This document shows, piece by piece, positions 1 to 64,000 of a DNA stretch of 64,000 nucleotides. Made by a program: the position numbers and the translations under genes. Source of the DNA: Fibrobacter sp. (GTDB lineage Bacteria > Fibrobacterota > Fibrobacteria > Fibrobacterales > Fibrobacteraceae); the NCBI GenBank assembly GCA_031271785.1, contig JAISUZ010000082.1, positions 1-64,000 of the forward strand, written 5' to 3'. Position 1 is the stretch's first letter; every line of letters begins with the position of its first letter. A model generated the notes under the pieces. It worked only from the letters and a program-made list of their open reading frames with translations. It was not told the DNA's origin and ran no database searches.

Positions 1-539
1 TCTGTGACCGGGTCATAAAGAACACTGCCGCACATATTATTCACCGAAGACGAACTGGATTCCGGTTCCTTACTGGAACTGCTCTGTTCTATACTACTGC
101 TGGATTCCAAACCGGAAGAGGAACTTTCTTCGGCAGTCGAACTGCTGGAAACTTCTTCACCGGAGCTTGAGCTTTCTTGTGCGGTACTGCTCGAAGACTC
201 TGCGGCAGAGGAGGAGCTTTCTTCGGTAACCGAGCTGCTGGAGATATCTTTACTGCTACTTGAACTTTCCGTGCCGGAAGAAGAACTGTCATTTGTTGTT
301 GAAGACGAACCGGATGTATTTCCTGCCGAAGAGGAGGAGTTTTCCTGCAAACTGCTGCTGCTGAGCGGGTTGCTTATATCCCCGAGAGAACTGCTTGATA
401 ATGTAATTTCGCTTGAGCTGCTGGAAAGTTCGGTATTATCGTCTCCGCCGGTGCCGCTGTCGCCGCCGCAGGCGGCAAGAGAGAGTGCCAATACTGCCGC
501 GCCGAAGAGTGTTCTTATTTTTGTTGAAAAAAGATTCAT
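1..539 (-). CDS. FISUMP-type poly-Ser lipoprotein, N-terminal part (cut by window edge)
   Basis: Partial gene that stays open to base 1. It begins at an ATG (537-539) preceded by an AAAGGAATTT ribosome site. The first residues form a lipoprotein signal peptide ending in LSLAAC (Cys24), so the product should be anchored by lipid. About 130 residues of linker follow, built from ESSSS-like units. Near the window edge a cysteine-containing stretch (NNMCG) starts a folded region. Signal peptide and early linker are nearly identical to the next gene upstream (614-1432), so the two are tandem paralogs. The missing C-terminus may be a FISUMP domain; that is inferred from the neighbour. Exact function is unknown. 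Confidence 0.8.
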   Translation of the reverse strand, partial: MNLFSTKIRTLFGAAVLALSLAACGGDSGTGGDDNTELSSSSSEITLSSSSLGDISNPLSSSSLQENSSSSAGNTSGSSSTTNDSSSSGTESSSSSKDISSSSVTEESSSSAAESSSSTAQESSSSGEEVSSSSTAEESSSSGLESSSSIEQSSSSKEPESSSSSVNNMCGSVLYDPVT

Positions 540-613
540 AAATTCCTTTGAATAAGGTTAAAAAGTTGAGGAAAAGGATCTAAAATTTGAATTACCGTTC
601 GCGGAAAAAAATC

Positions 614-1432
614 TTAGTCCTTAACGCAACGAACTGAGAATCCGCCATTTTTATCGTAGTAGTACTCACCCACATTAGCGTAGCCACTGCCCATGCTTCG
701 GTAGTAAGCATCATCGCTACCATTCTCGGTGGCTGTCCACCAAAAGCCGTAATGACCAACATCGACTGACAAGAAGCTAAAGTAGTTGCGGTAGCCACTC
801 AGCAAAGCGGAAAAACCGTAATCATCCGTGCCTGCCAATTTTAACGCGGTACCTGCTACAGATGCTCCACCGACATAATCTACTAATGTTTTCCATTCTT
901 CATAACTCGGTAAATGCCAACCTTCCGGGCAAACTTCCATAGCGGTATTCCAGTCGTAAAGTCTGCCGTAAGTGCCACAATTGGATTCCAAATCATCATA
1001 ACACCAACTTGGATACTTATAATAGTTCAAATTCTCTGCCATCCAAGTTTGGGAGCCGATCTTTACATACCTGTAAACTTTGCTGTCGCGGGTATCGTTA
1101 AATTCCCCGTATTCTTTTATAGCGCCTCCGGAGCTGCTCAAATTCACGTCGGATGATGAACTTTCCGGTGTTGCACTGCTTGAAGATTCTGCGGTAGATG
1201 AAGAACTATTATCCGTAGCCGAAGAGGAGGAGTTTTCCTGCAAACTGCTGCTGCTGAGCGGATCACTTACATCCGTATGAGAACTGCTTGATAATGTGAT
1301 TTCGCTTGAACTGCTGGAGAGTTCAATTTCATTATTTCCGCCGGTTCCGCTGTCGCCGCCGCAGGCGGCAAGAGAAAGTGCCAATACTGCCGCGCCGAAA
1401 AGTGTTCTTATTTTTGTTGAAAAAATATTCAT
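614..1432 (-). CDS. Fibrobacter major paralogous domain (FISUMP) lipoprotein
   Basis: Protein of 272 aa. Residues 1-24 are a lipoprotein signal peptide (LSLAAC, Cys24). Residues 30-105 are a Ser-rich linker of SSSS blocks. Residues about 110-272 form a FISUMP domain, recognised by KIGSQTWMAENLNY, the paired Cys in the SWCYDD and CGTYGRLYDW region, CPEGWHLPSYEEW, GFWWTATE and the terminal SVRCVKD. Such proteins are abundant in Fibrobacter and are thought to be surface exposed; their biochemical role is not settled. The 40 bases before the start codon match those before the 1-539 gene exactly, which suggests a recent tandem duplication. The family assignment is secure; substrate or partner is unknown. 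Confidence 0.88.
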   Translation of the reverse strand: MNIFSTKIRTLFGAAVLALSLAACGGDSGTGGNNEIELSSSSSEITLSSSSHTDVSDPLSSSSLQENSSSSATDNSSSSTAESSSSATPESSSSDVNLSSSGGAIKEYGEFNDTRDSKVYRYVKIGSQTWMAENLNYYKYPSWCYDDLESNCGTYGRLYDWNTAMEVCPEGWHLPSYEEWKTLVDYVGGASVAGTALKLAGTDDYGFSALLSGYRNYFSFLSVDVGHYGFWWTATENGSDDAYYRSMGSGYANVGEYYYDKNGGFSVRCVKD

Positions 1433-1723
1433 AAATTCCTTTGAATAAGGTTAAAAAGTTGAGGAAAAGGATCATTTGTTTCGACTTTTTTCAGAAAGTG
1501 TTTTTAGCTTTTTTTGTTCTAAAATCGAAAAAAGGAAACTATATTTGAACGGCCTATTTAAGGATCGTTTTTTATGGCGCCTCGTTTTTCACTTATTTTC
1601 CCCATTTTTTAGTTTGTTTGATATGGTGACGGTTGTTTTTGCCTATCAAAAGAGGCGCTTTCAAGGATGCAAAATAAGAGAGGAAGGGGGGATAAATTAA
1701 CAATTTGGGTATGATCGGTTCAA

Positions 1724-1758
1724 TTGCGAAATTACGGAGGTAATCTCCGGTATCGCAA
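1724..1758. other. Stem-loop with two nested arms
   Basis: TTGCGA (1724-1729) pairs with TCGCAA (1753-1758), and CGGAG (1735-1739) pairs with CTCCG (1745-1749). It has no U-run, so it is not a standard terminator. The function is unknown. Confidence 0.45.
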
Positions 1759-1838
1759 GTTAATTATGAATTACATAATTTGTAATTGATAATGTCATTC
1801 CGCATCAAGTGCGGAATCCAATGGATGCTGACCAAACT

Positions 1839-1890
1839 GCGGCGCACCTTGAGAATACTTTTTATGCCGGAGCGAACTGTATTGATGCGC
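1839..1890 (-). repeat. Family G mini-element, copy 1
   Basis: Reverse-strand copy of a ~52-bp element. On that strand it starts GCGCATCAAT, has AGTTCG and CCGGCAT in the middle, and ends GGTGCGCCGC. The two ends (GCGCA and TGCGC) are inverted to each other. It lies just upstream of a family A element. Confidence 0.6.
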
Positions 1891-1919
1891 AAAAAGTGTT
1901 GGAACCGTGCGAACATTGC

Positions 1920-2192
1920 GTGAGGCAGGCGGAGGGTGCGCGCGAAGCGCGCAGTGCCGGATATTTCCCGGATTTCTCAAGAATGAAATGCAGGGATAAG
2001 GGATAATGGGACAGGGGATATGAAGATTCGGATTCCAACGTATTCGTATCCCATATTCCCGGGTGAAGTTTCTGCCTGAACTCCGTGTCCCTTATCCCGT
2101 GATTCTCATCACCGAAGAACCGAAATATCCGGCACCGACCGGAGGGTAGCCCGGAGACACGCCGACCCGGCGCGAAGCGCCGGGGCACGCCC
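1920..2192 (+). repeat. Family A GC-rich element, copy 1, interrupted
   Basis: Starts GTGAGGCAGGCGGAGGG and ends GCGCCGGGGCACGCCC. It matches five other intergenic copies in the window but is split between its halves by a 176-bp insertion at 1957-2132. Confidence 0.7.
1957..2132. mobile_element. MITE-like fold-back insertion inside family A copy 1
   Basis: A 176-bp segment bounded by perfect 11-bp inverted repeats, CCGGATATTTC (1957-1967) and GAAATATCCGG (2122-2132). Inside, GGGATAAGGGA and TCCCTTATCCC also pair, so the whole segment can fold back on itself. It has no open frame of note. The other family A copies lack it, which supports insertion. A target-site duplication was not established. 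Confidence 0.55.
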
Positions 2193-2267
2193 TGTCCGGT
2201 CACCCCATTCCAAAACGGGAAACGATTGTTATTTTTGTTGGTTCAGAGGTTTTTCACGGAGGTTTTT

Positions 2268-2966
2268 GTGTTGGAGTTACCTTTTGTGCAGATGGTGCGG
2301 CAGTCCGATGTTTTTACCGTCATTATTTTGAGTTTTCTTTTGTTAATGTCTGTCGGGAGCTGGGGCATTATTATTGTCAAGTTTTTTTCTTACCGCAAGA
2401 ACCGGCGGGCGAATGCCCGGTTTTACCGGGATTTCGAACAAGTGAAACATTTTACGGATTTGAGGAGTCTCTGCAAGTCGTCGAAAGACAGCGCGCTCAA
2501 GCGGTTGACCGAAGAGGTGCTGATGGAGGCTTCGAAATTCAGCAGTTATGTGAGTTACGATTCGATTCAGCACCGCGCGTCGCTTTTGGAAGATACCATA
2601 CAACGTTCCATCGAGGCGCTCCGTTTGAGTGAAGATAAGTATCTCAGTTTTCTCGCGGTGAGTTCGAGCCTTGCGCCGTTCTTCGGGCTTCTCGGCACCG
2701 TTTGGGGTATTATGATTTCGTTTTATGAAATCGGGCGCCACGGTTCGGCGGATTTGTCGGTGGTGGCTCCCGGGATCGCAATGGCGCTTATCACTACGGT
2801 GGCGGGGCTTGTGGTCGCGATTCCGAGTTCGGCCGGTTACAACGTTTTTGCTTCGCGCAATAATCAAAACGAAGTGGCGTATTACAATTTCGGTTCCCGC
2901 GTGCTGAGTTTGTTTAAGCGCGGCGATCTTCATGCGCTCGAAGAAATCGCGGGAGAGGAGCCGTGA
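2268..2966 (+). CDS. tolQ: Tol-Pal system proton channel subunit TolQ (MotA/TolQ/ExbB family)
   Basis: About 232 aa. It forms the inner-membrane proton channel with TolR, using proton motive force to energise TolA and pull in the outer membrane at division. One membrane segment near residues 12-35 is followed by a cytoplasmic loop and two more segments in the C-terminal half (LGTVWGIMISF and the GIAMALITTVAGLVVAIP region), the usual TolQ/ExbB pattern. The start chosen is GTG 2268, because ACGGAGG lies five bases before it; a TTG at 2226 would add 14 residues without a ribosome site. First gene of the operon; it overlaps tolR by four bases. Confidence 0.9.
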   Translation: MLELPFVQMVRQSDVFTVIILSFLLLMSVGSWGIIIVKFFSYRKNRRANARFYRDFEQVKHFTDLRSLCKSSKDSALKRLTEEVLMEASKFSSYVSYDSIQHRASLLEDTIQRSIEALRLSEDKYLSFLAVSSSLAPFFGLLGTVWGIMISFYEIGRHGSADLSVVAPGIAMALITTVAGLVVAIPSSAGYNVFASRNNQNEVAYYNFGSRVLSLFKRGDLHALEEIAGEEP

Positions 2967-3370
2967 AACGCAGCCGCAGCAAGCCGCTCAATCAGGAGAT
3001 GAACCTCACGAACATGATCGATGTCGTGTTTTCGATTCTGATTGTGTTTATGATTTCGGCGCCGCTGATGAGTCAGGGGGTTAAGGTGGATTTGCCGAAG
3101 GCGGAAGCGCCGACGCTCGAGCAGGAGAAAATGCTGAAAGTTTCTCTTACGCGCGATCAGGAAATTTATATCGCCGATATGAAAGTTGAGCTCGAAGATT
3201 TTAACGGTATTTTCAAATCACTGTGGGACGGCGATATGGCGGTGGTGATTAACGCCGACGATGCGGTTCCTTACGGTATTGTGATGAAGGTGGTGTCGCG
3301 GGTACAGCAAGCCGGCGTGAAGAAACTCGGGTTCCTGACTTTATCCAAGGATGAGATGCCTGAAGAATGA
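2963..3370 (+). CDS. tolR: Tol-Pal system protein TolR (ExbD/TolR family)
   Basis: 135 aa with one N-terminal membrane helix (about residues 18-38), containing NMIDVVFSILIVFMI. The Asp there is the conserved proton-carrying residue of the family. The rest is a small periplasmic domain. It pairs with TolQ to couple proton flow to TolA. It starts at a GTG overlapping the tolQ stop and ends overlapping the tolA start, so translation is probably coupled. ExbD is the alternative name, but the tolA-tolB-pal-cpoB neighbours decide for TolR. Confidence 0.9.
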   Translation: MKRSRSKPLNQEMNLTNMIDVVFSILIVFMISAPLMSQGVKVDLPKAEAPTLEQEKMLKVSLTRDQEIYIADMKVELEDFNGIFKSLWDGDMAVVINADDAVPYGIVMKVVSRVQQAGVKKLGFLTLSKDEMPEE

Positions 3371-4149
3371 AAAAGCAGAATCCTTTTTTTGAAAGCAGTT
3401 GGGGCTCGTTTCTACCGAAGCTCATCGCGGTTTCGATTGTTTTTCATTGTGTGATTATTGTGCTTTTGTTTGCTTTTAATTCGATCAACTGGACTAAGGA
3501 AGCGGAAGTGATTCCGGTGTTTGAACTGGTGCAGGTCGCTTCTCCGGTGCCACCGCCGCCGCGGATTCGTTCGGCGCCTCCTCCGCCTCCCGTTCCCGAA
3601 ACTCCGGAACCCGAGCCGCCGAAACCGGAACCGGTTCCCCCCAAGCCGGAAGTAAAACCAGAACTCCCTCCGGAACCGAAACCCAAAGAAGATCCGCCTA
3701 AAAATCCGGAACCGCAGACGCCGGCGCCGGAATCGCCGCCTGTTCCGGAAGAACCTCCTGCCGATGTTTCCGAGGTGAATGAGGCTGATGATTTCAAACT
3801 CGATGATATGGATCTCCCGACATTCAACGAGGTTTCTTCTCTTGCACCGGCGGGCTCAGTCAATATGGATCCGGTGCTTCAAGCTTATCTCGAGCGTTTA
3901 AAGCAGGTGATCATGCAGAACTTCAATCCTCCCAACGGAATGGAACTCCCGAAATCCACGAAAACGACGGTGCAGTTTACGGTGGACCGCGCCGGAAATT
4001 TAAGCGCGGTGACGCTTCGGAAATCTTCGGGAAATAAGACTTGGGATCATCTTTCCGTTCGTGCGGTTCAAATTTCAAAAGTGCCGGGACTTCCGCCGGG
4101 CTATTCAAACGAAGCTTTAACCTTGAATTTTAACTTTACTCCGAATTAG
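3367..4149 (+). CDS. tolA: TolA/TonB-like periplasm-spanning energy transducer
   Basis: 260 aa. A membrane anchor near residues 16-38 is followed by a long Pro-Glu-Lys-rich spacer (about 55-135) that can span the periplasm, and then a TonB/TolA-type C-terminal domain (about 165-260) with TVQFTVDRAGNLSAVTLRKSSG. The Pro-rich spacer looks more like TonB than the Ala-Lys helix of E. coli TolA, yet the position between tolR and tolB makes TolA the likely role. It should transmit energy from TolQR to TolB/Pal at the outer membrane. The start overlaps the tolR stop by four bases. Confidence 0.82.
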   Translation: MKKQNPFFESSWGSFLPKLIAVSIVFHCVIIVLLFAFNSINWTKEAEVIPVFELVQVASPVPPPPRIRSAPPPPPVPETPEPEPPKPEPVPPKPEVKPELPPEPKPKEDPPKNPEPQTPAPESPPVPEEPPADVSEVNEADDFKLDDMDLPTFNEVSSLAPAGSVNMDPVLQAYLERLKQVIMQNFNPPNGMELPKSTKTTVQFTVDRAGNLSAVTLRKSSGNKTWDHLSVRAVQISKVPGLPPGYSNEALTLNFNFTPN

Positions 4150-4186
4150 ATATACAGCGTAAAAATCTTTTTTTATTTTAATTCCG

Positions 4187-5476
4187 ATGAAAAGTTTGTT
4201 ACTCCTTCTTCTTTTTTCAGTTTCTTCGCTTTGGGCGGCGATCGATACGATTGCGGTAGATGTCGGGATTTCGGTTTATAAAACCATGCCGATCGGCGTG
4301 ATTCCTTTTACGGAATCCGGAATCGATGATTCGAAAATTCAGGAAAAACCGCACGAAACCGTCTCCCGGGATTTTTCACTTTCCGGGCGTTTTGATGTGG
4401 TGCCTTCGCCGCGTTTTGATTTGGTAAAGTTCAGCCGGGCGCGCGCCAAATTTTATGTCACGGGAAAGCTGGAAAACACGGCTTCCGGAAAATGGAAACT
4501 TTCCTGTTTTCTTTACGCCTCTCAAACCAAAGCGCTTGTGCTCGGCGAATCTTATACGGTGGATGCAAGCAATGTGCGGGCGGCGGTGCACCTGTTTACA
4601 GACAAAGTGATTCATGAGCTTTGGGGTGTGCGCGGCGTGGCTTCCACGGAACTTGCGTGGGTTTCGAAAATCGGCGGCGTGAAGCAAATTGTGGCGGCCG
4701 ATTACGACGGTTTTAACCGCAAACAACTTACGAGTGATTCCACGATTAGCATGATGCCTGTTTGGGGGCTTGGGAATCGCGATATTATTTATGTCAGTTT
4801 CCGTAACGGCAGGGGGCAGCTTTTCCGCAAAAATCTTTTAACCCGGAAAGACACGCGCCTTTTCCCTGCTTTCCCGCAGACTTTCAGCCCGGTGGTGAAC
4901 CCGGTTTCCGGCGAACTTCTTTTTTCTTCCATCACGGACGGCAAAGCCGATTTGTTCATTGGGAATATGGATACCGGAAAGGCGAAACGCGTTTCGTTTA
5001 TCCGCGCTTCGCAAACGAGCCCCGCCTGGAGCCCCCGCGCTTCGGAAATTCTTTTCACAAGCGATCGCGGCGGTTCGCCTCAGGTTTTTGTCATGGGGAA
5101 AGACGGGAGCGATGTACGCCGCCTGACGTTTATGGGGCGTTACAACGAACAGGCAGCCTGGTCGCCGGACGGAGACCGGATTGCCTATACCTCCATGGAT
5201 AACGGCAAAATGAATATTTATACCTGCGCGATTGACGGTTCCGACATTGTGCAGCTTACTTCCGGCGCCGGCAACAACGAACGCCCCACCTGGTCCCCCG
5301 ATGGGATGCTGATTGCGTTTGCAAGCGATCGCAGCGGAAGTTATCAGATTTATATTATGCGTAAAGACGGATCTAACGTCACTCGGATTACGAACGGCGG
5401 AGAAAACACATCGCCTTCGTGGTCCTGGTATCCAGAAGACACAAATCACACAACCTCAAAGGAGAGTACAAAATGA
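4187..5476 (+). CDS. tolB: Tol-Pal system beta-propeller protein TolB
   Basis: 429 aa. The signal peptide spans about residues 1-18 (LLLLLLFSVSSLWAA). An N-terminal alpha/beta domain follows to about residue 145, then a WD40-like six-bladed propeller with repeated PxWSP and IAFxSDR motifs (AWSPRASEILFTSDRGG, AAWSPDGDRIAYTS, TWSPDGMLIAFASDR). TolB is periplasmic and binds Pal and TolA. Length is typical of the family. The stop overlaps the pal start (ATGA). Confidence 0.93.
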   Translation: MKSLLLLLLFSVSSLWAAIDTIAVDVGISVYKTMPIGVIPFTESGIDDSKIQEKPHETVSRDFSLSGRFDVVPSPRFDLVKFSRARAKFYVTGKLENTASGKWKLSCFLYASQTKALVLGESYTVDASNVRAAVHLFTDKVIHELWGVRGVASTELAWVSKIGGVKQIVAADYDGFNRKQLTSDSTISMMPVWGLGNRDIIYVSFRNGRGQLFRKNLLTRKDTRLFPAFPQTFSPVVNPVSGELLFSSITDGKADLFIGNMDTGKAKRVSFIRASQTSPAWSPRASEILFTSDRGGSPQVFVMGKDGSDVRRLTFMGRYNEQAAWSPDGDRIAYTSMDNGKMNIYTCAIDGSDIVQLTSGAGNNERPTWSPDGMLIAFASDRSGSYQIYIMRKDGSNVTRITNGGENTSPSWSWYPEDTNHTTSKESTK

Positions 5477-6033
5477 AAACTCTTTCCCTTCTTTTCACTG
5501 CAGCACTAGCTGCTGCAATGTTGTTTGCTTGCTCCAACAAAAAGCAAGATCCGGTTACCGATCCGGCCGCGAATACCCCGCCGCCTGCCGCTCAAGCAGC
5601 TCCGGCAACAACCGATGACGATGCCGCCAAACAGGACAGCATTGAAGCCGCGCGTTTGGAAGCCCAGCGCGCCCGCGCCGAAGCGCTCATGAACCAACTG
5701 ATGTCCGACGACATTTACTTTGATTTTGACCGTTCCGAACTCACGGAAAAGGCAAAAGAAGTACTTGCCGAAGTCGGCGATATTCTCAACAAGGAACCCC
5801 GCTTTGTCGTTACGGTAGAAGGGCATACCGATGAACGCGGTACCGAAGATTACAATATGACTCTCGGCGCAAACCGGGCGACGAAAGTGAAGGACTACCT
5901 TGTAGCATACGGCATTGCGGCGGATCGCCTTCAAACTGTGAGTTACGGAGAAGAAAATCCGAAAGCGGCGGGTCATACCGAAGCCGATTACAAAGAAAAT
6001 CGCCGCGCTAACTTCAAAGTCCATATCAAGTAA
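5473..6033 (+). CDS. pal: Peptidoglycan-associated lipoprotein Pal (OmpA-like)
   Basis: 186 aa from ATG 5473, which has AAAGGAG upstream; earlier in-frame starts would lie inside tolB. The lipobox is LFAC (Cys20), followed by a Pro/Ala-rich tether. The OmpA-like peptidoglycan-binding domain runs from about residue 75, with YFDFDRSELT, VEGHTDERGTEDYN and NRRANFKV, the residues that hold diaminopimelate in this family. Pal links the outer membrane to the wall and is released by TolB. Confidence 0.94.
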   Translation: MKTLSLLFTAALAAAMLFACSNKKQDPVTDPAANTPPPAAQAAPATTDDDAAKQDSIEAARLEAQRARAEALMNQLMSDDIYFDFDRSELTEKAKEVLAEVGDILNKEPRFVVTVEGHTDERGTEDYNMTLGANRATKVKDYLVAYGIAADRLQTVSYGEENPKAAGHTEADYKENRRANFKVHIK

Positions 6034-6060
6034 CCCATTTTAGAGCGGCAAGGAGTTTTT

Positions 6061-6918
6061 ATGACTCGAAGAATTTTTTGTCTTTTGATTTTATGTTTCA
6101 TCGCGCTTTCCGGCTGTTCGAGCATCACCATGATTCGGACTAAGGAAATGCAGGCGGTCGGCAATGATGTGAAGTCAAACATGACGGAACAAAACAAAAT
6201 CATCCGGGCGGAAATCGATTCTTTGCGTCAGGTACTTGATTCGCTTTATGCGATGCAGGAGCAGGTGAATAACAGGCTCCGGGCGGAAGTATCACTCCTT
6301 GCCGCTCGAGTGGCGAGCGAATCCGAACGCAATGACAGCCGGCAGGAAGAAGTTCTTTACCGGCTGGATATGCTTCTCGGAAAGTCGGACAAGATTCTTT
6401 CCAAACGCGTGGTGGTGAGCGGGGCCGCTGAAAAAGCGCCGGCGGACAGTTCCGAAATGGCTGCGGAAAAGCGCCAGGAACTGGAGCAGATTTTCACCAC
6501 GGCGCGTTCCGATTATCATCGCGGCGAATATAAACTCGCTTTCGACGGATTCAAGCAGATTTACGAACAAGCGAAAACGGGAGACCTTGCGGAAAACTCG
6601 CTTTACTGGATGGGACTTTGTCTGGCCGAAGCCGGGCAGATGGACAAGGCCAAAGTAGTTTTCATACGCGTAACGGAACAATTCCCGAACGGCGGACAAG
6701 TTTGCGTTACACTGTTTAAGCTCGCGGGAATCGCCGCCGCCGAAAACGATGTACCGCTGCAAAAACAGTATCTCCAACAGCTTCTTGGAAATAAAACCTG
6801 CGCGGAATCCAACGAATTTATTCAGTCGGCGGAAATGCTCGAAGCCATTTTGAATCAGGAAACCGAAACGATTCAGCCCGCTGCGGCGGCAACGGATTCT
6901 ACGGCTGCGGCAAAGTAA
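6061..6918 (+). CDS. cpoB: CpoB/YbgF-like lipoprotein with coiled coil and TPR
   Basis: 285 aa, last gene of the Tol-Pal operon, with AAGGAG eight bases before its ATG. The N-terminus is a lipoprotein signal (ALSGC, Cys19), unlike the soluble periplasmic E. coli CpoB. Residues 25-110 are a predicted coiled coil rich in Glu, Arg and Gln. Residues about 140-265 hold TPR-like repeats (DYHRGEYKLAFDGFKQIYEQ, NSLYWMGLCLAEAGQMDKA). CpoB ties outer-membrane constriction to peptidoglycan synthesis in E. coli; the same role here is inferred from position and architecture. Confidence 0.82.
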   Translation: MTRRIFCLLILCFIALSGCSSITMIRTKEMQAVGNDVKSNMTEQNKIIRAEIDSLRQVLDSLYAMQEQVNNRLRAEVSLLAARVASESERNDSRQEEVLYRLDMLLGKSDKILSKRVVVSGAAEKAPADSSEMAAEKRQELEQIFTTARSDYHRGEYKLAFDGFKQIYEQAKTGDLAENSLYWMGLCLAEAGQMDKAKVVFIRVTEQFPNGGQVCVTLFKLAGIAAAENDVPLQKQYLQQLLGNKTCAESNEFIQSAEMLEAILNQETETIQPAAAATDSTAAAK

Positions 6919-6941
6919 GTGCGCCGAAAAAATGATTTCAC

Positions 6942-6970
6942 AAGCCCGCGAAAGCGGGTTTTCTTGTATT
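6942..6970 (+). terminator. Intrinsic terminator of the tol-pal operon
   Basis: AAGCCCGC, a GAAA loop and GCGGGTTT, followed by a T-rich run, 25 bases after the cpoB stop. Confidence 0.7.
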
Positions 6971-6972
6971 TT

Positions 6973-7094
6973 GGGCGTGCCCCGGCTTTTGCCTTTCGGC
7001 ATTGCAAACCGAAGGCCGGGTCGGCGTGTCTCCGGGCTACCCTCCGGTCGGTGCTGCGCACTGCGCATAAATGCGCACCCTCCGCCTGCCTCAC
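6973..7094 (-). repeat. Family A GC-rich element, copy 2
   Basis: Reverse-strand copy in the convergent gap between cpoB and the 7538-8482 gene. It has GGCGTGCCCCGG at one end and CCTCCGCCTGCCTCAC at the other. A small internal palindrome replaces the usual GCGC hairpin. Confidence 0.7.
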
Positions 7095-7318
7095 GCGAAG
7101 AAAAGGCATTCGTATATGCCTCCAAAAACATTGTCAGCATGCAAGCGTATTGACGTTGTTTTACCGCATCAATTAAGTACGTTCCGACATGGTAAAACTT
7201 TCCAAAAGTGCGGTGATACCTATTACCGCATCAATAGAAATGCCCGAGTATGTAAGACTTTTCAAGTCTGCGGTGATGCTTATTTTACGGCATATACAAA
7301 CGCCTTGAAAATGTAAAA
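7020..7318 (+). repeat. Long repeat shared with 52860-53096
   Basis: About 125 bases (7031-7160) are almost identical to 52871-53000, followed by another ~90 matching bases. This copy carries one extra 62-bp unit (family G in tandem). Both copies point the same way. Confidence 0.75.
7161..7285 (+). repeat. Family G mini-element, two tandem copies (62-bp period)
   Basis: Units begin at 7161 and 7223, each with TTACCGCATCAAT, then ATG(G)TAAxACTTT and GTGCGGTGAT or CTGCGGTGAT. They belong to the same family as the copies at 1839, 21941, 38717 and 53003. Confidence 0.65.
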
Positions 7319-7327
7319 TGCAACTCC

Positions 7328-7387
7328 CGCGCAATTCCAACGCTTCGGGACAAATTGGAGCGGCTTCCAGCCTAAAAATTTGTCCCG
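7328..7387 (+). repeat. Family F hairpin, copy 1
   Basis: Arms CGGGACAAATT (7346-7356) and AATTTGTCCCG (7377-7387) are a perfect 11-bp inverted repeat around a 20-base loop that begins GGAGCGGCTT and ends CCTAAA. The same loop occurs at 43008-43027 with different arm sequence. Confidence 0.6.
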
Positions 7388-7393
7388 CCAAGT

Positions 7394-7436
7394 GGCGGCG
7401 CACATTTAGAAAGTTTTACATGACCTTTCGAACTAT
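7394..7436 (-). repeat. Family G mini-element, inverted copy
   Basis: On the minus strand: ATAGTTCG, CATGTAAAACTTTC and TGTGCGCCGCC. With the forward copies at 7161-7285 it brackets the family F hairpin. Confidence 0.5.
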
Positions 7437-7533
7437 GGGGGTAGCGCAAAACGGCGCGCAAAGGCCGGCGACCGAAGGAAGCCGAAAAAGACGGAGCGAT
7501 TAACGCCGGTTGAAGCGAGGGGGATGCTCCCCC
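7437..7533 (+). repeat. Family E G-tract element, copy 1
   Basis: Begins GGGGGTAGCGCAAAACGG and ends GAAGCGAGGGGGATGCTCCCCC, with a G/C-tract hairpin at the right end. It matches 45792-45910 and the reverse of 49305-49372. It sits directly at the 3' end of the convergent gene at 7538. Confidence 0.6.
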
Positions 7534-7537
7534 TTCC

Positions 7538-8482
7538 TTATTCTTCGTCTTTGCCGAAACTTTGTTTGAAATAAAGGAGGTTTGCGTTCATGGTGTTTGC
7601 CGCACCGATTCCCGGCCCGACAACGGGGTGGAACGACTGGCCGAGGGTGAACGCGATTTCAATGCCTAGCCGGAATCCGCTCCGTCCGTCGATATTCATG
7701 TTCGGGAGGATCACGTCCGACGGAGACTCTTCTTGCCAGACTTTTCCGGAGGCGTCCATGTTGGAGGTTTCGTAACCGAGGCTGAGCATGACTTCGATGA
7801 GTTGAACCGGGGAATAACCGAAGGCGATCATGAAATGGTGAGAGGAAAAATCAAGGTCGAGGCTTCCGGCAAATTTGTCCGGAGTGTAGCTCACATCGGT
7901 GTTGTTGTAGCCCCAAAGTAAACTGACGTCGAGAGACCGGAGCGCGGGCGGGAGGTGTTTCCGGAAATATTGTGCAAAGCTGTACTGGAGGGCGATGCCG
8001 AGTTGGTTGTAGCTTTGAAGTTCGCTGATGGTGGGGAGCCACATGGCGCGGAGGAGGATTTTGGCGTGGTAGAAGCCGATTCCCGCCTGAAGCGCCGGAA
8101 CCGTGAATACGCTGAGGCCGTTCAGGTTTTCGTTGCCGCCGATCACGTTCCGCCCGATTTCCTGGTTGTAAACGTATTCTTCTTTTTTTCCGAAGATGGT
8201 GGCGACGTTTGCGGAGGTGTATTCGCGGTCTGCGATAAAGGCGAGGTTGATCGGTAACCCGATTTCAAAGGATAAGCTTTTAGGGACGGTGACGCCGGTG
8301 AGCCAGCTTCCGTTTTGAACGGCGCTGAAATAGGTGGCGAGCGGCTTGACATAGCCGGGGCGGTTCCCTTCGGCGCGCGTTTTGTCAAAGGCGATCATGG
8401 TTTGATAGGAGCTCGCCCAGTCTGCTGCGAAAGAGACGGACGCGGCGGCGATTAATACGGAGAAAAACTTTTTGAATTTCAT
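7538..8482 (-). CDS. Predicted outer-membrane or secreted protein, function unknown
   Basis: 314 aa from ATG 8482 (a TTG three codons earlier is less likely). A signal peptide covers residues 1-19 (KKFFSVLIAAASVSFAA). The remainder has alternating hydrophobic and polar strands with many aromatic residues (LLRAMWLPTISELQSYNQLGIALQYSF, FMIAFGYSPVQLIEVMLSLGYE) and a GIGAAN turn near the end, typical of small beta-barrel outer-membrane proteins. It loosely recalls DUF6588-type proteins, but that needs a profile search. Monocistronic, convergent with cpoB. Confidence 0.7.
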   Translation of the reverse strand: MKFKKFFSVLIAAASVSFAADWASSYQTMIAFDKTRAEGNRPGYVKPLATYFSAVQNGSWLTGVTVPKSLSFEIGLPINLAFIADREYTSANVATIFGKKEEYVYNQEIGRNVIGGNENLNGLSVFTVPALQAGIGFYHAKILLRAMWLPTISELQSYNQLGIALQYSFAQYFRKHLPPALRSLDVSLLWGYNNTDVSYTPDKFAGSLDLDFSSHHFMIAFGYSPVQLIEVMLSLGYETSNMDASGKVWQEESPSDVILPNMNIDGRSGFRLGIEIAFTLGQSFHPVVGPGIGAANTMNANLLYFKQSFGKDEE

Positions 8483-8642
8483 GGCGGGCAATTTACAAAA
8501 TTATGGGTAAGAGAGGCGGGATAAGGGGTAGGGAAATATTCAAATGCCGGGCGAATATACTTGTTGAACGCATTTTTTTACCGTTTGTCGGGTGTCTTTA
8601 CTTTTTTTGTTCCCGGCGTTAAATAAATTTTATTTTCATGCC

Positions 8643-9377
8643 ATGAAACTGAGAACGCTTATTATTGACGATGAACCCCTCGCGCGGCTCCGCATGAGGA
8701 AATTACTGGAAGTTTTCCCCGATGATATTGCTGTTTTGGGAGAGGCGGGTTCCGGCGAAGAGGCGGTAGAAAAGATTCAGAGTCTTGAGCCGGATTTGAT
8801 TTTTTTGGATATTCAAATGCCCGGTATGGACGGCTTCGGCGTACTTTCCTCTCTGGATGAAGATGATATTCCGATGGTTGTTTTTACGACTGCTTATGAT
8901 GATTATGCCCTCCGCGCTTTTGATGAATATGCGGTGGATTATCTGCTGAAACCCATTGAAGACGATCGTTTGAAAATGACGGTTGAGAAGCTGCGCCGCT
9001 TTTTTTCGAGCGTGCCGCCGGTGAAAATGCCTTTGGAGAGCGCGGAGAGTTATTTACAGCGGATTCAGGTGAAGATCGGCAACCGGACGCTTTTGGTGCC
9101 GGTCAGCGAGATTATCCGTTTTCAAAGTGAAGATAAATACACGACAATTTATACGGAAAATTCAAAGCATATTATTGATTTGTCTTTGGTGGATCTGGAG
9201 GCGCGCCTTTCTCCGAAAAAGTTTGTGCGCGTGCACCGGGCTCATTTGGTAGCGATCGACATGATTGCGGAGTATCAGAAAAATATCGGCGGCAGAATTA
9301 GCGTGTTGCTGAAAGATAGGGCGAAAACGATGATTTCCGTGAGCCGGAATTTCGTGGCGCGCGTGCGCAGTCTATAA
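8643..9377 (+). CDS. LytTR-family response regulator (orphan)
   Basis: 244 aa from ATG 8643; upstream in-frame codons lie in an AT-rich promoter-like region. Residues 1-120 form a CheY-like receiver with LIIDDEP (acidic pair), FLDIQMPGMDG (phospho-acceptor Asp near 54), the Thr/Ala switch in FTTAYDDYAL and Lys in LLKPIEDD. Residues about 140-244 form a LytTR DNA-binding domain (VKIGNRTLLVPVSEIIRFQSEDKYTTIY split across the fold, FVRVHRAHLV). It should bind DNA when phosphorylated. No histidine kinase is adjacent. Confidence 0.9.
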   Translation: MKLRTLIIDDEPLARLRMRKLLEVFPDDIAVLGEAGSGEEAVEKIQSLEPDLIFLDIQMPGMDGFGVLSSLDEDDIPMVVFTTAYDDYALRAFDEYAVDYLLKPIEDDRLKMTVEKLRRFFSSVPPVKMPLESAESYLQRIQVKIGNRTLLVPVSEIIRFQSEDKYTTIYTENSKHIIDLSLVDLEARLSPKKFVRVHRAHLVAIDMIAEYQKNIGGRISVLLKDRAKTMISVSRNFVARVRSL

Positions 9378-9412
9378 AAAAGAAGGGATAGGTTTTCTAT
9401 CTTTGGGAACCT

Positions 9413-10723
9413 ATGTCCGATAAATCCGATAAAAAATTACAGTTTTCCCCTAAACGTTTTTTTAGAACGCTCCTGCGTGAACTCGTGATTCCGGTCGCGC
9501 TCGCTTTGATTGTGATTCAATACGTGATTCAGGCGTTTCAGATTCCGAGCGGTTCCATGGAAAATACGCTTCTGACCGGTGATTTTTTGCTGGGGCTTAA
9601 GTTTACCTACGGCTCGCCTGTTCCTTTTTCCGATAAGAAGTTCCCGGCCGTTACGGAACCGCAACCCGGCGACGTGGTGATTTTCCGTTACCCCGGCGAG
9701 CCGCTTTACCCGGATTACGACCGCGAGCGTTATACTCATATTGTGAATGCGCTGATGCTTGGGAGTTTCTTTTGGGATTCTTCTCCTTTGCCCGGGAATC
9801 CGCGGGTGGTGCATTATGCCGACGGTCCGAAAGATTTTATCAAGCGCTGCGTGGCGCAGAGCGGTGATTTTGTGGAAGTGCATCAGGGGCGTTTGAGCGT
9901 TAATAATGTTTTGCAGACAAAGCTTCCCGGTAAAGGCAAATACACTTCCCGTTACCGCGGGAATTCTTCCCGGGACGAACTCAGCCGTATCCGGATTCCG
10001 GCTCCGGGCGATACGATTGTTTTTGATTCGCTTTCGCTCCGCCGTTTGGATTGGGTGCGTTCTTTGATGGTTCAGGAAAATCCGAAAGAGAAAGTGGAAC
10101 TTTTGCTTTCGCTTTTCCGCGATGGGATGGAGCAGAAAGATTTTGTGTTTTCGGATTTCAGAGTGCCGGTGGAAGCCGAACACGGGTTGTTACTGAACGC
10201 GGTTTTGTATCAGAGCGGGAAAATGGGGCAAGGGCTCCGCGAGGGAGATACGGTTTCCGGGAATCTTTCGTTTGAGTGGATCAAAGAACTTGCCCGCACC
10301 AGTTTTTTGCCGCGGTTTGACGAGAATGCGCCGGTGAGCGGTTGGACCCGGCCGGTGAGTTACGAGTATTTTGAAAGCGCGCAGCTTGAGGATTTGGAAG
10401 AGAATGTGCGCCGCCTGAATGAAGATGATTCGGTTTCCGTGTGGGAATTGAAACGGACGGTTTTACGGAACGGAAAGCCGGCGGATAAGTATGCGGTGCA
10501 AAAGCCCGTGTATTTTATGATGGGGGATAACCGCGATAATTCGGCGGACAGCCGTTACTGGGGTTTTGTTTCGAGGCTTTCGGTAAAAGCCAAAGCGTTT
10601 GTGATTTATTTCTCTTTTGAAAACGGCGACGGTTCTTTTGCTTTCGGACGACCGCTTTCCTGGTGGCGCATTCCTTTTAAAATACGCTGGTCGCGGATCG
10701 GACGTATCATTCATTGGATTTGA
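9413..10723 (+). CDS. lepB: Signal peptidase I
   Basis: 436 aa. This membrane serine protease removes signal peptides from exported proteins. A single membrane segment (about residues 24-42) is followed by QIPSGSMENTL with the catalytic Ser48, then DFIKRCVAQSGD with the general-base Lys144, and the C-terminal box MMGDNRDNSADSRYWGFV. The protein is longer than most (E. coli 324 aa), with an insert of roughly 150 residues between the Lys box and the last box. The 10727 lipoprotein begins four bases downstream. Confidence 0.95.
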   Translation: MSDKSDKKLQFSPKRFFRTLLRELVIPVALALIVIQYVIQAFQIPSGSMENTLLTGDFLLGLKFTYGSPVPFSDKKFPAVTEPQPGDVVIFRYPGEPLYPDYDRERYTHIVNALMLGSFFWDSSPLPGNPRVVHYADGPKDFIKRCVAQSGDFVEVHQGRLSVNNVLQTKLPGKGKYTSRYRGNSSRDELSRIRIPAPGDTIVFDSLSLRRLDWVRSLMVQENPKEKVELLLSLFRDGMEQKDFVFSDFRVPVEAEHGLLLNAVLYQSGKMGQGLREGDTVSGNLSFEWIKELARTSFLPRFDENAPVSGWTRPVSYEYFESAQLEDLEENVRRLNEDDSVSVWELKRTVLRNGKPADKYAVQKPVYFMMGDNRDNSADSRYWGFVSRLSVKAKAFVIYFSFENGDGSFAFGRPLSWWRIPFKIRWSRIGRIIHWI

Positions 10724-10726
10724 TAA

Positions 10727-12529
10727 ATGCCGCCGCGCGAGAATTTGTTGCTGAAAGTTTATCTCGGAATTTTATTCCTTCTGTTTCTCGTTTCTTGTGC
10801 GACGGTAGTCGCTCCCGGCGGCGGTCCCGAGGATAAATTAACGCCGCGGGTGGCGGGTATTTATCCGGCGCCGAATTCGATAAACCAGCCGACGAAGTTG
10901 GATATTAAAGTTGAGTTTGACGAATGGATTAACGCGGCGGTTACACGCGGAGCGGTTTTAATTTCGCCGCCGATTGAAAAGCGCCTGCGGACGGAGGTGG
11001 ACGGAAGCCTGCTTTCGATTTCTTCGGCGGCGCGTTTGGATTCGAGTACGACTTATACGGTGACAGTGGGGAGCGGTATTAAGGATTTGCGCGGGAATCC
11101 GCTTTCCGAACCTTTTTTGCTCGTGTTTTCTACGGGTCCGGAAATTGATTCGCTTTCTATTGCCGGGCGCGTTCTCAGAACTTCGCAGATGATCCGCGAG
11201 AAGCAGTTTCCGAGTATCGGACTTTACCTGATGGGTGAAAGCCGGGAACAGCGGAATTATCTTAAAAAATATCAGGATTCGACTTTTGTGGGGCCGGATA
11301 CGCTTCCGCGGCTCACGGTGGAAGAACCTTTGTTTATTACGCAGGCAGACAGCAACGGACTTTTCCGTTTCCGCGGTTTGAAAGAAGGGCGTTACCGCGT
11401 GGCGGCTTTTGTGGATCTGAACGGGAATCAGCGGATGGAGCCGATTACCGAGTGGGCGGGGCTTGGGGAAAGCGATGTGATTTTGGATTCCGCTTTTGCG
11501 GATACGCTTTGGCTTTCGCTTTCCGACCAGGATACGACGGCGCTTCGTTTGGAAACGGCGGAGCAGGTGGGGAACCGGATTTTGCAAGCGACGTTTTCAA
11601 GAAACGTGTGGTGGGATTCTGTTTTTACCAATCCCGAAAATTGTTTTTTACAGCGGCGGGATTCTTCGCGGATTCACCCGCTGATGGTTTATCCGTCGGC
11701 AAGGAATAATATTCCTCATTTTTATTTTGCCGCGCGCCCGCCGGTGGATTCGTTACTGGATTTTGTGTGCCTTTCCGCGAGGGATTCTCTTGGGCGGGCG
11801 CTGGATATGCGCCTCAATTCGGCTTCCGTGACCTGGAAACGGATGCCCGCCGATACGCTCGGTCCGAAACTTTCCGGTACGATTCCCGCATCCGGTACGA
11901 AGATGGTGTTCCCGAAAACGCCTATCGAATTGATTTACAGCGAGCCGGTGCGCGCGGATTCTTTGACGGATTCTTTGTGGCTGATTCTTTTGCAGGATAC
12001 GGTTCCCGCTTTGATTTCTCAGAAAGCGCCGAACCGTATTGAAGTTAAAGGCAATGAAAATTGGGCGACCGATTCGAGAATTCGTTTGGTGCGTTCTTTT
12101 CTGGACACTACGCTTGCCCCTGCGGACAGTACCGGATTCCGCGATACGATTGTGGCAAAACGGTTTGAAAATATGCTTCAGTTTGAAACCGTCCCGAGGC
12201 TCCGTACCGCGACTCTGGAAGGAAAAATTCCGGGGGCGGCCGAAGATACCTGGGTTCGCCTTCGTTTTACCGAAAGCGGAGAATACCGGAAAGAGAAATG
12301 CCTGCCGGACGGCAGTTTCCGTTTTGAAATGCTTGCGGAAGGGAATTATACCCTGGATTATTACCACACCCTTCCGCGTTTGGACGAGCCTTACGCCGGC
12401 GCTCTTTCTCCTTTGACATTTGCGGCTCCCTGGAGATCGCTCTCTGAAGTTTTAATTCTTAAGAACGGCGTGAATATCCTTGATTCTTTAACGCCTTCTT
12501 TGCCGCGCTTGCCGCAATGGAAAAAATAA
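10727..12529 (+). CDS. Ig-like (Big_5-type) domain lipoprotein
   Basis: 600 aa. Lipoprotein signal with LVSC (Cys24). Residues about 35-135 look like a bacterial Ig-like Big_5 domain (PRVAGIYPAPNSINQPT, VEFDEWIN, SSTTYTVTVGSGIKDLRGNPL, FSTG); a second copy appears near 385-490 (GPKLSGTIPASGTKMVF). Between and after them are segments like carboxypeptidase-regulatory folds (FRFRGLKEGRYRVAAFVDLNGN). Similar lipoproteins are common in Bacteroidota and Fibrobacterota; their role is unknown. It probably shares a transcript with lepB and overlaps the next gene by 13 bases. Confidence 0.8.
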   Translation: MPPRENLLLKVYLGILFLLFLVSCATVVAPGGGPEDKLTPRVAGIYPAPNSINQPTKLDIKVEFDEWINAAVTRGAVLISPPIEKRLRTEVDGSLLSISSAARLDSSTTYTVTVGSGIKDLRGNPLSEPFLLVFSTGPEIDSLSIAGRVLRTSQMIREKQFPSIGLYLMGESREQRNYLKKYQDSTFVGPDTLPRLTVEEPLFITQADSNGLFRFRGLKEGRYRVAAFVDLNGNQRMEPITEWAGLGESDVILDSAFADTLWLSLSDQDTTALRLETAEQVGNRILQATFSRNVWWDSVFTNPENCFLQRRDSSRIHPLMVYPSARNNIPHFYFAARPPVDSLLDFVCLSARDSLGRALDMRLNSASVTWKRMPADTLGPKLSGTIPASGTKMVFPKTPIELIYSEPVRADSLTDSLWLILLQDTVPALISQKAPNRIEVKGNENWATDSRIRLVRSFLDTTLAPADSTGFRDTIVAKRFENMLQFETVPRLRTATLEGKIPGAAEDTWVRLRFTESGEYRKEKCLPDGSFRFEMLAEGNYTLDYYHTLPRLDEPYAGALSPLTFAAPWRSLSEVLILKNGVNILDSLTPSLPRLPQWKK

Positions 12530-15264
12530 TGATGCTTGAATCGTTTGTCGCTATTGACCTGGAAACAACGGGACTTGATCTTGAGAAAGATGAAATTATC
12601 GAAGTGGCTCTGGTACTTTTTGAACAGGGCCGGATGACGGACAAACGAAGTTATTTGATTCGTCCTTCGCAGGATATCCGCCCTTTTATCCGGTCGCTTA
12701 CCGGTATTTCTGAAAATGATGTGAAGGATGCCGCGCCGTTTGAAAATGTGGCGCAAGAAATTTTTGAATTTATCGGCAGTTATCCGATGGTTGCGCACAA
12801 TGCCGGGTTTGATTTCAAGTTTTTGAAAAAATCTTTTGCGAAGTCGGGACTTGATTTCGGCAGTCATCCGGTTTTGGACAGTCTTACTTTATCCCGGATC
12901 GTTTACCGCGAAGTGGCGAACCACCGGCTTGAAACGCTCGTGAAATATTTGAATATCGAACGTTCGGCTTCTCACCGCGCGCTCCCCGATGCCGAAGCTT
13001 GCGGTCACCTTTTCTGCAAGGCTCTTGAGGAAATCCGGCAATTTTCAGCGTTTGAAAAGAATGCCATCGCCTCTCTTGTGAAGGGAACGGTTTGGGAAAT
13101 GATTTTTAAGAATGATGCGGCGGCGCCGAAACCGGTATTGGATGTGCAGGAAGTGAAACCGGCCGTGATTTCTTTATCCGGAGCGGCTGCGGGAACGCTT
13201 CCGCGGGCACGGAATTTCTTTGAAGAAGGCGGCGTTCTCGCTTCGCGGATTCCCGGTTATCAGGTTCGGGCATCTCAGATTGATTTTGCGGAAGTGGTGG
13301 AACGCAATATGTATAAGGGCGGTATTTGCATGCTTGAGGCGGGTACCGGCACCGGGAAAACGCTCGCTTATTTAATCCCTTCGGTTTTGAAAGCGCTTTC
13401 CGGAGAACGTGTGGTAATCAGTACGGCTACGCGGGCGCTTCAGGAACAGTTGTGGCAGCGGGATTTGCCGCTCGTGGCTTCTCTTTTTCAGGGAAAACGT
13501 TCCGCGACTTTGCTGAAAGGCCGGCAAAATTATGTCTGCTACCGGAAATTTCAGGAAGTGCTCGATAAATCGAAAACGCTTCTCGCCGAAGACGAACTGG
13601 AACTTTTTTTGCCGCTGATCCCTTGGGCGGCGCGCACCGTGAGCGGCGATATCAGTGAAAATACGGGGTTTACTTGGACAAGACACCGCAGTTTATGGTC
13701 GAAAACGGCAAGTGATGCCGCTTCCTGTACCGGAGAAAAATGTCCGTTTTATGAAAAGTGCCCCGCGCTTTGTGCGCGGCGAGCCGCGATGCAATCCAAT
13801 TTGGTTTTGGTGAATCATTCTTTGTTCCTTGCGGATCTCTCGCTCGATTTTGCGCTGCTTCCCGTGTATGAACACATTGTGTTCGACGAAGCGCACCGCC
13901 TGCCGGAACTTAGTCACGAGTCTTTCGGGAAATCCGTGCGGTTTTTCCGGTTTAAAAACATCGCAAAAAATTTGGTGCATCCGAAGCTTGAAAATAAAGG
14001 CTGGATCGCGAGCGCCGAAAACGCGTTTGAGGCGAATCACCACGCTAAAGGGATGGAACTCTGCGCGAGTTTCCGGTTTAGCTTGGCGGAAAACGAGAAA
14101 TTACTGCACCGTTTATTTATGAAGATCGGGAAGAAACTCCCTAAAGTAAGACAAAATGATTTCCGCTTTAAAGAGAATATCACCGCCGCGTTCGGAGTTG
14201 AGTATCAAGGGATTCTCACGGAACAGGACAACTTAAAACTTTTGCTTTCCGAAATTATCCGGAACCTTCGTGACTCGGGAACTTCTTTTGAAGATCTTGC
14301 CCGCGATCTGGAAGGCGTGCTTGCCGAGTTGTCTTCGTTTACCCGGGATTTCGAATGGATCGCGAAAGCCGAGCGGGAAGATACGGTGTTTTATCTGGAA
14401 GAACCATTTAATCCGCATACCTTGCAAATGAAAGCGATTCCGCTTGCGCCGGGAAATGTTTTTGCCGAAAAATTTTATCCGTGGGTGAAGTCGGTCACGT
14501 TTACTTCGGCAACGCTTTCCACCGCCGGTACTCCGGATTATTTCAGTATGCGCATGGGGTTTGCGCACCCGGATCTTTCTTCTAAAAAAGCGCCGTTTTT
14601 CCGCGCTTACGAAGCCCCGTTCGATTTACATTCCCGCCGCCGGGTGATTATTGCCGAATACCTTCCGAAGCCGGGAGATGTCGGTTATCAAAAAGCGATT
14701 GAAGACTTGCTTTCTCGGTTAATGCCTTTGAATGATCGGAACGCCATGATTCTTTTCACAAGCATTGCGAGCATGAACGGCGTTTATACTTCGCTTTCCA
14801 AACCGTTTGCCGAGAAGCAAAAATTGCTTTTATGCCAGCATGTGGACGGCGGTATGGATAATCTGGTGGAGATGTTCCGGAAAGAAAGAAAATCATGTCT
14901 TCTCGGAAGTCAGCTGCTTTGGGAAGGAGTGGATCTTCCCGGAGAGGCGCTGGAGCTGCTTGTGATTCCGAGACTCCCGTTCCCGAACCCCTCGGACCCG
15001 CTGATCGCCGCCCTTTCCGACCGCATGAAAGAGCAGAAGGAAAATGCGTTTAGAAGATTGTTCATTCCGGAAGCGCTTTTGGAACTCCGGCAGGGAATGG
15101 GGCGCCTGATTCGCGGCGAACAGGACCGCGGCGTGGTGCTGTTCCTCGATTCCCGGTTGCTGAAGGAATCTTACGGGAGAAGTTTTTCACGACTTTGGAA
15201 TCATAAGGATACCGTTGTGAAAAGCGAAGAGGAACTTTTCAAGGCTTTAGAGATCAATTCCTGA
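12517..15264 (+). CDS. dinG: Exonuclease-DinG family helicase fusion
   Basis: 915 aa. Residues 1-175 are a DnaQ-type 3'-5' exonuclease (FVAIDLETTGLD, HNAGFDFKFL, HRALPDAEA). The rest is an XPD/DinG superfamily 2 helicase with Walker A AGTGTGKT (about 275), DEAH in VFDEAHRLPE (about 457) and the final QGMGRLIRGEQDRGVV box. Cysteines at NYVCYRKF and CTGEKCPFYEKC fit the 4Fe-4S cluster of this family. Gram-positive DinG proteins share the exonuclease fusion but usually lack the cluster. Likely work is unwinding and trimming of damaged or R-loop DNA. ATG 12529 is an alternative start. Confidence 0.88.
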   Translation: MEKIMMLESFVAIDLETTGLDLEKDEIIEVALVLFEQGRMTDKRSYLIRPSQDIRPFIRSLTGISENDVKDAAPFENVAQEIFEFIGSYPMVAHNAGFDFKFLKKSFAKSGLDFGSHPVLDSLTLSRIVYREVANHRLETLVKYLNIERSASHRALPDAEACGHLFCKALEEIRQFSAFEKNAIASLVKGTVWEMIFKNDAAAPKPVLDVQEVKPAVISLSGAAAGTLPRARNFFEEGGVLASRIPGYQVRASQIDFAEVVERNMYKGGICMLEAGTGTGKTLAYLIPSVLKALSGERVVISTATRALQEQLWQRDLPLVASLFQGKRSATLLKGRQNYVCYRKFQEVLDKSKTLLAEDELELFLPLIPWAARTVSGDISENTGFTWTRHRSLWSKTASDAASCTGEKCPFYEKCPALCARRAAMQSNLVLVNHSLFLADLSLDFALLPVYEHIVFDEAHRLPELSHESFGKSVRFFRFKNIAKNLVHPKLENKGWIASAENAFEANHHAKGMELCASFRFSLAENEKLLHRLFMKIGKKLPKVRQNDFRFKENITAAFGVEYQGILTEQDNLKLLLSEIIRNLRDSGTSFEDLARDLEGVLAELSSFTRDFEWIAKAEREDTVFYLEEPFNPHTLQMKAIPLAPGNVFAEKFYPWVKSVTFTSATLSTAGTPDYFSMRMGFAHPDLSSKKAPFFRAYEAPFDLHSRRRVIIAEYLPKPGDVGYQKAIEDLLSRLMPLNDRNAMILFTSIASMNGVYTSLSKPFAEKQKLLLCQHVDGGMDNLVEMFRKERKSCLLGSQLLWEGVDLPGEALELLVIPRLPFPNPSDPLIAALSDRMKEQKENAFRRLFIPEALLELRQGMGRLIRGEQDRGVVLFLDSRLLKESYGRSFSRLWNHKDTVVKSEEELFKALEINS

Positions 15265-15304
15265 CTCTTTTTCTATCTTTACCCTTTCCGACAAGGAGAG
15301 TTTC

Positions 15305-17182
15305 ATGCAGTCGCTTTCGCAATTTTTAGATCAGATGCCTAAACCCATGCTTCGGGAAATGCATGCGAAAGCCTATGAAAAAAAAGGACTGATTCACAAT
15401 GCGCTGATTCTTTCGGAAGTGGAACAATTTTTTTCCGGTATTCCGCGGGCGCAAACCTTTTTCCTTTCACTCGAACCTTGGCAGCAGCTTTGTCTGAGCG
15501 CGATTTATAACAGCCGCAACCGCGGGCTGGAAACGCATGAAATTCGCTTATTGGTAACCGCCGAGCATCGTAAAAAACTCGATGCTTTTCTACTGGAGGC
15601 GGTACGGAATCTTTATCTTTACCGCGAAAAAAATCCGGGGCGGACTTCTTTTGTTTATCACGGATTCTTGGATTTTATGGGGATTTTTCAGGTGGAAATG
15701 CACCCTTATGAAGCCGCGTCTTCGCATTGGTTTCATTATGAAATGCTCGAATGGCATATTTGCCTTGTGCTTTCCTTTGCAAAACTCGGAAAACTCCGCG
15801 TGAATAATTCGAGAGCGCTGCACCGCCGTTCTCTTACGATTTGCGAAGATGCTTTTACCCATTCCCGGAATGTTTCTCCGGAAGCCGCCGCCGATGAAAT
15901 CCTGCTTATTTTTCATTTTCTTTTGTCGAAAGAGTGGCTGCTTCAAAAAGAATCGCTCTTGGTGCCTTCGGCTTCGGCATTTACTTTTTTAAACCGGAAC
16001 GGATTCCGGCTGCGTACGGAATTTTTGAAGTGGTGGATCGATGAAAGATTCTCCGGAGATAAAACTTCGTTATTTCATTTTTTCAGACAAATGAAAGAAC
16101 CGGTACGCGCTTCCGGCGCCGCACGGCTTTTTTGGCCGCTCGATCCGGTAACGCGTTTGCAGGAATCCGGGCAAACCGTGTTTTGGTCGGGAACTTCCCG
16201 CGTGCTCCGCGAACTTTGGCTCATGGGTTACCTTGATTTTGCGGTGGCGCAACACCGGATTCAGGGCGTGCGTTTAACGGAACTCGGTCGCGAACTTTTG
16301 ACAGAAAGTGTGGAAATTCCGAAGGTGGCTCCGCCTTCCGCGCTTCCGAATTTTGAAATGATTCTTCCGGCTTCCTCTCCGCCGCGGCTTTTGTTTTTAA
16401 CGGCGTGCCTTGCCGAAGTGAAAAGCGACGAGCCGTTCCTGCGTTTTGTGCTGGAGCGTTCCGTTTATCTGAGAGGATTGCAAAGCGGTTTTTCCGAAGA
16501 AGATGTGGATCATTTCATGAACTGGAATCACTTGCCCGAAAATGTGGTGGCGACACTTTCGGAATGGGCGTCTTCTTATTTCGATGCGAAATTATCGACG
16601 GTGCGGCTCCTTAAAATTTCAAAACCCGAAGTCCGGAAATCCCTTTCGCGTTTTGATCATTTTATGGAATGCGTTATCGAAGAGATTCCGTCTTACGGTT
16701 TTATTCTCCGTCCGGAAAAAGAAATGGCGGCGCGCGAACTGCTAAAGCATTACGGGCTTGAACCCGGTATTCAGGAAACCGAAGAACTCGCGGTTCCGCT
16801 CGATGCAAAACAATGCAACAAAGATTTTATTCTCCCGCTCCCGCCTTCCGGTGAAGTGGATTATGCTTTCAGAATGGATTCCGATACCGAAGATTTTTCT
16901 CAAATGCTCGGCACCACAAAGTACGGCCGGGACTTTTGCAAACTCGAAACTTCGGATCTTTTCAAAGTGCTTCGTTATGCGCAGATGATGGGTTCTCCGC
17001 TTGTCGCGCGGGTGCGCTCTCCGGAACATCCTAAAAAAGAAAAACAGGAAATTCAGTTTAATGTGAAATCGATTCATTTAAGCAAAAATCCTTATCATGT
17101 GATAGCGGAGTCTCCTTCTCAAGAGGCTTTTTTCCCGCTTTATTTGGATAATATTGAAGAAATTAAATTGCTTCACTCTTAG
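15305..17182 (+). CDS. Helicase-associated (XPB/Ssl2-type Helicase_C_3) domain protein
   Basis: 625 aa with AAGGAGAG before the ATG. There is no Walker motif, so it is not a helicase by itself. Residues about 345-470 match the pattern of the XPB/Ssl2-associated domain (NFEMILPASSPPRLL, FVLERSVYLRGLQSGFSEEDVDHFM, LPENVVATLSEWAS). The C-terminus (about 555-625) resembles a WYL-like small beta fold (NPYHVIAESPSQEAFFPLYLDNIEEI). The N-terminal half looks like winged-helix repeats. It lies between dinG and dnaE, so a role in DNA repair or replication is likely but unproven. Confidence 0.65.
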   Translation: MQSLSQFLDQMPKPMLREMHAKAYEKKGLIHNALILSEVEQFFSGIPRAQTFFLSLEPWQQLCLSAIYNSRNRGLETHEIRLLVTAEHRKKLDAFLLEAVRNLYLYREKNPGRTSFVYHGFLDFMGIFQVEMHPYEAASSHWFHYEMLEWHICLVLSFAKLGKLRVNNSRALHRRSLTICEDAFTHSRNVSPEAAADEILLIFHFLLSKEWLLQKESLLVPSASAFTFLNRNGFRLRTEFLKWWIDERFSGDKTSLFHFFRQMKEPVRASGAARLFWPLDPVTRLQESGQTVFWSGTSRVLRELWLMGYLDFAVAQHRIQGVRLTELGRELLTESVEIPKVAPPSALPNFEMILPASSPPRLLFLTACLAEVKSDEPFLRFVLERSVYLRGLQSGFSEEDVDHFMNWNHLPENVVATLSEWASSYFDAKLSTVRLLKISKPEVRKSLSRFDHFMECVIEEIPSYGFILRPEKEMAARELLKHYGLEPGIQETEELAVPLDAKQCNKDFILPLPPSGEVDYAFRMDSDTEDFSQMLGTTKYGRDFCKLETSDLFKVLRYAQMMGSPLVARVRSPEHPKKEKQEIQFNVKSIHLSKNPYHVIAESPSQEAFFPLYLDNIEEIKLLHS

Positions 17183-17188
17183 GTTTTC

Positions 17189-20100
17189 ATGAGTTTCGTT
17201 CACCTTCAAGCTTGTTCCGAATTTTCCCTGCTAAAATCCGCTTGCCGTATTACTCGCGGGGTGGCGGCGTTTACTCAGGCTTCACTCGATGAGCAGCCGG
17301 CGGTGGCGATTACGGATCACGGGAATATGTTTGGGGTGCTTGAGTTTTACATGGAAGCGGCGAATGTTAATAAGGAACGGAAATCGAAAGGACTCCCTCC
17401 GGTGAAGCCGATTCTCGGATGCCAGGTTTATGTGGACTGGCCTTCTGCAAGTATTAAGGATGAGAAAACCTATCAGCGCTTAACGCTCCTTGCCGAGAAC
17501 AACGAAGGTTACCATAACCTGCTTAAAATCGTCAGTTACTGTTATGAAAAAAACGAACATTGGGCGGACCCTCCGGCGGTTCCTCTGCGATTTATCCGGG
17601 AAAAGGCAAAAGGGATTATCGCGCTCGCCGGGGAAGTCAACAGCCGCGTGGGGCAAGATATTATCGAAGGCCGCGATGCGAGCGCGCTTGATTTTTTAAA
17701 CGAAGTCTTTGAAATTTTCGGACGTGATCATTTGTTCTTAACCCTGCAGGATCACGGTCTTGAAACCGAACGTCAAGTGAACCGTTTTCTGGAAGCCTAT
17801 TCCAAAGAAAAAGGCTGTGCTCTTGTTGCCGTCAATAACGTTCATTATGCCAAAAGAGAAGATTACACCGCTTACAAAGCGCTGCGCTGTATCGGCTTAA
17901 AAAGAACTTTGCAGGATTATATCGACCCGTTTTGCCCGACGGATCAGTATTACTTTAAAACCGCCGACGAGATGAAAGCCCTTTTTCCGGATCACCCCGA
18001 AGCGATTGAAAATACGGTGAAGATTGCGGAGCGCTGCCATGTGGAAATCGAAACCGGCTGCGATGATAAATTCTGGCCGAAGTTCCGGTTTCCGGCTGAG
18101 TTCGACTCTGCCGACGATTATTTAGCGCACCTTTGCCATGAGTATATTTCTTCGCGGTATCCCGAGGTCACCGATGCGATCCGGGAACGGCTCGAAACGG
18201 AACTTGTCTGTATTCGTAAAATGAAAGTGGCCGGGTATCTCCTGATTGTTTGGGACTTTATTCGCTGGGCGCGCGAAAATGGGATTCCGGTAGGCCCCGG
18301 GCGCGGTTCGGCGGCAGGCTCCATGGTCACTTATATTATCGGGATTACCGATATTGACCCGCTTCGTTTTGACTTGCTTTTCGAACGTTTCTTGAATCCG
18401 GAACGCGTGAGCATGCCCGATATCGATACGGACTTTTCCGACCGGGACCGCTCCCGCGTGGTTCGTTATGTGACGGAAAAATACGGGGCGGATTGCGTGA
18501 CGCAGATTGTGACTTACGGCACTCTCGCCGCCAAAGCCGTGATTAAGGATGTGGGTCGTGTTTTGGGAATATCCAATTCCGATACGGATCAAATCACGAA
18601 AATGTTCCCCAAGGATTTGGGCGCGACACTTGAATATGCGTGGACCGGTAAAAATAAAAAAGGGGAACCGCTTCAGAATTACAGTCCTGAGAATCTCAGA
18701 AAGTTTATCGAGAGCCGGAAAATTTATCAGGAAATGTGGCACCTTGCGGAGCAGTTGGAAGGTTCCGCACGTCAAGTCGGGATTCATGCGGCCGCGGTGA
18801 TTATTGCGCCGAATCCGATGTCCGACCTCGCTCCGGTTTTTAAAACATCGAAAGACGAATTTCCGGCGATTATGTATGACAAGCATTACGCCGAAGAAAT
18901 CGGTCTTTTGAAAATGGACTTTCTCGGACTCCGTAACTTGTCGATTATTCAAGACACGGTGGAGATGGTCAAAAAAACGCGCGGTATCGAAATTGATATA
19001 GCGCACCTGAATTTGGAAGACCCCGAAACATTCCGTTTACTCAGCCGCGGGCTCACGGTAGGGGTGTTCCAGTTCGAATCTCCCGGCATGCAAAAGTATT
19101 TGAAGGAACTTTGTCCGGAACGTATCGAAGACTTGATAGCGATGAACGCCTTGTACCGCCCGGGGCCCATGGAACAGATTCCTCTTTTCATTAACCGCAA
19201 GCAGGGGAAAGATAAAGTCGATTGTTATCATGAAGACTTGAACGACGTTTTGGGCGAAACTTACGGCGTGATCGTTTATCAGGAACAGGTGATGCGTATC
19301 GCGCAGATTCTCGGCGGTTACACTCTGGGCGGCGCTGATAATATCCGGCGGATTATGGCAAAGAAAAAGGCCGCCGATATGGAAAAACTCGAACCGGAAT
19401 TTATCGGAAAATGTCTGGAACGCGGTTACGATAAAAGAATGGTGGAAACGATTTGGAGCGTGCTTCTGCCGTTCTGCGGTTACGCTTTTAACAAGAGTCA
19501 TGCCGCGGCTTACGCTTATGTGGCGTACCAAACGGCGTATTTGAAAACGCATTTCGGCCCCGAGTTTATGGCGGCTTCCATGAGTTCCGAAATTTCAAAT
19601 ACCGAAAATATGGTGAGCCTCATGCAGGAATGCAAAAAGATGGATATCCGGGTTTGCGCTCCGGATATTAACCGCTCGCAGGTTTTATTTTCCGTTAATG
19701 AAAAGGGCGAGATTCTTTACGGGCTCGCCGGTATCAAGAGCGTCGGTGTTTTGATTGTAGAAGACATTGTGGCCGAACGCGAACTCCACGGCGCTTATAA
19801 AGATTTATTTGATTTCTGCAAACGCATTTTTGAGTATCAGGCAAGTCTTGACGAAAAACGTCCGCCGCTTGCGAAAACGGCGCTGCAAAAATTGGTAATG
19901 GCGGGCGCTTTGGATTCGTTTCCGGGAAACCGCCCCACGCTTCTCGCTTCGGTGGATAAGGCGTTGAGTGTGGCGGCGCGCAGCCGGAATGAAAAAGATT
20001 TGGGACAAGTTTCCTTATTCGATTTGGGCGGCGGTCAGGATAAATTTGAGGTTGCCGGCTCGGAAGAACTGGAAGAAGCGCCGGAATGGACTTATATCGA

Positions 20101-20779
20101 ATGTTTGAATAAAGAGAGAGATGTTCTCGGAATGTGCCTTTCGGGGCACCCGCTGGATGAGTATCGCCCGGAATTACGCGGGCTCACGAATTGTTCTTTG
20201 GCGGAAAGCGAGATCGGAAACGAAGCTCTGCTCGGTAAGAACGTGACGGTCGGCGGCGTGATGACCGAGGTGCGCGCGATCAGCGGTACCTCGAGAAGAG
20301 ACGAACCGTTTACCTTCGGCGTCGGTACTTTGCAGGATTTTCAGGGCGAGGTTTCTCTTTTCTTTAAAGGCGATGTTTGGGAACGCGAGCGGGATCATAT
20401 CGGTATCGATGATTGCGTATTGATTTCGGGAAAAGTAGAACTGAACCGGCGCGACCAATCGTTACAAATTAATGTGGAACAGATCCTCACCTTTGAGCGG
20501 GCGCGCCGGAAACTTGTGAAGTTTATTCATGTGGAAGTTTTGCATTCGGCGCTTTCTCCGGAACGGCTTCAGGCGTTGAAAAAACAAATGCAGAATTTCG
20601 ATGCGATGGAAGGCGAAAACGAGTGTTACCTTGTGTTTCATTTGGAAGCGGCTTCGGGTTTTGAATATACGCTGCGTGAAAGGCGTTTCCCGGTTTCCTG
20701 CGCTCCCGATTTAATCGCCTGGCTTCAGGCCGAATTCGGATTTTTACAAGTGTGGGTTTCCAAGGAACCCCGGGGGTAA
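17189..20779 (+). CDS. dnaE: DNA polymerase III alpha subunit
   Basis: 1196 aa, the replicative polymerase. An N-terminal PHP domain (FVHLQACSEFSLL, AITDHGNMFG) is followed by the C-family polymerase core: GPGRGSAAGSMVTYIIGITDIDP and the metal-binding PDIDTDF at about residue 410. Next come the fingers (IHAAAVIIAP), the tandem helix-hairpin-helix region (AYAYVAYQTAYLKTHFGPEF) and a C-terminal OB fold (TVGGVMTEVRAI). Length is typical of DnaE1. It starts 7 bases after the previous gene and its 3' end overlaps the lpxB frame. Confidence 0.96.
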   Translation: MSFVHLQACSEFSLLKSACRITRGVAAFTQASLDEQPAVAITDHGNMFGVLEFYMEAANVNKERKSKGLPPVKPILGCQVYVDWPSASIKDEKTYQRLTLLAENNEGYHNLLKIVSYCYEKNEHWADPPAVPLRFIREKAKGIIALAGEVNSRVGQDIIEGRDASALDFLNEVFEIFGRDHLFLTLQDHGLETERQVNRFLEAYSKEKGCALVAVNNVHYAKREDYTAYKALRCIGLKRTLQDYIDPFCPTDQYYFKTADEMKALFPDHPEAIENTVKIAERCHVEIETGCDDKFWPKFRFPAEFDSADDYLAHLCHEYISSRYPEVTDAIRERLETELVCIRKMKVAGYLLIVWDFIRWARENGIPVGPGRGSAAGSMVTYIIGITDIDPLRFDLLFERFLNPERVSMPDIDTDFSDRDRSRVVRYVTEKYGADCVTQIVTYGTLAAKAVIKDVGRVLGISNSDTDQITKMFPKDLGATLEYAWTGKNKKGEPLQNYSPENLRKFIESRKIYQEMWHLAEQLEGSARQVGIHAAAVIIAPNPMSDLAPVFKTSKDEFPAIMYDKHYAEEIGLLKMDFLGLRNLSIIQDTVEMVKKTRGIEIDIAHLNLEDPETFRLLSRGLTVGVFQFESPGMQKYLKELCPERIEDLIAMNALYRPGPMEQIPLFINRKQGKDKVDCYHEDLNDVLGETYGVIVYQEQVMRIAQILGGYTLGGADNIRRIMAKKKAADMEKLEPEFIGKCLERGYDKRMVETIWSVLLPFCGYAFNKSHAAAYAYVAYQTAYLKTHFGPEFMAASMSSEISNTENMVSLMQECKKMDIRVCAPDINRSQVLFSVNEKGEILYGLAGIKSVGVLIVEDIVAERELHGAYKDLFDFCKRIFEYQASLDEKRPPLAKTALQKLVMAGALDSFPGNRPTLLASVDKALSVAARSRNEKDLGQVSLFDLGGGQDKFEVAGSEELEEAPEWTYIECLNKERDVLGMCLSGHPLDEYRPELRGLTNCSLAESEIGNEALLGKNVTVGGVMTEVRAISGTSRRDEPFTFGVGTLQDFQGEVSLFFKGDVWERERDHIGIDDCVLISGKVELNRRDQSLQINVEQILTFERARRKLVKFIHVEVLHSALSPERLQALKKQMQNFDAMEGENECYLVFHLEAASGFEYTLRERRFPVSCAPDLIAWLQAEFGFLQVWVSKEPRG

Positions 20780-21870
20780 CTCTGCGGAAGCAAATTCTTT
20801 TCTCCGCCGGGGAAGATTCCGGAGATATTCTCGGAGAAACCGCTGTTGCCGCGGCATTGGCGCTTGGGTTTCGCGCGGCAGGGGCAGGCGGCGCGCGCAT
20901 GAACGCTCAGGGTTTGGAGTCTTTGGTGCCTTACGAAGAACTTCCGGTCAGCGGATTTGGAGATGTTCTGCCGCGTTATTTTCGCTTAAAGAAACATTTA
21001 AAGACTTTGGAGTCGGCGTTAGCAAATCCGGAATGCAAAGCTTTTGTTGCCATTGATTACCCCGGTTTTAATATGAGGTTAAAAGCTCTCGCCGAGAAAC
21101 TCGGGAAACCGGTGTTCTATATTGCGCCGCCTCAGATTTGGGCATGGAAAGCGCATCGCGGCGCGCAGTTTCAAGGAACTCCATGCGCGGTGCTTTATTC
21201 TTTTGAAGAAGAAATTTATCGCCGGCACGGCGCTTTGGTTTCCAAATTGAATCATCCTTTTGAGCAATCCTCTGTTGACGTGAAATGGAATGCGAATTCC
21301 GGGCAAATCTTGTTTTTACCGGGAAGCCGTTTGAAGGCGGCGTTAAGGAATCTTTCTTTATATGTAAGTACGGCGCAGGCGATTTTTGAACGCGATTCCC
21401 GGATTAAAATTATTTTCGGCGTTTCCCGCGAAGCTTTGTATGCAAAACTCCGCGAAAAAATTCCTCCTTGTTTTTCCGTAGAGGTTTTACCGGCGGAAGC
21501 TCATGCCCGCGCTCTTTTTTTTGCGGAATGCCGGAGTGTTTTAGCGGTTCCCGGTACCGCTCATGCGGAAGCGTTTCTTTGCGGAGTGCCTTCTGTGGCG
21601 GCAAGCCGCGTGGAGTTACTTACTTATTTGTTGGGAAAAAAGTTTCTTAAAACGCCGTTTCTTACCGTACCGAATTTGGTGACGCAACAACCTTTGATTC
21701 CCGAACATTATATTCCGGCCGGGAAATCTTTTTCCGCATTGTCTCACCAAATCGCTGCCGAACTGGTTGATGTTTCCCCCGAATTTCAAGAAAGCGCTTC
21801 AAAATACCGCTTTCATTTTCAAGGAATTCCTCTCGAAAATTGGATTCGGGAACGGTTGGAGGTGTTGTGA
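20752..21870 (+). CDS. lpxB: Lipid-A-disaccharide synthase
   Basis: Up to 372 aa. LpxB joins UDP-diacylglucosamine and lipid X to make the lipid A disaccharide on the inner membrane face. Family marks are FSAGEDSGD near the start, DYPGFNMRLK, YIAPPQIWAWK and LPGSR, and the GTAHAEAFLCGVPSV nucleotide-sugar box. The start is uncertain: GTG 20752 overlaps dnaE by 28 bases, while a CTG at 20782 has GGGGG at a good distance and would begin just before KQILFSAGE. Last gene of the dinG-dnaE-lpxB group. Confidence 0.88.
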   Translation: MGFQGTPGVTLRKQILFSAGEDSGDILGETAVAAALALGFRAAGAGGARMNAQGLESLVPYEELPVSGFGDVLPRYFRLKKHLKTLESALANPECKAFVAIDYPGFNMRLKALAEKLGKPVFYIAPPQIWAWKAHRGAQFQGTPCAVLYSFEEEIYRRHGALVSKLNHPFEQSSVDVKWNANSGQILFLPGSRLKAALRNLSLYVSTAQAIFERDSRIKIIFGVSREALYAKLREKIPPCFSVEVLPAEAHARALFFAECRSVLAVPGTAHAEAFLCGVPSVAASRVELLTYLLGKKFLKTPFLTVPNLVTQQPLIPEHYIPAGKSFSALSHQIAAELVDVSPEFQESASKYRFHFQGIPLENWIRERLEVL

Positions 21871-21940
21871 TGGGGTTAGAAGGGGTGTTCGGGTTATGTT
21901 GGAATATATTCTTTTTTGAACCGGTTTTCTGGGGAGATTT

Positions 21941-21994
21941 GCACATCAATTAAGTTCAAGCGATCATGTAAAACTTTCCAAGTCTGCACCGCTG
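21941..21994 (+). repeat. Family G mini-element
   Basis: GCACATCAATTAAGTTC, then ATGTAAAACTTTCCAAGTC and CACCGCTGC. It aligns over its length with the units at 7161 and 7223. Confidence 0.6.
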
Positions 21995-22078
21995 CTTAGT
22001 GCGCCCCTGCATTTTATACCTAAAGAGAACCTCAATGCCATTTTTTACCCATGAGCGTTGGAACCGTGCGAACATTGC

Positions 22079-22253
22079 GTGAGGCAAGCGGAGGGCGGCG
22101 AAGCCGGTGTACAGCACCGACCGGAGGGTAGCCCGTAGCTACGCCGACCCGGCGCTTTAGAGTGGATATTCATTTGGATCCTCGGGTCAAGCCCGAAGAT
22201 GACATTGGGTTGCGCTTGTCCGTGATGAATTGGAATTGCGCCGGGGCACGCCC
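22079..22253 (+). repeat. Family A GC-rich element, copy 3, interrupted
   Basis: Starts GTGAGGCAAGCGGAGGG and ends GCGCCGGGGCACGCCC. The central GGCGC/GCGCC hairpin is split by about 80 bases holding a GGATCCTCGGGTCAAG palindrome (22175-22206). The 25 bases before it also match those before copy 1 (GGAACCGTGCGAACATTGC). Confidence 0.7.
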
Positions 22254-22264
22254 GGATTCTGATT

Positions 22265-24052
22265 TTAAGATTCTTTCCGGTAGCGGCCGAATTTTTGGCA
22301 GACGTCGCTGAGCGAGAGCCGCATGAGGGTGGGTTTTCCCGATGGCGATTCGGTCGGGTTTTCGGTGGTGAGCAGTTGTTCCATGAGGCTCATCATTTCT
22401 TTTTGAGAGAGGCTGTCGCCCGATTGGTAGGCGTTTCCGAGCGCCCACGCTTTGGCGAGCGTTTTCGCGGCGGGGTTCGCATCGAAATCGGATGAGGTTA
22501 AGTCGTCGAGAATTTCGTGCAGGGCGTCGATCGCGCGCGACAGCGGGAGTTCGCGCGGGATGCCGCGGAGCTGATAGGTTAAGATGCCGAACGGTTCCAA
22601 GTGAAATCCGAGGCTGCTGAGGTTTGTCAAGATGCTTTCGAGTAAAAGCGCTTCGACTTTGCCGAGTTCCAGGAGTTCGGGGAAGAGCAGTTCCTGCGTT
22701 TCGATACCGTGTCCTTCTTCAATGACGCGGAGGGCTTCTTCGTAGAGCACGCGTTGGTGTGCCGCCGCCTGATCGATAATCAGCAGGCCTTCGCTGTCTT
22801 CGCAGACAAGGAATGTTTTTCCGAATTGAATGAAGGTCGGCGTTAGGAATGTTTCGACTTTTGCCGGCGTTTCAAACGATTTGGGGGAGAGCGGTATGAC
22901 TTTTCCGAATTCGGGGAGCGAAAATAAATCCTGTTCGACTCCGGAATCCCATTCGGTTCTTTTTCTTTCCTGTACGGCGGGCGCGGGGACTATGGTTCTT
23001 TCGATTTCGGGATATTCCTGCGCGGCGAACGCCGAGAAATCTACGACCGGCGTTTCTTTGTGATCCGTGCGCTGCAGTGCGGCGCGTACGGCGCGGTGAA
23101 CGGCGAGGAATACGAGATTTTCATTGGCGAAGCGCACTTCTTTTTTGGCCGGGTGCACGTTTACATCGACTTCCTGCTCCGGTATGTCCAAAAAAAGTAC
23201 GGCGACGGGATAACCCTGTTTTCCGTATGGTTCGTAAGCTCTCGCGACGGCTTTGTTGATAATCGGGTTCCAAATGGGGCGGCGGTGCAGGTAATAAAAC
23301 TGATGTTTTTGTTTTCCTTTTTTTTCTTCCGCCGGAGATACGAACCCTGTGATTTTAATGCCGGATTCTTCGTATTCGACCGGTATGAGATTTTTGGCGA
23401 CGGCGCTTCCGATGGCTTCGGCGATCCGGTTTTTCAAGTCTCCGGCGGCTCCGGAGAATAGTTCGCGGTTGCCGCTGCGGTAATCGAAACGAACTTCCGG
23501 GCTTGCGATGGCGAGGCGGAGTATCGTATCGAGAATGCGCGAGCCTTCGAGCGCGTCGCTCCCGAGGAAGGTTCGGCGCACGGGCGTGTTGAAAAATAAA
23601 TCTTCTGCAAGAAACGAGGTTCCGGGTTTTCCGGCTTCTATGGTGCGTTCCAAAACGGTGCCGCCTTCCAAGCGAATGCGGTTTCCGACCTCCGCGCTTG
23701 CCGGGCGGGAATAGATGGCGAGGCGTGAGATCGCGGCAATGGAAGCGATCGCTTCCCCGCGGAAGCCGTTTGTTTTAATGCGGAATAAATCTTCCGCGGT
23801 GCGGAGTTTGGAGGTGGTGTGCCGCAAGTAACAAACGTCCAAGTCCGCTTTGCTCATGCCGGAGCCGTTATCGGTGACGCGGATGAGTTTTTTCCCTCCC
23901 TCTTCGATTTGAATTTCGATATGAGTGGCGTGTGCATCCAGCGCGTTTTCCAAAAGTTCCTTCACAACGGACGACGGGCGTTCAATAACTTCTCCCGCGG
24001 CAATTTGGTTGATGACGCTGTCCGGAAGGCTCTGAATGAGGGTGGAATTCAT
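22265..24052 (-). CDS. mutL: DNA mismatch repair protein MutL
   Basis: 595 aa. The N-terminal GHKL ATPase has INQIAAGEVIERPSSVVKELLENALDA, VTDNGSGM and GFRGEAIASI; the transducer domain has NVHPAKKEVRF. The C-terminal dimerisation domain contains DQAAAHQRVLYEE at about residue 425. In MutL homologs with nicking activity this motif reads DQHAxxE; here the His and the Glu are replaced by Ala and Gln, so intrinsic endonuclease activity is doubtful. MutL links MutS mismatch recognition to strand removal. Single gene, convergent with lpxB. Confidence 0.95.
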   Translation of the reverse strand: MNSTLIQSLPDSVINQIAAGEVIERPSSVVKELLENALDAHATHIEIQIEEGGKKLIRVTDNGSGMSKADLDVCYLRHTTSKLRTAEDLFRIKTNGFRGEAIASIAAISRLAIYSRPASAEVGNRIRLEGGTVLERTIEAGKPGTSFLAEDLFFNTPVRRTFLGSDALEGSRILDTILRLAIASPEVRFDYRSGNRELFSGAAGDLKNRIAEAIGSAVAKNLIPVEYEESGIKITGFVSPAEEKKGKQKHQFYYLHRRPIWNPIINKAVARAYEPYGKQGYPVAVLFLDIPEQEVDVNVHPAKKEVRFANENLVFLAVHRAVRAALQRTDHKETPVVDFSAFAAQEYPEIERTIVPAPAVQERKRTEWDSGVEQDLFSLPEFGKVIPLSPKSFETPAKVETFLTPTFIQFGKTFLVCEDSEGLLIIDQAAAHQRVLYEEALRVIEEGHGIETQELLFPELLELGKVEALLLESILTNLSSLGFHLEPFGILTYQLRGIPRELPLSRAIDALHEILDDLTSSDFDANPAAKTLAKAWALGNAYQSGDSLSQKEMMSLMEQLLTTENPTESPSGKPTLMRLSLSDVCQKFGRYRKES

Positions 24053-24148
24053 GCCCCCGAAATTAGAAAAAATGGTGTCTTTTTTCAGATTTTTACAGAT
24101 TTTTGCCTCCGATTTATTTTTTTCCGGGTTGCCGGCTTAAAAAAGAGC

Positions 24149-24154
24149 TATATT
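24149..24154 (+). promoter_or_regulatory. Possible -10 box of the small RNA
   Basis: TATATT, about 7 bases before the predicted RNA stem. The best upstream hexamer, TTGCCG (24129-24134), is only 14 bases away, so the -35 is weak. Confidence 0.4.
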
Positions 24155-24160
24155 GGGTTT

Positions 24161-24280
24161 TGAAAGGCAGTGAGAAGGTAAATCCTCAGACAACTCTATC
24201 ATTGCTCCCCTCCTGGTAAGTTCGGGGTTCTCGGTAACTGTCTTTCAATAAAGAGTCCGCTTAACGCGGGCTTTTTATTT
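24161..24280 (+). ncRNA. Candidate structured small RNA, class unknown
   Basis: A non-coding stretch between divergent mutL and the 24416 gene folds well on the plus strand. GAAAGGCAGT (24162-24171) pairs with ACTGTCTTTC (24237-24246) with one G-U pair. The helix continues as GAGAA with TTCTC across a GGTA bulge. Inside is a CCCC/GGGG hairpin (about 24207-24227). An intrinsic terminator follows at 24254-24280 and a TATATT box precedes it. No SRP RNA, 6S, tmRNA, RNase P or familiar riboswitch signature could be recognised. It could be a free small RNA or a leader of the downstream gene. Confidence 0.5.
24254..24280 (+). terminator. Intrinsic terminator of the small RNA
   Basis: AGTCCGC, a TTAAC loop and GCGGGCT, followed by TTTTTATTTTT. 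Confidence 0.75.
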
Positions 24281-24403
24281 TTAAAGCCGGAATTTATTTT
24301 TGCCGGAGTGTTGCTTGCGGCACTTTTCAGGTGATAAGGATTTCGTTTTTTTGCCGAATCGCAGGGATTTTCAAAAATTCGTGCAGGCGTTCTTTGCAAT
24401 AGT

Positions 24404-24409
24404 TATATT
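24404..24409 (+). promoter_or_regulatory. -10-like TATATT six bases before a start codon
   Basis: TATATT ends just before CCCCC and ATG 24416. If used as a -10 box, transcription would begin at or next to the start codon, giving a leaderless message. Confidence 0.35.
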
Positions 24410-24415
24410 TCCCCC

Positions 24416-25912
24416 ATGCGTTTTTTTTGCGGTTTGCTTTCGGCCCTATTTTTGAATGTTGCGTTTGCGCGCGAGTCGTTTACGGTGGGCACAGAGTTGA
24501 ATCTCGGGTTTTATGGGGCGCCGACGGCGCCTGAGTTTGCTCTGGATACGGTAGATCGTTACGGGGGGAATTGGCGCGGGCTTCAGATTCCGCTTTCTAC
24601 CGCGCGTTCTTATGAAAGAATTGATCCGTTTTTTGCAATTTTTTTAGAGGGCGCTTATAAAGACTTTCAAGTGCGTTTGGATTTTCCGCTCCGTAAAGAT
24701 TTGGAGGCGTGGTACGATGATAATCTCAAGACAAATGTTACATTGAACCCTTCAAACCTTGATATCAATGTGCCGCTTGAGGGTTTTGCGAAATGGGATT
24801 ACGGCGCGGGTTTTATTCAATTCGGGCGTTTTAAACCCGAACTCGGCCCTTCGCCGCATACGCTTGCGCTCGGAGGCGCTCCTTACCACGATGCGCTTTG
24901 GTGGAAGTTTGAACCCAATATTTTCCGTTATGATTTTTTATTCAGTTCTTTGAACGCTCATTTGCACGGGACGCCGGCAACTTTAGGGGCGGCTCCTCCC
25001 GAGGGTTCGGAAGCGTGGGAACAGGCGCACTGGAGCGTGGATAATCAGCGCAACCGGAGTTATACCGAGCCTTATAAGAATTTGGTTTATCACCGCCTCG
25101 GAGTAGAATTTTCGAGATTTTGGTTTTATGTGGTAGAGCAAAGCGTGATCGGCGGAAAGCAAGCGGAGTTCCGTACCATTAATCCGTTTATGTTTTGGCA
25201 TGATAATTTTGCGGCCGGTTACACGAAATCCAATGTGGTTCTTGAAATGGGAGCCCGTCCGATCCGCGGGAGCGCGTTTTACTGGCAGATGGCGATCGAA
25301 GAAGTGAAAAGTCCGGTAGGGGAAAAGGATGTGGATTCCCGCGGTATCGTGAGTTATCTTGTGGGGTATTCTCAAGAAATCCCGACGCAAAGATTCGGTG
25401 ATTTTAAATACCGTTTGGATTTGGTTTACACCGACCCGGCTTACGGGAACGAACGGCTACCGCTTTTGAAATACACGAGCCGGCGGATGTACCGCAGTAA
25501 TTACCGTGACCGTGAGGATGCCGATTTTGCGGATATGTATTTTGTGGATTATCCGCTTGGGTATGTCCGCGGTTCCGATGCGATCGATCTTTGGTTGACG
25601 ACCGGTTGGAAATACAAACAGCATGAAGTCTCTTTGGAACTCGCGTGGCTCCGTCAGGGTGACAAGGGAACGTATGCGGATTATGACGAAGCGCTTCAAT
25701 CTAAAAAGCCGCTTTCCGGGGTGGTGGAACGGCAGTATCTTGCCGATATCCTTTACTCTTACCGCCTGATGAATGCGTTTTCCGTGTTTGCGGGCGGCGG
25801 CGGGAGAAAGTACCGGAATTTGTCTCACGAGCAGGGAGAGAACGGGCAGGATTTTTGGTTTCGCGCCGGAGTGAAAGTTTCATTTTCTTATACGGTGGGT
25901 GCATCCGAATGA
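24416..25912 (+). CDS. Predicted outer-membrane beta-barrel protein, possibly Wzi-like
   Basis: 498 aa. Signal peptide at residues 1-18 (GLLSALFLNVAFA). The body has many alternating amphipathic strands ending in FRAGVKVSFSYTV, as expected of a large barrel. A central stretch, FGRFKPELGPSPHTLALGG followed by APYHDALWWKF and FLFSSLNAHL, recalls the capsule-assembly Wzi fold, where a glycine-proline loop precedes a pair of strands. It stands directly before ugd and the polysaccharide genes, which fits a surface-glycan role. The Wzi link is an inference; a generic porin remains possible. Confidence 0.6.
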   Translation: MRFFCGLLSALFLNVAFARESFTVGTELNLGFYGAPTAPEFALDTVDRYGGNWRGLQIPLSTARSYERIDPFFAIFLEGAYKDFQVRLDFPLRKDLEAWYDDNLKTNVTLNPSNLDINVPLEGFAKWDYGAGFIQFGRFKPELGPSPHTLALGGAPYHDALWWKFEPNIFRYDFLFSSLNAHLHGTPATLGAAPPEGSEAWEQAHWSVDNQRNRSYTEPYKNLVYHRLGVEFSRFWFYVVEQSVIGGKQAEFRTINPFMFWHDNFAAGYTKSNVVLEMGARPIRGSAFYWQMAIEEVKSPVGEKDVDSRGIVSYLVGYSQEIPTQRFGDFKYRLDLVYTDPAYGNERLPLLKYTSRRMYRSNYRDREDADFADMYFVDYPLGYVRGSDAIDLWLTTGWKYKQHEVSLELAWLRQGDKGTYADYDEALQSKKPLSGVVERQYLADILYSYRLMNAFSVFAGGGGRKYRNLSHEQGENGQDFWFRAGVKVSFSYTVGASE

Positions 25913-25956
25913 TTTTACTTTGTATCACAGGAATAAAAAGCTAATTTTGGTAAATT

Positions 25957-27330
25957 ATGAAATTTGAATTAAAAGTTCTCTGTATCGGCGCCGGTTATGT
26001 GGGCGGCCCTACCATGACGGTGATTGCAGATAAATGTCCTCATGTAAAAGTGACGGTGGTGGATATTAATGCTTCTCGCATTCAAGCTTGGAACAGCGAA
26101 AATCTTCCGATTTTTGAACCCGGTTTGGATGAGGTGGTGAAGCGCGCCCGCGGGCGTAACCTTTTCTTTTCTACCGATGTGGAAGGCGCTATTCGCGAAG
26201 CGGATATTATTTTTGTGAGCGTGAACACGCCGACAAAAACGTTCGGGCAAGGGGCCGGTAAAGCGAGCGATCTTCAGTATTGGGAAAAGACGGCGCGGCA
26301 AATTCACGAGGTCAGCGAGTCCAATAAAATTATTGTGGAAAAATCAACGCTTCCCGTGCGCACGGCGGCGGCCATGGAACGTATTTTGAACAGCAACCGG
26401 AAAGGGCTCCATTTTGAAGTTCTTTCGAATCCGGAATTTCTCGCGGAAGGGACGGCGATTACCGATTTAATGGAACCGGACCGGGTTCTGATCGGGAGTC
26501 ATCAAACCGAGTCGGGGCTTGCCGCCTGTCAAAAACTCGTGGAAATTTATGCGAACTGGGTGCCGCGCGATCGTATTCTCACTACAAACCTTTGGAGTTC
26601 CGAGCTTACGAAACTCACGGCGAACGCTTTCCTCGCTCAGCGTATCAGTTCCATCAACAGTATCAGCGCGCTTTGTGAGCGTACCGGCGCCGATGTGGAC
26701 GAAGTGGCGTTTGTGATGGGAAAAGATTCCCGTATCGGTTCCAAGTTCCTCAAAGCGAGTGTGGGCTTCGGCGGTTCCTGTTTCAAAAAAGATATTCTCA
26801 ATCTGGTTTATCTGTGTTCTTACTACGGACTTCCGGAAGTGGCGGATTATTGGGAAAGCGTGGTGAAAATCAACGAGTGGCAAACGCATCGTTTTGTAGC
26901 CCGTATGCTTGAAAAAATGTTTAATACGATTGCCGGGAAACGCATTGCGGTTTTCGGGTTTGCCTTTAAGGCAAACACGGGCGATACGCGGGAGAGCCCG
27001 GCACACCTCGTGACGCGCGATCTCCTCGCGGAGCGCGCGCTTCCGGTGATTTCCGATCCGAAAGCATTTCCGGAAGCAAAACGCGATTTGGCCGATGTTC
27101 TCGATCAGGTGATTTTTGAAGAAGATTCTTATCTCGCCGCCAAAGGCGCGCATGCCATTGCGGTTTGTACGGAATGGAAGAGTTTCGCCGAACTGGATTG
27201 GAAACGCATTTACAATGACATGGAAAAACCGGCTTTTGTCTTTGACGGGCGAAATATTTTAGATGCCGATGCGCTTCGTAAAATCGGTTTTGACGTAGTT
27301 TCCGTTGGGAAAGGTATTACGGAAGGGTGA
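25957..27330 (+). CDS. ugd: UDP-glucose 6-dehydrogenase (eukaryotic-like type)
   Basis: 457 aa. It oxidises UDP-glucose to UDP-glucuronate using two NAD+. The N-terminal Rossmann motif is CIGAGYVGGPTMTVIA. The catalytic Cys275 lies in SVGFGGSCFKKD, and NPEFLAEGTAI and GFAFKANTGDTRESPA are typical. Length and sequence flavour (TPTKTFGQGAGKASDLQYWE) match the animal-plant branch rather than short bacterial Ugd. It opens the polysaccharide cluster and supplies an acidic sugar donor. Confidence 0.93.
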   Translation: MKFELKVLCIGAGYVGGPTMTVIADKCPHVKVTVVDINASRIQAWNSENLPIFEPGLDEVVKRARGRNLFFSTDVEGAIREADIIFVSVNTPTKTFGQGAGKASDLQYWEKTARQIHEVSESNKIIVEKSTLPVRTAAAMERILNSNRKGLHFEVLSNPEFLAEGTAITDLMEPDRVLIGSHQTESGLAACQKLVEIYANWVPRDRILTTNLWSSELTKLTANAFLAQRISSINSISALCERTGADVDEVAFVMGKDSRIGSKFLKASVGFGGSCFKKDILNLVYLCSYYGLPEVADYWESVVKINEWQTHRFVARMLEKMFNTIAGKRIAVFGFAFKANTGDTRESPAHLVTRDLLAERALPVISDPKAFPEAKRDLADVLDQVIFEEDSYLAAKGAHAIAVCTEWKSFAELDWKRIYNDMEKPAFVFDGRNILDADALRKIGFDVVSVGKGITEG

Positions 27331-27331
27331 T

Positions 27332-28453
27332 ATGGTTAAAATTTTTAAGCGTTTAACCGTTTGGGTTTTCGCTATTTATTATTCATTTTTCTATAAAATT
27401 CGAAAAAAAACAGTAATGTTTCATGCTTATGGGGGGATGAGTTATTCTTGTAACCCCCGGGCTATTTCGGAAGCCTTGCATAGACTCCATCCGGAGTATC
27501 GGATTCTATGGTGTTTTGAAGATATTGAAAAAATGAAGACCATTGTTCCCGATTATGTGCAGATCATTCAAAAAGGCAGTATAGAAGAAATTAAAACCCA
27601 ATATACCGTATCGGGGTGGGTTTTTAATCGAGGTACCGGTTTTCCTTTTAAACGAAAAGGACAATTTTATTTAGATACATGGCATGGAGACAGGGCGTTT
27701 AAGGTGGTAGATATTCTTGCCTGCGGAGAAGTGACTTTGTTGCGCCGAGCATATCGTTTTGTGGATACGGTGACTTCGGGTTCCAAATATGGAGATAATG
27801 TCATTCGGAATGCCATGAAATTTTCCGGAGAAATTCTAAAAAGCGGTTCTCCGCGAAATGATTTGTTTTTTCACTATCAAAAATCTGATGTCATGCGTAT
27901 AAAAAAAGCTCTTGGTATAGAGCCGGATACACGTATTTTTATGTATGCTCCCACTTATCGTGACCATAATGAAACTTATCCGATTCCGGATTTTACTCGG
28001 ATTTTAGATACACTTGAGAAAAAAACTCAGGAAAAATGGTGTTGTTTATGGCGTGGACATTACTTTAGTCTTCATAAGTCGTTAGCGTATTCATCGCATA
28101 AAGTGATTGATGCTACATCCTATAATGATATGCAAGAACTTTTACTTGTGACGGATTTGCTTATTTCCGATTATTCTTCTTCGGTGGGTGATTTTGCCTT
28201 ATTGAATCGAAGCATTCTCTTGTATGTTCCCGATTTGGAAAATTATCGCAGTACGCGCGGTTTGAATTTTAAATTGGAAGATTCTCCGTACCTTTTTGCC
28301 GAAAATTCGGAAGATCTTTATCAACTGGTAGAGCATTTGGATTTTGAATCGGCTCGCGAAAATTGCAAAGCGATTCTTGATTTTTACGGTACTTACGGCG
28401 AAAAGGGAACCGCTTCGGAGCAAGCGGTGGAGTGGATTGTAAAACACTCATGA
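27332..28453 (+). CDS. CDP-glycerol:poly(glycerophosphate) glycerophosphotransferase family protein
   Basis: 373 aa from ATG 27332, one base after the ugd stop, with GGAAGGG upstream. Family marks of the TagB/TagF group are YLDTWHGDRAFK, VTSGSKYGDNVIRNAMKF, SGSPRNDLFF, FMYAPTYRDH and LISDYSSSVGDFALL. Such enzymes transfer glycerol phosphate or ribitol phosphate to a glycan. A TagD-like cytidylyltransferase at 34270-34665 could make the CDP-glycerol, so the surface polymer probably carries glycerol phosphate. The region from here to 37601 is noticeably richer in A and T than the flanks. Confidence 0.85.
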   Translation: MVKIFKRLTVWVFAIYYSFFYKIRKKTVMFHAYGGMSYSCNPRAISEALHRLHPEYRILWCFEDIEKMKTIVPDYVQIIQKGSIEEIKTQYTVSGWVFNRGTGFPFKRKGQFYLDTWHGDRAFKVVDILACGEVTLLRRAYRFVDTVTSGSKYGDNVIRNAMKFSGEILKSGSPRNDLFFHYQKSDVMRIKKALGIEPDTRIFMYAPTYRDHNETYPIPDFTRILDTLEKKTQEKWCCLWRGHYFSLHKSLAYSSHKVIDATSYNDMQELLLVTDLLISDYSSSVGDFALLNRSILLYVPDLENYRSTRGLNFKLEDSPYLFAENSEDLYQLVEHLDFESARENCKAILDFYGTYGEKGTASEQAVEWIVKHS

Positions 28454-29481
28454 GTAACGGACTTTCCATTATCGTTCCGGTTTATAATGGTGAAAAGTAT
28501 TTAGATGATTGCCTCGCTTCGCTTGTCTCCGTTGTAAATATTGAACTTGAAATTATTGTAGTGAATGACGGCAGCACCGATAATACCGCCAAACTTTGTG
28601 ACGAATGGGCAAATAAAAACCCGGTAATTCGAGTGATTCATCAGGACAATCAAGGGGTAAGTGCTTCTCGAAATAACGGACTTAAGACCGCTTCTAAAGA
28701 GTATATCGCTTTTGTGGATGCGGATGATTCTGTTTTGCCGAAAGAGTTTGAAAAAGCATTTTTTTCATTTTTGGATTCCAAAGCCGATTTGGGTTTTACT
28801 TCGTATTTTGAAATAATCGCCGGCACAAAAAAAAGAATAGCTTTGCCTTATTCAGGAAATACTTTGCTTCATCGAGAAGCCATTCTTGAAGATTTTCTCC
28901 CTAATCGTGTGATGTCGAGTTTCGGATTTATGGGGGCATGCTGGCGTATTTTTTACCGAGCCGGTTTATTAAAAGAAAATCGCATTGCCTTTGAAACCAA
29001 ATTAAAATATCATGAAGATGTCTTGTTTGTCATTCACGCGGTTTATGCTTCTGCGGCTATTTTCTTTGGTATCGAGACTTATTATTGTTACCGGCAGGAC
29101 GTTTCCGGTTCGGCATCTCAATTAGTTACGGTCAATAATCTTGAAAATCGAGTTATTTTTTTTGACAAACTAAAAACTTTTGCGGAAGAAAAAAATATAG
29201 AGGCATCTTTTGCTTTAAGGCGAAGAAAATGTGAATTAATTTCAAAAGAAATTGAGTTTTTAGTTCAAACGGAACATTCGGTAAAAAATCTTTTTCATTT
29301 GATTTTACGGATTTTGGATGGCGTGGATTTAAAAGACAAAAAACGTTGGGAATATAATTTTTTCGGAAAGTCTTTTATTCCTTTTGTATTTTTGGTCAAG
29401 TATGGTTTTGAAAAATCAGCAGCTCTTTATCTTTTGCTTCGTTACTCGAAAAAACTTTTAAGTAATGATGCCAAAAAATAA
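28450..29481 (+). CDS. Family 2 glycosyltransferase
   Basis: 343 aa from ATG 28450, overlapping the previous stop by four bases. GT-A fold marks are LSIIVPVYNGEKYLDDCLASL, VVNDGSTDNT and AFVDADDSV, the DxD-like metal site. The C-terminal part is rich in Lys and aromatic residues. It should add one sugar to a lipid-linked intermediate at the inner membrane; donor and acceptor cannot be read from sequence. Convergent with the 29495 gene. Confidence 0.88.
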   Translation: MSNGLSIIVPVYNGEKYLDDCLASLVSVVNIELEIIVVNDGSTDNTAKLCDEWANKNPVIRVIHQDNQGVSASRNNGLKTASKEYIAFVDADDSVLPKEFEKAFFSFLDSKADLGFTSYFEIIAGTKKRIALPYSGNTLLHREAILEDFLPNRVMSSFGFMGACWRIFYRAGLLKENRIAFETKLKYHEDVLFVIHAVYASAAIFFGIETYYCYRQDVSGSASQLVTVNNLENRVIFFDKLKTFAEEKNIEASFALRRRKCELISKEIEFLVQTEHSVKNLFHLILRILDGVDLKDKKRWEYNFFGKSFIPFVFLVKYGFEKSAALYLLLRYSKKLLSNDAKK

Positions 29482-29494
29482 TAATCGTATTGGA

Positions 29495-30649
29495 TTATAT
29501 TGTTTTATAAATAGTTTCCAATTGTTTTAAATAATTTTTACTGCTGAATTTTTCGGCAAAATAAGATTGATTTAATTCATAGTTTTTGTGCATCATTTGT
29601 TTAATCTTTTCTTTTAATTCGGCTTCGTTTTTGGGTTCAAAAAGTTCACCATTTTCTTGTCGGATAAGTTCCGGAATGCCGCCGATATTAGTTCCGAGAA
29701 CAGGAGTTCCTAAACATAATGCTTCAAGTACCGAAAGTGGGTTATTTTCATACCATTCACTGGGAATTATTACAAATTTTGCATTTGCCATCATTTGTAA
29801 AACATCGGTATGAGTTTTAATCCCTAAGAATTCAATTTGCGGATTGACTTGGTATTGTTTTCGCAGCTCCGTTTCCATTGGGCCGGTTCCCACGATTTTT
29901 AACTTATACGGTAATTGGGAAGCCACGTTACATAATGTCGAAAGTCCTTTTTCTTTAGATAAACGCCCTACATATAAATAATAATGATCCGTGTTTTTTT
30001 TAGTTTCCACATCTCCGGGAACTCGAACAAAATTGTGAAGGGTATGTAATTTATTTTCGGAAAAACCGCCTTGTATCATTTTTTCTTTCATAAAATGACT
30101 TGGGCAAATGAATGCATCCACCTGTTTTTCCAAACGTTCCCGGCTCCATTTTTCCGCTTCTTTTTGGAAAAGAAAACTGGCGAGTAAATTACCTTTACAA
30201 TTATTTTTAAAACAATGGTTTTTTCCATGACAAAAACACTTCTCACAAATTTCGTCTTTACCATTTAAACAGGTATATACCGGACAAAGTAATTTGTAGT
30301 CATGAATTGTCCAAACGATTTTTATGCCTCTACAATGAGCGATTTCCACAATAACGGGTGAAATTTGCGTATGAATATTATTTAAATGAATGATATCCGG
30401 ATTAAAATGATCCAGTATTTTATTGAACTTTATCTTGGTTTCCTTGTCTCCAAAGGGGCGCCTGAATTTCCGAAAAGTAAATGTGCTTACCCAGTATTGA
30501 TCCCATTCATTTTTAAAGTTCTCAGGATCGTTCATCGAAAAAAAAGCGACTTCATGTCCGCTCTCTTTTAACATTTTTTCCAAACCAAGTACGTAAATTT
30601 CGGATCCGCCTCGGTTATAATAAAATTTATTGACAATCAGAATCTTCAT
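29495..30649 (-). CDS. Family 4 glycosyltransferase
   Basis: 384 aa. GT-B fold: N-terminal KILIVNKFYYNRGGSEIYVLGLEKML, then a Cys-rich insertion (CPVYTCLNGKDEICEKCFCH) often seen in GT4 enzymes next to radical SAM proteins, and the C-terminal donor site with YVGRLSKEKGLSTL and PSEWYENNPLSVLEALCLGTPVLG. Last gene of a minus-strand run (34665 to 29495). It overlaps the end of the radical SAM gene by 23 bases. Confidence 0.88.
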   Translation of the reverse strand: MKILIVNKFYYNRGGSEIYVLGLEKMLKESGHEVAFFSMNDPENFKNEWDQYWVSTFTFRKFRRPFGDKETKIKFNKILDHFNPDIIHLNNIHTQISPVIVEIAHCRGIKIVWTIHDYKLLCPVYTCLNGKDEICEKCFCHGKNHCFKNNCKGNLLASFLFQKEAEKWSRERLEKQVDAFICPSHFMKEKMIQGGFSENKLHTLHNFVRVPGDVETKKNTDHYYLYVGRLSKEKGLSTLCNVASQLPYKLKIVGTGPMETELRKQYQVNPQIEFLGIKTHTDVLQMMANAKFVIIPSEWYENNPLSVLEALCLGTPVLGTNIGGIPELIRQENGELFEPKNEAELKEKIKQMMHKNYELNQSYFAEKFSSKNYLKQLETIYKTI

Positions 30650-31730
30650 TTATTTTTTCTCTTAAATCACCTTGACGCGGATCCTGTCCTACGTCGAAAT
30701 GCGGAAAGCAAGAGTAATCGATTTGTTTTTTAAGGAGCGATTTTGCTTTTGCTTTGAGTACCCACGGAGCTACTTTGGTAATATATTTTTTCATTACGGG
30801 GGCTGCTGTTCCTACCATCCAGCAATTTTTAGGACAGCTGCGTACACAGTTACGAACTTTTGCTGCTTGTTCCGAAAGCCAGATTTCTTCAAAGGTTTTT
30901 CCACTGCGAATATTTCCCATGCTTTCCTGCCAATAACGTTTTTCAAGTCCATTACAAGGATAAACTTCACCGAACGGATCAATGAAAAAATTTACGGTTC
31001 CGGCTTCGCATGGGAGTAACCGTTTGTTGCCTTGAATGTAATTGATAAGTCCTAAGTTAAAGAATGCACGAAACCAGGCTTTGGGGTGTTTTTCTTGCAA
31101 AAGACGATTTATTAATTTCCCAAGATTTTCACAGAGTTCTTCTTTGTGGGAGATTTGGTTATCTTGTTTGTGGAAATAGTAACTGTTATGGAATGCCGCT
31201 GTTGCAAATTCCAAATTCATTGTACGGGATAAATCATAAAGAGGAATTAAATCTTGGGAATTATAATTGCTAAGTGTTTGTCCAAAGCCAATATCTTTAA
31301 TTCCCATTTCATATAAACTTTTTAAAGTGCGTAAGCCGCGTACGTAACCGTCTTCGCGTCCGCGCAGAAAGTTGTTTGTTTTCTCCAAACCCTCGATACT
31401 GACACGAATCCCGATGTTCGGAAACCGTTCGGCAAGTTTGATTGTTTTCTCAACCCAGTAACCACTCGTACTTATTACAATGCGCGGCGCTTTTTTATAA
31501 AGAACTTCAATAATATCTTCCAAATCATCGCGAAGAAACGGTTCTCCGCCTGTCACATTGGCAAATTTTAACGGGGGCAGAATTTCCAATTCTTCGGGTT
31601 TGATTTCTTCTTTGGGTTGGGTGGGATATTTCCATATATCACACATTTTACAACGCATTTGGCAACGGTAAGTAGTAATTACCGAAACATCGGTTGGCAT
31701 TGGAATAGTGGGTTGTTTGTTGTTTTTCAT
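30627..31730 (-). CDS. Radical SAM protein with SPASM-like C-terminus
   Basis: 367 aa. The 4Fe-4S site is CQMRCKMC (Cys23, Cys27, Cys30), followed by a TIM-barrel pattern (NVTGGEPFLRDDLEDII, GLEKTNNFLRGRE). C-terminal cysteines (LPCEAGT, YPCNGLE, CVRSCPKNCW) fit a SPASM/twitch domain binding auxiliary clusters. Proteins of this type modify peptides or sugars. Here it sits between two GT4 genes, with overlaps on both sides, so it probably modifies a sugar or carrier in this pathway. The reaction cannot be named. Confidence 0.85.
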   Translation of the reverse strand: MKNNKQPTIPMPTDVSVITTYRCQMRCKMCDIWKYPTQPKEEIKPEELEILPPLKFANVTGGEPFLRDDLEDIIEVLYKKAPRIVISTSGYWVEKTIKLAERFPNIGIRVSIEGLEKTNNFLRGREDGYVRGLRTLKSLYEMGIKDIGFGQTLSNYNSQDLIPLYDLSRTMNLEFATAAFHNSYYFHKQDNQISHKEELCENLGKLINRLLQEKHPKAWFRAFFNLGLINYIQGNKRLLPCEAGTVNFFIDPFGEVYPCNGLEKRYWQESMGNIRSGKTFEEIWLSEQAAKVRNCVRSCPKNCWMVGTAAPVMKKYITKVAPWVLKAKAKSLLKKQIDYSCFPHFDVGQDPRQGDLREKINEDSDCQ

Positions 31731-32857
31731 AGTTCAGGTTTTAAATTTAATATTTCATAATAAACTTCGGCTGTTTGTTCGGCGATGGTATCCCAATTAT
31801 AAAGTTCGCGGACAATATGAATGTAGTCGTGAGATTGGTTTTCTTGAATTTTTTCACGAATTCTTTCTCTTAATACAGGCACATTTTTTACCGGAAAAAA
31901 ACAATCTTCGGATAAAGGAACTTCTTTATTGGCGGGAATATCACTCACTAAAACATTTAAATTATAACTCAAAGCTTCCAAAAGAGCTATGGGTAAACCT
32001 TCATGGTAACTCGGAAGCACAAATAAACGGGCATTACCGAAAAAGGCTGTGAGTTCTTCGCCTTTAATAATGCCGGGGAGGATCACATTATTTTCTTTGG
32101 CGAAACGTTTTAATTTTAAGGAATATTCCGATTCGTGGTCTGCTCCGCCGGCAATCACGAGTTTTATTCCTTCCGGTAAGTTTTCACAGGCTTCAATTAA
32201 ATCGTGGAATCCTTTTTCTTCTACAAAACGCCCCAGGCTAAATACATATTTGTTAGGTTTAAGCATATGGCGTGTAAGCCATTCGGCTTCATTTTCAGCG
32301 TTACGTTTCGGAATATCGACTCCGTTTCGAATCAGAACCGTACGGTTGGTTTTATATTTGTTTTTCAAAAAATGGTTAATGCCTTCGCTGATAACAATGA
32401 TTTTATTGGCAAAAAAAGTACCGACCCGTTCTCCGGTTTTTAGCATGAATTTGGCGAGCTTTCCCCATTTTTGCCGAAGGTAATCCTGCCCGTGGTGCGT
32501 ATAAACCACTTTGGCGCCGAGAAGCCGGTAAAACGGCACAAAAAGCGCATTGCCGATACCGTGAATATGAACGATATCGGGTTTTAAATGCAAAATATAA
32601 AACCAACACAAAAACGTATGGGAAAGAGCTTCCAAACTGGATTTATGAATACAAGGAATCGGATGAACAAAAACACCTTTATAGGTATAGTTTTTACTGT
32701 GAGTGGTGTAATATTTCCTTGCGTAAAGATGAATTTCAAAATCGGGATGTGTTTTTAAGATTCGCGGATATAATTTTTGGCAGTGAGTTTCAATGCCTCC
32801 TAAAAGTTTAGGAATGCCGCGAGTGCCGACAACAGCAACGATATGTTTTTTCGCCAT
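31727..32857 (-). CDS. Family 4 glycosyltransferase
   Basis: 376 aa. GT-B marks are VAVVGTRGIPKLLGGIETHCQKLYP at the N-terminus, HIHGIGNALFVP and YTHHGQDY in the acceptor half, and FSLGRFVEEKGFHDLIEA and PSYHEGLPIALLEALSYNLNVL in the donor half. It resembles enzymes that build exopolysaccharide repeat units. The stop overlaps the start of the radical SAM gene by four bases. Confidence 0.9.
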   Translation of the reverse strand: MAKKHIVAVVGTRGIPKLLGGIETHCQKLYPRILKTHPDFEIHLYARKYYTTHSKNYTYKGVFVHPIPCIHKSSLEALSHTFLCWFYILHLKPDIVHIHGIGNALFVPFYRLLGAKVVYTHHGQDYLRQKWGKLAKFMLKTGERVGTFFANKIIVISEGINHFLKNKYKTNRTVLIRNGVDIPKRNAENEAEWLTRHMLKPNKYVFSLGRFVEEKGFHDLIEACENLPEGIKLVIAGGADHESEYSLKLKRFAKENNVILPGIIKGEELTAFFGNARLFVLPSYHEGLPIALLEALSYNLNVLVSDIPANKEVPLSEDCFFPVKNVPVLRERIREKIQENQSHDYIHIVRELYNWDTIAEQTAEVYYEILNLKPEL

Positions 32858-32925
32858 AAAAAGCTTTACCTTATCAAAAGGTATTAAAATATTGAAATTA
32901 AATATAGTTTAATTACATCCGAATT

Positions 32926-34251
32926 CTACCGGATTACTTTTGAATTTTGCGGTTCTTTATCTTTTGCTTTGCTGATCGAAAGTGTCCCTAAGCAAAAACC
33001 GATAAAGGAAAGACAAATATAATCGTTTCCGCCGGGTCTTCCGGAAATTAATAAAAATGCAATTAACGAAAGCGTAGTTAAAAGTCCCTGCTCGGCGACT
33101 GCACCCAAATAACGATGCCGAAAAAATTGAAATATAAGACAAGCAAAAAAGAACAGATAAGCCAAAAGTCCTATTATACCTTGCTCAATCAGAATGAAGA
33201 AAACAATGGATTCAAGTACACCGATTTCGCTATTCCCGACTTGGTCTCCGTAAGTATCACGTTCTATGATGGTGTTGTGGATGTAATTGAATCCGTGTCC
33301 GAAAAGTGGTTTTTCTTGAAGTTGAACGAGAGTGAAAAGAAGCTGGGTTTCACGTAATGAAAGAGAGGAGCCTCGGCCTTCTATACTGAAACTGCTGATA
33401 AGTGTCGCCATACCAAAAGAGAATAGAATGGCGAAGAATGTTCCGGATATTATTTTAAGCCAAAGGGGTGAGCGCAATAGGAAGTAGAAAGCGGAAAAAC
33501 CGGCGACACACAGCCAAGCAGTGCGTGAGCCGCTGAGGAAAAGGGTGAGGAATAGTGCGGAGTAGAGAAAAATTTTTTCGGATTTTTTGAAAAAAGTTTC
33601 TTTGAGAGTTGGAAGATAAAGGAAAAAAAGAGTGGAAAGAATCGTGCCGAGTGTTGTGGGGTGCGCTGTAGTAATGCAAATTCGGATTCGCCAGTCTTCA
33701 CTAAGCCCGATATTGGAGTTGAGATTATAATAACCGTTATAAACCGGAAATGCTTTTCCGATGATTTTATAAGGGATATTTGCACCAATGGCAGCTTCAA
33801 TGATTCCGAATCCGCAAAAAATAAGAATGGGTAAGTACAGAAATTTTAAAATGTGTTCTCTATTACAACTTCTGGCTAAATGATAAGTGAGGAAAAGAGG
33901 ACCAAAAATATCAAAAAAGATTCTAACACCTTGATACATATTACGAGTGAGATTACCGCTCATTTCAAAGCCCGTTGCAAAATACCCGAGAATGAGAAAG
34001 AAAATGGGAATTTTTAACGGAATGGTAGAAAGACTTTCTTTTACATTTTTCCAACGAGTACAAATTTCCGCAAGCCATGCTGCGTAAAATAAAACATGAT
34101 GTGCTGAAAGTATCGGCGTTTTAACAAACGCCACAACTGATGGAAAAAACATCAAACCGAGCAATAACGCAATCAAACGCTTTTCGGAATCATAATAAAT
34201 GATTACAAAAAGAAGCGCGAAGAAAACGAGATAAACCGGAAGAGAAAGCAT
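32926..34251 (-). CDS. O-antigen ligase/polymerase-like membrane protein
   Basis: 441 aa with about ten to twelve hydrophobic segments. A large periplasmic loop in the C-terminal half contains LQEKPLFGHGFNYIHN, the glycine-histidine pattern (PLFGxGxxxxH) of the Wzy/WaaL family, and FLSGSRTAWLCVAG precedes it. It could polymerise the repeat unit or ligate a chain to lipid A or another carrier. The phrase SGRPGGNDYICLSFIGF near the end is also typical. Polymerase and ligase cannot be separated by sequence alone. Confidence 0.82.
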   Translation of the reverse strand: MLSLPVYLVFFALLFVIIYYDSEKRLIALLLGLMFFPSVVAFVKTPILSAHHVLFYAAWLAEICTRWKNVKESLSTIPLKIPIFFLILGYFATGFEMSGNLTRNMYQGVRIFFDIFGPLFLTYHLARSCNREHILKFLYLPILIFCGFGIIEAAIGANIPYKIIGKAFPVYNGYYNLNSNIGLSEDWRIRICITTAHPTTLGTILSTLFFLYLPTLKETFFKKSEKIFLYSALFLTLFLSGSRTAWLCVAGFSAFYFLLRSPLWLKIISGTFFAILFSFGMATLISSFSIEGRGSSLSLRETQLLFTLVQLQEKPLFGHGFNYIHNTIIERDTYGDQVGNSEIGVLESIVFFILIEQGIIGLLAYLFFFACLIFQFFRHRYLGAVAEQGLLTTLSLIAFLLISGRPGGNDYICLSFIGFCLGTLSISKAKDKEPQNSKVIR

Positions 34252-34269
34252 GTTAAATATTCATGGGAT

Positions 34270-34665
34270 TTATTTTTGAATGGAGGCTTTGATTTCTGAA
34301 GAACTAACGCCTTCGGTTCTCGGTAAATACAAAACATGGCAGTAAGGGGTTAAAAAATCAAATTCTCCTTTCCAGTCGTCACCCATCACGAAAAGATCGC
34401 AACCGAGTTTTTGAATATCCTCTATTTTTTGTTCCCAGGAATTTTCATCAATCACTTGGTCCACGACTCTGAGTGCCGCTATAATATGTTTTCTATCCTC
34501 AAACGGAATCACGCAGATTTTGCCTTTGATTGCATTAAATGCATCGGATGAAACAGCGACGACAAGTTCCTCGGCGATTTCCTTAATTCTTTCAAAAAGG
34601 CGGAGGTGTCCCATGTGAAAGAGATCAAAAGTTCCATAAGTAATGGCGCGTTTATAGGGTTTCAT
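34270..34665 (-). CDS. tagD: Glycerol-3-phosphate cytidylyltransferase (TagD-like)
   Basis: 131 aa, the usual length. Nucleotidyltransferase motifs are YGTFDLFHMGHLRLFERI (HxGH), the GDDWKGEFDF segment and RTEGVSSSEI near the C-terminus. It should make CDP-glycerol from CTP and glycerol 3-phosphate, supplying the 27332 transferase. First gene of the minus-strand run of the cluster. Confidence 0.9.
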   Translation of the reverse strand: MKPYKRAITYGTFDLFHMGHLRLFERIKEIAEELVVAVSSDAFNAIKGKICVIPFEDRKHIIAALRVVDQVIDENSWEQKIEDIQKLGCDLFVMGDDWKGEFDFLTPYCHVLYLPRTEGVSSSEIKASIQK

Positions 34666-34712
34666 AAAAAAATAAATATCTTTAAATGTGAAACTAAAAT
34701 ATAGATAGAAAA

Positions 34713-35561
34713 ATGAAATTAAAACTGAATTTAGCTTTCGTTATATTATTTTCGGTTCACCCTTTGGTGGCGGCGCCAATGGTTGTGGGTTCCCTGAATG
34801 TGCGGGTTCAGGTTAAAGAAGATTCTCTGAAAGGGAACGGTTGGGAGAAGCGTTATCCTGTTCTTGCGGAACTGATTCAAAAATATGACTTTGATATTGT
34901 CGGAACTCAGGAACCTCGAAAGAATCAGTTACAGGATTTGTCCCGCGGTTTGCCCGGATACTCCTATTTCGGAATTGCAAACACGAGTAGCGCTTCGGGA
35001 GAATATGCCGCTATTTTTTACAAAAAGGAACGACTTCTGGTTTTGGATTCCGGTTTTTTTTGGTTTTCGGAAACTCCGGAACAGCAAAGCAAAGGTTGGG
35101 ATGCCGTAAATTATAAAAACTGTAATTGGGGGAAATTTCAAGATAAACAAAGCGATTCTGTTTTTTATGTCTTTAATGTTCATTTTGATCATAAAGGGCA
35201 AATGGCTCAATATGAAAGCGCGGTTTTACTCTTGCGTAAGGTTAAGGAAATTGCCGGCGATACTCCGGTGATTTTACTCGGTGATTTTAACGCAAGTCAA
35301 ACAAGCGGCGCTTATCAATTAATCACAAGTTCCGGTTTCTCCGATGCTTACCAAATAGCCGAAACTTGGGGAAATAAACGCGGAACTCTTAGCTTATTTG
35401 ATTTACGCTATGATAAAGATTATCGCATTGATCATATTTTTGTGAACCGGTATTTCAATATCTCTTACTATTCCGTACTTATCGATTCTTACCTGGATAA
35501 AGAGGGTACGGAACGGCTGCCGACGGATCATTATCCGGTACTCACGCGCTTGAATTTTTAG
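34713..35561 (+). CDS. Secreted endonuclease/exonuclease/phosphatase family protein
   Basis: 282 aa with a signal peptide (KLNLAFVILFSVHPLVAA). EEP fold marks are VGSLNVRVQ, DIVGTQEPRKNQLQDL (metal-binding Glu), FNVHFDHKGQMAQYESAVLL, ILLGDFNASQTSGAYQ and the final DHIFVNR and PTDHYPVL (catalytic His). It could be a secreted nuclease or phosphodiesterase, or could act on phosphodiester bonds in the surface glycan. Its place inside the polysaccharide cluster is unexpected. Confidence 0.85.
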   Translation: MKLKLNLAFVILFSVHPLVAAPMVVGSLNVRVQVKEDSLKGNGWEKRYPVLAELIQKYDFDIVGTQEPRKNQLQDLSRGLPGYSYFGIANTSSASGEYAAIFYKKERLLVLDSGFFWFSETPEQQSKGWDAVNYKNCNWGKFQDKQSDSVFYVFNVHFDHKGQMAQYESAVLLLRKVKEIAGDTPVILLGDFNASQTSGAYQLITSSGFSDAYQIAETWGNKRGTLSLFDLRYDKDYRIDHIFVNRYFNISYYSVLIDSYLDKEGTERLPTDHYPVLTRLNF

Positions 35562-35577
35562 TTAAATTAAAAACGAA

Positions 35578-36711
35578 ATGAAAATAGCCGTTTTAACTCT
35601 CCCGTTAGAAACCAATTATGGCGGTATCTTGCAAGCTTATGCCATGCAGCAGGTGCTGAAAGGAATGGGGCATGACGTTGTCACCATTCAAGAACCTTTA
35701 TATTACTTTCCCTGGTGGAAAAGACCTTTGGCCTACGCAAAACGGTTTTTGCAAAAATATGTACTTAAAAAAACAGGGATTAAAGCCATTTTTCATGAAA
35801 ATAGAAGAAAAAAATTTCTATTTCAAATTTCTCATGAAATGAGACCGTTTATAGAAAGCCGGATTCAAAAATGCGATCTTATTGAAGTGAAACGCCGCAA
35901 AGATCAGTATAGCGCTATCGTTGTAGGGAGCGATCAAGTATGGCGTCCCAAATTTTACACTCTCGGTTATAAAAAAATGGAGAACGCTTTTCTCGCTTTT
36001 GCCAAAGACTGGAATATTAAGCGAGTGGCTTATGCGGCCTCTTTCGGAACCGATGAATGGGAATATGACCCGGCACAGACATTTACTTGTAAAGAACTTG
36101 TAAAAAAGTTTGACGCGGTTTCCGTGCGGGAAAAATCAGGCGTCAATTTATGTCAGAAGTATTTGGATGTCAAAGCAAAATGGGTTCTTGACCCGACGAT
36201 GCTTTTGAATGTTTCTCATTATGTTTCATTGTTTGAAAAAGAAAAAATTGAACCCAGTAAAGGAAATTTATTCGTTTATGTGTTAGACAAATGCGAAGAC
36301 ACCGAACAAATAGAAAAAAAGATTATCGGAACCTTTTCTTTGCGGCCGTTTTACACGAGTACCGATGATGCTCGCGCTTTATTAGAAGCAAGAATCGCCA
36401 CCAAACCGGAAACATGGCTGCGCTCTTTTTATGACGCCGAATTTATTCTTACGGATTCGTTTCATGCTTGTGTTTTTTCCATTTTGTTTAACAAACCGTT
36501 TGTGATCTATGGAAATCAGGAACGCGGAATGACTCGTTTTAATTCGCTCCTTTCGCTTTTTAATTTACAAAACAGACTCATTTCTTCGAAAACAACGAAC
36601 TTGGAAGGCGTTTTGCATACTCCTATTGATTGGAATGCGGTCAATGAAATTTTGGAAAAGCAGCGAGTTGATTCGAAACGGTTTTTGCTAAATGCCTTGG
36701 AGGGAAAATGA
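35578..36711 (+). CDS. Polysaccharide pyruvyl transferase family protein
   Basis: 377 aa. Family marks are AVLTLPLETNYGGILQAYAMQQVL, IVVGSDQVWRPKF, AYAASFGTDEW, VSVREKSGVNLCQKYLD, WVLDPTMLL and ILTDSFHACVFSILFNKPFV. Enzymes of this group (CsaB/WcaK type) add pyruvate ketals from phosphoenolpyruvate to glycans. It starts 16 bases after the nuclease-like gene and overlaps the next glycosyltransferase by four bases. Confidence 0.88.
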   Translation: MKIAVLTLPLETNYGGILQAYAMQQVLKGMGHDVVTIQEPLYYFPWWKRPLAYAKRFLQKYVLKKTGIKAIFHENRRKKFLFQISHEMRPFIESRIQKCDLIEVKRRKDQYSAIVVGSDQVWRPKFYTLGYKKMENAFLAFAKDWNIKRVAYAASFGTDEWEYDPAQTFTCKELVKKFDAVSVREKSGVNLCQKYLDVKAKWVLDPTMLLNVSHYVSLFEKEKIEPSKGNLFVYVLDKCEDTEQIEKKIIGTFSLRPFYTSTDDARALLEARIATKPETWLRSFYDAEFILTDSFHACVFSILFNKPFVIYGNQERGMTRFNSLLSLFNLQNRLISSKTTNLEGVLHTPIDWNAVNEILEKQRVDSKRFLLNALEGK

Positions 36712-37601
36712 TTCGCTTTTCCGTAATCATTCCGCTTTATAATAAAGAACATTATGTATCGAAATCCATAGAGAGTATTCTTGCTCAAACTTATCCTCAT
36801 TTTGAAGTGGTGGTTATCAACGATGGTTCTACCGACAATAGTTTAGCGGTGGCGGAGAGTGTCAAAGATTCGCGGATTCGTATTATTACCAAAGAAAACG
36901 GAGGCGTTTCACAAGCTCGCAATATGGGAATTGAAAAATCCCGGTATGATTACATTTGTTTTCTGGATGCCGACGACACGTGGTGTCCGGACTTTTTAGA
37001 AACCATCAAAACGATGATTGAAGAATATCCCGAAGCCGGGATTTTTGCCACCGAATACTCTTTTATCGATCGTCATGATCAAATCATCAGGCGAAATACT
37101 CAAGCCTTAAAAAAAATCGTCTATACCGGCAATTATGCGAAATCCCTTATTTTTGATGAAGTAAAGCAGTTATGTACTATTTCTTTGTGTGTAAAACGGG
37201 AAGTATTTGCTAAAACTGACGGGTTTCGCATTGGTGTGAAAATCGGCGAAGATGCGGATATGTGGCTTCGTTTGAGTTTTCAAACAACCGTTGTTTGGAA
37301 AAACGAATCCAAAGCGTTTTATTATTTTGAATCGGAAAATAATTCCGGTTGGCAAGGCGATGTTTACCGTTCTTATCGTGACATTTTCCCGTATTGGGAA
37401 TGGTATTCTCTAAAATCATTCTACGCCCGGATTTATGCCAGCCGGAAGATTTGGTATGATATTACGAGAGCGTATCACTTTCGTGAGTATAAAGATATGT
37501 TTTATTTGATTTTAAAAATGAATTGGTTTTATAGTGCGCTTGAGTATTTGATGTTGAAATATGCGCGTGCAAAGCGAAAATGGCGCGCTCGTTTCTCTTG
37601 A
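36708..37601 (+). CDS. Family 2 glycosyltransferase
   Basis: 297 aa. GT-A marks are FSVIIPLYNKEHYVSKSIESILAQ, VVINDGSTDNSLAVAE, SQARNMGIEKSRYDYICFLDADDTW and KIGEDADMWLRLSF. The C-terminus is basic and aromatic, as in membrane-associated GT2 enzymes. It closes the polysaccharide region; directly downstream are family B and A repeats. Confidence 0.9.
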   Translation: MIRFSVIIPLYNKEHYVSKSIESILAQTYPHFEVVVINDGSTDNSLAVAESVKDSRIRIITKENGGVSQARNMGIEKSRYDYICFLDADDTWCPDFLETIKTMIEEYPEAGIFATEYSFIDRHDQIIRRNTQALKKIVYTGNYAKSLIFDEVKQLCTISLCVKREVFAKTDGFRIGVKIGEDADMWLRLSFQTTVVWKNESKAFYYFESENNSGWQGDVYRSYRDIFPYWEWYSLKSFYARIYASRKIWYDITRAYHFREYKDMFYLILKMNWFYSALEYLMLKYARAKRKWRARFS

Positions 37602-37610
37602 TATTTTTAC

Positions 37611-37740
37611 GGCGTGTCCTGCGCTTCGTGCAGGTCGGGCTGTATTGCTCTAAGGCGAAATCGCCAAGAGCAACGGAGCCTCGCCGGTTAAAACTTTGGG
37701 TAAGTTGCTCGCGAGTCTCCGCCCTTCGGGTCACCATCCC
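37611..37740 (+). repeat. Family B GC-rich element, copy 1
   Basis: GGCGTGTCCTGCGC, then TCGGGCTGTATTGC and AAGGCGAAATCGCC, ending CTTCGGGTCACCATCCC. It matches the reverse of 53516-53773 and parts of 42737-42968. Confidence 0.65.
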
Positions 37741-37799
37741 TCACGTGTACGCAATTACGGATTACGGAGTGATAATTCGTAATTGAATCATGTGAGCCC

Positions 37800-37902
37800 G
37801 TGAGGCAGGCGGAGGGTGCGCGCTTAAGCGCGCAGTGCGCAGCACCGACTGGCAGGTAGCCCGGAGATACGCCGACCCGGCGCATCGCGCCGGGGTACGC
37901 CC
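37800..37902 (+). repeat. Family A GC-rich element, copy 4
   Basis: Uninterrupted ~103-bp copy: GTGAGGCAGGCGGAGGGTGC at the left, GCGCAGCACCGACTGG in the middle, and CCGGCGCATCGCGCCGG hairpin with GGTACGCCC at the right. Confidence 0.7.
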
Positions 37903-37934
37903 TTTCTTTTAAGTTCGATCCGGATTGCCGTGTT

Positions 37935-38318
37935 TTATCGGAATAGCGAGATTGCCTCAAAGTTCACTTTGTTCCTTTTCGCCCTCCGGGCTGCTTTTGC
38001 AGGCTTAAAAATCCTGAATTCACTTCGTTCAACGGATTTTTAATCGAACTCACTTCGTGAATTCTCATCTCGCTTGACATTCCTAATAAACAGAAAAACC
38101 CTCGCTTACAGCGAAGGCTTTTCTGTTTATCGGAATAGCGAGATTGCCTCAAAGTTCACTTCGTTCCTTTTCGCCCTCCGGGCTGCTTTTGCAGGCTTAA
38201 AAATCCTGAATTCACTTCGTTCAACGGATTTTTAATCGAACTCACTTCGCGAGTTCTCATCTCGCTTGACATTCCTAATAAACAGAAAAACCCTCGCTTG
38301 CAGCGAAGGCTTTTCTAT
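37935..38318 (-). repeat. Two 192-bp tandem repeats of the tRNA-Pro 3' tail
   Basis: Units at 37935-38126 and 38127-38318 are nearly identical, and a third partial unit begins at 38319 inside the tRNA gene. Each unit carries the last 16 bases of tRNA-Pro (AATCTCGCTATTCCGA), a terminator hairpin (AAGCCTTCGCT with AGCGAGGGTT) and several CGAAGTGA motifs. The period is 64 codons exactly. Each unit has an open frame of 38 codons starting MSSEMR and ending GRKGTK. Confidence 0.85.
38289..38312 (-). terminator. Intrinsic terminator of tRNA-Pro
   Basis: On the minus strand: GCCTTCGCT, loop GCA, AGCGAGGGTTTTT, ten bases after the tRNA. A duplicate lies 192 bases further on, at 38097-38120. Confidence 0.7.
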
Positions 38319-38321
38319 TTA

Positions 38322-38395
38322 TCGGAATAGCGAGATTCGAACTCACGACCTCTTGCTCCCGAAGCAAGCGCTCTACCAGACTGAGCTATATTCCG
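38322..38395 (-). tRNA. tRNA-Pro (anticodon CGG)
   Basis: A cloverleaf can be drawn by hand. The acceptor stem CGGAATA pairs with TATTCCG and the discriminator is A. The D arm is GCTCAGTCTGGTAGAGC, the anticodon arm is CTTGC-TTCGGGA-GCAAG with CGG, and the T arm is GTGAG-TTCGAAT-CTCGC. It reads CCG codons. CCA is not encoded. Confidence 0.95.
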
Positions 38396-38408
38396 GACGG
38401 GTGCCACA

Positions 38409-38437
38409 ATTTTAGTTAAAAATCGGAAAAATCTCAA
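38409..38437 (-). promoter_or_regulatory. Promoter of tRNA-Pro
   Basis: On the minus strand, TTGAGA (38432-38437) and TAAAAT (38409-38414) are separated by 17 bases; the -10 ends 13 bases before the tRNA. Confidence 0.65.
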
Positions 38438-38467
38438 TAGGGAAATGAAAAATTCGATGACCGAAAA

Positions 38468-38905
38468 TCATTTTTTCTTTCGGGAACCCGGTTTTTTCTT
38501 TTGCTTCGCGCGGTAGTCCCACGGGGCTTCCGGGTTTTCCGTTGCCCCAATCCCTTTTTTTACGATTCTTGCTTCCTGTTCGGCCCGGGCCAGGTCTTGG
38601 CGTTCCTTTCCGTAACTTTTGTACCGCCAGGCATAGCCGTTTGCCGCCATCCAGTGATTCGGTTCGGGCGAATCAAGTTAGGTTTTGTGATTATCAACCC
38701 CATCTTTTGATGGATTCGGCGCATTGATATAGTTCGATCCGGCATATAAAACTCTTCAAGTGTGCGCCGCCGCCTGGTTGCGCCATGCGTCACTGGTATT
38801 GCAAGAAAATTAAACATTTCGGTGAATGACCACAAAACCTGGAGTTCCGCGGCAAGCCTCCGGTAACGGTCGGTATTGATGACTTTTACTTTGATTTGTT
38901 TCCCG
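38468..38905 (-). pseudogene. Thermonuclease-like (SNase) gene remnant, interrupted by a family G element
   Basis: Two pieces of a staphylococcal-nuclease-like protein lie in order on the minus strand. The middle piece (about 38905-38831) reads GKQIKVKVINTDRYRRLAAE, close to the family pattern GKxVxVxVxxxDRYGR. The C-terminal piece (about 38665-38468) reads NHWMAANGYAWRYKSYGKER and ends in NPEAPWDYRAKQ. Between them, where the family has only a short loop, lie about 160 bases with a family G copy. The N-terminal catalytic part with DGD and RL..DAPE is absent; that place is taken by the smr gene. It is a dead remnant unless the C-terminal frame is reused. Confidence 0.65.
38717..38775 (+). repeat. 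Family G mini-element inside the nuclease remnant
   Basis: GGCGCATTGATATAGTTCG, then CCGGCATATAAAACTC and AAGTGTGCGCCGCC. It aligns base by base with the 1839 and 7161 copies and lies where the nuclease homology breaks. Confidence 0.6.
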
Positions 38906-39320
38906 CGGCCGGGAGTTTGATTTTCAAAATACTCGAACCTGCATTATCCGGTTCCAGTTTATAAAAGAGAATGCGGTGTTTCCAAACGGTTCGCACGCAC
39001 CGGTCGATGGTTTTTTTCACATTACCGTAGCCCGGGTTTCCGCCGCCGTGAATGATTCGGAGAACGGAGAGTTTTGCGCTTTCCATGGCTTTCATCTGCC
39101 CTTCTATGAGGGCTTCCGCTTCTGCGCCGGAGTAACCGTGTAAATCCGTTTCACAGTCCGGGAGAGGCATTTCCCAGGCGGCCGGGTTTCGCCGGCGTTG
39201 TTTTTTCTGCGCGGAACGTTTGGTAACCGGTTTCTTTGCTGATTCCAGAGCGGCGTCTTTGTCGGGAACCAAGTGGTGTTCCAGCCATTTTCGCTGAATT
39301 TCTTCATCCGGTAAATTCAT
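38886..39320 (-). CDS. Smr domain protein
   Basis: 144 aa from ATG 39320, overlapping the previous stop by four bases. A basic N-terminal region (KKPVTKRSAQKKQRRR) is followed by the Smr domain with TDLHGYSGAEAEALIEGQM and LRIIHGGGNPGYGNVKKTIDRCV. The LDxHG and HGxG motifs mark a nuclease fold found in MutS2 and in stand-alone ribosome-rescue or RNA-cleaving proteins. The last ten codons (LPAAGNKSK) run into the nuclease remnant, so the natural C-terminus may have been replaced by fusion. Confidence 0.85.
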   Translation of the reverse strand: MNLPDEEIQRKWLEHHLVPDKDAALESAKKPVTKRSAQKKQRRRNPAAWEMPLPDCETDLHGYSGAEAEALIEGQMKAMESAKLSVLRIIHGGGNPGYGNVKKTIDRCVRTVWKHRILFYKLEPDNAGSSILKIKLPAAGNKSK

Positions 39321-40144
39321 ACGGCAAATAACCCGTGATAGTTCCACGCCCACTGTTCCGGATGCTCCGAAATCCAAGTTTCAACGTCATGAGCGAAACT
39401 ATCGATGAACGCTTCGGGGTTCGTTCGCGGCGCGTAACAGCGTTCAAAACGAATGGTGTGGTTTCCGTCAGCGTTTCTGAAGGTACGGAACGTGACGACG
39501 GCCGCTCCCAAGCGGTTCGCTTCAAGCGGGAGGCGCAGGTATAAATCGGTTTTTTTCCCAAACAAGGTAACCGTGTTTCCTTTGGCGTTTTTCGCCTGAT
39601 CCGTTACGAGAGCGAGAACGCTTTTTTCGCGCAGGAATTGACGGAGGAGGGTGGAAATTTCGGAAGTCCGGTGTTCTTTTAAGTGCGGATCGGCGCGGAG
39701 TGCACGGAGCGTTTCGGTGAGTGCTTTGTCCGGAAACGGTTCGGTAAACAGATGCACTTGAGAAGAATACCGGCAAAGGCACCGGTGAAGCATTTCAAAA
39801 GCGCCCTGGTGAATACTCATTCCCACCACAGGAAGCCCGGCGGCAATGGCGTTTTGAATGAGATGTTCGTTTTCATAATGCACGCGGGCGAGCATTTTTT
39901 TGTCGCGGGAAAGGTAACGCACGGAATCCAGCGCGTTGAAAAACAAACTGCGGAAAACATCCCGCACACTTACTTTGTCTGCAAAACCGGTTTCCGTAAG
40001 GTGAAGCCCGACTCTTTTACAGGCGGAGTTTCGGTGGAGAAAAGCGTAAACAGGATAAACAAAGATAAAGATCACATGGAAAACGAAATCCGGGCATTTC
40101 AAAATGCTTAAAATAAATCCGCGGTATCCCCATGTTTTCCACAT
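39317..40144 (-). CDS. LpxL/HtrB-type lipid A acyltransferase
   Basis: 275 aa. A hydrophobic N-terminal segment (FVFHVIFIFVYPVYAFL) anchors it to the inner membrane. The catalytic HxxxxE motif is in SIHQGAFE, followed by VHLFTEPFPDKAL and the substrate region VLALVTDQAKNAKGNTVTLFGKK. The family adds secondary acyl chains to lipid A, or acylates other lipids. Together with lpxB in this window it supports lipid A synthesis. Translationally coupled to smr. Confidence 0.85.
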   Translation of the reverse strand: MWKTWGYRGFILSILKCPDFVFHVIFIFVYPVYAFLHRNSACKRVGLHLTETGFADKVSVRDVFRSLFFNALDSVRYLSRDKKMLARVHYENEHLIQNAIAAGLPVVGMSIHQGAFEMLHRCLCRYSSQVHLFTEPFPDKALTETLRALRADPHLKEHRTSEISTLLRQFLREKSVLALVTDQAKNAKGNTVTLFGKKTDLYLRLPLEANRLGAAVVTFRTFRNADGNHTIRFERCYAPRTNPEAFIDSFAHDVETWISEHPEQWAWNYHGLFAV

Positions 40145-40147
40145 AAA

Positions 40148-41497
40148 TTATTCTTCAAATTCGAGAATATCTTTCCCGAGTTCGCGCTCAAAGAGCGCTT
40201 TGGAAAGCCCTTCTCCGGCATAGGAAAGCCGGGGAGAAATTTCGTACAGTTTTCCGGTCTTTACCGGCGCGCCGGCGCGGCTGAGCCATTCGCGATGCAG
40301 CGCGCCGAGCATTTCACGCGCGGATTTCGGGGAATCCGCACCTTCGGCGTTTTTCACCGGAGCGAATTCTTTTTCCCGCAAAACGCCGAAAAGTTTCATG
40401 GAACCGAGAAGTGGGAAAGCGTCGAAAAGGAACTGCTCGAATTTCCAAACGTTTGAAAACCCGAAAGCGGATTTCCGGGCGGAGTGCCAGGGGAGGGGAG
40501 AATGCTCAAGTTTTTTCAGCGCTTCGATTCTAAATAAATGAACGGCGATATTACCGCTTGCAAAAGCGAGGTTTCCGCCGGAAAGTTTCGCGTCGCGCAA
40601 TGCGGCGGAGAGATCGCTGTATTCAATCACGGCCGGTTTTTTGTTTTTATAGCCGAATACGCCCACTTTCTCTTCGGCGCTTCGTTTTTCCACCGCTTTG
40701 GAGGCGGAAGCCGAGGCGGCGTCTCCCGCGAGAAATCCGATAAACGCGGGGTCGCATACTTTGACGAGAATATTATCCACGCTGTAAAGGAAAACGTAAC
40801 GCACGCCTTTTTCCATAAGCCAGGCCAGGGAACCGCTCCGGGCGAGCGCCTGAAAACACCCGCCGTTACCGTCCGGAACCAGCGCGAGGTGTCCTGCGGA
40901 ACTTTTGAGCGCTTTTCCGTTTTCATCCAGCGCGCAAATCATTCCCTGCGGGAAAAACCGTACGGAATCGCGTTCAAGCCCGAAAAACCGGTGGGATTCA
41001 AAATGTTCTAACGTCGCTTCGTGATTCAGCGGGCTTGTCATAATGCACCACGGAATGGAACGCCCCGCGCGGGAAGACAGATAAAGTAAGCGTTCGGCTT
41101 GAATTTGAAAAATGGATTTTTTGCTCGGGAGCCCGATATCGAACGCGCCTTTGGGGCCTTCGAAACCGAGGCGCGAGCCTTGACCGCCCGCCACGAGGAA
41201 GGCGGCGGCTTCCCCTTTTTCAAGGAGCAGATTTCCGGTTTCTTCCCACATTTCGCGACGAGGATCTTCTTCGGCAAGCGAGAACGGCATAGGTGAAAAT
41301 TCATCATTTTCCGGGTGAGAATCGCTCGCTTTACCGGCATGTTCCGCGTAAAGTTTATTCAGGGTTTCAAAATCCTGCGAGCGAATTTCTCCGGCAAGCG
41401 TATTTTGTTCTTCGGGAGAAAGAGTATCCCAGCCGTTCAGTAAATGTTCCTGCCCAAACGGTGCGAGCATCGCTTTTAATTCCGCATAAACACTCAT
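40148..41497 (-). CDS. UDP-sugar pyrophosphorylase (UDPGP/UAP1 family)
   Basis: 449 aa. Marks of the eukaryotic-type UDPGP family are FLVAGGQGSRLGFEGPKGAFDIGLPS, PWCIMTSPLNHEATLEHF, FFPQGMICALDENGK, HLALVPDGNGGCFQAL and the YSVDNILVKVCDPAFIGF metal site. It makes UDP-N-acetylglucosamine or a related UDP sugar from UTP and sugar 1-phosphate. Such enzymes are less common in bacteria than GlmU. It sits between mraY and the acyltransferase, so wall and lipid A precursors are plausible users. Confidence 0.87.
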   Translation of the reverse strand: MSVYAELKAMLAPFGQEHLLNGWDTLSPEEQNTLAGEIRSQDFETLNKLYAEHAGKASDSHPENDEFSPMPFSLAEEDPRREMWEETGNLLLEKGEAAAFLVAGGQGSRLGFEGPKGAFDIGLPSKKSIFQIQAERLLYLSSRAGRSIPWCIMTSPLNHEATLEHFESHRFFGLERDSVRFFPQGMICALDENGKALKSSAGHLALVPDGNGGCFQALARSGSLAWLMEKGVRYVFLYSVDNILVKVCDPAFIGFLAGDAASASASKAVEKRSAEEKVGVFGYKNKKPAVIEYSDLSAALRDAKLSGGNLAFASGNIAVHLFRIEALKKLEHSPLPWHSARKSAFGFSNVWKFEQFLFDAFPLLGSMKLFGVLREKEFAPVKNAEGADSPKSAREMLGALHREWLSRAGAPVKTGKLYEISPRLSYAGEGLSKALFERELGKDILEFEE

Positions 41498-41500
41498 AAA

Positions 41501-42649
41501 TTACCGGATACCGAAGAAAATCACCATGCTTACAATCAGGGCGAAAATGGAGATAAGGTGCATGCGCCACACAATTTTGGAATTCAGCATCTGTTTTGTG
41601 GAAAATTGATCCGCCCATTTTTTTTGATAATGGTGATGAAGCGGCGCCATTAAGAAAAGCCGCCGCGGCGTGCCTGTGAAAAGCCGGGTAGCCTTAAACC
41701 AGCCGATTTGGAGCACCACGGAAAAAGCTTCCACAATAATGATAATGCACACGAGCGGCAGGAAAAGACCTGCCTGCACAAGGATAAACATAATTCCGAT
41801 AGTCGCGCCGAAACCGACCGAACCCGCGTCTCCCATATAAATTTCGGCAGGCGGACTGTTGAACCAAAGGTAGGCGAGGAGAGCCCCTGCAATCGACATG
41901 GCAATCACAAAAAGCTCGTCGCATCCGGGTAAAAACGGAACATGCAGATACTGGCTGAAAATAAAGTTTCCGCTCACATAAGCCACGAGTCCCACAAAAA
42001 TCATGCTGGTCATAATCGGCACGGAAACAAGACTGTCCAAACCGTCGGTGAAATTGGTGCCGTTTGCAGTGGCGGCAATCACAAAAGTCATAAACCCGAC
42101 AAACAGCCAGTTCGGCAGTTCAATCTGTAAAACGGAAATCGGAAAAAACGGAACCGTCAGGTTTCCTTTCAGGTCGGGAATAAATTTGTAACAAAAAACA
42201 GCGACCACAAAACTGAAAATCGCATAAAGAACAAGGCGCATTCCGCTGGAGATCCCGTCGGCTTTCTCCATATAATCTTTGGCGGTCATTTTTTTTTGTG
42301 CAATAAGGCGTTTGGTTTTTACTTTGGCGAGGTCATCCCAGGCGCCTACCGCCGAAAACAAAAACAGAATCGAGAGCGTCGCAATCGTGTAGCCGTTCAG
42401 GTGACAAATCAGAAGCGACACGAGTTCCACCACAAATACAAGTAAAATCCCCCCCATGATCGGCGGCGATTTCGTTTTTTGATCTTTATCGAAATCGGAA
42501 GTCGCGTCCTGTTTTTGCAGAAAACGGATATAATGAGGCATCAAAACAAGAACGAGGATGATGGAAGTAAGCGCCGCAATTCCTGCGCGGAAAAGACGAC
42601 CGTCAAAAAGTTCAATACCGGTTGTTTGGAAAATCCAGTGAAAAAGCAT
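41501..42649 (-). CDS. mraY: Phospho-N-acetylmuramoyl-pentapeptide transferase
   Basis: 382 aa with about ten membrane helices. MraY moves phospho-MurNAc-pentapeptide to undecaprenyl phosphate to make lipid I. Family marks are the aspartate-rich loop DFDKDQKTKSPPIMGG, ANGTNFTDGLDSL, PPAEIYMGDAGSVGFGATIG and PLHHHYQKKWAD with its His cluster. Length is a little above the 360 of E. coli. It is not within an mra/mur cluster here; it is first of a minus-strand run with the UDP-sugar enzyme. Confidence 0.95.
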   Translation of the reverse strand: MLFHWIFQTTGIELFDGRLFRAGIAALTSIILVLVLMPHYIRFLQKQDATSDFDKDQKTKSPPIMGGILLVFVVELVSLLICHLNGYTIATLSILFLFSAVGAWDDLAKVKTKRLIAQKKMTAKDYMEKADGISSGMRLVLYAIFSFVVAVFCYKFIPDLKGNLTVPFFPISVLQIELPNWLFVGFMTFVIAATANGTNFTDGLDSLVSVPIMTSMIFVGLVAYVSGNFIFSQYLHVPFLPGCDELFVIAMSIAGALLAYLWFNSPPAEIYMGDAGSVGFGATIGIMFILVQAGLFLPLVCIIIIVEAFSVVLQIGWFKATRLFTGTPRRLFLMAPLHHHYQKKWADQFSTKQMLNSKIVWRMHLISIFALIVSMVIFFGIR

Positions 42650-42736
42650 CTAAAGTACCTTTAAAAATCGCTTTACATTTATGAAAGATAGCATAATTGC
42701 GTTCGCCGGAAATGAATGCTTGAAGATAAAGTACGA

Positions 42737-42968
42737 GCCCCGCGTTTCACGCGGGCCGGGCTGTATTTTGGGGGTGGCGCCCGCTTGCGCTTCACTCTGT
42801 CATCCCGGACCTGATCCGGGATCCGAAGAGGAACAAATTCAGATGTTTTAGCATCGGAATCCATCACTGTAAAGCGCAAGAGCCCCCGCCCAAAACGGAG
42901 CTTCGCTTGTTTGTTCTTCGGCTTCATTCCTCACCGCGAATCTCCGCCCATTCGGGTCACCATCCCTG
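42737..42968 (+). repeat. Family B GC-rich element, copy 2, interrupted
   Basis: CCGCGTTTCACGCGGG, then CCGGGCTGTATT, ending TTCGGGTCACCATCCCTG. The middle folds back (TTTTGGGGGTGG near 42766 with CCCCCGCCCAAAA near 42885) and carries a GTCATCCCGGACCTGATCC palindrome in its loop. Confidence 0.6.
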
Positions 42969-42982
42969 CTCGGGTTTACGCG

Positions 42983-43046
42983 CGATTCCAATGCTTCTTG
43001 CCAAACCGGAGCGGCTTTTGGCCTAAAGGTTTGTCAAGAAGCATTG
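42983..43046 (+). repeat. Family F hairpin, copy 2
   Basis: Arms at 42989-43007 and 43028-43046 pair in 18 of 19 positions around a 20-base loop that begins GGAGCGGCTT and ends CCTAAA, the same loop as at 7357-7376. Confidence 0.65.
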
Positions 43047-43378
43047 AGAATCTGCGTTTGGACATAAAAAAGTAATTCACCTTCTTATGGTATGAAAATC
43101 GGGGAGAATGTTCATCGGGCATGAAATTTGGGGCTTGGAAGTTAGAAAACCTCCGGAATGGAACATTGGAAACGCACCTCTTTTATCTTCGCGAACCGCG
43201 CGCTTAGCGTGTGGCAGTCCGGTGAGGAAAGTACCTGAAAATCCCCGGACAGCTGCGCCGGCGGCGCGTAACGGCAAATTGTTCTTTTCCCGGACCCCTT
43301 ATCCCCAATTTTATACAAGCCTGAACGGAAAAGCTATTTTTAAAGGGAAAAGTCCGGAGATTTCCGGAGGAGGTAAAA

Positions 43379-45040
43379 ATGGTTACAAGATTTTTTTTAC
43401 TGGCGTCTTTCATTTTTCTCCTTGCCTGCTCGTCTAAAAATCCGGGAACGCTCTCGGAAAATACGGAACCTCCCGAAGTTTCCGAACCGCCTTTCGGCGT
43501 GGTTTCCTGGACAGTGTCGGGCGGCTTTTTTGATCCGCGCCGGCACCCCATGACGTTTCAGGGCGTGGCGTTCGGCAATGATGTTTGGGACGCCGATGAA
43601 CCGAACCCGGATCATCACAGCGAAGACGATTTTATCCGCATGAAAGAAATGGGGCTCAACGCGATTCGTTTTTACCTCAGTTACAAGTTTTTCGAAGACG
43701 ATAGCAAACCTTACGAATACAAACAAAGCGGTTGGGATTTTCTGGATCGGAATTTAGCGTGGGCGGAGAAACACGGTATTTACCTTTTCCTGAATATGCA
43801 TGTTCCGCAAGGCGGTTTCCAGTCGAACGCCGCAGGCGGCGCGCTTTGGGACAATACGGAAAATCAAAACCGTGTGACGGCGCTTTGGTATGCCATTGCC
43901 GAACGCTATAAAGGAAACCCGATGATCGCCGGTTACGACCTGATTAACGAGCCGGTGGTTACGGAAAGTAAACTCCAGTGGCAGCATCTCGCGCAGCGTT
44001 TGATTGATACGATCCGCACGGCCGATACGGCGCATTTGATTTTTGTGGAACGCATTAACGGGATTATCGGTGTAGGTTATGACAATGATGCGGAAATGAA
44101 TTTTGTGGAGTTTCAGGACCCTTATCAGCGAACGGGGCTCACGTTCCATTTTTACACGCCTTTTGAATTTACGCATCAATATGCAAGCTGGACGGGGCTC
44201 GCGCAAAGCGACGGCGGGAGTTATCCGGATTCGGGGCGGATTCAGATATCTTCTCATCAGTGGGTGAATGCAACCCACGCGAGTCCGGCGGCGCCTTCCG
44301 GAAACTCCGATTGGAAATGGTATGAAGGAACCTGGATAATGATCGCAGATACCGCCGAGACAAATATCGCGCGCCCTACGCTTGTCTGTAAAAATGTGCG
44401 CGGCGGTACGGTGCGGTTCGATAGTTTGGTGGTGGAGAAAAAAGATAAGGATGGGAATATCTCAAGAATCGCCGGCTATGATCTTCCGCTCAAAGGCGAT
44501 TGGTATTTCTGGATGGAAACGCAGGGCGGCCGCACTGTGACCGATGAAAGCGATGTGGGAATTACGGGAACGGTTTCGGACGCCAATTATGCGGCGACGG
44601 ATTTGTTTTTTGCTTTGGAACAAGGGGCTTCTTACCGGGCAAACGGGAAAATGAAAGGCGAGGATGTGCCCGAAGGCGCGCTTTGCCAGGTACGGCTTGA
44701 CCTGGAACGCACGCCGTTTTATTCTCCGCACCGCGACCGGAGTTTCTTGGAGCATGAAGTCGATCGCTTTTATAAAGTCGCGGCGGCGCGGAAAGTACCG
44801 GTTTTTCTCGGCGAGTTCGGAGCGATCAATTACACCATGACCGAAGAAAAGGGCGGGGTGCGCTGGGTTTCCGACATGCTTTCCATTATCGGAGAACGGC
44901 GCATGGCGTTTACTTACCATAGCTGGCACGAAGACGCATTCGGGATTTTCAAAGGTTACGGCGGACCGATTAACCCCGAGAATGCCAATCACGAGTTAAT
45001 TCGTTTGTTTAAAAACCGGTTTACGAGAGGCTCGCGGTAA
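43379..45040 (+). CDS. GH5-family glycoside hydrolase lipoprotein
   Basis: 553 aa with GGAGGAGG before the ATG. Lipobox LLAC (Cys17), so it is tethered. A TIM-barrel GH5 pattern includes LNAIRFYLSYKFF, YLFLNMHVPQGG, GYDLINEPV with acid/base Glu191, LTFHFYTPFEFTH, and PVFLGEFGAINY with nucleophile Glu479. About 150 residues (roughly 285-455) inserted between the last barrel strands look like a beta-sandwich, carbohydrate-binding-type module (RPTLVCKNVRGGTVRFDSLVV). It probably cuts beta-1,4 glucans or mannans; the exact substrate is unknown. Confidence 0.88.
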   Translation: MVTRFFLLASFIFLLACSSKNPGTLSENTEPPEVSEPPFGVVSWTVSGGFFDPRRHPMTFQGVAFGNDVWDADEPNPDHHSEDDFIRMKEMGLNAIRFYLSYKFFEDDSKPYEYKQSGWDFLDRNLAWAEKHGIYLFLNMHVPQGGFQSNAAGGALWDNTENQNRVTALWYAIAERYKGNPMIAGYDLINEPVVTESKLQWQHLAQRLIDTIRTADTAHLIFVERINGIIGVGYDNDAEMNFVEFQDPYQRTGLTFHFYTPFEFTHQYASWTGLAQSDGGSYPDSGRIQISSHQWVNATHASPAAPSGNSDWKWYEGTWIMIADTAETNIARPTLVCKNVRGGTVRFDSLVVEKKDKDGNISRIAGYDLPLKGDWYFWMETQGGRTVTDESDVGITGTVSDANYAATDLFFALEQGASYRANGKMKGEDVPEGALCQVRLDLERTPFYSPHRDRSFLEHEVDRFYKVAAARKVPVFLGEFGAINYTMTEEKGGVRWVSDMLSIIGERRMAFTYHSWHEDAFGIFKGYGGPINPENANHELIRLFKNRFTRGSR

Positions 45041-45057
45041 GGGTTTCGGAAGCGTTT

Positions 45058-45645
45058 CTATTCCGATAAAAACTTCCGTAAAGTAGATGGGTGTACTTTA
45101 AATTTTTTAGCAATTTTGTTTTTGGGCGTATTCACGTCCAATAATTTTTGAATTTTTTTCGATTTACCGGTAAGTTTCTTTTGGCGCGATTTCGATCCGG
45201 CGGGTCTTCCGATATGAACTCCTTCCGATTTTAAACGGGCGAGCGCTTCTTTGGTGCGGTGAGAAATCAGGCTTCGTTCTATTTCGGCGGAAAGCCCGAA
45301 AGCGAAAGCGAGCACTTTGGAACTGACATCGTTCCCTAATCGAAAATTATCTCGAATGGTCCACACCTGCACCTCTTTTTCCATGCAAATATTTAAAATG
45401 GACATAATCATCAACAGGCTCCGCCCGAGCCGCGAGATTTCCGAACAAATTAAAATATCTCCCTTGCTTAAATGTTCAAGCAAGCGCCCTAATTTGCGTT
45501 CCTCCACTTTTTTTGTTCCGGAAATGACTTCATCAAACCATTTTTCTATCGAAAATCCGTGCTTTTTACAATATTCATTGATTTCAAAGCGCTGATTTTC
45601 CACTGTTTGCTTGTCCGAACTGACGCGAATATAACCAAAAATCAT
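45058..45645 (-). CDS. Serine recombinase, Mpi-type DNA invertase
   Basis: 195 aa from ATG 45645 (MIFGYIRVSS); the upstream extension lacks family likeness. Resolvase/invertase domain: YIRVSSDKQTVENQRFEI with the nucleophilic Ser, CSEISRLGRSLLMIM, AFGLSAEIERSLISHRTKEAL. The C-terminal helix-turn-helix is NKIAKKFKVHPSTLRKFL. It resembles the Bacteroides Mpi global invertase, which flips promoters of surface-polysaccharide loci. No matching pair of inverted crossover sites was found near it by eye. Confidence 0.88.
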   Translation of the reverse strand: MIFGYIRVSSDKQTVENQRFEINEYCKKHGFSIEKWFDEVISGTKKVEERKLGRLLEHLSKGDILICSEISRLGRSLLMIMSILNICMEKEVQVWTIRDNFRLGNDVSSKVLAFAFGLSAEIERSLISHRTKEALARLKSEGVHIGRPAGSKSRQKKLTGKSKKIQKLLDVNTPKNKIAKKFKVHPSTLRKFLSE

Positions 45646-45791
45646 TCTGTTTCTCCGTTTTAGAGGGTAAATTTGAAACGGCAAAACAGCCATTACGCCC
45701 TCAAATTAATGAAAAAATGGGAAAAACGAATAAAATGATGTGATAAAAATCAGATTGATATTTTCGGTCTGATTTTTGGTCGAGATGACGA

Positions 45792-45910
45792 GGGGGTAGC
45801 AAAAGACCGGGCGCAGATTCCGGCGATCCACGGAAGCGGTTAAATTCGGTTATTCCGGTATAATACCTGAAAAAACAAAAGCGGGTTTTTGCGAGGGGGA
45901 GTCTTCCCCC
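45792..45910 (+). repeat. Family E G-tract element, copy 2
   Basis: Begins GGGGGTAGCAAAAGACC and ends GCGAGGGGGAGTCTTCCCCC; same ends as copy 1. Confidence 0.6.
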
Positions 45911-45916
45911 AACAAA

Positions 45917-45944
45917 AAAAGACGATCTTTCGACCGTCTTAAAA
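45917..45944 (-). terminator. Intrinsic terminator of htpG
   Basis: On the minus strand AAGACGGTC, loop GAAA, GATCGTCTT and a T run. Confidence 0.8.
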
Positions 45945-45969
45945 AATTTTTGCAAAAACGAAAAACGGT

Positions 45970-47859
45970 TTACTTCGCCGCCGCCGTAAGCAGGTGGTTG
46001 ATCGCTTGTACGTATTCCGCCGGGTTCGGGAGCGGCTGCCCTTCGGAAAGGAGCGCGCCGCCGTAAAGCGCTTTCGACCAGTCGCCGAGATCGCCGGATT
46101 TCTCCAGTTTCTCTTTGAGCATTACGCAAATCGGGTGCGCCGGGTTGATTTCAAGAATCCGTTTGGATTTTTCCGCTTTCCCGTGCCCCATGGCTTCCAT
46201 CATGCGTTCCATGCGGCTGCTCATGGCGTCTTCGCCGGTCACAAGGCAGCAAGGGCTGTCTTTCAGACGCGTGGTGATGCGCACTTCCTTGATCGAAGCG
46301 TCGAGCGATTTTTGAAGGTATTCGCAAAGTCCTTTAAACGAGGTTTTGGATTCTTCTTCCGCTTTTTTCTCTTCGTCGTTTTTCTCGAATTCCACATCGC
46401 CGCGGCTAATGTCGCGGAAGGTTTTTCCTTCGAATTCGTTCAGGCTTCCCATCATAAATTCGTCGATGGTGTCCGTCATAAAGAGAACTTCATAGCCTTT
46501 CGCTTGGAACACTTCGAGAAGCGGGCTGTGAGCTACGGCTTCCTTGTTTTCGCCGATAAGGTAATAAATTTCCTTTTGACTTTCGGGCATGCGCGCCACA
46601 TATTCCGTAAGGCTCATGTAAGAATCTTTTTCGGTGCGGGAACTTTCAAAGCGGAGGAGTTTCTTCAGCTCATCCAGGTGTTCCCAATTCATGTAGAAAC
46701 CTTCTTTCAGAATCATCCCGAGTTCTTTCCACCACGCGAGATATTTTTCGGATTCTTTTTCCGCCATATTCGCAAGCGAGTCCAGCACTTTTTTGGTCAC
46801 GTGTTTGCGGATGTGCGTGATGAGTTTGTTGGATTGCAGAATTTCGCGGCTCACGTTCAGCGGCAAATCTTCGGAGTCCACCACGCCGCGCACAAAGCGG
46901 AGCCATGTCGGGAGCAGTTCCTTGCAATCGTCCATGATGAACACTTTTTTCACATAAAGTTTCAAACCGTGGGCGCGTTCGTTATGCCAAATATTGAATG
47001 GCGCTTTGGACGGAATATAAACGAGACTCCAAAATTCCTGAGAGCCTTCCGCGTGCGTGTGGTTCCAAGCCGCGGGCTCGGAACCCTCGTGAGAAACCAC
47101 TTGGAAAAATTCCTTGTATTGTTCTTCGGTAATTTCCTTTTCGGGTTGGCGCCAGAGAGCCTGCTTTTTATTCAGGCGTTCGGCTTCTTTCGCTTCGAGT
47201 TCGCCTTTCTCGTTTTTCGCCGGTTCCGGGTGCAGGTAAATGCCGTAAGAAACAAACTCGCTGTATTTCTGAACAATGCTTTTCACCTGCCATTCGCTTG
47301 CGAACTCGCTTACGTCTTCTTCGTCTTTCAGGTAAAGCGTGATTTTGGTTCCGGGGTTCTGTTTCGGCGCTTCCGTAATTTCAAACTCGCCGTTCCCTTC
47401 GGAAGTCCACAAATGCCCCTGCGTTTCTCCCGCTTTTAAGGTGTGCACTTCCACCTTGTGCGCTACCATAAAAGAAGAATAAAATCCGACGCCGAATTGC
47501 CCGATCAAATCCACGCCGGATTTGTCGCTTTCTTTCAAATCTTTGAGGAAGTTTTTGGTGCCGGAACGCGCGATGGTGCCGAGATGGCTGATCAAATCTT
47601 CGCGGTTCATTCCGATGCCGTTATCTTCGATGGTAATGAATTTTCCTTCCTGATTCACGGAAATATCGATGCGGAGTTCGGTTCCGGCCGGCAGCAATGA
47701 GCTTTCGGAAAGAGACAGAAACCGCCGTTTGTCAAGCGCATCCGCCGCATTCGAAACCAGTTCGCGGAGGAAAATTTCCTTGTTGCTGTAAAGAGAATGA
47801 ATCATGAGGTTCAGCAAATCGCGAACCTCGGTTTGGAATTCCATTTTTTCTGTAGCCAT
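45970..47859 (-). CDS. htpG: Molecular chaperone HtpG (Hsp90)
   Basis: 629 aa, normal for bacterial Hsp90. The N-terminal GHKL ATPase has LRELVSNAADALDKRRFLSL, ITIEDNGIGMNREDLISHLGTIARSGT and GQFGVGFYSSFMVA. The middle domain has SLVYIPSKAPFNIW, LYVKKVFIMDDCKELLPTWLRFVRGVVDSEDLPLNVSREILQ, read here as separate short motifs. A C-terminal dimerisation domain follows. It is the last gene after a dUTPase-like gene and uppP on the minus strand, and is followed by a good terminator. Confidence 0.97.
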   Translation of the reverse strand: MATEKMEFQTEVRDLLNLMIHSLYSNKEIFLRELVSNAADALDKRRFLSLSESSLLPAGTELRIDISVNQEGKFITIEDNGIGMNREDLISHLGTIARSGTKNFLKDLKESDKSGVDLIGQFGVGFYSSFMVAHKVEVHTLKAGETQGHLWTSEGNGEFEITEAPKQNPGTKITLYLKDEEDVSEFASEWQVKSIVQKYSEFVSYGIYLHPEPAKNEKGELEAKEAERLNKKQALWRQPEKEITEEQYKEFFQVVSHEGSEPAAWNHTHAEGSQEFWSLVYIPSKAPFNIWHNERAHGLKLYVKKVFIMDDCKELLPTWLRFVRGVVDSEDLPLNVSREILQSNKLITHIRKHVTKKVLDSLANMAEKESEKYLAWWKELGMILKEGFYMNWEHLDELKKLLRFESSRTEKDSYMSLTEYVARMPESQKEIYYLIGENKEAVAHSPLLEVFQAKGYEVLFMTDTIDEFMMGSLNEFEGKTFRDISRGDVEFEKNDEEKKAEEESKTSFKGLCEYLQKSLDASIKEVRITTRLKDSPCCLVTGEDAMSSRMERMMEAMGHGKAEKSKRILEINPAHPICVMLKEKLEKSGDLGDWSKALYGGALLSEGQPLPNPAEYVQAINHLLTAAAK

Positions 47860-47898
47860 CGTTAATTGATCTCCGAAAGAAGAGGTTAAAGTTTCAGG

Positions 47899-48711
47899 TT
47901 ATCGAATAAAAATCAGTCCGAGGATCCCTGCTGCCCACACATACCAGGCAAAGTAATGCAGTTTTCCTTTTTGAACAAAGCTGAGCAACCATTTCAGCGC
48001 CATCACGCCGCTGATAAACGCCGCTACGATTCCCGCAAGAAGCGCGAGATCCATATTTCCCGAATTCATACATTCGGCGCTCTGTGCGCCGCGGCAGGAA
48101 AGCCAGTCTTTCAGTTCAAGGAGTGCTGCGCCGCCGACTGCCGGAATGCTCATCAAAAAGCTGAACTCGCCCGCGTATTTCCGGTTCACCCCGAGAAAAA
48201 GCATGGAGCTGATGGTAGAACCGCTGCGGCTGATTCCCGGAATACAGGCAATCCCTTGAACCGTGCCTACCACGAGCGCGCGTTTCCAGTTCATGGAAGA
48301 TGCTTTCGACTCCTCGGACCCGGGCGCTTTGGAAAACTTTGTGCAAAATAAAAGCACGCCCGTCACGAGAAGCATGACGCACACCACCTGCGGATTCTCA
48401 AAAAGCGACTCGATCCGATCTTTGAAACCGATCCCGATAATCGCCGTCGGGATCGAAGCGAGGATAATATAACCCGCATAGTGAAGATCTTCCGGATTCC
48501 GGCGGCAAATCCCGAGAATCAAATTCAGGAGCCGTTTGCGGAAAATCACAAACACAGCGACGAGCGTGCCGAAATGAAGCATCACGTCGAAAAGCATCCC
48601 CGGCTGATTCAGCGCGAGAAGCCTTTCCGCAAGTACCAAATGCCCCGAACTGGAGATCGGAAGAAATTCCGCAAGTCCTTGAACAATCCCGAGAATAATT
48701 GATTTTAACAT
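47899..48711 (-). CDS. uppP: Undecaprenyl-diphosphatase UppP (BacA)
   Basis: 270 aa with about eight membrane helices. It converts undecaprenyl diphosphate to the monophosphate carrier used for peptidoglycan and surface glycans, including the polymer made by the 24416-37601 genes. Signatures are GIVQGLAEFLPISSSGHLVL near the N-terminus and GIACIPGISRSGSTISS in the second half. Length is typical. It starts three bases after the upstream gene ends. Confidence 0.95.
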   Translation of the reverse strand: MLKSIILGIVQGLAEFLPISSSGHLVLAERLLALNQPGMLFDVMLHFGTLVAVFVIFRKRLLNLILGICRRNPEDLHYAGYIILASIPTAIIGIGFKDRIESLFENPQVVCVMLLVTGVLLFCTKFSKAPGSEESKASSMNWKRALVVGTVQGIACIPGISRSGSTISSMLFLGVNRKYAGEFSFLMSIPAVGGAALLELKDWLSCRGAQSAECMNSGNMDLALLAGIVAAFISGVMALKWLLSFVQKGKLHYFAWYVWAAGILGLIFIR

Positions 48712-48714
48712 AAA

Positions 48715-49170
48715 TTAGCTCACCTGATTATGATCTGTTTCGTGTTTTGCGGATTTTGAATAATCCTGATTCTGACGCTCAATATTTACCTTGTTTTTAC
48801 GGAGGTAACACTCAAAAACGTCTTTGGCGTTCATGCCGGAAGCAAGCGCGAGTGAAATCCAAAAATGAAGCTGATCCACAATTTCCTCGCGGATATTTTC
48901 CATATTCAGAGTATCCTTGCTCCACCATTTCCATAAAAGCTCCTCGCTCACCTCGCGCGACTCATCGTTGAGCGCCTGAAGAAACTTGGAAAGCCACACA
49001 TTCGTATCCGAATTCGGTCCGAGCTCGTTTTCCGCCGCCGATTGCATTAAACGGCTCATGGTGAGCGGCCGCCCGTCTTTGTCTTGCAAACCTTTCTTAT
49101 TGAATATATAGTCATTAAGAGAAGTCTGGAGACGGAACAATTCTTCAAGCATATCTTTGTCGGCAGCCAT
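48715..49170 (-). CDS. Dimeric dUTPase-like (all-alpha NTP-PPase) protein
   Basis: 151 aa, all-helical. LQALNDESREVSEELLWKWW carries the ExxE metal motif, and IREEIVDQLHFWISLALASG carries the ExxD motif of dUTPase_2/MazG-type enzymes. Probable reaction: dUTP, or another nucleotide, to the monophosphate and diphosphate. A TACTAT box about 25 bases upstream on the minus strand may be its promoter. Heads the dUTPase-uppP-htpG run. Confidence 0.8.
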   Translation of the reverse strand: MAADKDMLEELFRLQTSLNDYIFNKKGLQDKDGRPLTMSRLMQSAAENELGPNSDTNVWLSKFLQALNDESREVSEELLWKWWSKDTLNMENIREEIVDQLHFWISLALASGMNAKDVFECYLRKNKVNIERQNQDYSKSAKHETDHNQVS

Positions 49171-49304
49171 AAAAATCCTTTATCTGGAACGCAAAAGATA
49201 GTAAAAAACGGGGAAAATGCCCTCCCAACACCGCTTCGGGAATGTTCTTAAGGGAAAAGACTCAAACGGATGCATCTCCGGCTTAGGAATTGGTACGAAC
49301 AGGC

Positions 49305-49372
49305 GGGGGGAAGCCTCCCCCTCGCTTCAGCCGGCAAGTACCGCAGAACCTTCACCGTCTTCCGCTACCCCC
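49305..49372 (-). repeat. Family E G-tract element, copy 3
   Basis: On the minus strand GGGGGTAGCGGAAGACGG to GAAGCGAGGGGGAGGC and a C run. Confidence 0.6.
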
Positions 49373-49671
49373 TCGGAATGCAATTACGAATTATCGATTA
49401 TGAAACAAATCCCCATGTCACCCTGATCCTGAAATAAATTCAGGATGTTTCAGCATGACAACGCAATAGTAGTTATGCTTGTTCGGGGTGACGATGGTAT
49501 GTTCTTCGTGATTTCAATGACTGAATTCTCCATTTATGCATCCGCATAGATCGTCATCACGAGCCGCGCAGTAGCGTGGTGATCCGGTGAGGTACAATAC
49601 AGGATTGCGCTACGCTTGTCCGCGAATTCCCTATTCCCAAATTGATAAACACTTTACTTTGTTCGTGTTTT

Positions 49672-49712
49672 GCGCATTAATTATAGTTCGCTATAGCATG
49701 AAATGTGCTGCC
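49672..49712 (+). repeat. Family G mini-element, degenerate copy
   Basis: GCGCATTAATTATAGTTCG, then AGCATGAAATGTGC. The right end is shortened compared with other copies. Confidence 0.4.
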
Positions 49713-49742
49713 GTTTTGTCCCTGAATTTCATGCCCGAGTAA

Positions 49743-49898
49743 CTGAATACGGATGGGATAACTCTCAGGAATCAGGCGAAAGAAATGCAAACAGAAGCAG
49801 AGAAGTATGATGCCATTCGAATGGCTTTGCGGGAAGACAAGGCTGAAGGTCTTGCCGAGATTTCCGCGCTTTCCGAAGAGGAAATTCTGAAGTTGTGA
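49743..49898 (+). pseudogene. C-terminal scrap of an Rpn/PD-(D/E)XK nuclease family transposase-like gene
   Basis: An open frame of 51 codons after an in-frame stop, without a proper start. It reads RNQAKEMQTEAEKYDAIRMA and continues LREDKAEGLAEISALSEEEI. The KAEGLAE phrase and helical tail are typical of the C-termini of Rpn-like PD-(D/E)XK proteins, which are frequent in Fibrobacter. The nuclease domain is missing. The family call is tentative because the piece is short. Confidence 0.4.
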
Positions 49899-49949
49899 GA
49901 TCTTCCATCTCCGACCCATTCCTCGAAAACTCATCAATTATCCACTAAA

Positions 49950-49977
49950 AAAGCCTCGCTTTTGCGAGGCTTTTTTA
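49950..49977 (-). terminator. Intrinsic terminator of tRNA-Phe
   Basis: AAGCCTCGC, loop AAAA (minus strand), GCGAGGCTT and a T run, directly after the tRNA 3' end. Confidence 0.8.
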
Positions 49978-50050
49978 TGGCTCCGAGCGGAGTTGAACCG
50001 CTGACACGTGGATTTTCAGTCCACTGCTCTACCAACTGAGCTACAGAGCC
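49978..50050 (-). tRNA. tRNA-Phe (anticodon GAA)
   Basis: The acceptor GGCTCTG pairs with CGGAGCC (with a T-G pair), discriminator A. D arm GCTCAGTTGGTAGAGC, anticodon arm GTGGA-CTGAAAA-TCCAC with GAA, T arm GCGG-TTCAACT-CCGC. CCA is not encoded. Confidence 0.95.
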
Positions 50051-50065
50051 GTTAGAGTGAGCCAA

Positions 50066-50094
50066 AGTTAACTCCAAGCGGGGTATATTGTCAA
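50066..50094 (-). promoter_or_regulatory. Promoter of tRNA-Phe
   Basis: On the minus strand TTGACA (50089-50094) and TTAACT (50066-50071), 17 bases apart, 15 bases before the tRNA. Confidence 0.65.
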
Positions 50095-50247
50095 GGGATT
50101 TTTGGAAAAAGGAGAAAAAATGCAAAATGGCAGGGTTTGAGGGAATATGGTGAAAAACCGTGAATATTTTCTCATGTAAACAGGTTTTTTACGTTTGAGG
50201 GGTTCGAAAATGAAGATTTTAGTATAAATTACGGTTGAACATTTGAT

Positions 50248-52698
50248 ATGGATGGTCTCGTGTATAACAGGCTTTTTAAATACTTTTTTTTATTATTGGT
50301 TTCTTTTTTGCTCCTCGCGGGCTGTGATAAAGGAACGGAGAATGATCCGGAAGAAATCCTTTCTTCAAGCAGTTCCTTAGGGGATGGTAACAGCAGCGGC
50401 GGTAGCAGCAGCTGTTCGAGTATTGATTCTTCCGGTTCGAGCAGTTCGGGTGGCAGCGGTTCATCCTCTTCTTCTGCTGAGGTTCCTAAGGAATTGAAAT
50501 GGGTCGGGAATTCCGCGGTCATGATCACCGAAATTGCTCCGGTAAATACAAATTGGCTTGATTTTGAAGGTAACGACCCGGGGTGGATTGAACTTTATAA
50601 CGCCGGTAACGAGCACATTAACCTGAGCGGTTATTCGCTTGTGGAAAAATTAACGGAGCCGCGCGTTTGGATTTTCGGTAACGAGGTAATTCCGCCGAAA
50701 GGGTTCCGTACGGTTTTTGCCGATAAGCGGAATTTGACGGAGGCTCCTCCCGCCGCTCTTGTGAGCGGCGGGAATAACAGAACGCACACGAGTTGGAAAC
50801 TTGAAAAAGAAGGCGGTTCGGTTTACCTCATCGATGCGGATTGGAACATCCGCGATTCCGCAAACTATCCGCAGCTCCCGCCGGGAATCAGCTGGGGTAT
50901 TGTCGATGGCGGTAATTGGAAATATTTCGGCAAACCGACTCCGGAAAAACCCAATAATATTGAGTCGGCTTACGATGAATTTACTCCGGTAGTCTCCTTC
51001 GAGAATTCCGCCGGTTTTTATCAGGAGCCGTTCACGGTCACGATTCCGAGCGCTGGCGCCGGCGTAAAAGTGCGCTGTACCCAAGACGGTTCGCTCCCGA
51101 CCGCTTCTTCTCCCGAAACTTCAACGATTTATGTTTCCGGGAATATGGTCGTGCGCTGCGCCGCTTATAAAGAAGGCTATCTCACCAAAGATGTGACGAC
51201 CGCTTCTTATTTTGTCGGGGAAACGGTGGGTCTTCCGGTGGTTTCCATCGCGGTGGACCCGGTAGATATGTTTGATAACTCTGTCGGTTATTATAAAGCA
51301 GGTGTAAGTTGCGGCTGGCCGGACCCTTGTAAGCAGGCTAATTTTTATAAAGACATTGAACTGCCGATACATGTTGAATTTTTTGAAAGCCAGACTTCCG
51401 GTAAAACATGGGAAATCGATGCCGGTTATGAATTGAAAGGGCAATGGAGCCGCATGATGCCCAAAAAATCGGCAAAAATTACCATGAGAGAACAATACCA
51501 GGACGGGCGCTTGCATTACGCTTTGTTCCCCGATTACCCGAATTTAAACAAGTTCAAGGGTTTTGAGCTCCGCAATAATGGAAACCGGTTCCCGTTTGAT
51601 TTTATTGCCGATGCCTCATTTCAAAGTGCGCTGGAGGGAACCGGTGTGGATTACCAAAGATCGCGCCAGGTTTTGGTATTCTATAACGGCGAATATTACG
51701 GCATTCACGATATGAGAGAACGTCTTAACGAGCATTTTGTAGAAACCAATTATGGAATTGATGCAAATATTGTGGACGCCGTAAAGCACACGGGCGACGA
51801 TATTTCGGCGAATGGCGGTACCGCTACTGCTTACGAGCAAATGGTTCGTTTCGGAACCACTCAAGATATGACGGTTGCCGAAAATTACAACCGGATGCAA
51901 ACCATGGTGGATGTCGGGAACCTTGCCGATTATTTTGCGGCTGAAATTTATTTTCAAAATGTGGATTGGCCTCAGAATAATGTGAGAGCCTGGAGAACGC
52001 ACACGCCCGCGAGCCCATTTAAATTCATGGTGTATGACTTGGATCACGGCATGGCTTTCCCTTATGCGATCGAAGGTAATTCCGGTTACACCACCAACAT
52101 GTTTAATTGGATCAATGGGAACGGCGAAAGTTCCAAAATGGATGATAAGGAATTGTATTTAGGGAAAGTATTTACCAATCTTTTGAAAAACCCCGATTTT
52201 AAGAGACTGTTTATAAACAGATCTTCGGTAATGCTGAATCACTTTTTTGAGCCGGAACGTGTAGTCGCAAAAATCACCAAATTGGCAAGTTCTATTCCGG
52301 ATGCGGAAATGACTCGCGATTTAAAAGACCCGAAATACATTTCGTTCCCCGATGCCGGAACTCGCGAGTATAGTTTTTCCCGTACCGGCAGCGCCTTAAA
52401 AGATTTTGCCCGCGCCCGCCAGCCGGTGGTTAAAGGTCATTACCAAAGCAAATTCGATTTGGGCGGCGATATTTCGGTCACCATTCAATCCGAAGGCAAT
52501 GGAATCGTGCTTATGGAAGGCATGAAATTGCCCTCAAAGGATTTTACCGGAACCTACTTCGGCGGAACTCAAATGCAGCTCCGGGCAGTACCGAATTCGG
52601 CGCAAACGGTATTCCTCGGCTGGGAAGACGGTTCGGTTTCGCTCACGCGTATGGTATCGCCCGAGAATGGTAAGACTTATAAAGCGAGTTTCCGGTAA
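50248..52698 (+). CDS. CotH-family lipoprotein with lamin-tail domain and poly-Ser linker
   Basis: 816 aa. Lipobox LLAGC (Cys26), then a Ser-rich linker (about 33-78). Residues about 90-205 are a lamin-tail-like domain (VMITEIAPVNTNWLDFEG, WIELYNAGNEHINLSGYSL). Residues about 245-320 resemble a chitobiase-type C-terminal domain (VKVRCTQDGSLPTASSPETS). Next comes a CotH region (LPVVSIAVDP, FYNGEYYGIHDMRERLNEHF, FMVYDLDHGMAF), a kinase-like fold, and finally a Listeria-Bacteroides-type repeat (FLGWEDGSVS). CotH proteins phosphorylate spore coat proteins in Bacillus; here the protein is surface-anchored and its target is unknown. Confidence 0.85.
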   Translation: MDGLVYNRLFKYFFLLLVSFLLLAGCDKGTENDPEEILSSSSSLGDGNSSGGSSSCSSIDSSGSSSSGGSGSSSSSAEVPKELKWVGNSAVMITEIAPVNTNWLDFEGNDPGWIELYNAGNEHINLSGYSLVEKLTEPRVWIFGNEVIPPKGFRTVFADKRNLTEAPPAALVSGGNNRTHTSWKLEKEGGSVYLIDADWNIRDSANYPQLPPGISWGIVDGGNWKYFGKPTPEKPNNIESAYDEFTPVVSFENSAGFYQEPFTVTIPSAGAGVKVRCTQDGSLPTASSPETSTIYVSGNMVVRCAAYKEGYLTKDVTTASYFVGETVGLPVVSIAVDPVDMFDNSVGYYKAGVSCGWPDPCKQANFYKDIELPIHVEFFESQTSGKTWEIDAGYELKGQWSRMMPKKSAKITMREQYQDGRLHYALFPDYPNLNKFKGFELRNNGNRFPFDFIADASFQSALEGTGVDYQRSRQVLVFYNGEYYGIHDMRERLNEHFVETNYGIDANIVDAVKHTGDDISANGGTATAYEQMVRFGTTQDMTVAENYNRMQTMVDVGNLADYFAAEIYFQNVDWPQNNVRAWRTHTPASPFKFMVYDLDHGMAFPYAIEGNSGYTTNMFNWINGNGESSKMDDKELYLGKVFTNLLKNPDFKRLFINRSSVMLNHFFEPERVVAKITKLASSIPDAEMTRDLKDPKYISFPDAGTREYSFSRTGSALKDFARARQPVVKGHYQSKFDLGGDISVTIQSEGNGIVLMEGMKLPSKDFTGTYFGGTQMQLRAVPNSAQTVFLGWEDGSVSLTRMVSPENGKTYKASFR

Positions 52699-52724
52699 TT
52701 TGCATTTTCAGTAATTTTTGAAGA

Positions 52725-52756
52725 ACGGCATGCATTAATTTGTGTGCCGTTTTTTT
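52725..52756 (+). terminator. Intrinsic terminator after the CotH gene
   Basis: ACGGCA (52725-52730) pairs with TGCCGT (52745-52750), followed by seven T. Confidence 0.65.
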
Positions 52757-52758
52757 GT

Positions 52759-52936
52759 GCGTGCCCCGGCGCATCCGGCATCACCGATTTATTCCAGACA
52801 AGCACAACTCAATGTCATCGCGGCCTCCGAGCCGGGATCCAAAGAAACATCCACCCGCCGGGTCGGCGTAGCTACGGGCTACCCTCCGGTCGGTGCTGCG
52901 CACTGCGCATAAATGCGCACCCTCCGCCTGCCTCAC
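52759..52936 (-). repeat. Family A GC-rich element, copy 5, interrupted
   Basis: GCGTGCCCCGGCGC at the left and CCTCCGCCTGCCTCAC at the right. The central hairpin is split by about 80 bases with a GTCATCGCGGCCTCC palindrome. Confidence 0.7.
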
Positions 52937-53096
52937 GCGAAGAAAAGGCATTCGTATATGCCTCCAAAAACATTGTCAGCACGCAAGCGTATTGACGTTG
53001 TTTATCGCATCAATAGAAATGCCCGATTATGTAAGACTTTTCAAGTCTGCGGTGATGCTTATTGTTCCAGCATATACAAACGCCTTAAAAATCCAA
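52860..53096 (+). repeat. Long repeat shared with 7020-7318
   Basis: Near-identical over most of its length, including CGAAGAAAAGGCATTCG and the following CATTGTCAGCA; it has a single G unit where the other copy has two. Confidence 0.75.
53003..53058 (+). repeat. Family G mini-element
   Basis: TATCGCATCAATAGAAATG, then TATGTAAGACTTTTCAAG and TGCGGTGATGC. Confidence 0.65.
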
Positions 53097-53515
53097 AAAT
53101 TGCATTTGAGTTTCTCGGGCATGGAAGTCAGGGAATTGGGATTTGGGACAAAGTTGCGATGCACACTTAAAAAGTCTTACATGCAAACACAATCAATATT
53201 GATGCATAAATAGAAATGTGATTCCGGATTTCGATTCACAATTTGAAACATGATAATAACGGCGGTAGGGGTCGAATATTTTCGATCCGGTTTTCGGGCG
53301 GAAAAACCGGTATCTATTACTGCGAGCCGAAGGCGCGGCAGTCCGTTTTCCTGTCATGGCGAGAGCATAGCTCGTGGTCATCCGGTGAAGAATAGTGCTT
53401 GTATTCATGATTGGATTTTTCCGGATCGCCACACGCGTTCCGCGTTCGCGATGACAAGCCCAATGTCATCTTATCCCTTTCCCATATCCCTAAGTTTCGT
53501 ACCCGATTTTCGAAA
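53059..53515. other. Repeat-derived stretch without genes
   Basis: Contains the inverted G copy at 53156-53205, and two palindromes of the GTCAT type (53353-53382 and 53429-53457). Nothing coding seen. Confidence 0.5.
53156..53205 (-). repeat. Family G mini-element, inverted copy
   Basis: On the minus strand GCATCAATATTGATTG, then GCATGTAAGACTTTTTAAG and GTGCATCGC. With 53003-53058 it makes a pair of facing copies around a 97-base centre. Confidence 0.6.
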
Positions 53516-53773
53516 AACCGGGCAGGGATGGTGACCCGAAGGGTGGAGACGCGCGGAATTTTTGTTCTTGAGGTATGCAGGGAATGGAACTCGGACAGAA
53601 ACTTCGCGGAGGGGATGGGAAATAGGCTTTCAAGTTTCTGAATCATCCGTTTCCAATTCCCTGTCTCCATAATTGCAATTTCCGATTTGAGAAAAATTCC
53701 GCGCAGCTCCGTTGCACTCGGCGGTTTCGCCTTAGTGCAATACAGCCCGACCGCCGTAAGGCGGGCACGCCCG
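53516..53773 (-). repeat. Family B GC-rich element, copy 3, interrupted
   Basis: CAGGGATGGTGACCCGAAGG at the left, then after an insertion GCTCCGTTGCACTCGGCGG and AATACAGCCCGACCG at the right. The reverse complement matches 37611-37740. Confidence 0.65.
53551..53704. mobile_element. MITE-like fold-back insertion inside family B copy 3
   Basis: 154 bases bounded by perfect 13-bp inverted repeats, GCGCGGAATTTTT (53551-53563) and AAAAATTCCGCGC (53692-53704). Inside, CAGGGAATGGAA pairs with TTCCAATTCCCTG and AGAAACTT with AAGTTTCT. Confidence 0.5.
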
Positions 53774-53817
53774 TATTTTTTATGCAAAGCGTGTTTGAAA
53801 ATGCTAAATTCCCTTGC

Positions 53818-54501
53818 ATGAGCCGCCGTATCCGCGATATGTTTAATGAAATTGCGCACCGCTATGATTTTTTGAATCATGCGCTCAGTTTTTTTCGGGA
53901 TTTTGCCTGGCGGCGTGCCTGTTGCCGGAATTTGTCGCGGCGTGTTCCCGCGCGTTCGAGAGTGCTGGATCTTTGCGGCGGTACCGGAGATTTTGCTCTT
54001 AGCTTTAAGAAATATGCGGGTGAAACTTCTTTGATGGCGGTGGGAGATTTTTCCGAACAAATGCTTTTGAAGGCGAAAGAAAAATCAAACGCGTATTTTC
54101 CGGTTGAGTTGGATGCCGGCAATATTCCTTTTCGGGATTCTTCGTTTGACGTTGTTCTCAATGGCTTCGGTATGCGCAATGTGTCCGATATTTCCCGCGC
54201 GCTTGCGGAAGTGCATCGTGTTCTCGCGCGCGGCGGTTATTTTACGACGCTCGAATTTTTTCGTCCGGACAATATCTGCAACCGTTTTTTTTATCAAATT
54301 CTCGCGCCGCTTTTTATTCCGGTCGCAGGCGCTTTCTTTAGCGGAAAAAAAGAAGCTTACGTTTATTTGGTGAATTCGATCCGGAATTTTATTTCGGTTT
54401 CGGAATATACGAAGCTTGCGGAAACATTCGGGTTTGAAAAAGTGGCGGTGAAAGCCTGCGACGGCGGCATTGCCTATCAAGTTTTGCTGAGGAAAAAATG
54501 A
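53818..54501 (+). CDS. ubiE: Demethylmenaquinone/ubiquinone C-methyltransferase UbiE/MenG
   Basis: 227 aa from ATG 53818; ATG 53782 would add 12 residues starting right at the repeat edge. SAM-dependent methyltransferase with MFNEIAHRYDFLNHALSF, VLDLCGGTGDFAL (SAM site), GNIPFRDSSFDVVLNGFGMRNVSD and the final KACDGGIAYQVLLRKK. It methylates demethylmenaquinone in the last step of quinone synthesis. It overlaps ubiX by four bases. A TAAATT box lies a few bases before the chosen start. Confidence 0.9.
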   Translation: MSRRIRDMFNEIAHRYDFLNHALSFFRDFAWRRACCRNLSRRVPARSRVLDLCGGTGDFALSFKKYAGETSLMAVGDFSEQMLLKAKEKSNAYFPVELDAGNIPFRDSSFDVVLNGFGMRNVSDISRALAEVHRVLARGGYFTTLEFFRPDNICNRFFYQILAPLFIPVAGAFFSGKKEAYVYLVNSIRNFISVSEYTKLAETFGFEKVAVKACDGGIAYQVLLRKK

Positions 54502-55055
54502 GCCGGATTGTCTTAGGCGTGACCGGAGCTTCCGGCAGTATTTATGCGGAACGCACCGCGTGGCATCTCAAAAATTTGGGGCATGAAGTTCATTTGGTGG
54601 TGACGGAAGCGGGGGCGCAAGTGGTGAAGCATGAGCGCGCGGAGTTGCTTTATTCGTACGCCGGGAAACAATACGGTATCCGGGATTTCTTTTCGGAAAT
54701 CGCGAGCGGGAGTTCCGGTTTTTCGGGAATGGCGGTGGTGCCGTGTTCCATGGGGACTCTCGGGAAGATTGCAGGCGGCGTGAGCGATAATTTGCTGGTG
54801 CGCGCCGCCGATGTTTGCTTAAAGGAAAACCGGCCGCTTGTGATTGTGCCTCGGGAAATGCCTTGCCACCGGATTCATTTGGAAAATATGCTGCGCCTTG
54901 CCGAAGCGCGCGCCTGTATTTTGCCTGCGAGTCCGCATTTTTACCATCATCCGCAAACGATTCCGGATTTGGTGGATACGGTGGTGGCGAAAATTCTTAC
55001 GCATCTCGGAATTGAAAATTCGATTGTGCCGCGCTGGAGTGCCGGTGAGCTTTAA
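54498..55055 (+). CDS. ubiX: Flavin prenyltransferase UbiX
   Basis: 185 aa. It makes the prenylated FMN cofactor used by UbiD-type decarboxylases. Signatures are VLGVTGASGSIYAERTAWHL, AVVPCSMGTLGKIAGGVSDNLLVRAADV and RPLVIVPREMPCHRIHLENM, and ASPHFYHHPQTIPDLVD. In the futalosine route to menaquinone the UbiX-like protein is called MqnM; which route this organism uses cannot be told from the window. Flanked by ubiE and ubiA with overlapping ends. Confidence 0.93.
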   Translation: MSRIVLGVTGASGSIYAERTAWHLKNLGHEVHLVVTEAGAQVVKHERAELLYSYAGKQYGIRDFFSEIASGSSGFSGMAVVPCSMGTLGKIAGGVSDNLLVRAADVCLKENRPLVIVPREMPCHRIHLENMLRLAEARACILPASPHFYHHPQTIPDLVDTVVAKILTHLGIENSIVPRWSAGEL

Positions 55056-55932
55056 CATTTTTCAAAAGACCAAAGATTATTTGCAGTTTGTGCGTTTCAG
55101 CCACACGCTTTTTGCGCTCCCGTTTGCACTCGGTTCCATGTGGGTCGCGGCTTCCGGTTTGCCTTCGCTCCGGGTGTTTCTTTTGATTCTCGGTTGTATG
55201 ATTACGGCGCGGAACAGCGCAATGTCTTTTAACCGCCTCGCGGATGCGCGTTTGGATGCGGAGAACCCGCGGACAGCCGGCCGGCATTTGCCGGCGAACC
55301 GCATGAGTAAGAAATCGGTCATCGCATTCATTATTGCGAACGGAATTTTGTTTGTCACATTTGCTTATTTTTTGAATCGACTTGCATTTATTTGTGCGCT
55401 GCCGGTGTGGCTTTTGCTGTTGTCTTATTCTTACTGGAAGCGCTTTTCTTTTTTGTGTCACTGGTTTTTGGGGTTTGCGATCGGACTGAGTCCGCTTGGC
55501 GCCTGGATTGCCGTGCGCGGCGAGTTTGCGGTGTTTCCGGTTTTTCTCGTTTTTATTTTAACGCTTTGGATGGGCGGATTTGATATTATTTACGCTACGC
55601 AAGATGAAGAAATTGACAGACAAATGAAACTTCATTCGGTGCCGGCGCGTTTCGGTAAGCGGCGGGCGTTGCAAATAGCGCTTGCGAGTCATTTGCTGAT
55701 GCTTGTGTTATGCGTTATTTTCGGTTTTGCCGGGCATTTGGGATTTGTTTGGTGGATCGTTTCGGCTTTGATGGCGGCTGCCGTTTTTTATATTCATTTT
55801 TTCCGCAAGTCCGATGATTTGGATGCCATGAACCGTGATTTTTTTCTCGCGAATGTGGGAATCAGCGTGCTTGTAATGCTTGGGCTTGTGATTTGGGTTC
55901 TTTTTGGAGGTTCTGCCGATGCCGTTTTCTGA
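55045..55932 (+). CDS. ubiA: UbiA-family polyprenyltransferase
   Basis: 295 aa from GTG 55045, inside the ubiX end. A much longer upstream frame is a shadow of ubiX. Eight or nine membrane helices. The two Asp-rich motifs are NRLADARLDAENPRTAGR and DIIYATQDEEIDRQM, which bind prenyl diphosphate via Mg2+. It attaches the isoprenoid tail to an aromatic acid in quinone synthesis (4-hydroxybenzoate or MqnP type). Confidence 0.9.
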   Translation: MSFNIFQKTKDYLQFVRFSHTLFALPFALGSMWVAASGLPSLRVFLLILGCMITARNSAMSFNRLADARLDAENPRTAGRHLPANRMSKKSVIAFIIANGILFVTFAYFLNRLAFICALPVWLLLLSYSYWKRFSFLCHWFLGFAIGLSPLGAWIAVRGEFAVFPVFLVFILTLWMGGFDIIYATQDEEIDRQMKLHSVPARFGKRRALQIALASHLLMLVLCVIFGFAGHLGFVWWIVSALMAAAVFYIHFFRKSDDLDAMNRDFFLANVGISVLVMLGLVIWVLFGGSADAVF

Positions 55933-56125
55933 TCCGGAATTATGGTCTAAACGTTTGCAATACGCCGGTCTTTTTTTGGCGGCGGTGATTGTGATTGCCG
56001 TTGCAATGATTGAGCTTGGGAATTTTAAAAATGAGTTTGTGCGCATTCTCGACATGGTTACTACGGTAGCGGGGGGCGGGCTCGGCGTTTGTATTTTAGG
56101 GCGTTTCTTGCTCAGAAGGAAATAA
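55919..56125 (+). CDS. Small two-helix membrane protein, unknown
   Basis: 68 aa from ATG 55919, with GGAGG upstream. Two hydrophobic segments (GLFLAAVIVIAVAMI and MVTTVAGGGLGVCILGRFLL) and a basic end (RRK). It overlaps the end of ubiA by 14 bases and its stop overlaps the rnhA start, so it is part of the ubiE-ubiX-ubiA-rnhA transcript. No family recognised. Confidence 0.7.
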   Translation: MPFSDPELWSKRLQYAGLFLAAVIVIAVAMIELGNFKNEFVRILDMVTTVAGGGLGVCILGRFLLRRK

Positions 56126-56715
56126 TGCCGAAGATTAAGTTTTATGCAATCAACCGTCCGGATTCCAAACATATTGTTACCGATTGGGTGGAGTGCGAGC
56201 GGATGACGAGAGGCGTGAAAGGGTCGCTTTTCAAATCTTTTGCCACGCGGGAAGAAGCGGAGGTTTGGCTTTCCGGAGTTTCGGCGAAGCCGGTGGAAGG
56301 GCTTAAAATTTTTGTGGACGGTTCTTTTGCGCCGGATTTTCCGTTTGCCGGCTGGGCGTTTGTGGTGGTGGAAAACGATGTTGAGATTGATCGTGGTTTA
56401 GGCGTGAGCCGGTTTCCGGCGGAAAGCCGCAATATTGACGGAGAACTTCTCGCGGCTTATAATGCGATGCGCTGGCTGGATAATCATCAAAAGAAAGGCG
56501 TGATCTGCCATGATTACGAGGGCATTGCACGTTGGGCGCTCGGACAATGGAAAGCGAAAAGTGCGGTCGCGATTCGCTATATCGAAGCCTCGCGCCCTTA
56601 TGTGCATTGGGCGAGTTTTGAAAAAGTCGAAGCGCATTCCGGAAATAAATGGAATGAACTCGTGGACTCGCTTGCGAAACGCGCGATTGAGATAGCGAAG
56701 AAGAAAAGGGATTAG
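56125..56715 (+). CDS. rnhA: RNase HI with N-terminal viroplasmin domain
   Basis: 196 aa from ATG 56125. Residues 1-55 are a caulimovirus-viroplasmin-type domain (KFYAINRPDSKHIVTDWVEC, FKSFATREEAEVWL), which binds RNA/DNA hybrids. Residues about 65-190 are the RNase H fold with FVDGSFA, NIDGELLAAYNAM, CHDYEGIARWA and NELVDSLAKRA, giving the Asp, Glu, Asp, Asp catalytic set. It cleaves RNA in RNA-DNA hybrids. This layout resembles eukaryotic RNase H1. Confidence 0.9.
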   Translation: MPKIKFYAINRPDSKHIVTDWVECERMTRGVKGSLFKSFATREEAEVWLSGVSAKPVEGLKIFVDGSFAPDFPFAGWAFVVVENDVEIDRGLGVSRFPAESRNIDGELLAAYNAMRWLDNHQKKGVICHDYEGIARWALGQWKAKSAVAIRYIEASRPYVHWASFEKVEAHSGNKWNELVDSLAKRAIEIAKKKRD

Positions 56716-56770
56716 ATTCGGGATAATCATCCGAATTGATATTATTTGACATTGAGATTTTTTTCTTCGC

Positions 56771-56870
56771 GTGAGGCAGGCGGAGGGTATGCGCTTGCGC
56801 ATAGTGCGCAGCACCGACCGGAGGGTAGCCCGGAGCCCCGCCGACCCGGCGCAACGCGCGGGGCACGCCC
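56771..56870 (+). repeat. Family A GC-rich element, copy 6
   Basis: Complete 100-bp copy in the convergent rnhA-aguA gap: GTGAGGCAGGCGGAGGGTAT to GCGCGGGGCACGCCC. Confidence 0.7.
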
Positions 56871-56879
56871 GTCAAATTC

Positions 56880-57890
56880 CTAAGCCGGTTCCTGTTTGCT
56901 CATGCAGTGGAGGCTTCCGCCTTCTTCGATGACGGTGGTGCAGTCAATGCCGATGACTTCGCGGTCGGGGAATACGCGTGTGAAATACTCCCGGGCGGCG
57001 CCGTCAAAATCCGAATGGTAAAGCGGGAAAATCAGCGCGCCGTTTGCGAAAATAAAGTTCATGTAAGAGGCGGGGAGCACTTCGCTTTCGAGTTTGTTTT
57101 GCGGCGGGAGCGCGATGGTATCTACTTGAGCGCGGTTTTCGTAATGCCTGCGAAGCCACGTTTTCAGTAAATAGGCGTTTTCTTTTAAGATGGCGTGGTT
57201 CGGGGATTCCGGATCGGCTTCGGCGGCGATCACGATTTGTGTGGTGGATACAAAACGCGCCACGTTGTCGATATGACCGTCGGTATGATCGCCGTGGAGC
57301 CCTTGCGGCAGAATGATTAAATCGCGGAGCCCGAGAGCGGTACAGATGGCTTTCCGGATTCGGGCCAGGTCTTCTTTTTTGTTTCTGTTTTTTCCGATGA
57401 TGCAATCCAGCGTGGAAATCCCGAGCCCGTCGTCGTTGATTTCAATGGCGCCCCCTTCAAAAATGTAAGGCACGGATTTAAGCGGGCGTTGTTCGAGGTT
57501 TGCCATTTTGGAAGGGACTAAGTTATCGTTTTCCCAAGGCGGAAATTTTTCGCCCCATGCGTTGAATTGAAATTCGGCGAGTTCCGTTTTGCCGCCGTTT
57601 TTTACAAAGAGCGGGCCGTAATCGCGAATCCAAATATCGTCCGTTGCAATCGGGATAAAGTTTAATTTGAATGGGGTGTGAGTGTCCATGCCGGAAAAGT
57701 TTTCCGGTATTTCAAATCCGGGCGGGATCAATATTTTTACTTCCTGAAACCGGAGCAAAATGGAAATCAGTTCAAAATAAAACCGGCGGATTTTTTCACC
57801 GCGGGCCCCGGCCCAATTGAGTTTGTGATGCGGGAAAGAGAGCCAAACGGCGGCTTGTGGTTCCCACTCCGCCGGGTAACGAATGTTCAT
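56880..57890 (-). CDS. aguA: Agmatine deiminase (peptidylarginine deiminase-like)
   Basis: 336 aa from ATG 57890; the longer frame before it is the shadow of aguB. It hydrolyses agmatine to N-carbamoylputrescine and ammonia. Family marks are IRYPAEWEPQAAVWLSFPH, WIRDYGPLFV, FEGGAIEINDDG, LHGDHTDGHIDNVARFV and the catalytic Cys in EEGGSLHCMSKQEP. The start overlaps the aguB stop by four bases, so the two successive steps are co-translated. Confidence 0.94.
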   Translation of the reverse strand: MNIRYPAEWEPQAAVWLSFPHHKLNWAGARGEKIRRFYFELISILLRFQEVKILIPPGFEIPENFSGMDTHTPFKLNFIPIATDDIWIRDYGPLFVKNGGKTELAEFQFNAWGEKFPPWENDNLVPSKMANLEQRPLKSVPYIFEGGAIEINDDGLGISTLDCIIGKNRNKKEDLARIRKAICTALGLRDLIILPQGLHGDHTDGHIDNVARFVSTTQIVIAAEADPESPNHAILKENAYLLKTWLRRHYENRAQVDTIALPPQNKLESEVLPASYMNFIFANGALIFPLYHSDFDGAAREYFTRVFPDREVIGIDCTTVIEEGGSLHCMSKQEPA

Positions 57891-58753
57891 GGAGTTCCCC
57901 AAATTTTCAAAATATCTTGATAGAGATCGGTGCGGCGGTCTCTGAAGTGAGGCCACCAATGCCGCTGAAATTCGATTTCGCTTAAATCGATTTCGGATAA
58001 AAGCGTTGCTGTTTCCGGTTCGCGGGATTCCGCAAGAACCCAACCGTCCGGAGCGGAGATAAACGAATCGCCCCAGAAACGGAGAGAACCTTCCGTACCT
58101 ACGCGGTTTGCCGCAACGACAAAAACGCGGTTTGCCACCGCGTGTCCGCGCATGACCGTTTTCCAGCTTTCGCGCTGGCGTTCATAGAGAGAGTCCGGTT
58201 CTTCGGCCGCCCAGCCGATGGCTGTCGGATAAATTAAGATTTCGGCGCCGCGCATGGCCATGAGGCGTGCGGCTTCCGGGAACCATTGATCCCAACAAAT
58301 TAAAACGCCGAGTTTCCCTGCCGAAGTGGCGATCGGTTCAAATCCGGTATCTCCCGGAATGAAATAATATTTTTCATAAAATCCCGGATCGTCCGGAATG
58401 TGGCTCTTGCGGTAAAAACCGGCGATGGAGCCATCGCGTTCGAACACATAAGCGCTGTTGTGATAGATTCCGGTATTACGTTTCTCAAAGAAAGGAAATA
58501 CTAATACGCAGCCGAGCCGTTTTGCGATTTCCCGCCATTCCTCAATAAGCGCGTCTTCTTTTTCAATGGCAAGATTAAAATTTTCGGCATCTTCCGTGAC
58601 CGGAAAATAAGGCGTGTGGAAAAGTTCCGGAAGAATCAAAAGATCGACGTTCTTTCCGGCAAGTTTCAACGCTTCTTCCCGGTAATAGGCGTTCGTCTGT
58701 TTAAAATCTCCGCACCACTTTCCCTGTAAAAGGGCTATGGATACATTTTTCAT
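57887..58753 (-). CDS. aguB: N-carbamoylputrescine amidase
   Basis: 288 aa, nitrilase superfamily. Catalytic triad: Glu in LLILPELFHTPYF, Lys in GFYRKSHIPD, Cys in LGVLICWDQWFPEAARLMA. It hydrolyses N-carbamoylputrescine to putrescine, CO2 and ammonia. Upstream of aguA in the same operon. A TATATT box ends only seven bases before its ATG, so the message may be almost leaderless. Confidence 0.94.
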   Translation of the reverse strand: MKNVSIALLQGKWCGDFKQTNAYYREEALKLAGKNVDLLILPELFHTPYFPVTEDAENFNLAIEKEDALIEEWREIAKRLGCVLVFPFFEKRNTGIYHNSAYVFERDGSIAGFYRKSHIPDDPGFYEKYYFIPGDTGFEPIATSAGKLGVLICWDQWFPEAARLMAMRGAEILIYPTAIGWAAEEPDSLYERQRESWKTVMRGHAVANRVFVVAANRVGTEGSLRFWGDSFISAPDGWVLAESREPETATLLSEIDLSEIEFQRHWWPHFRDRRTDLYQDILKIWGTP

Positions 58754-58760
58754 AAGTTGG

Positions 58761-58766
58761 AATATA
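58761..58766 (-). promoter_or_regulatory. -10-like TATATT close to the aguB start
   Basis: TATATT on the minus strand, seven bases before ATG 58753. Confidence 0.4.
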
Positions 58767-58787
58767 GCTTTTTGATTACCATTAAAA

Positions 58788-58815
58788 AAGCCGGCGAATG
58801 CCGGCTTAAAAGATT
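58788..58815 (-). terminator. Intrinsic terminator of yebC
   Basis: AAGCCGGC, loop ATTC (minus strand), GCCGGCTT, then a T run. The stem is symmetric. Confidence 0.8.
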
Positions 58816-58831
58816 TTTGTCTCTGAAGCGA

Positions 58832-59575
58832 TTACTCCAAATCCATATCCGCTTCGTTGATGTCGGCGTTATGGTAAACGTCCTGCACGTCTTCGTTGTC
58901 TTCGAACTTCTCAATCATTTTCAGGAGTTTTTGAGCGTCGTTGCGGTCGAGTTTGACGGTATCGTTCGGTACATAACTGAGTTCGGCGCTCATCATTTCG
59001 ATGTTTGCGTTTTCGAGCGCGCGGGTAACGGCGTCGAAGGTGTCTGCTTCGGTAGTGATTTCGTGAACGTTATCTTCGGTGCTCATGTCGGTCGCGCCCG
59101 CTTCGAGAACGAGATCCATCACTTGTTCTTCGGTATATTTTTCCGCGTCCACGAGAATCACGCCTTTGTATTGGAACACCCAGGCCACAGAACCGGATTC
59201 GCCCATGCTGCCGCCGTTTTTGTTGAAGATGTTCCGGACATCGGCTACGGTGCGGACTTTGTTGTCCGTCATGCATTTTACGAGAATAGCGACTCCCGCC
59301 GGTCCGCGCCCTTCGTACATCGGTTCGCTCATTTCGGCTCCGTTCCCGGCGCCTGTAGCTTTGGCGATGGCGCTGTCGATATTTTTGGCCGGGAGGCTCT
59401 GCCCTTTCGCCTTGAGGATCGCCGCTCTTAAACGCGGGTTCGCATCGGCATTGCCGCCGCCGAGTTTGGCGGCGATGGAGATTTCTTTAATGAGTTTATT
59501 CCACGCTTTGGCACGGCCTACATCGGTCTTTGCTTTTTTTCTTTTGATGGTAGCCCATTTGGAATGTCCGGACAT
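58832..59575 (-). CDS. yebC: YebC/PmpR family protein
   Basis: 247 aa, standard length. N-terminal signature is GHSKWATIKRKKAKTDVGRAKAW, followed by GGNADANPRLRAAILKAKG and KCMTDNKVRTVADVRNIFNK. The acidic middle has AWVFQYKGVILVDAE. Members act as transcription regulators, and some help ribosomes through proline stretches. Single gene with its own terminator. Confidence 0.95.
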   Translation of the reverse strand: MSGHSKWATIKRKKAKTDVGRAKAWNKLIKEISIAAKLGGGNADANPRLRAAILKAKGQSLPAKNIDSAIAKATGAGNGAEMSEPMYEGRGPAGVAILVKCMTDNKVRTVADVRNIFNKNGGSMGESGSVAWVFQYKGVILVDAEKYTEEQVMDLVLEAGATDMSTEDNVHEITTEADTFDAVTRALENANIEMMSAELSYVPNDTVKLDRNDAQKLLKMIEKFEDNEDVQDVYHNADINEADMDLE

Positions 59576-59619
59576 AAAAACCTCTTTGCTTAAATCAATT
59601 CGGAACCAAAAATAATTAT

Positions 59620-60903
59620 TTAAAGCGCGTAACCAAGTGTTTTTCTGTATTCATTGACCGCTTTTTTATATTCGGCTACGGCTTTCGCGATCCGCATCGC
59701 CAAATCTTGCTGTCCGGCGGCGGATGCCATATATTTTTCATCTTCGGGATGGGTGATAAACCCGAGTTCCACAAGGACTGCGGGCATCATGGCGCCCACG
59801 AGAACCATAAACCCGGCGCCTCCGGCGCCGGAACCTTGCTGCTCGATTTTTCCGGCTTTAAATGAGGTGAGCAAAGCTTCGGTGAATTGATAACTGTTTT
59901 GTTTGAATTTTTCGAGGCGGGCTTCGAGTACGAACCAATCCAGCGGAGAAATTTCCGCTTTGGAACTTTTATCTCCGAATTCGGTAATCACTTTGTTTTC
60001 CCGGCGGGCAATGGCGCGGTCTTCTTCGCTTTCCGGGTCGCGCAACACATAAAATTTATATCCTTTCGCTTTTTTCTGGCGCTCCGCGCCATCGACCGCG
60101 TTGCAATGCAAGCTGATAAATAAATCGCCGTCCCATTTATTGGCAAGTTCCGCCCGTTCCGAAAGTTGAATGAATTTATCCGTATCCCGCGAGAGTTTTA
60201 CTTGGAATCCCTGTTTCCGGAGTTCTTTGCTTAAGAGGTTTGCAACGGCTAAAACAATATCTTTTTCCTGACTGTTTTTTCCGAGCGCTCCCGGGTCTTT
60301 TCCGCCGTGTCCCGGGTCGATAATGATGGTGCGGACTTCCCGCGTGCCGGCGGTTTCTTTTTTCGCGGGTTTGTTTTCGGTTTTCGGCGGAGCCGCCGGG
60401 GTAACGCTTGGTTTGACTTCCGGTGCCGGAGCGGCAGGCGCGTTTACTGCGGAAACTTTCTTTAAGAGTGTGTCGGATACGAATTTTTTGGAAAGCGCGT
60501 TCTCAAAAATTGCAAGGGTTTCTTTGGCCGGCGCCCAAACGGTACCGTCTTCAAAACGTGTCGGCGCCGGGAGCGCGGAGGCTTTTCCGTTGGCGTAAAG
60601 GTAGGGGAGTCCGAGAACAAAGGAACATTCGAGTTTTTCCCCTTTGGCTTTGAAATGTTTTTCCGCCGGGTGAAAATCCGGGTTTAAGTTTTCCGAGCGG
60701 GCGAGCGTTTCAATATCCACCATCCACACGCCGTCGAATTTTTGGAGGCGCGCTGCTCCGGAATCCCCGAAGGCGAGAGGCGCTAAAACAAATAAAGAGA
60801 ATGCAAAAATTAACGATGCAATTTGGCGATGCGCGCCATTTCGAGCTTGGCATCCCGTTTCATGACATCGGCTCGTTTGTCTTTTAAGTCTTTTCCGCGG
60901 CAT
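59620..60903 (-). CDS. N-acetylmuramoyl-L-alanine amidase (Amidase_3)
   Basis: Up to 427 aa. A hydrophobic signal-like segment lies near residues 29-45 (ASLIFAFSLFVLAPLAF). After a Pro/Ala/Lys linker comes the zinc amidase domain (about 195-415): IIIDPGHGGKDPGALG (His), QEKDIVLAVANLL (Glu), LFISLHCNAV (His) and PAVLVELGFITHPEDE (Glu). It cleaves the peptide from MurNAc. The start is odd: ATG 60903 lies 94 bases inside smpB and gives a long basic N-terminus; no ATG, GTG or TTG occurs nearer, only ATT 60822. Confidence 0.88.
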   Translation of the reverse strand: MPRKRLKRQTSRCHETGCQARNGAHRQIASLIFAFSLFVLAPLAFGDSGAARLQKFDGVWMVDIETLARSENLNPDFHPAEKHFKAKGEKLECSFVLGLPYLYANGKASALPAPTRFEDGTVWAPAKETLAIFENALSKKFVSDTLLKKVSAVNAPAAPAPEVKPSVTPAAPPKTENKPAKKETAGTREVRTIIIDPGHGGKDPGALGKNSQEKDIVLAVANLLSKELRKQGFQVKLSRDTDKFIQLSERAELANKWDGDLFISLHCNAVDGAERQKKAKGYKFYVLRDPESEEDRAIARRENKVITEFGDKSSKAEISPLDWFVLEARLEKFKQNSYQFTEALLTSFKAGKIEQQGSGAGGAGFMVLVGAMMPAVLVELGFITHPEDEKYMASAAGQQDLAMRIAKAVAEYKKAVNEYRKTLGYAL

Positions 60904-61286
60904 ATTCCTACTTCCACTTTGGCGTACCGGTTTTTAAAATACAGTTTTAGAGGAATTAAAGTATATCCTTTGAGTTCTTTTGCTTTCCGCATTTTATCAA
61001 TTTCATGGGAATGCGCGAGAAGTTTGCGCCGTCTGGCCGGAAGATGGTTAAAACGGTTGGCAAAAAGATATTCGTCGATATGCGCCCCCACGAGCCAGAG
61101 TTCCTGTTTATCTTCGGAAACATCCACCCATGCTTCGTTCAGGCTGCATTTTCCGTCCCGGATGGATTTGATTTCGGAACCGATCAGCATAACGCCGACT
61201 TCAAAGCGTTCATCGACAAAGTAAAGATGCCCTGCTTTCCGGTTGAGAATAGTGGGAGCCTTGGCGGTACTCTCCGTTTTACTCAT
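60810..61286 (-). CDS. smpB: SsrA-binding protein SmpB
   Basis: 158 aa. It binds tmRNA and brings it to stalled ribosomes. Signatures are LNRKAGHLYFVDERFEVGVML, GSEIKSIRDGKCSLNEAWV, HRQ-type tail region RRKLLAHSHEID, and LIPLKLYFKNRYAKVEVGICRGK. The basic C-terminus (KRDAKLEMARIAKLHR) is as in the family. It overlaps the IHF gene by eight bases at its start and the amidase at its end. Confidence 0.96.
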   Translation of the reverse strand: MSKTESTAKAPTILNRKAGHLYFVDERFEVGVMLIGSEIKSIRDGKCSLNEAWVDVSEDKQELWLVGAHIDEYLFANRFNHLPARRRKLLAHSHEIDKMRKAKELKGYTLIPLKLYFKNRYAKVEVGICRGKDLKDKRADVMKRDAKLEMARIAKLHR

Positions 61287-61635
61287 TCACCGCCTCGGGC
61301 GCATGAATGATTTCGATGGCTTTCACGGATTCATCCAGGAGTTTTTTAAGTTCTTTACTCGCTTCAAATACCGGTTTAATTCCCGCTTCGATGGGGATGA
61401 TCTCTCCGGTACGCGGATTTCTCGCTTGGCGGGCGTTTCTTTTTTTGATTTTGAAACGGCCGAACCCACGGATTTCGATATTGTGCCCCTCGCTCATGGC
61501 TTTGGTCACGGAATCGAGAAAACACTCTACAATCGCTTTCGTATTCACTTGCGTGAGTCCGGTGCGGAGAGCTATTTCTTCAACAATATCTTTTTTAGTG
61601 ATATTTCCGTTTTCGGGCACTCTTTGTAACTCCAT
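61279..61635 (-). CDS. HU/IHF family DNA-bending protein
   Basis: 118 aa. ITKKDIVEEIALRTGLTQV is the dimer helix. IEIRGFGRFKIKKRNARQARN followed by PRTGEIIPI is the beta arm with the conserved Pro that kinks DNA. A Glu/Ala tail of about 20 residues (LLDESVKAIEIIHAPEAVNE) follows the usual end. The sequence is nearer to IHF-type proteins than to HU. First gene of the ihf-smpB-amidase run. Confidence 0.9.
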   Translation of the reverse strand: MELQRVPENGNITKKDIVEEIALRTGLTQVNTKAIVECFLDSVTKAMSEGHNIEIRGFGRFKIKKRNARQARNPRTGEIIPIEAGIKPVFEASKELKKLLDESVKAIEIIHAPEAVNE

Positions 61636-61719
61636 AAAAAATCAATGACTTACGTTCTACATAGTAGATATTTTCGTGTAAAACGTCAAATTTTACAGGG
61701 ATTTCAAGAAAGAAATGCT

Positions 61720-62715
61720 TTATTTTGCCCAGCCATTGGTCTTTTTGTGGCGTTGCGGGATCAGGGCATCGAGATTTGCCACGAGTTCCGGACAGCCTTC
61801 GCCGGTGATAGCTGAGGTGACGATCACTTTTTCTTTCTTCTTTTTGAAGGTTTTCAGCGCATTTTCCACCCCGATATCGGCTTTATTTAAGGCGATCACG
61901 TAGGGTTTTTCCGTGAGTTTCGGGTGAAATTGGTGAAGCTCGTTTTTGAGGGCGAGGAACTTTTCGTAAGCGTCTTCCTCAAATCCGTCGATTACGAACA
62001 AGAGGGAGTGCGTTCGTTCGATGTGTTTTAAAAATTGGTGCCCGAGACCGCGCCCTTCGCTTGCGCCTTCAATTAAACCCGGAATATCGGCAACCACAAA
62101 ACTTCGTTCATGGTAGCGGACAATGCCGAGAACCGGTTCGAGAGTGGTGAAGGGATAATCTCCGACTTTGGGGTGCGCGCTGGAGATTTTATTGACAAGG
62201 GAGGATTTTCCGGCGTTCGGGAACCCCACGAGCCCCACGTCTGCCATGAGTTTGAGTTCAAGTTCCAAGACACGTTTTTCGCCGGCTTGACCGGGAATCG
62301 TTTTCTTGGGAGCCTGGTGTGACGGAGTCGCGAAATGCTGATTTCCGAGCCCGCCTCTTCCGCCGCGTGCCGCGACCCATTTCTGCCCGGGTTCCGTGAG
62401 GTCGGCGAGAATGTGTCCGTCCGTATCTTTCACGAGCGTACCGCCCGGAACGGATATAATCACGTCTTCACCGGAAGCGCCGGTGCAGCGGCTCGCTCCG
62501 CCGGGTAAACCCTGAGGCGCTTTGTAGAGGTAAGTACTTCCCATATCGAGAAGCGTGGAGTATTGTTCGTTCACTTGAAGAATAACACTCCCGCCTTTTC
62601 CGCCGTCACCGCCGTCGGGACCGCCGAGCGGAATATATTTCTCACGGCGGAAGCTGCAAAGCCCGTCTCCGCCTTTTCCCGAACGCACCTCGATGGTTTT
62701 ATGATCTAAGAACAT
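61720..62715 (-). CDS. obgE: GTPase ObgE/CgtA
   Basis: 331 aa. The glycine-rich Obg domain (residues 1-158) has VRSGKGGDGLCSFRREKYIPLGGPDGG, GGRGGLGNQHFATP. The GTPase domain has GFPNAGKSSLVNKIS (P-loop), VVADIPGLIEGASEGRGLG (G3), LNKADIG (G4) and TSAITGEG (G5). It helps large ribosomal subunit assembly and stress control. It lacks the C-terminal extension of some members. Confidence 0.96.
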   Translation of the reverse strand: MFLDHKTIEVRSGKGGDGLCSFRREKYIPLGGPDGGDGGKGGSVILQVNEQYSTLLDMGSTYLYKAPQGLPGGASRCTGASGEDVIISVPGGTLVKDTDGHILADLTEPGQKWVAARGGRGGLGNQHFATPSHQAPKKTIPGQAGEKRVLELELKLMADVGLVGFPNAGKSSLVNKISSAHPKVGDYPFTTLEPVLGIVRYHERSFVVADIPGLIEGASEGRGLGHQFLKHIERTHSLLFVIDGFEEDAYEKFLALKNELHQFHPKLTEKPYVIALNKADIGVENALKTFKKKKEKVIVTSAITGEGCPELVANLDALIPQRHKKTNGWAK

Positions 62716-62868
62716 TTTAGGGCACCTCCAAAAATTGCTTTGCGTTTATGAAATCTCGCACAACCGAGCAGAAGCAGGAATGAAAAGTGGCTAATATTGG
62801 TGATATTCGCCGCTTTGAATGACGAACTGATACGATGTGTTGTTGCAGATTTCATAGAAAATGAATTT

Positions 62869-63846
62869 TTAGAGGAGCCCTTTAAGCCCTGTGGTTTCGG
62901 CGAGTCCGAGCGCGATATTCATGTTTTGAACGGCCGCTCCGCTCGCCCCTTTTCCGAGGTTATCGATGACGGTGGTTACTTGCATCACGTCTTTGTTGCC
63001 GAATACATAAATGCGCGCATTGTTGGTGTCGTTGCAAATAGTGCAGTTTAAGGCGCCGCCGTCCAGTACCGGGTTCGCCTCGTAAGGCATCACTTGAACA
63101 AACGGCCGGCCGGCATAGTGTTCGCTTAGAATCCGGGCGACTTCTTCCGGGGCCGCTTTCTTTGAAAATTGCTGCGGGAAAAGTGCGGTAGTGACCGCCA
63201 TTCCTTTATAAAACGGTCCGAGAACCGGGTTGAAGAAAGGAACGGTTGTGAGAGAACAGACTTTCATCATTTCCGGAACGTGTTTGTGGAAAAGCGAAAG
63301 GGCGTAAGGGCGCGGGGCAAAAAGGGCGGGGGATTTTCCCGGCGCGCTGCATTGCGCGCCGTCTGCTTCGTAAGTCGCGATGAGTTTTTTTCCGCCGCCG
63401 GAATAACCGGTGATGCTGTAAGAAGCGAGTGCGGCGGAAGCGCTCACGAGTCCGCTTTGAATCAGGGGATAGATACCGAGAATGAACGCTGTAGCGTGGC
63501 AGCCGGGGTTTGCGATCCGGGTGCTTTGAGCGATTTTTTCGTATTGTTCGGCGGCTATTTCGGGGAGTCCGTAAACCCAGCCCGGGTTTGTGCGGTGAGC
63601 GGTGCTCGCGTCGATAATGCGTGTTTTCGGGTTTGAGCAAAGCGCCGCACTTTCTTTCGCCGCATCGTCGGGCAGGCAAAGGAACGTCACATCGGAAGCG
63701 TTGATCAGCTCCTTCCGTACCGCCGGGTCTTTCCGCTTTTCGGGGTCGATGGAAAGAATTTCCACGTCTTCCCGGAGGTTCAGACGCTCGTGAATTTGAA
63801 GCCCGGTGGTGCCTTCCTGTCCGTCAACGAAAACGCGAAATTTCAT
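62869..63846 (-). CDS. argC: N-acetyl-gamma-glutamyl-phosphate reductase (type 2)
   Basis: 325 aa. It reduces N-acetylglutamyl phosphate to the semialdehyde in arginine synthesis, which could feed the agmatine-putrescine route. FRVFVDGQEGTTGLQIHERL is the NADP-binding start. The nucleophilic Cys is in IANPGCHATAFILGIYPL, and SITGYSGGGKK follows. The short form without the extended N-terminus is the type 2 branch. Confidence 0.93.
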   Translation of the reverse strand: MKFRVFVDGQEGTTGLQIHERLNLREDVEILSIDPEKRKDPAVRKELINASDVTFLCLPDDAAKESAALCSNPKTRIIDASTAHRTNPGWVYGLPEIAAEQYEKIAQSTRIANPGCHATAFILGIYPLIQSGLVSASAALASYSITGYSGGGKKLIATYEADGAQCSAPGKSPALFAPRPYALSLFHKHVPEMMKVCSLTTVPFFNPVLGPFYKGMAVTTALFPQQFSKKAAPEEVARILSEHYAGRPFVQVMPYEANPVLDGGALNCTICNDTNNARIYVFGNKDVMQVTTVIDNLGKGASGAAVQNMNIALGLAETTGLKGLL

Positions 63847-63859
63847 GTTAGTTTCAACC

Positions 63860-64000
63860 TTACGCGCCGCAGCACTTTTTGAATTTCTTGCCGGAACCGC
63901 AGGGGCAAGGATCGTTGCGCCCGGTATCCGGGGTTTCTTTTTTTACGGTTTCCTGTTTCACCGCTCTGCCGTCATAGAAGAACCATTCGCCGTTGATCCG
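63860..64000 (-). CDS. SEC-C motif protein, C-terminal part (YchJ-like; cut by window edge)
   Basis: Only the last 46 codons are inside the window. They read [16 protein letters not shown], then a short linker, and the zinc-binding SEC-C motif [20 protein letters not shown]. The WFFYDG phrase just before the motif resembles the YchJ/UPF0225 family more than SecA, whose tail also ends in SEC-C. It lies 13 bases upstream of argC on the same strand. Confidence 0.75.

Follow-up and report, generated by a model that had tools for sequence, protein, structure and literature searches.

Tandem units behind a Fibrobacter tRNA-Pro gene: probable relatives of E. coli rtT and candidate DNA hairpin elements

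Introduction

What are the tandem repeats that follow a tRNA-Pro gene of Fibrobacter, each of them ending in a copy of the 3' end of that tRNA? The arrangement recalls the tyrT locus of E. coli K-12, where rtT has stood for decades as an unexplained feature of one operon. A preliminary description of the Fibrobacter sequence had drawn this parallel and suggested a convergent tRNA-tail RNA gene. A search of the open-licence literature gave no earlier account of such units in Fibrobacter. Here, we describe the units, their distribution and their kinship with rtT, and we weigh whether they are better understood as RNA genes or as DNA structures.

Results

The window analysed here is a stretch of 64,000 nucleotides whose contig (JAISUZ010000082.1) belongs to a 2.28-Mb genome. 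ARAGORN and Rfam locate a tRNA-Pro(CGG) gene at 38322-38395 on the minus strand, so that the units, which are downstream of it, lie toward lower coordinates. Both TRF and a repeat search found a period of 192, with two copies (37934-38125 and 38126-38317) that are 97% identical, with 5 differences, and a third one of 20 nt (38318-38337) that is the 3' end of the tRNA gene itself. The 16-nt tail AATCTCGCTATTCCGA, the original of which is at 38322-38337 (minus strand, exact matches), occurs exactly three times in the window and not at all on the other strand; since about 3e-5 occurrences are expected by chance, the copies behind tRNA-Pro(CGG) are far above chance. These results confirm the tRNA-Pro followed by 192-bp tandem repeats carrying the tRNA 3' end that had been described from the letters alone.

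All the features of the array are on the minus strand. A palindromic, terminator-like stem (A-rich, GC, T-rich; 38278-38322), detected by the repeat search and following a family-wide pattern, separates the tRNA from unit 1; a simple terminator scan lists just its plus-strand reading, so that the stem is a presumed terminator. Unit 1 (38131-38275), delimited by the matches of two covariance models (R1 and R2, see below) and by folding, consists of an anti-tail (GGAAT..GCGAGAT), hairpins P2, P3, P4, P5 and P6, and a tail copy. The 5' strand of P1, GCGAGAT (38259-38265), repeats the tRNA tail in inverted orientation and was recognized by sequence match and as helix 1 of the covariation analysis. 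In the P2 hairpin GAACTCGC-GAA-GTGAGTTC (38238-38256; covariation alignment, loop survey and exact matches) the T-arm is copied first inverted and then direct, and the direct copy of the T-arm 5' strand, GTGAGTTCGA, spans 38236-38245, its original in the tRNA being at 38337-38346 (exact matches in both cases). It is followed by the P3 hairpin TTAAAAATCC/GGATTTTTAA (38197-38235; hairpin parse and covariation alignment), by the P5 minihairpin CCC-GGA-GGG (38174-38182, as a whole CCCGGAGGG; loop survey and sequence match) and, at the end of the unit, by the exactly matching tail copy at 38130-38145, identical to the tRNA at 38322-38337. A second terminator-like palindrome (38086-38130, repeat search) lies between units 1 and 2. 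Unit 2 (37939-38083; R1 and R2 matches and repeat search) has, by exact matches, its T-arm copy at 38044-38053, P3 at 38005-38043, P5 at 37982-37990 and the tail copy at 37938-37953.

Read along the minus strand, the order within a unit is GGAAT gtcaa GCGAGAT; GAG; AACTCGC-GAA-GTGAGTTCGA; P3; P4; P5 CCCGGAGGG; P6; AATCTCGCTATTCCGA, and in the window units the start, GGAAT..GCGAGAT GAG AACTCRC, repeats the tail and T-arm in inverted orientation. Each window unit holds, accordingly, one inverted and two direct copies of parts of the tRNA tail and T-arm, with four to five hairpins inside. Their folding is much stronger than that of shuffled sequences, with z = -4.8 as RNA and z = -5.1 as DNA. The inverted copy, the additional T-arm copy and this folding go unmentioned in the preliminary description. 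When the tRNA and a unit were folded together, the tRNA 3' half was predicted to pair with the inverted copy and not with its own arm.

A survey covering 43 tRNAs of the window genome found units at only two of them, Pro(CGG) and Pro(UGG), the latter being on another contig and having two units of its own. In the window, the array has housekeeping and cell-envelope genes on its flanks, with no integrase or recombinase among them, and a search with a Smr-domain neighbour as bait gave no matches. A promoter scan found no promoter inside the units. Apart from the array, the window carries a dispersed GC-rich repeat (1921-2171, 7015-7093, 22141-22153, 25428-25440, 37801-37881, 52857-52935 and 56772-56850), the ends of which, GCCGGGTCGGCGT and TGAGGCAGGCGGAGGGTGCGCGC, gave 7 and 5 window matches against 0.12 and 0 expected; this repeat is also present behind the Pro(UGG), Pro(GGG), Ser(CGA) and Arg(UCU) tRNAs of the window genome.

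We followed the units in other genomes, most of them metagenome-derived draft assemblies, with R1, a covariance model from 11 units, and R2, for which only Fibrobacter Pro(CGG) units and a stated structure were used. R1 matched 83 and R2 matched 87 of the 111 genomes of the family, R2 finding the window units at E ~3e-26, and R2 gave no match in 57 genomes of the phylum outside the family. A core sequence pattern tried on four genomes yielded no matches, the pattern being too strict. Among the ~60 loci fetched, the matches are immediately behind Pro(CGG), Pro(UGG) or Ser(CGA), save at contig ends, and in a well assembled Fibrobacter genome (G100), all 51 tRNAs of which were surveyed, units were found also at Arg(UCU), Gly(CCC) and Gly(GCC). 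Altogether, the units occur in seven genera of one family and at up to six tRNA types, and internal hairpin modules are common to different tRNA loci. Repeat number, which the preliminary description had proposed to compare among strains, ranges from 0 to about 6 and so is not fixed at one; at one and the same locus of a single genus, with equal upstream sequence and a related downstream gene, there are 0, 1 or 2 units. A terminator-like palindrome stands between tRNA and unit in 72 of the 85 occupied loci, and a terminator-like stem follows 40 of 126 tail copies.

In loci L111, L115, L122, L145 and L159, the first, full Ser(CGA) unit is followed by minimal units that consist only of an inverted tail, one P6-type hairpin and a direct tail, which suggests modular growth. 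Locus L159, an array of Ser(CGA) units, is on a contig assigned to Treponema (JAGCNW010000013.1) that we judged to be probably a mis-binned Fibrobacter contig, because its Ser(CGA) T-arm and two Glu(UUC) tRNAs are as in L122 and others.

The structure of the units is conserved and their primary sequence is not. Among 148 distinct aligned units, both-sided changes were observed in 46 of 48 pairs; in this alignment, which was fitted to the structure, 94.9% of the cells were paired (70.8% in shuffled and 31-45% in slid alignments) and the covariation score was 0.540 versus 0.154. A parse made without a covariance model also disclosed dozens of differing P3, P4 and P6 stems, nearly all of them Watson-Crick. 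As to coding capacity, the 38-codon frame MSSEMR..GRKGTK noted in the preliminary description is present in each window unit (38156-38272, minus strand, in unit 1), but a Tpr-like small peptide is unsupported: 66 of the 148 units lack the start codon, the frame between start and P5 scatters when taken modulo 3 (35:27:16), and the open stretch varies in length between <5 and about 38 codons. We judged the frame to be non-coding.

The ends of the units, in turn, match the tRNA behind which they lie. The tail of the own host gave a better match than that of another host in 32 of 32 Ser, 27 of 27 Pro(UGG) and 68 of 74 Pro(CGG) units, the set having been found with a Pro(CGG)-based model that is blind to other tails. 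In genomes with the tRNA variant GTGGGTCCGAATCCCGC, the units carry GTGGGTCCGA plus GCGGGAT, and in one of the genomes where Pro(UGG) has ATCAG instead of GTCAG the unit has ATCAG as well.

To place the units among known families we used an Rfam scan of 4227 families, in which RtT (RF00391) has a gathering score of 45 bits. The RtT model matched at least 11 Ser-linked Fibrobacter units from end to end (model 1-130) with 22-33 bits, that is, below 45, the top unit scoring 33.4 bits. The window's own units had no RtT match up to E = 1, and they are tied to RtT through their Fibrobacter relatives. In the reciprocal search, R2 on 200 kb of K-12 returned all four rtT units as its top four matches (26.6-28.4 bits), the next one, with 12.6 bits, lying behind argQ. 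R3, a model with the tRNA-derived arms removed, gave 6 matches at E<=10 on the same 200 kb, all 6 on rtT or arg units, these matches being individually weak (E 0.6-7) and the rtT copies not independent of one another. Read directly, E. coli rtT shows the same order of parts as the Fibrobacter units, with tRNA-Tyr ends, and the Fibrobacter units lie behind a tRNA and end in a copy of its tail, as RtT does. These sequence comparisons make it very probable that the Fibrobacter units and E. coli rtT are related. The parallel with tyrT/rtT was thus correctly drawn, and is stronger than had been claimed, while its attribution to convergence is probably wrong in view of the reciprocal model searches. 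The Fibrobacter units share a class with rtT but are not formal members of Rfam RtT.

Three further RtT-like units were found in the K-12 argV, argZ and argQ spacers, with a tRNA-Arg(ACG) tail (argV-argQ, 32650-33560 of the fetched stretch L266); the RtT model gave them 31, 29.2 and 22.8 bits, below the RtT cut-off. In common with the Fibrobacter units, each holds an anti-tail and P4, then CCCGAAGGG, a short P6 and a tail copy, here exactly that of tRNA-Arg; unlike them, they have neither the T-arm copy nor P3, and they sit between the tRNAs of one operon. Sequence resembling rtT was also seen on a few E. coli plasmids, in 18 places.

Whether the hairpins are maintained as RNA or as DNA can be approached through their imperfect pairs, since RNA tolerates G-U pairs but not A-C mismatches and DNA favours neither. 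In P3-P7, the ratio of G-U to A-C was 27:26 in distinct stem versions and 21:17 when counted as context-distinct events, these versions sharing ancestry, so that the events are not fully independent, and the alignment being fitted to the structure. In the tRNA stems the ratio was 36:5 (p = 0.0002 versus 27:26 and p = 0.002 versus 21:17), and in the terminators of the unit loci 21:1. P2 alone gave 11:1, as may be explained by its 3' strand being a fixed copy of tRNA sequence. A cruder, greedy parse of single hairpins gave 58:31 in the units versus 38:11 in the terminators (p = 0.18). In addition, P2, P3a and P5 have C(GNA)G loops in which N varies freely (in P5, GAA 86, GGA 23, GTA 23 and GCA 7), and the C(GNA)G loop is a signature of exceptionally stable DNA minihairpins (PMC4686876). 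Taken together, the lack of a G-U excess and the C(GNA)G triloops suggest DNA hairpins rather than a selected RNA. The position of the units behind a terminator-like stem in most occupied loci points the same way. Against the DNA reading stand the cruder parse, the P2 ratio and the case of E. coli, where rtT has been detected as an RNA that is processed out of the tyrT transcript, as quoted in PMC4986893. We therefore consider the chances to be about even that the units are maintained at the DNA level rather than for a selected RNA function.

Discussion

On balance, and as the simplest account, we lean toward reading the array as two tandem RtT-like elements that would act as a tRNA-tail-anchored DNA hairpin element. 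The unit is a multi-hairpin some 150 nt long, and a terminator-like palindrome sets it apart both from the tRNA and from the copy that follows. Recombination or slippage between the direct repeats of the tail would add or remove copies, a process that would always leave the tRNA intact. The stems could stay perfectly Watson-Crick if the hairpins were re-copied from their own arms by template switching, if a protein recognizing the DNA hairpins caused them to be kept, or both, and template switching inside the hairpins would let the inverted tail track changes in the direct one. Any unit transcript would then merely result from transcription running through the first terminator, and the E. coli rtT RNA might perhaps be such a by-product too. 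It weighs against this reading that neither a recombinase nor a replication protein was linked to the units, the Y1 transposases not tracking them.

The reading of the units as a functional structured RNA, which we regard as rather unlikely, supposes that read-through of the terminator produces an rtT-like RNA whose anti-tail pairs with the tRNA 3' half or with the unit's own tail copy, and which tunes tRNA maturation or acts in trans. It would account for the strong covariation of nearly every pair; the predicted fold, in which the tRNA 3' half can swap onto the anti-tail, and the terminator-like stem after 40 of the 126 tail copies would fit it too, as would the reality of rtT RNA in E. coli (PMC4986893). 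However, G-U is no commoner than A-C in P1 and P3-P7, in contrast to the tRNA stems and the terminators from those genomes, the loops are GNA triloops of DNA type and not tetraloops of RNA type, and the units stand behind terminators with no internal promoter. A gene for a short basic peptide like E. coli Tpr has practically no chance of being the explanation: the 38-codon frame of each window unit suggests it, but neither frame nor length is conserved and the start is missing from many of the units.

Integrase footprints are typically direct repeats of 15-20 nt that run from the T-loop to the tRNA end. The tail repeats resemble such footprints, and it might be that the units are miniature integrative elements inserted at the T-loop or tail by a trans-acting tyrosine recombinase, the repeats being attachment-site duplications; the presence or absence of units at one locus within a genus and the hairpin modules common to different tRNA loci agree with this. 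We hold it to be improbable, since integrative elements bring a fixed attachment sequence, whereas here the tail, the T-arm copy and the inverted copies all follow the host tRNA. There is, moreover, no integrase among the flanking genes of the window, no unit copy was found in the viral contigs searched, and the distribution is lineage-restricted and vertical-looking. Template switching, for its part, yields inverted and direct copies around a palindrome, which is the disposition observed, and quasipalindrome correction can give perfect stems; with a fluid copy number and no linked recombinase, the units could then be neutral debris of slippage and template switching at a self-complementary tRNA 3' end, persisting without function. 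This is quite improbable in our opinion, because repeated accidents would not produce an ordered layout and a non-tRNA core (the GATGAG linker, CCCGNAGGGC, GCGNAGC loops and the order P4-P5-P6) that recur across genera, tRNAs and E. coli.

Compared with known systems, the tRNA-anchored hairpin units share with REP/BIME elements and their RAYT (Y1) transposases the character of short extragenic DNA hairpins in tandem groups. They differ in being found only at tRNAs, in copying tRNA sequence and in showing no correlation with Y1_Tnp genes, which are present in 44 of the 111 family genomes, unrelated to the units, and absent from the window genome. As in the att duplications of tRNA-targeting integrative elements, the tRNA 3' end is directly repeated; unlike those elements, the Fibrobacter units are gene-free, of about 190 bp, carry inverted copies too and have ends that follow the host.

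The closest likeness is to rtT itself (RF00391; rttR, tyrTV operon), with tandem units behind a tRNA, each with the tRNA tail at its end, and the common series of anti-tail, GAUGAGAAC, T-arm copy GUUCGA, P4, CCCGAAGGG, a hairpin with a GAA or GCA loop, and tail. Copy number is variable in rtT as well, 1-14 per E. coli genome with a median of 3. On the other hand, the Fibrobacter units belong to another phylum and have Pro, Ser, Arg and Gly hosts instead of Tyr, their P3 and P6 are longer, an intrinsic terminator-like palindrome precedes them, they score under the Rfam cut-off, and their Tpr-like frame is unconserved. We put forward, as a tentative proposal that is somewhat less probable than its contrary, that rtT belongs to a class of tRNA-anchored DNA hairpins, spread across phyla, whose ends are rewritten to fit the host tRNA and which are kept as DNA structures, the rtT RNA being a by-product. 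Be that as it may, a feature of one E. coli operon now has relatives in another phylum, at six tRNAs and fitted to each host. These relatives provide comparative data in which structure, tail identity and GNA loops are conserved and peptide and primary sequence are not, and which make it possible to test a DNA element against an RNA gene.
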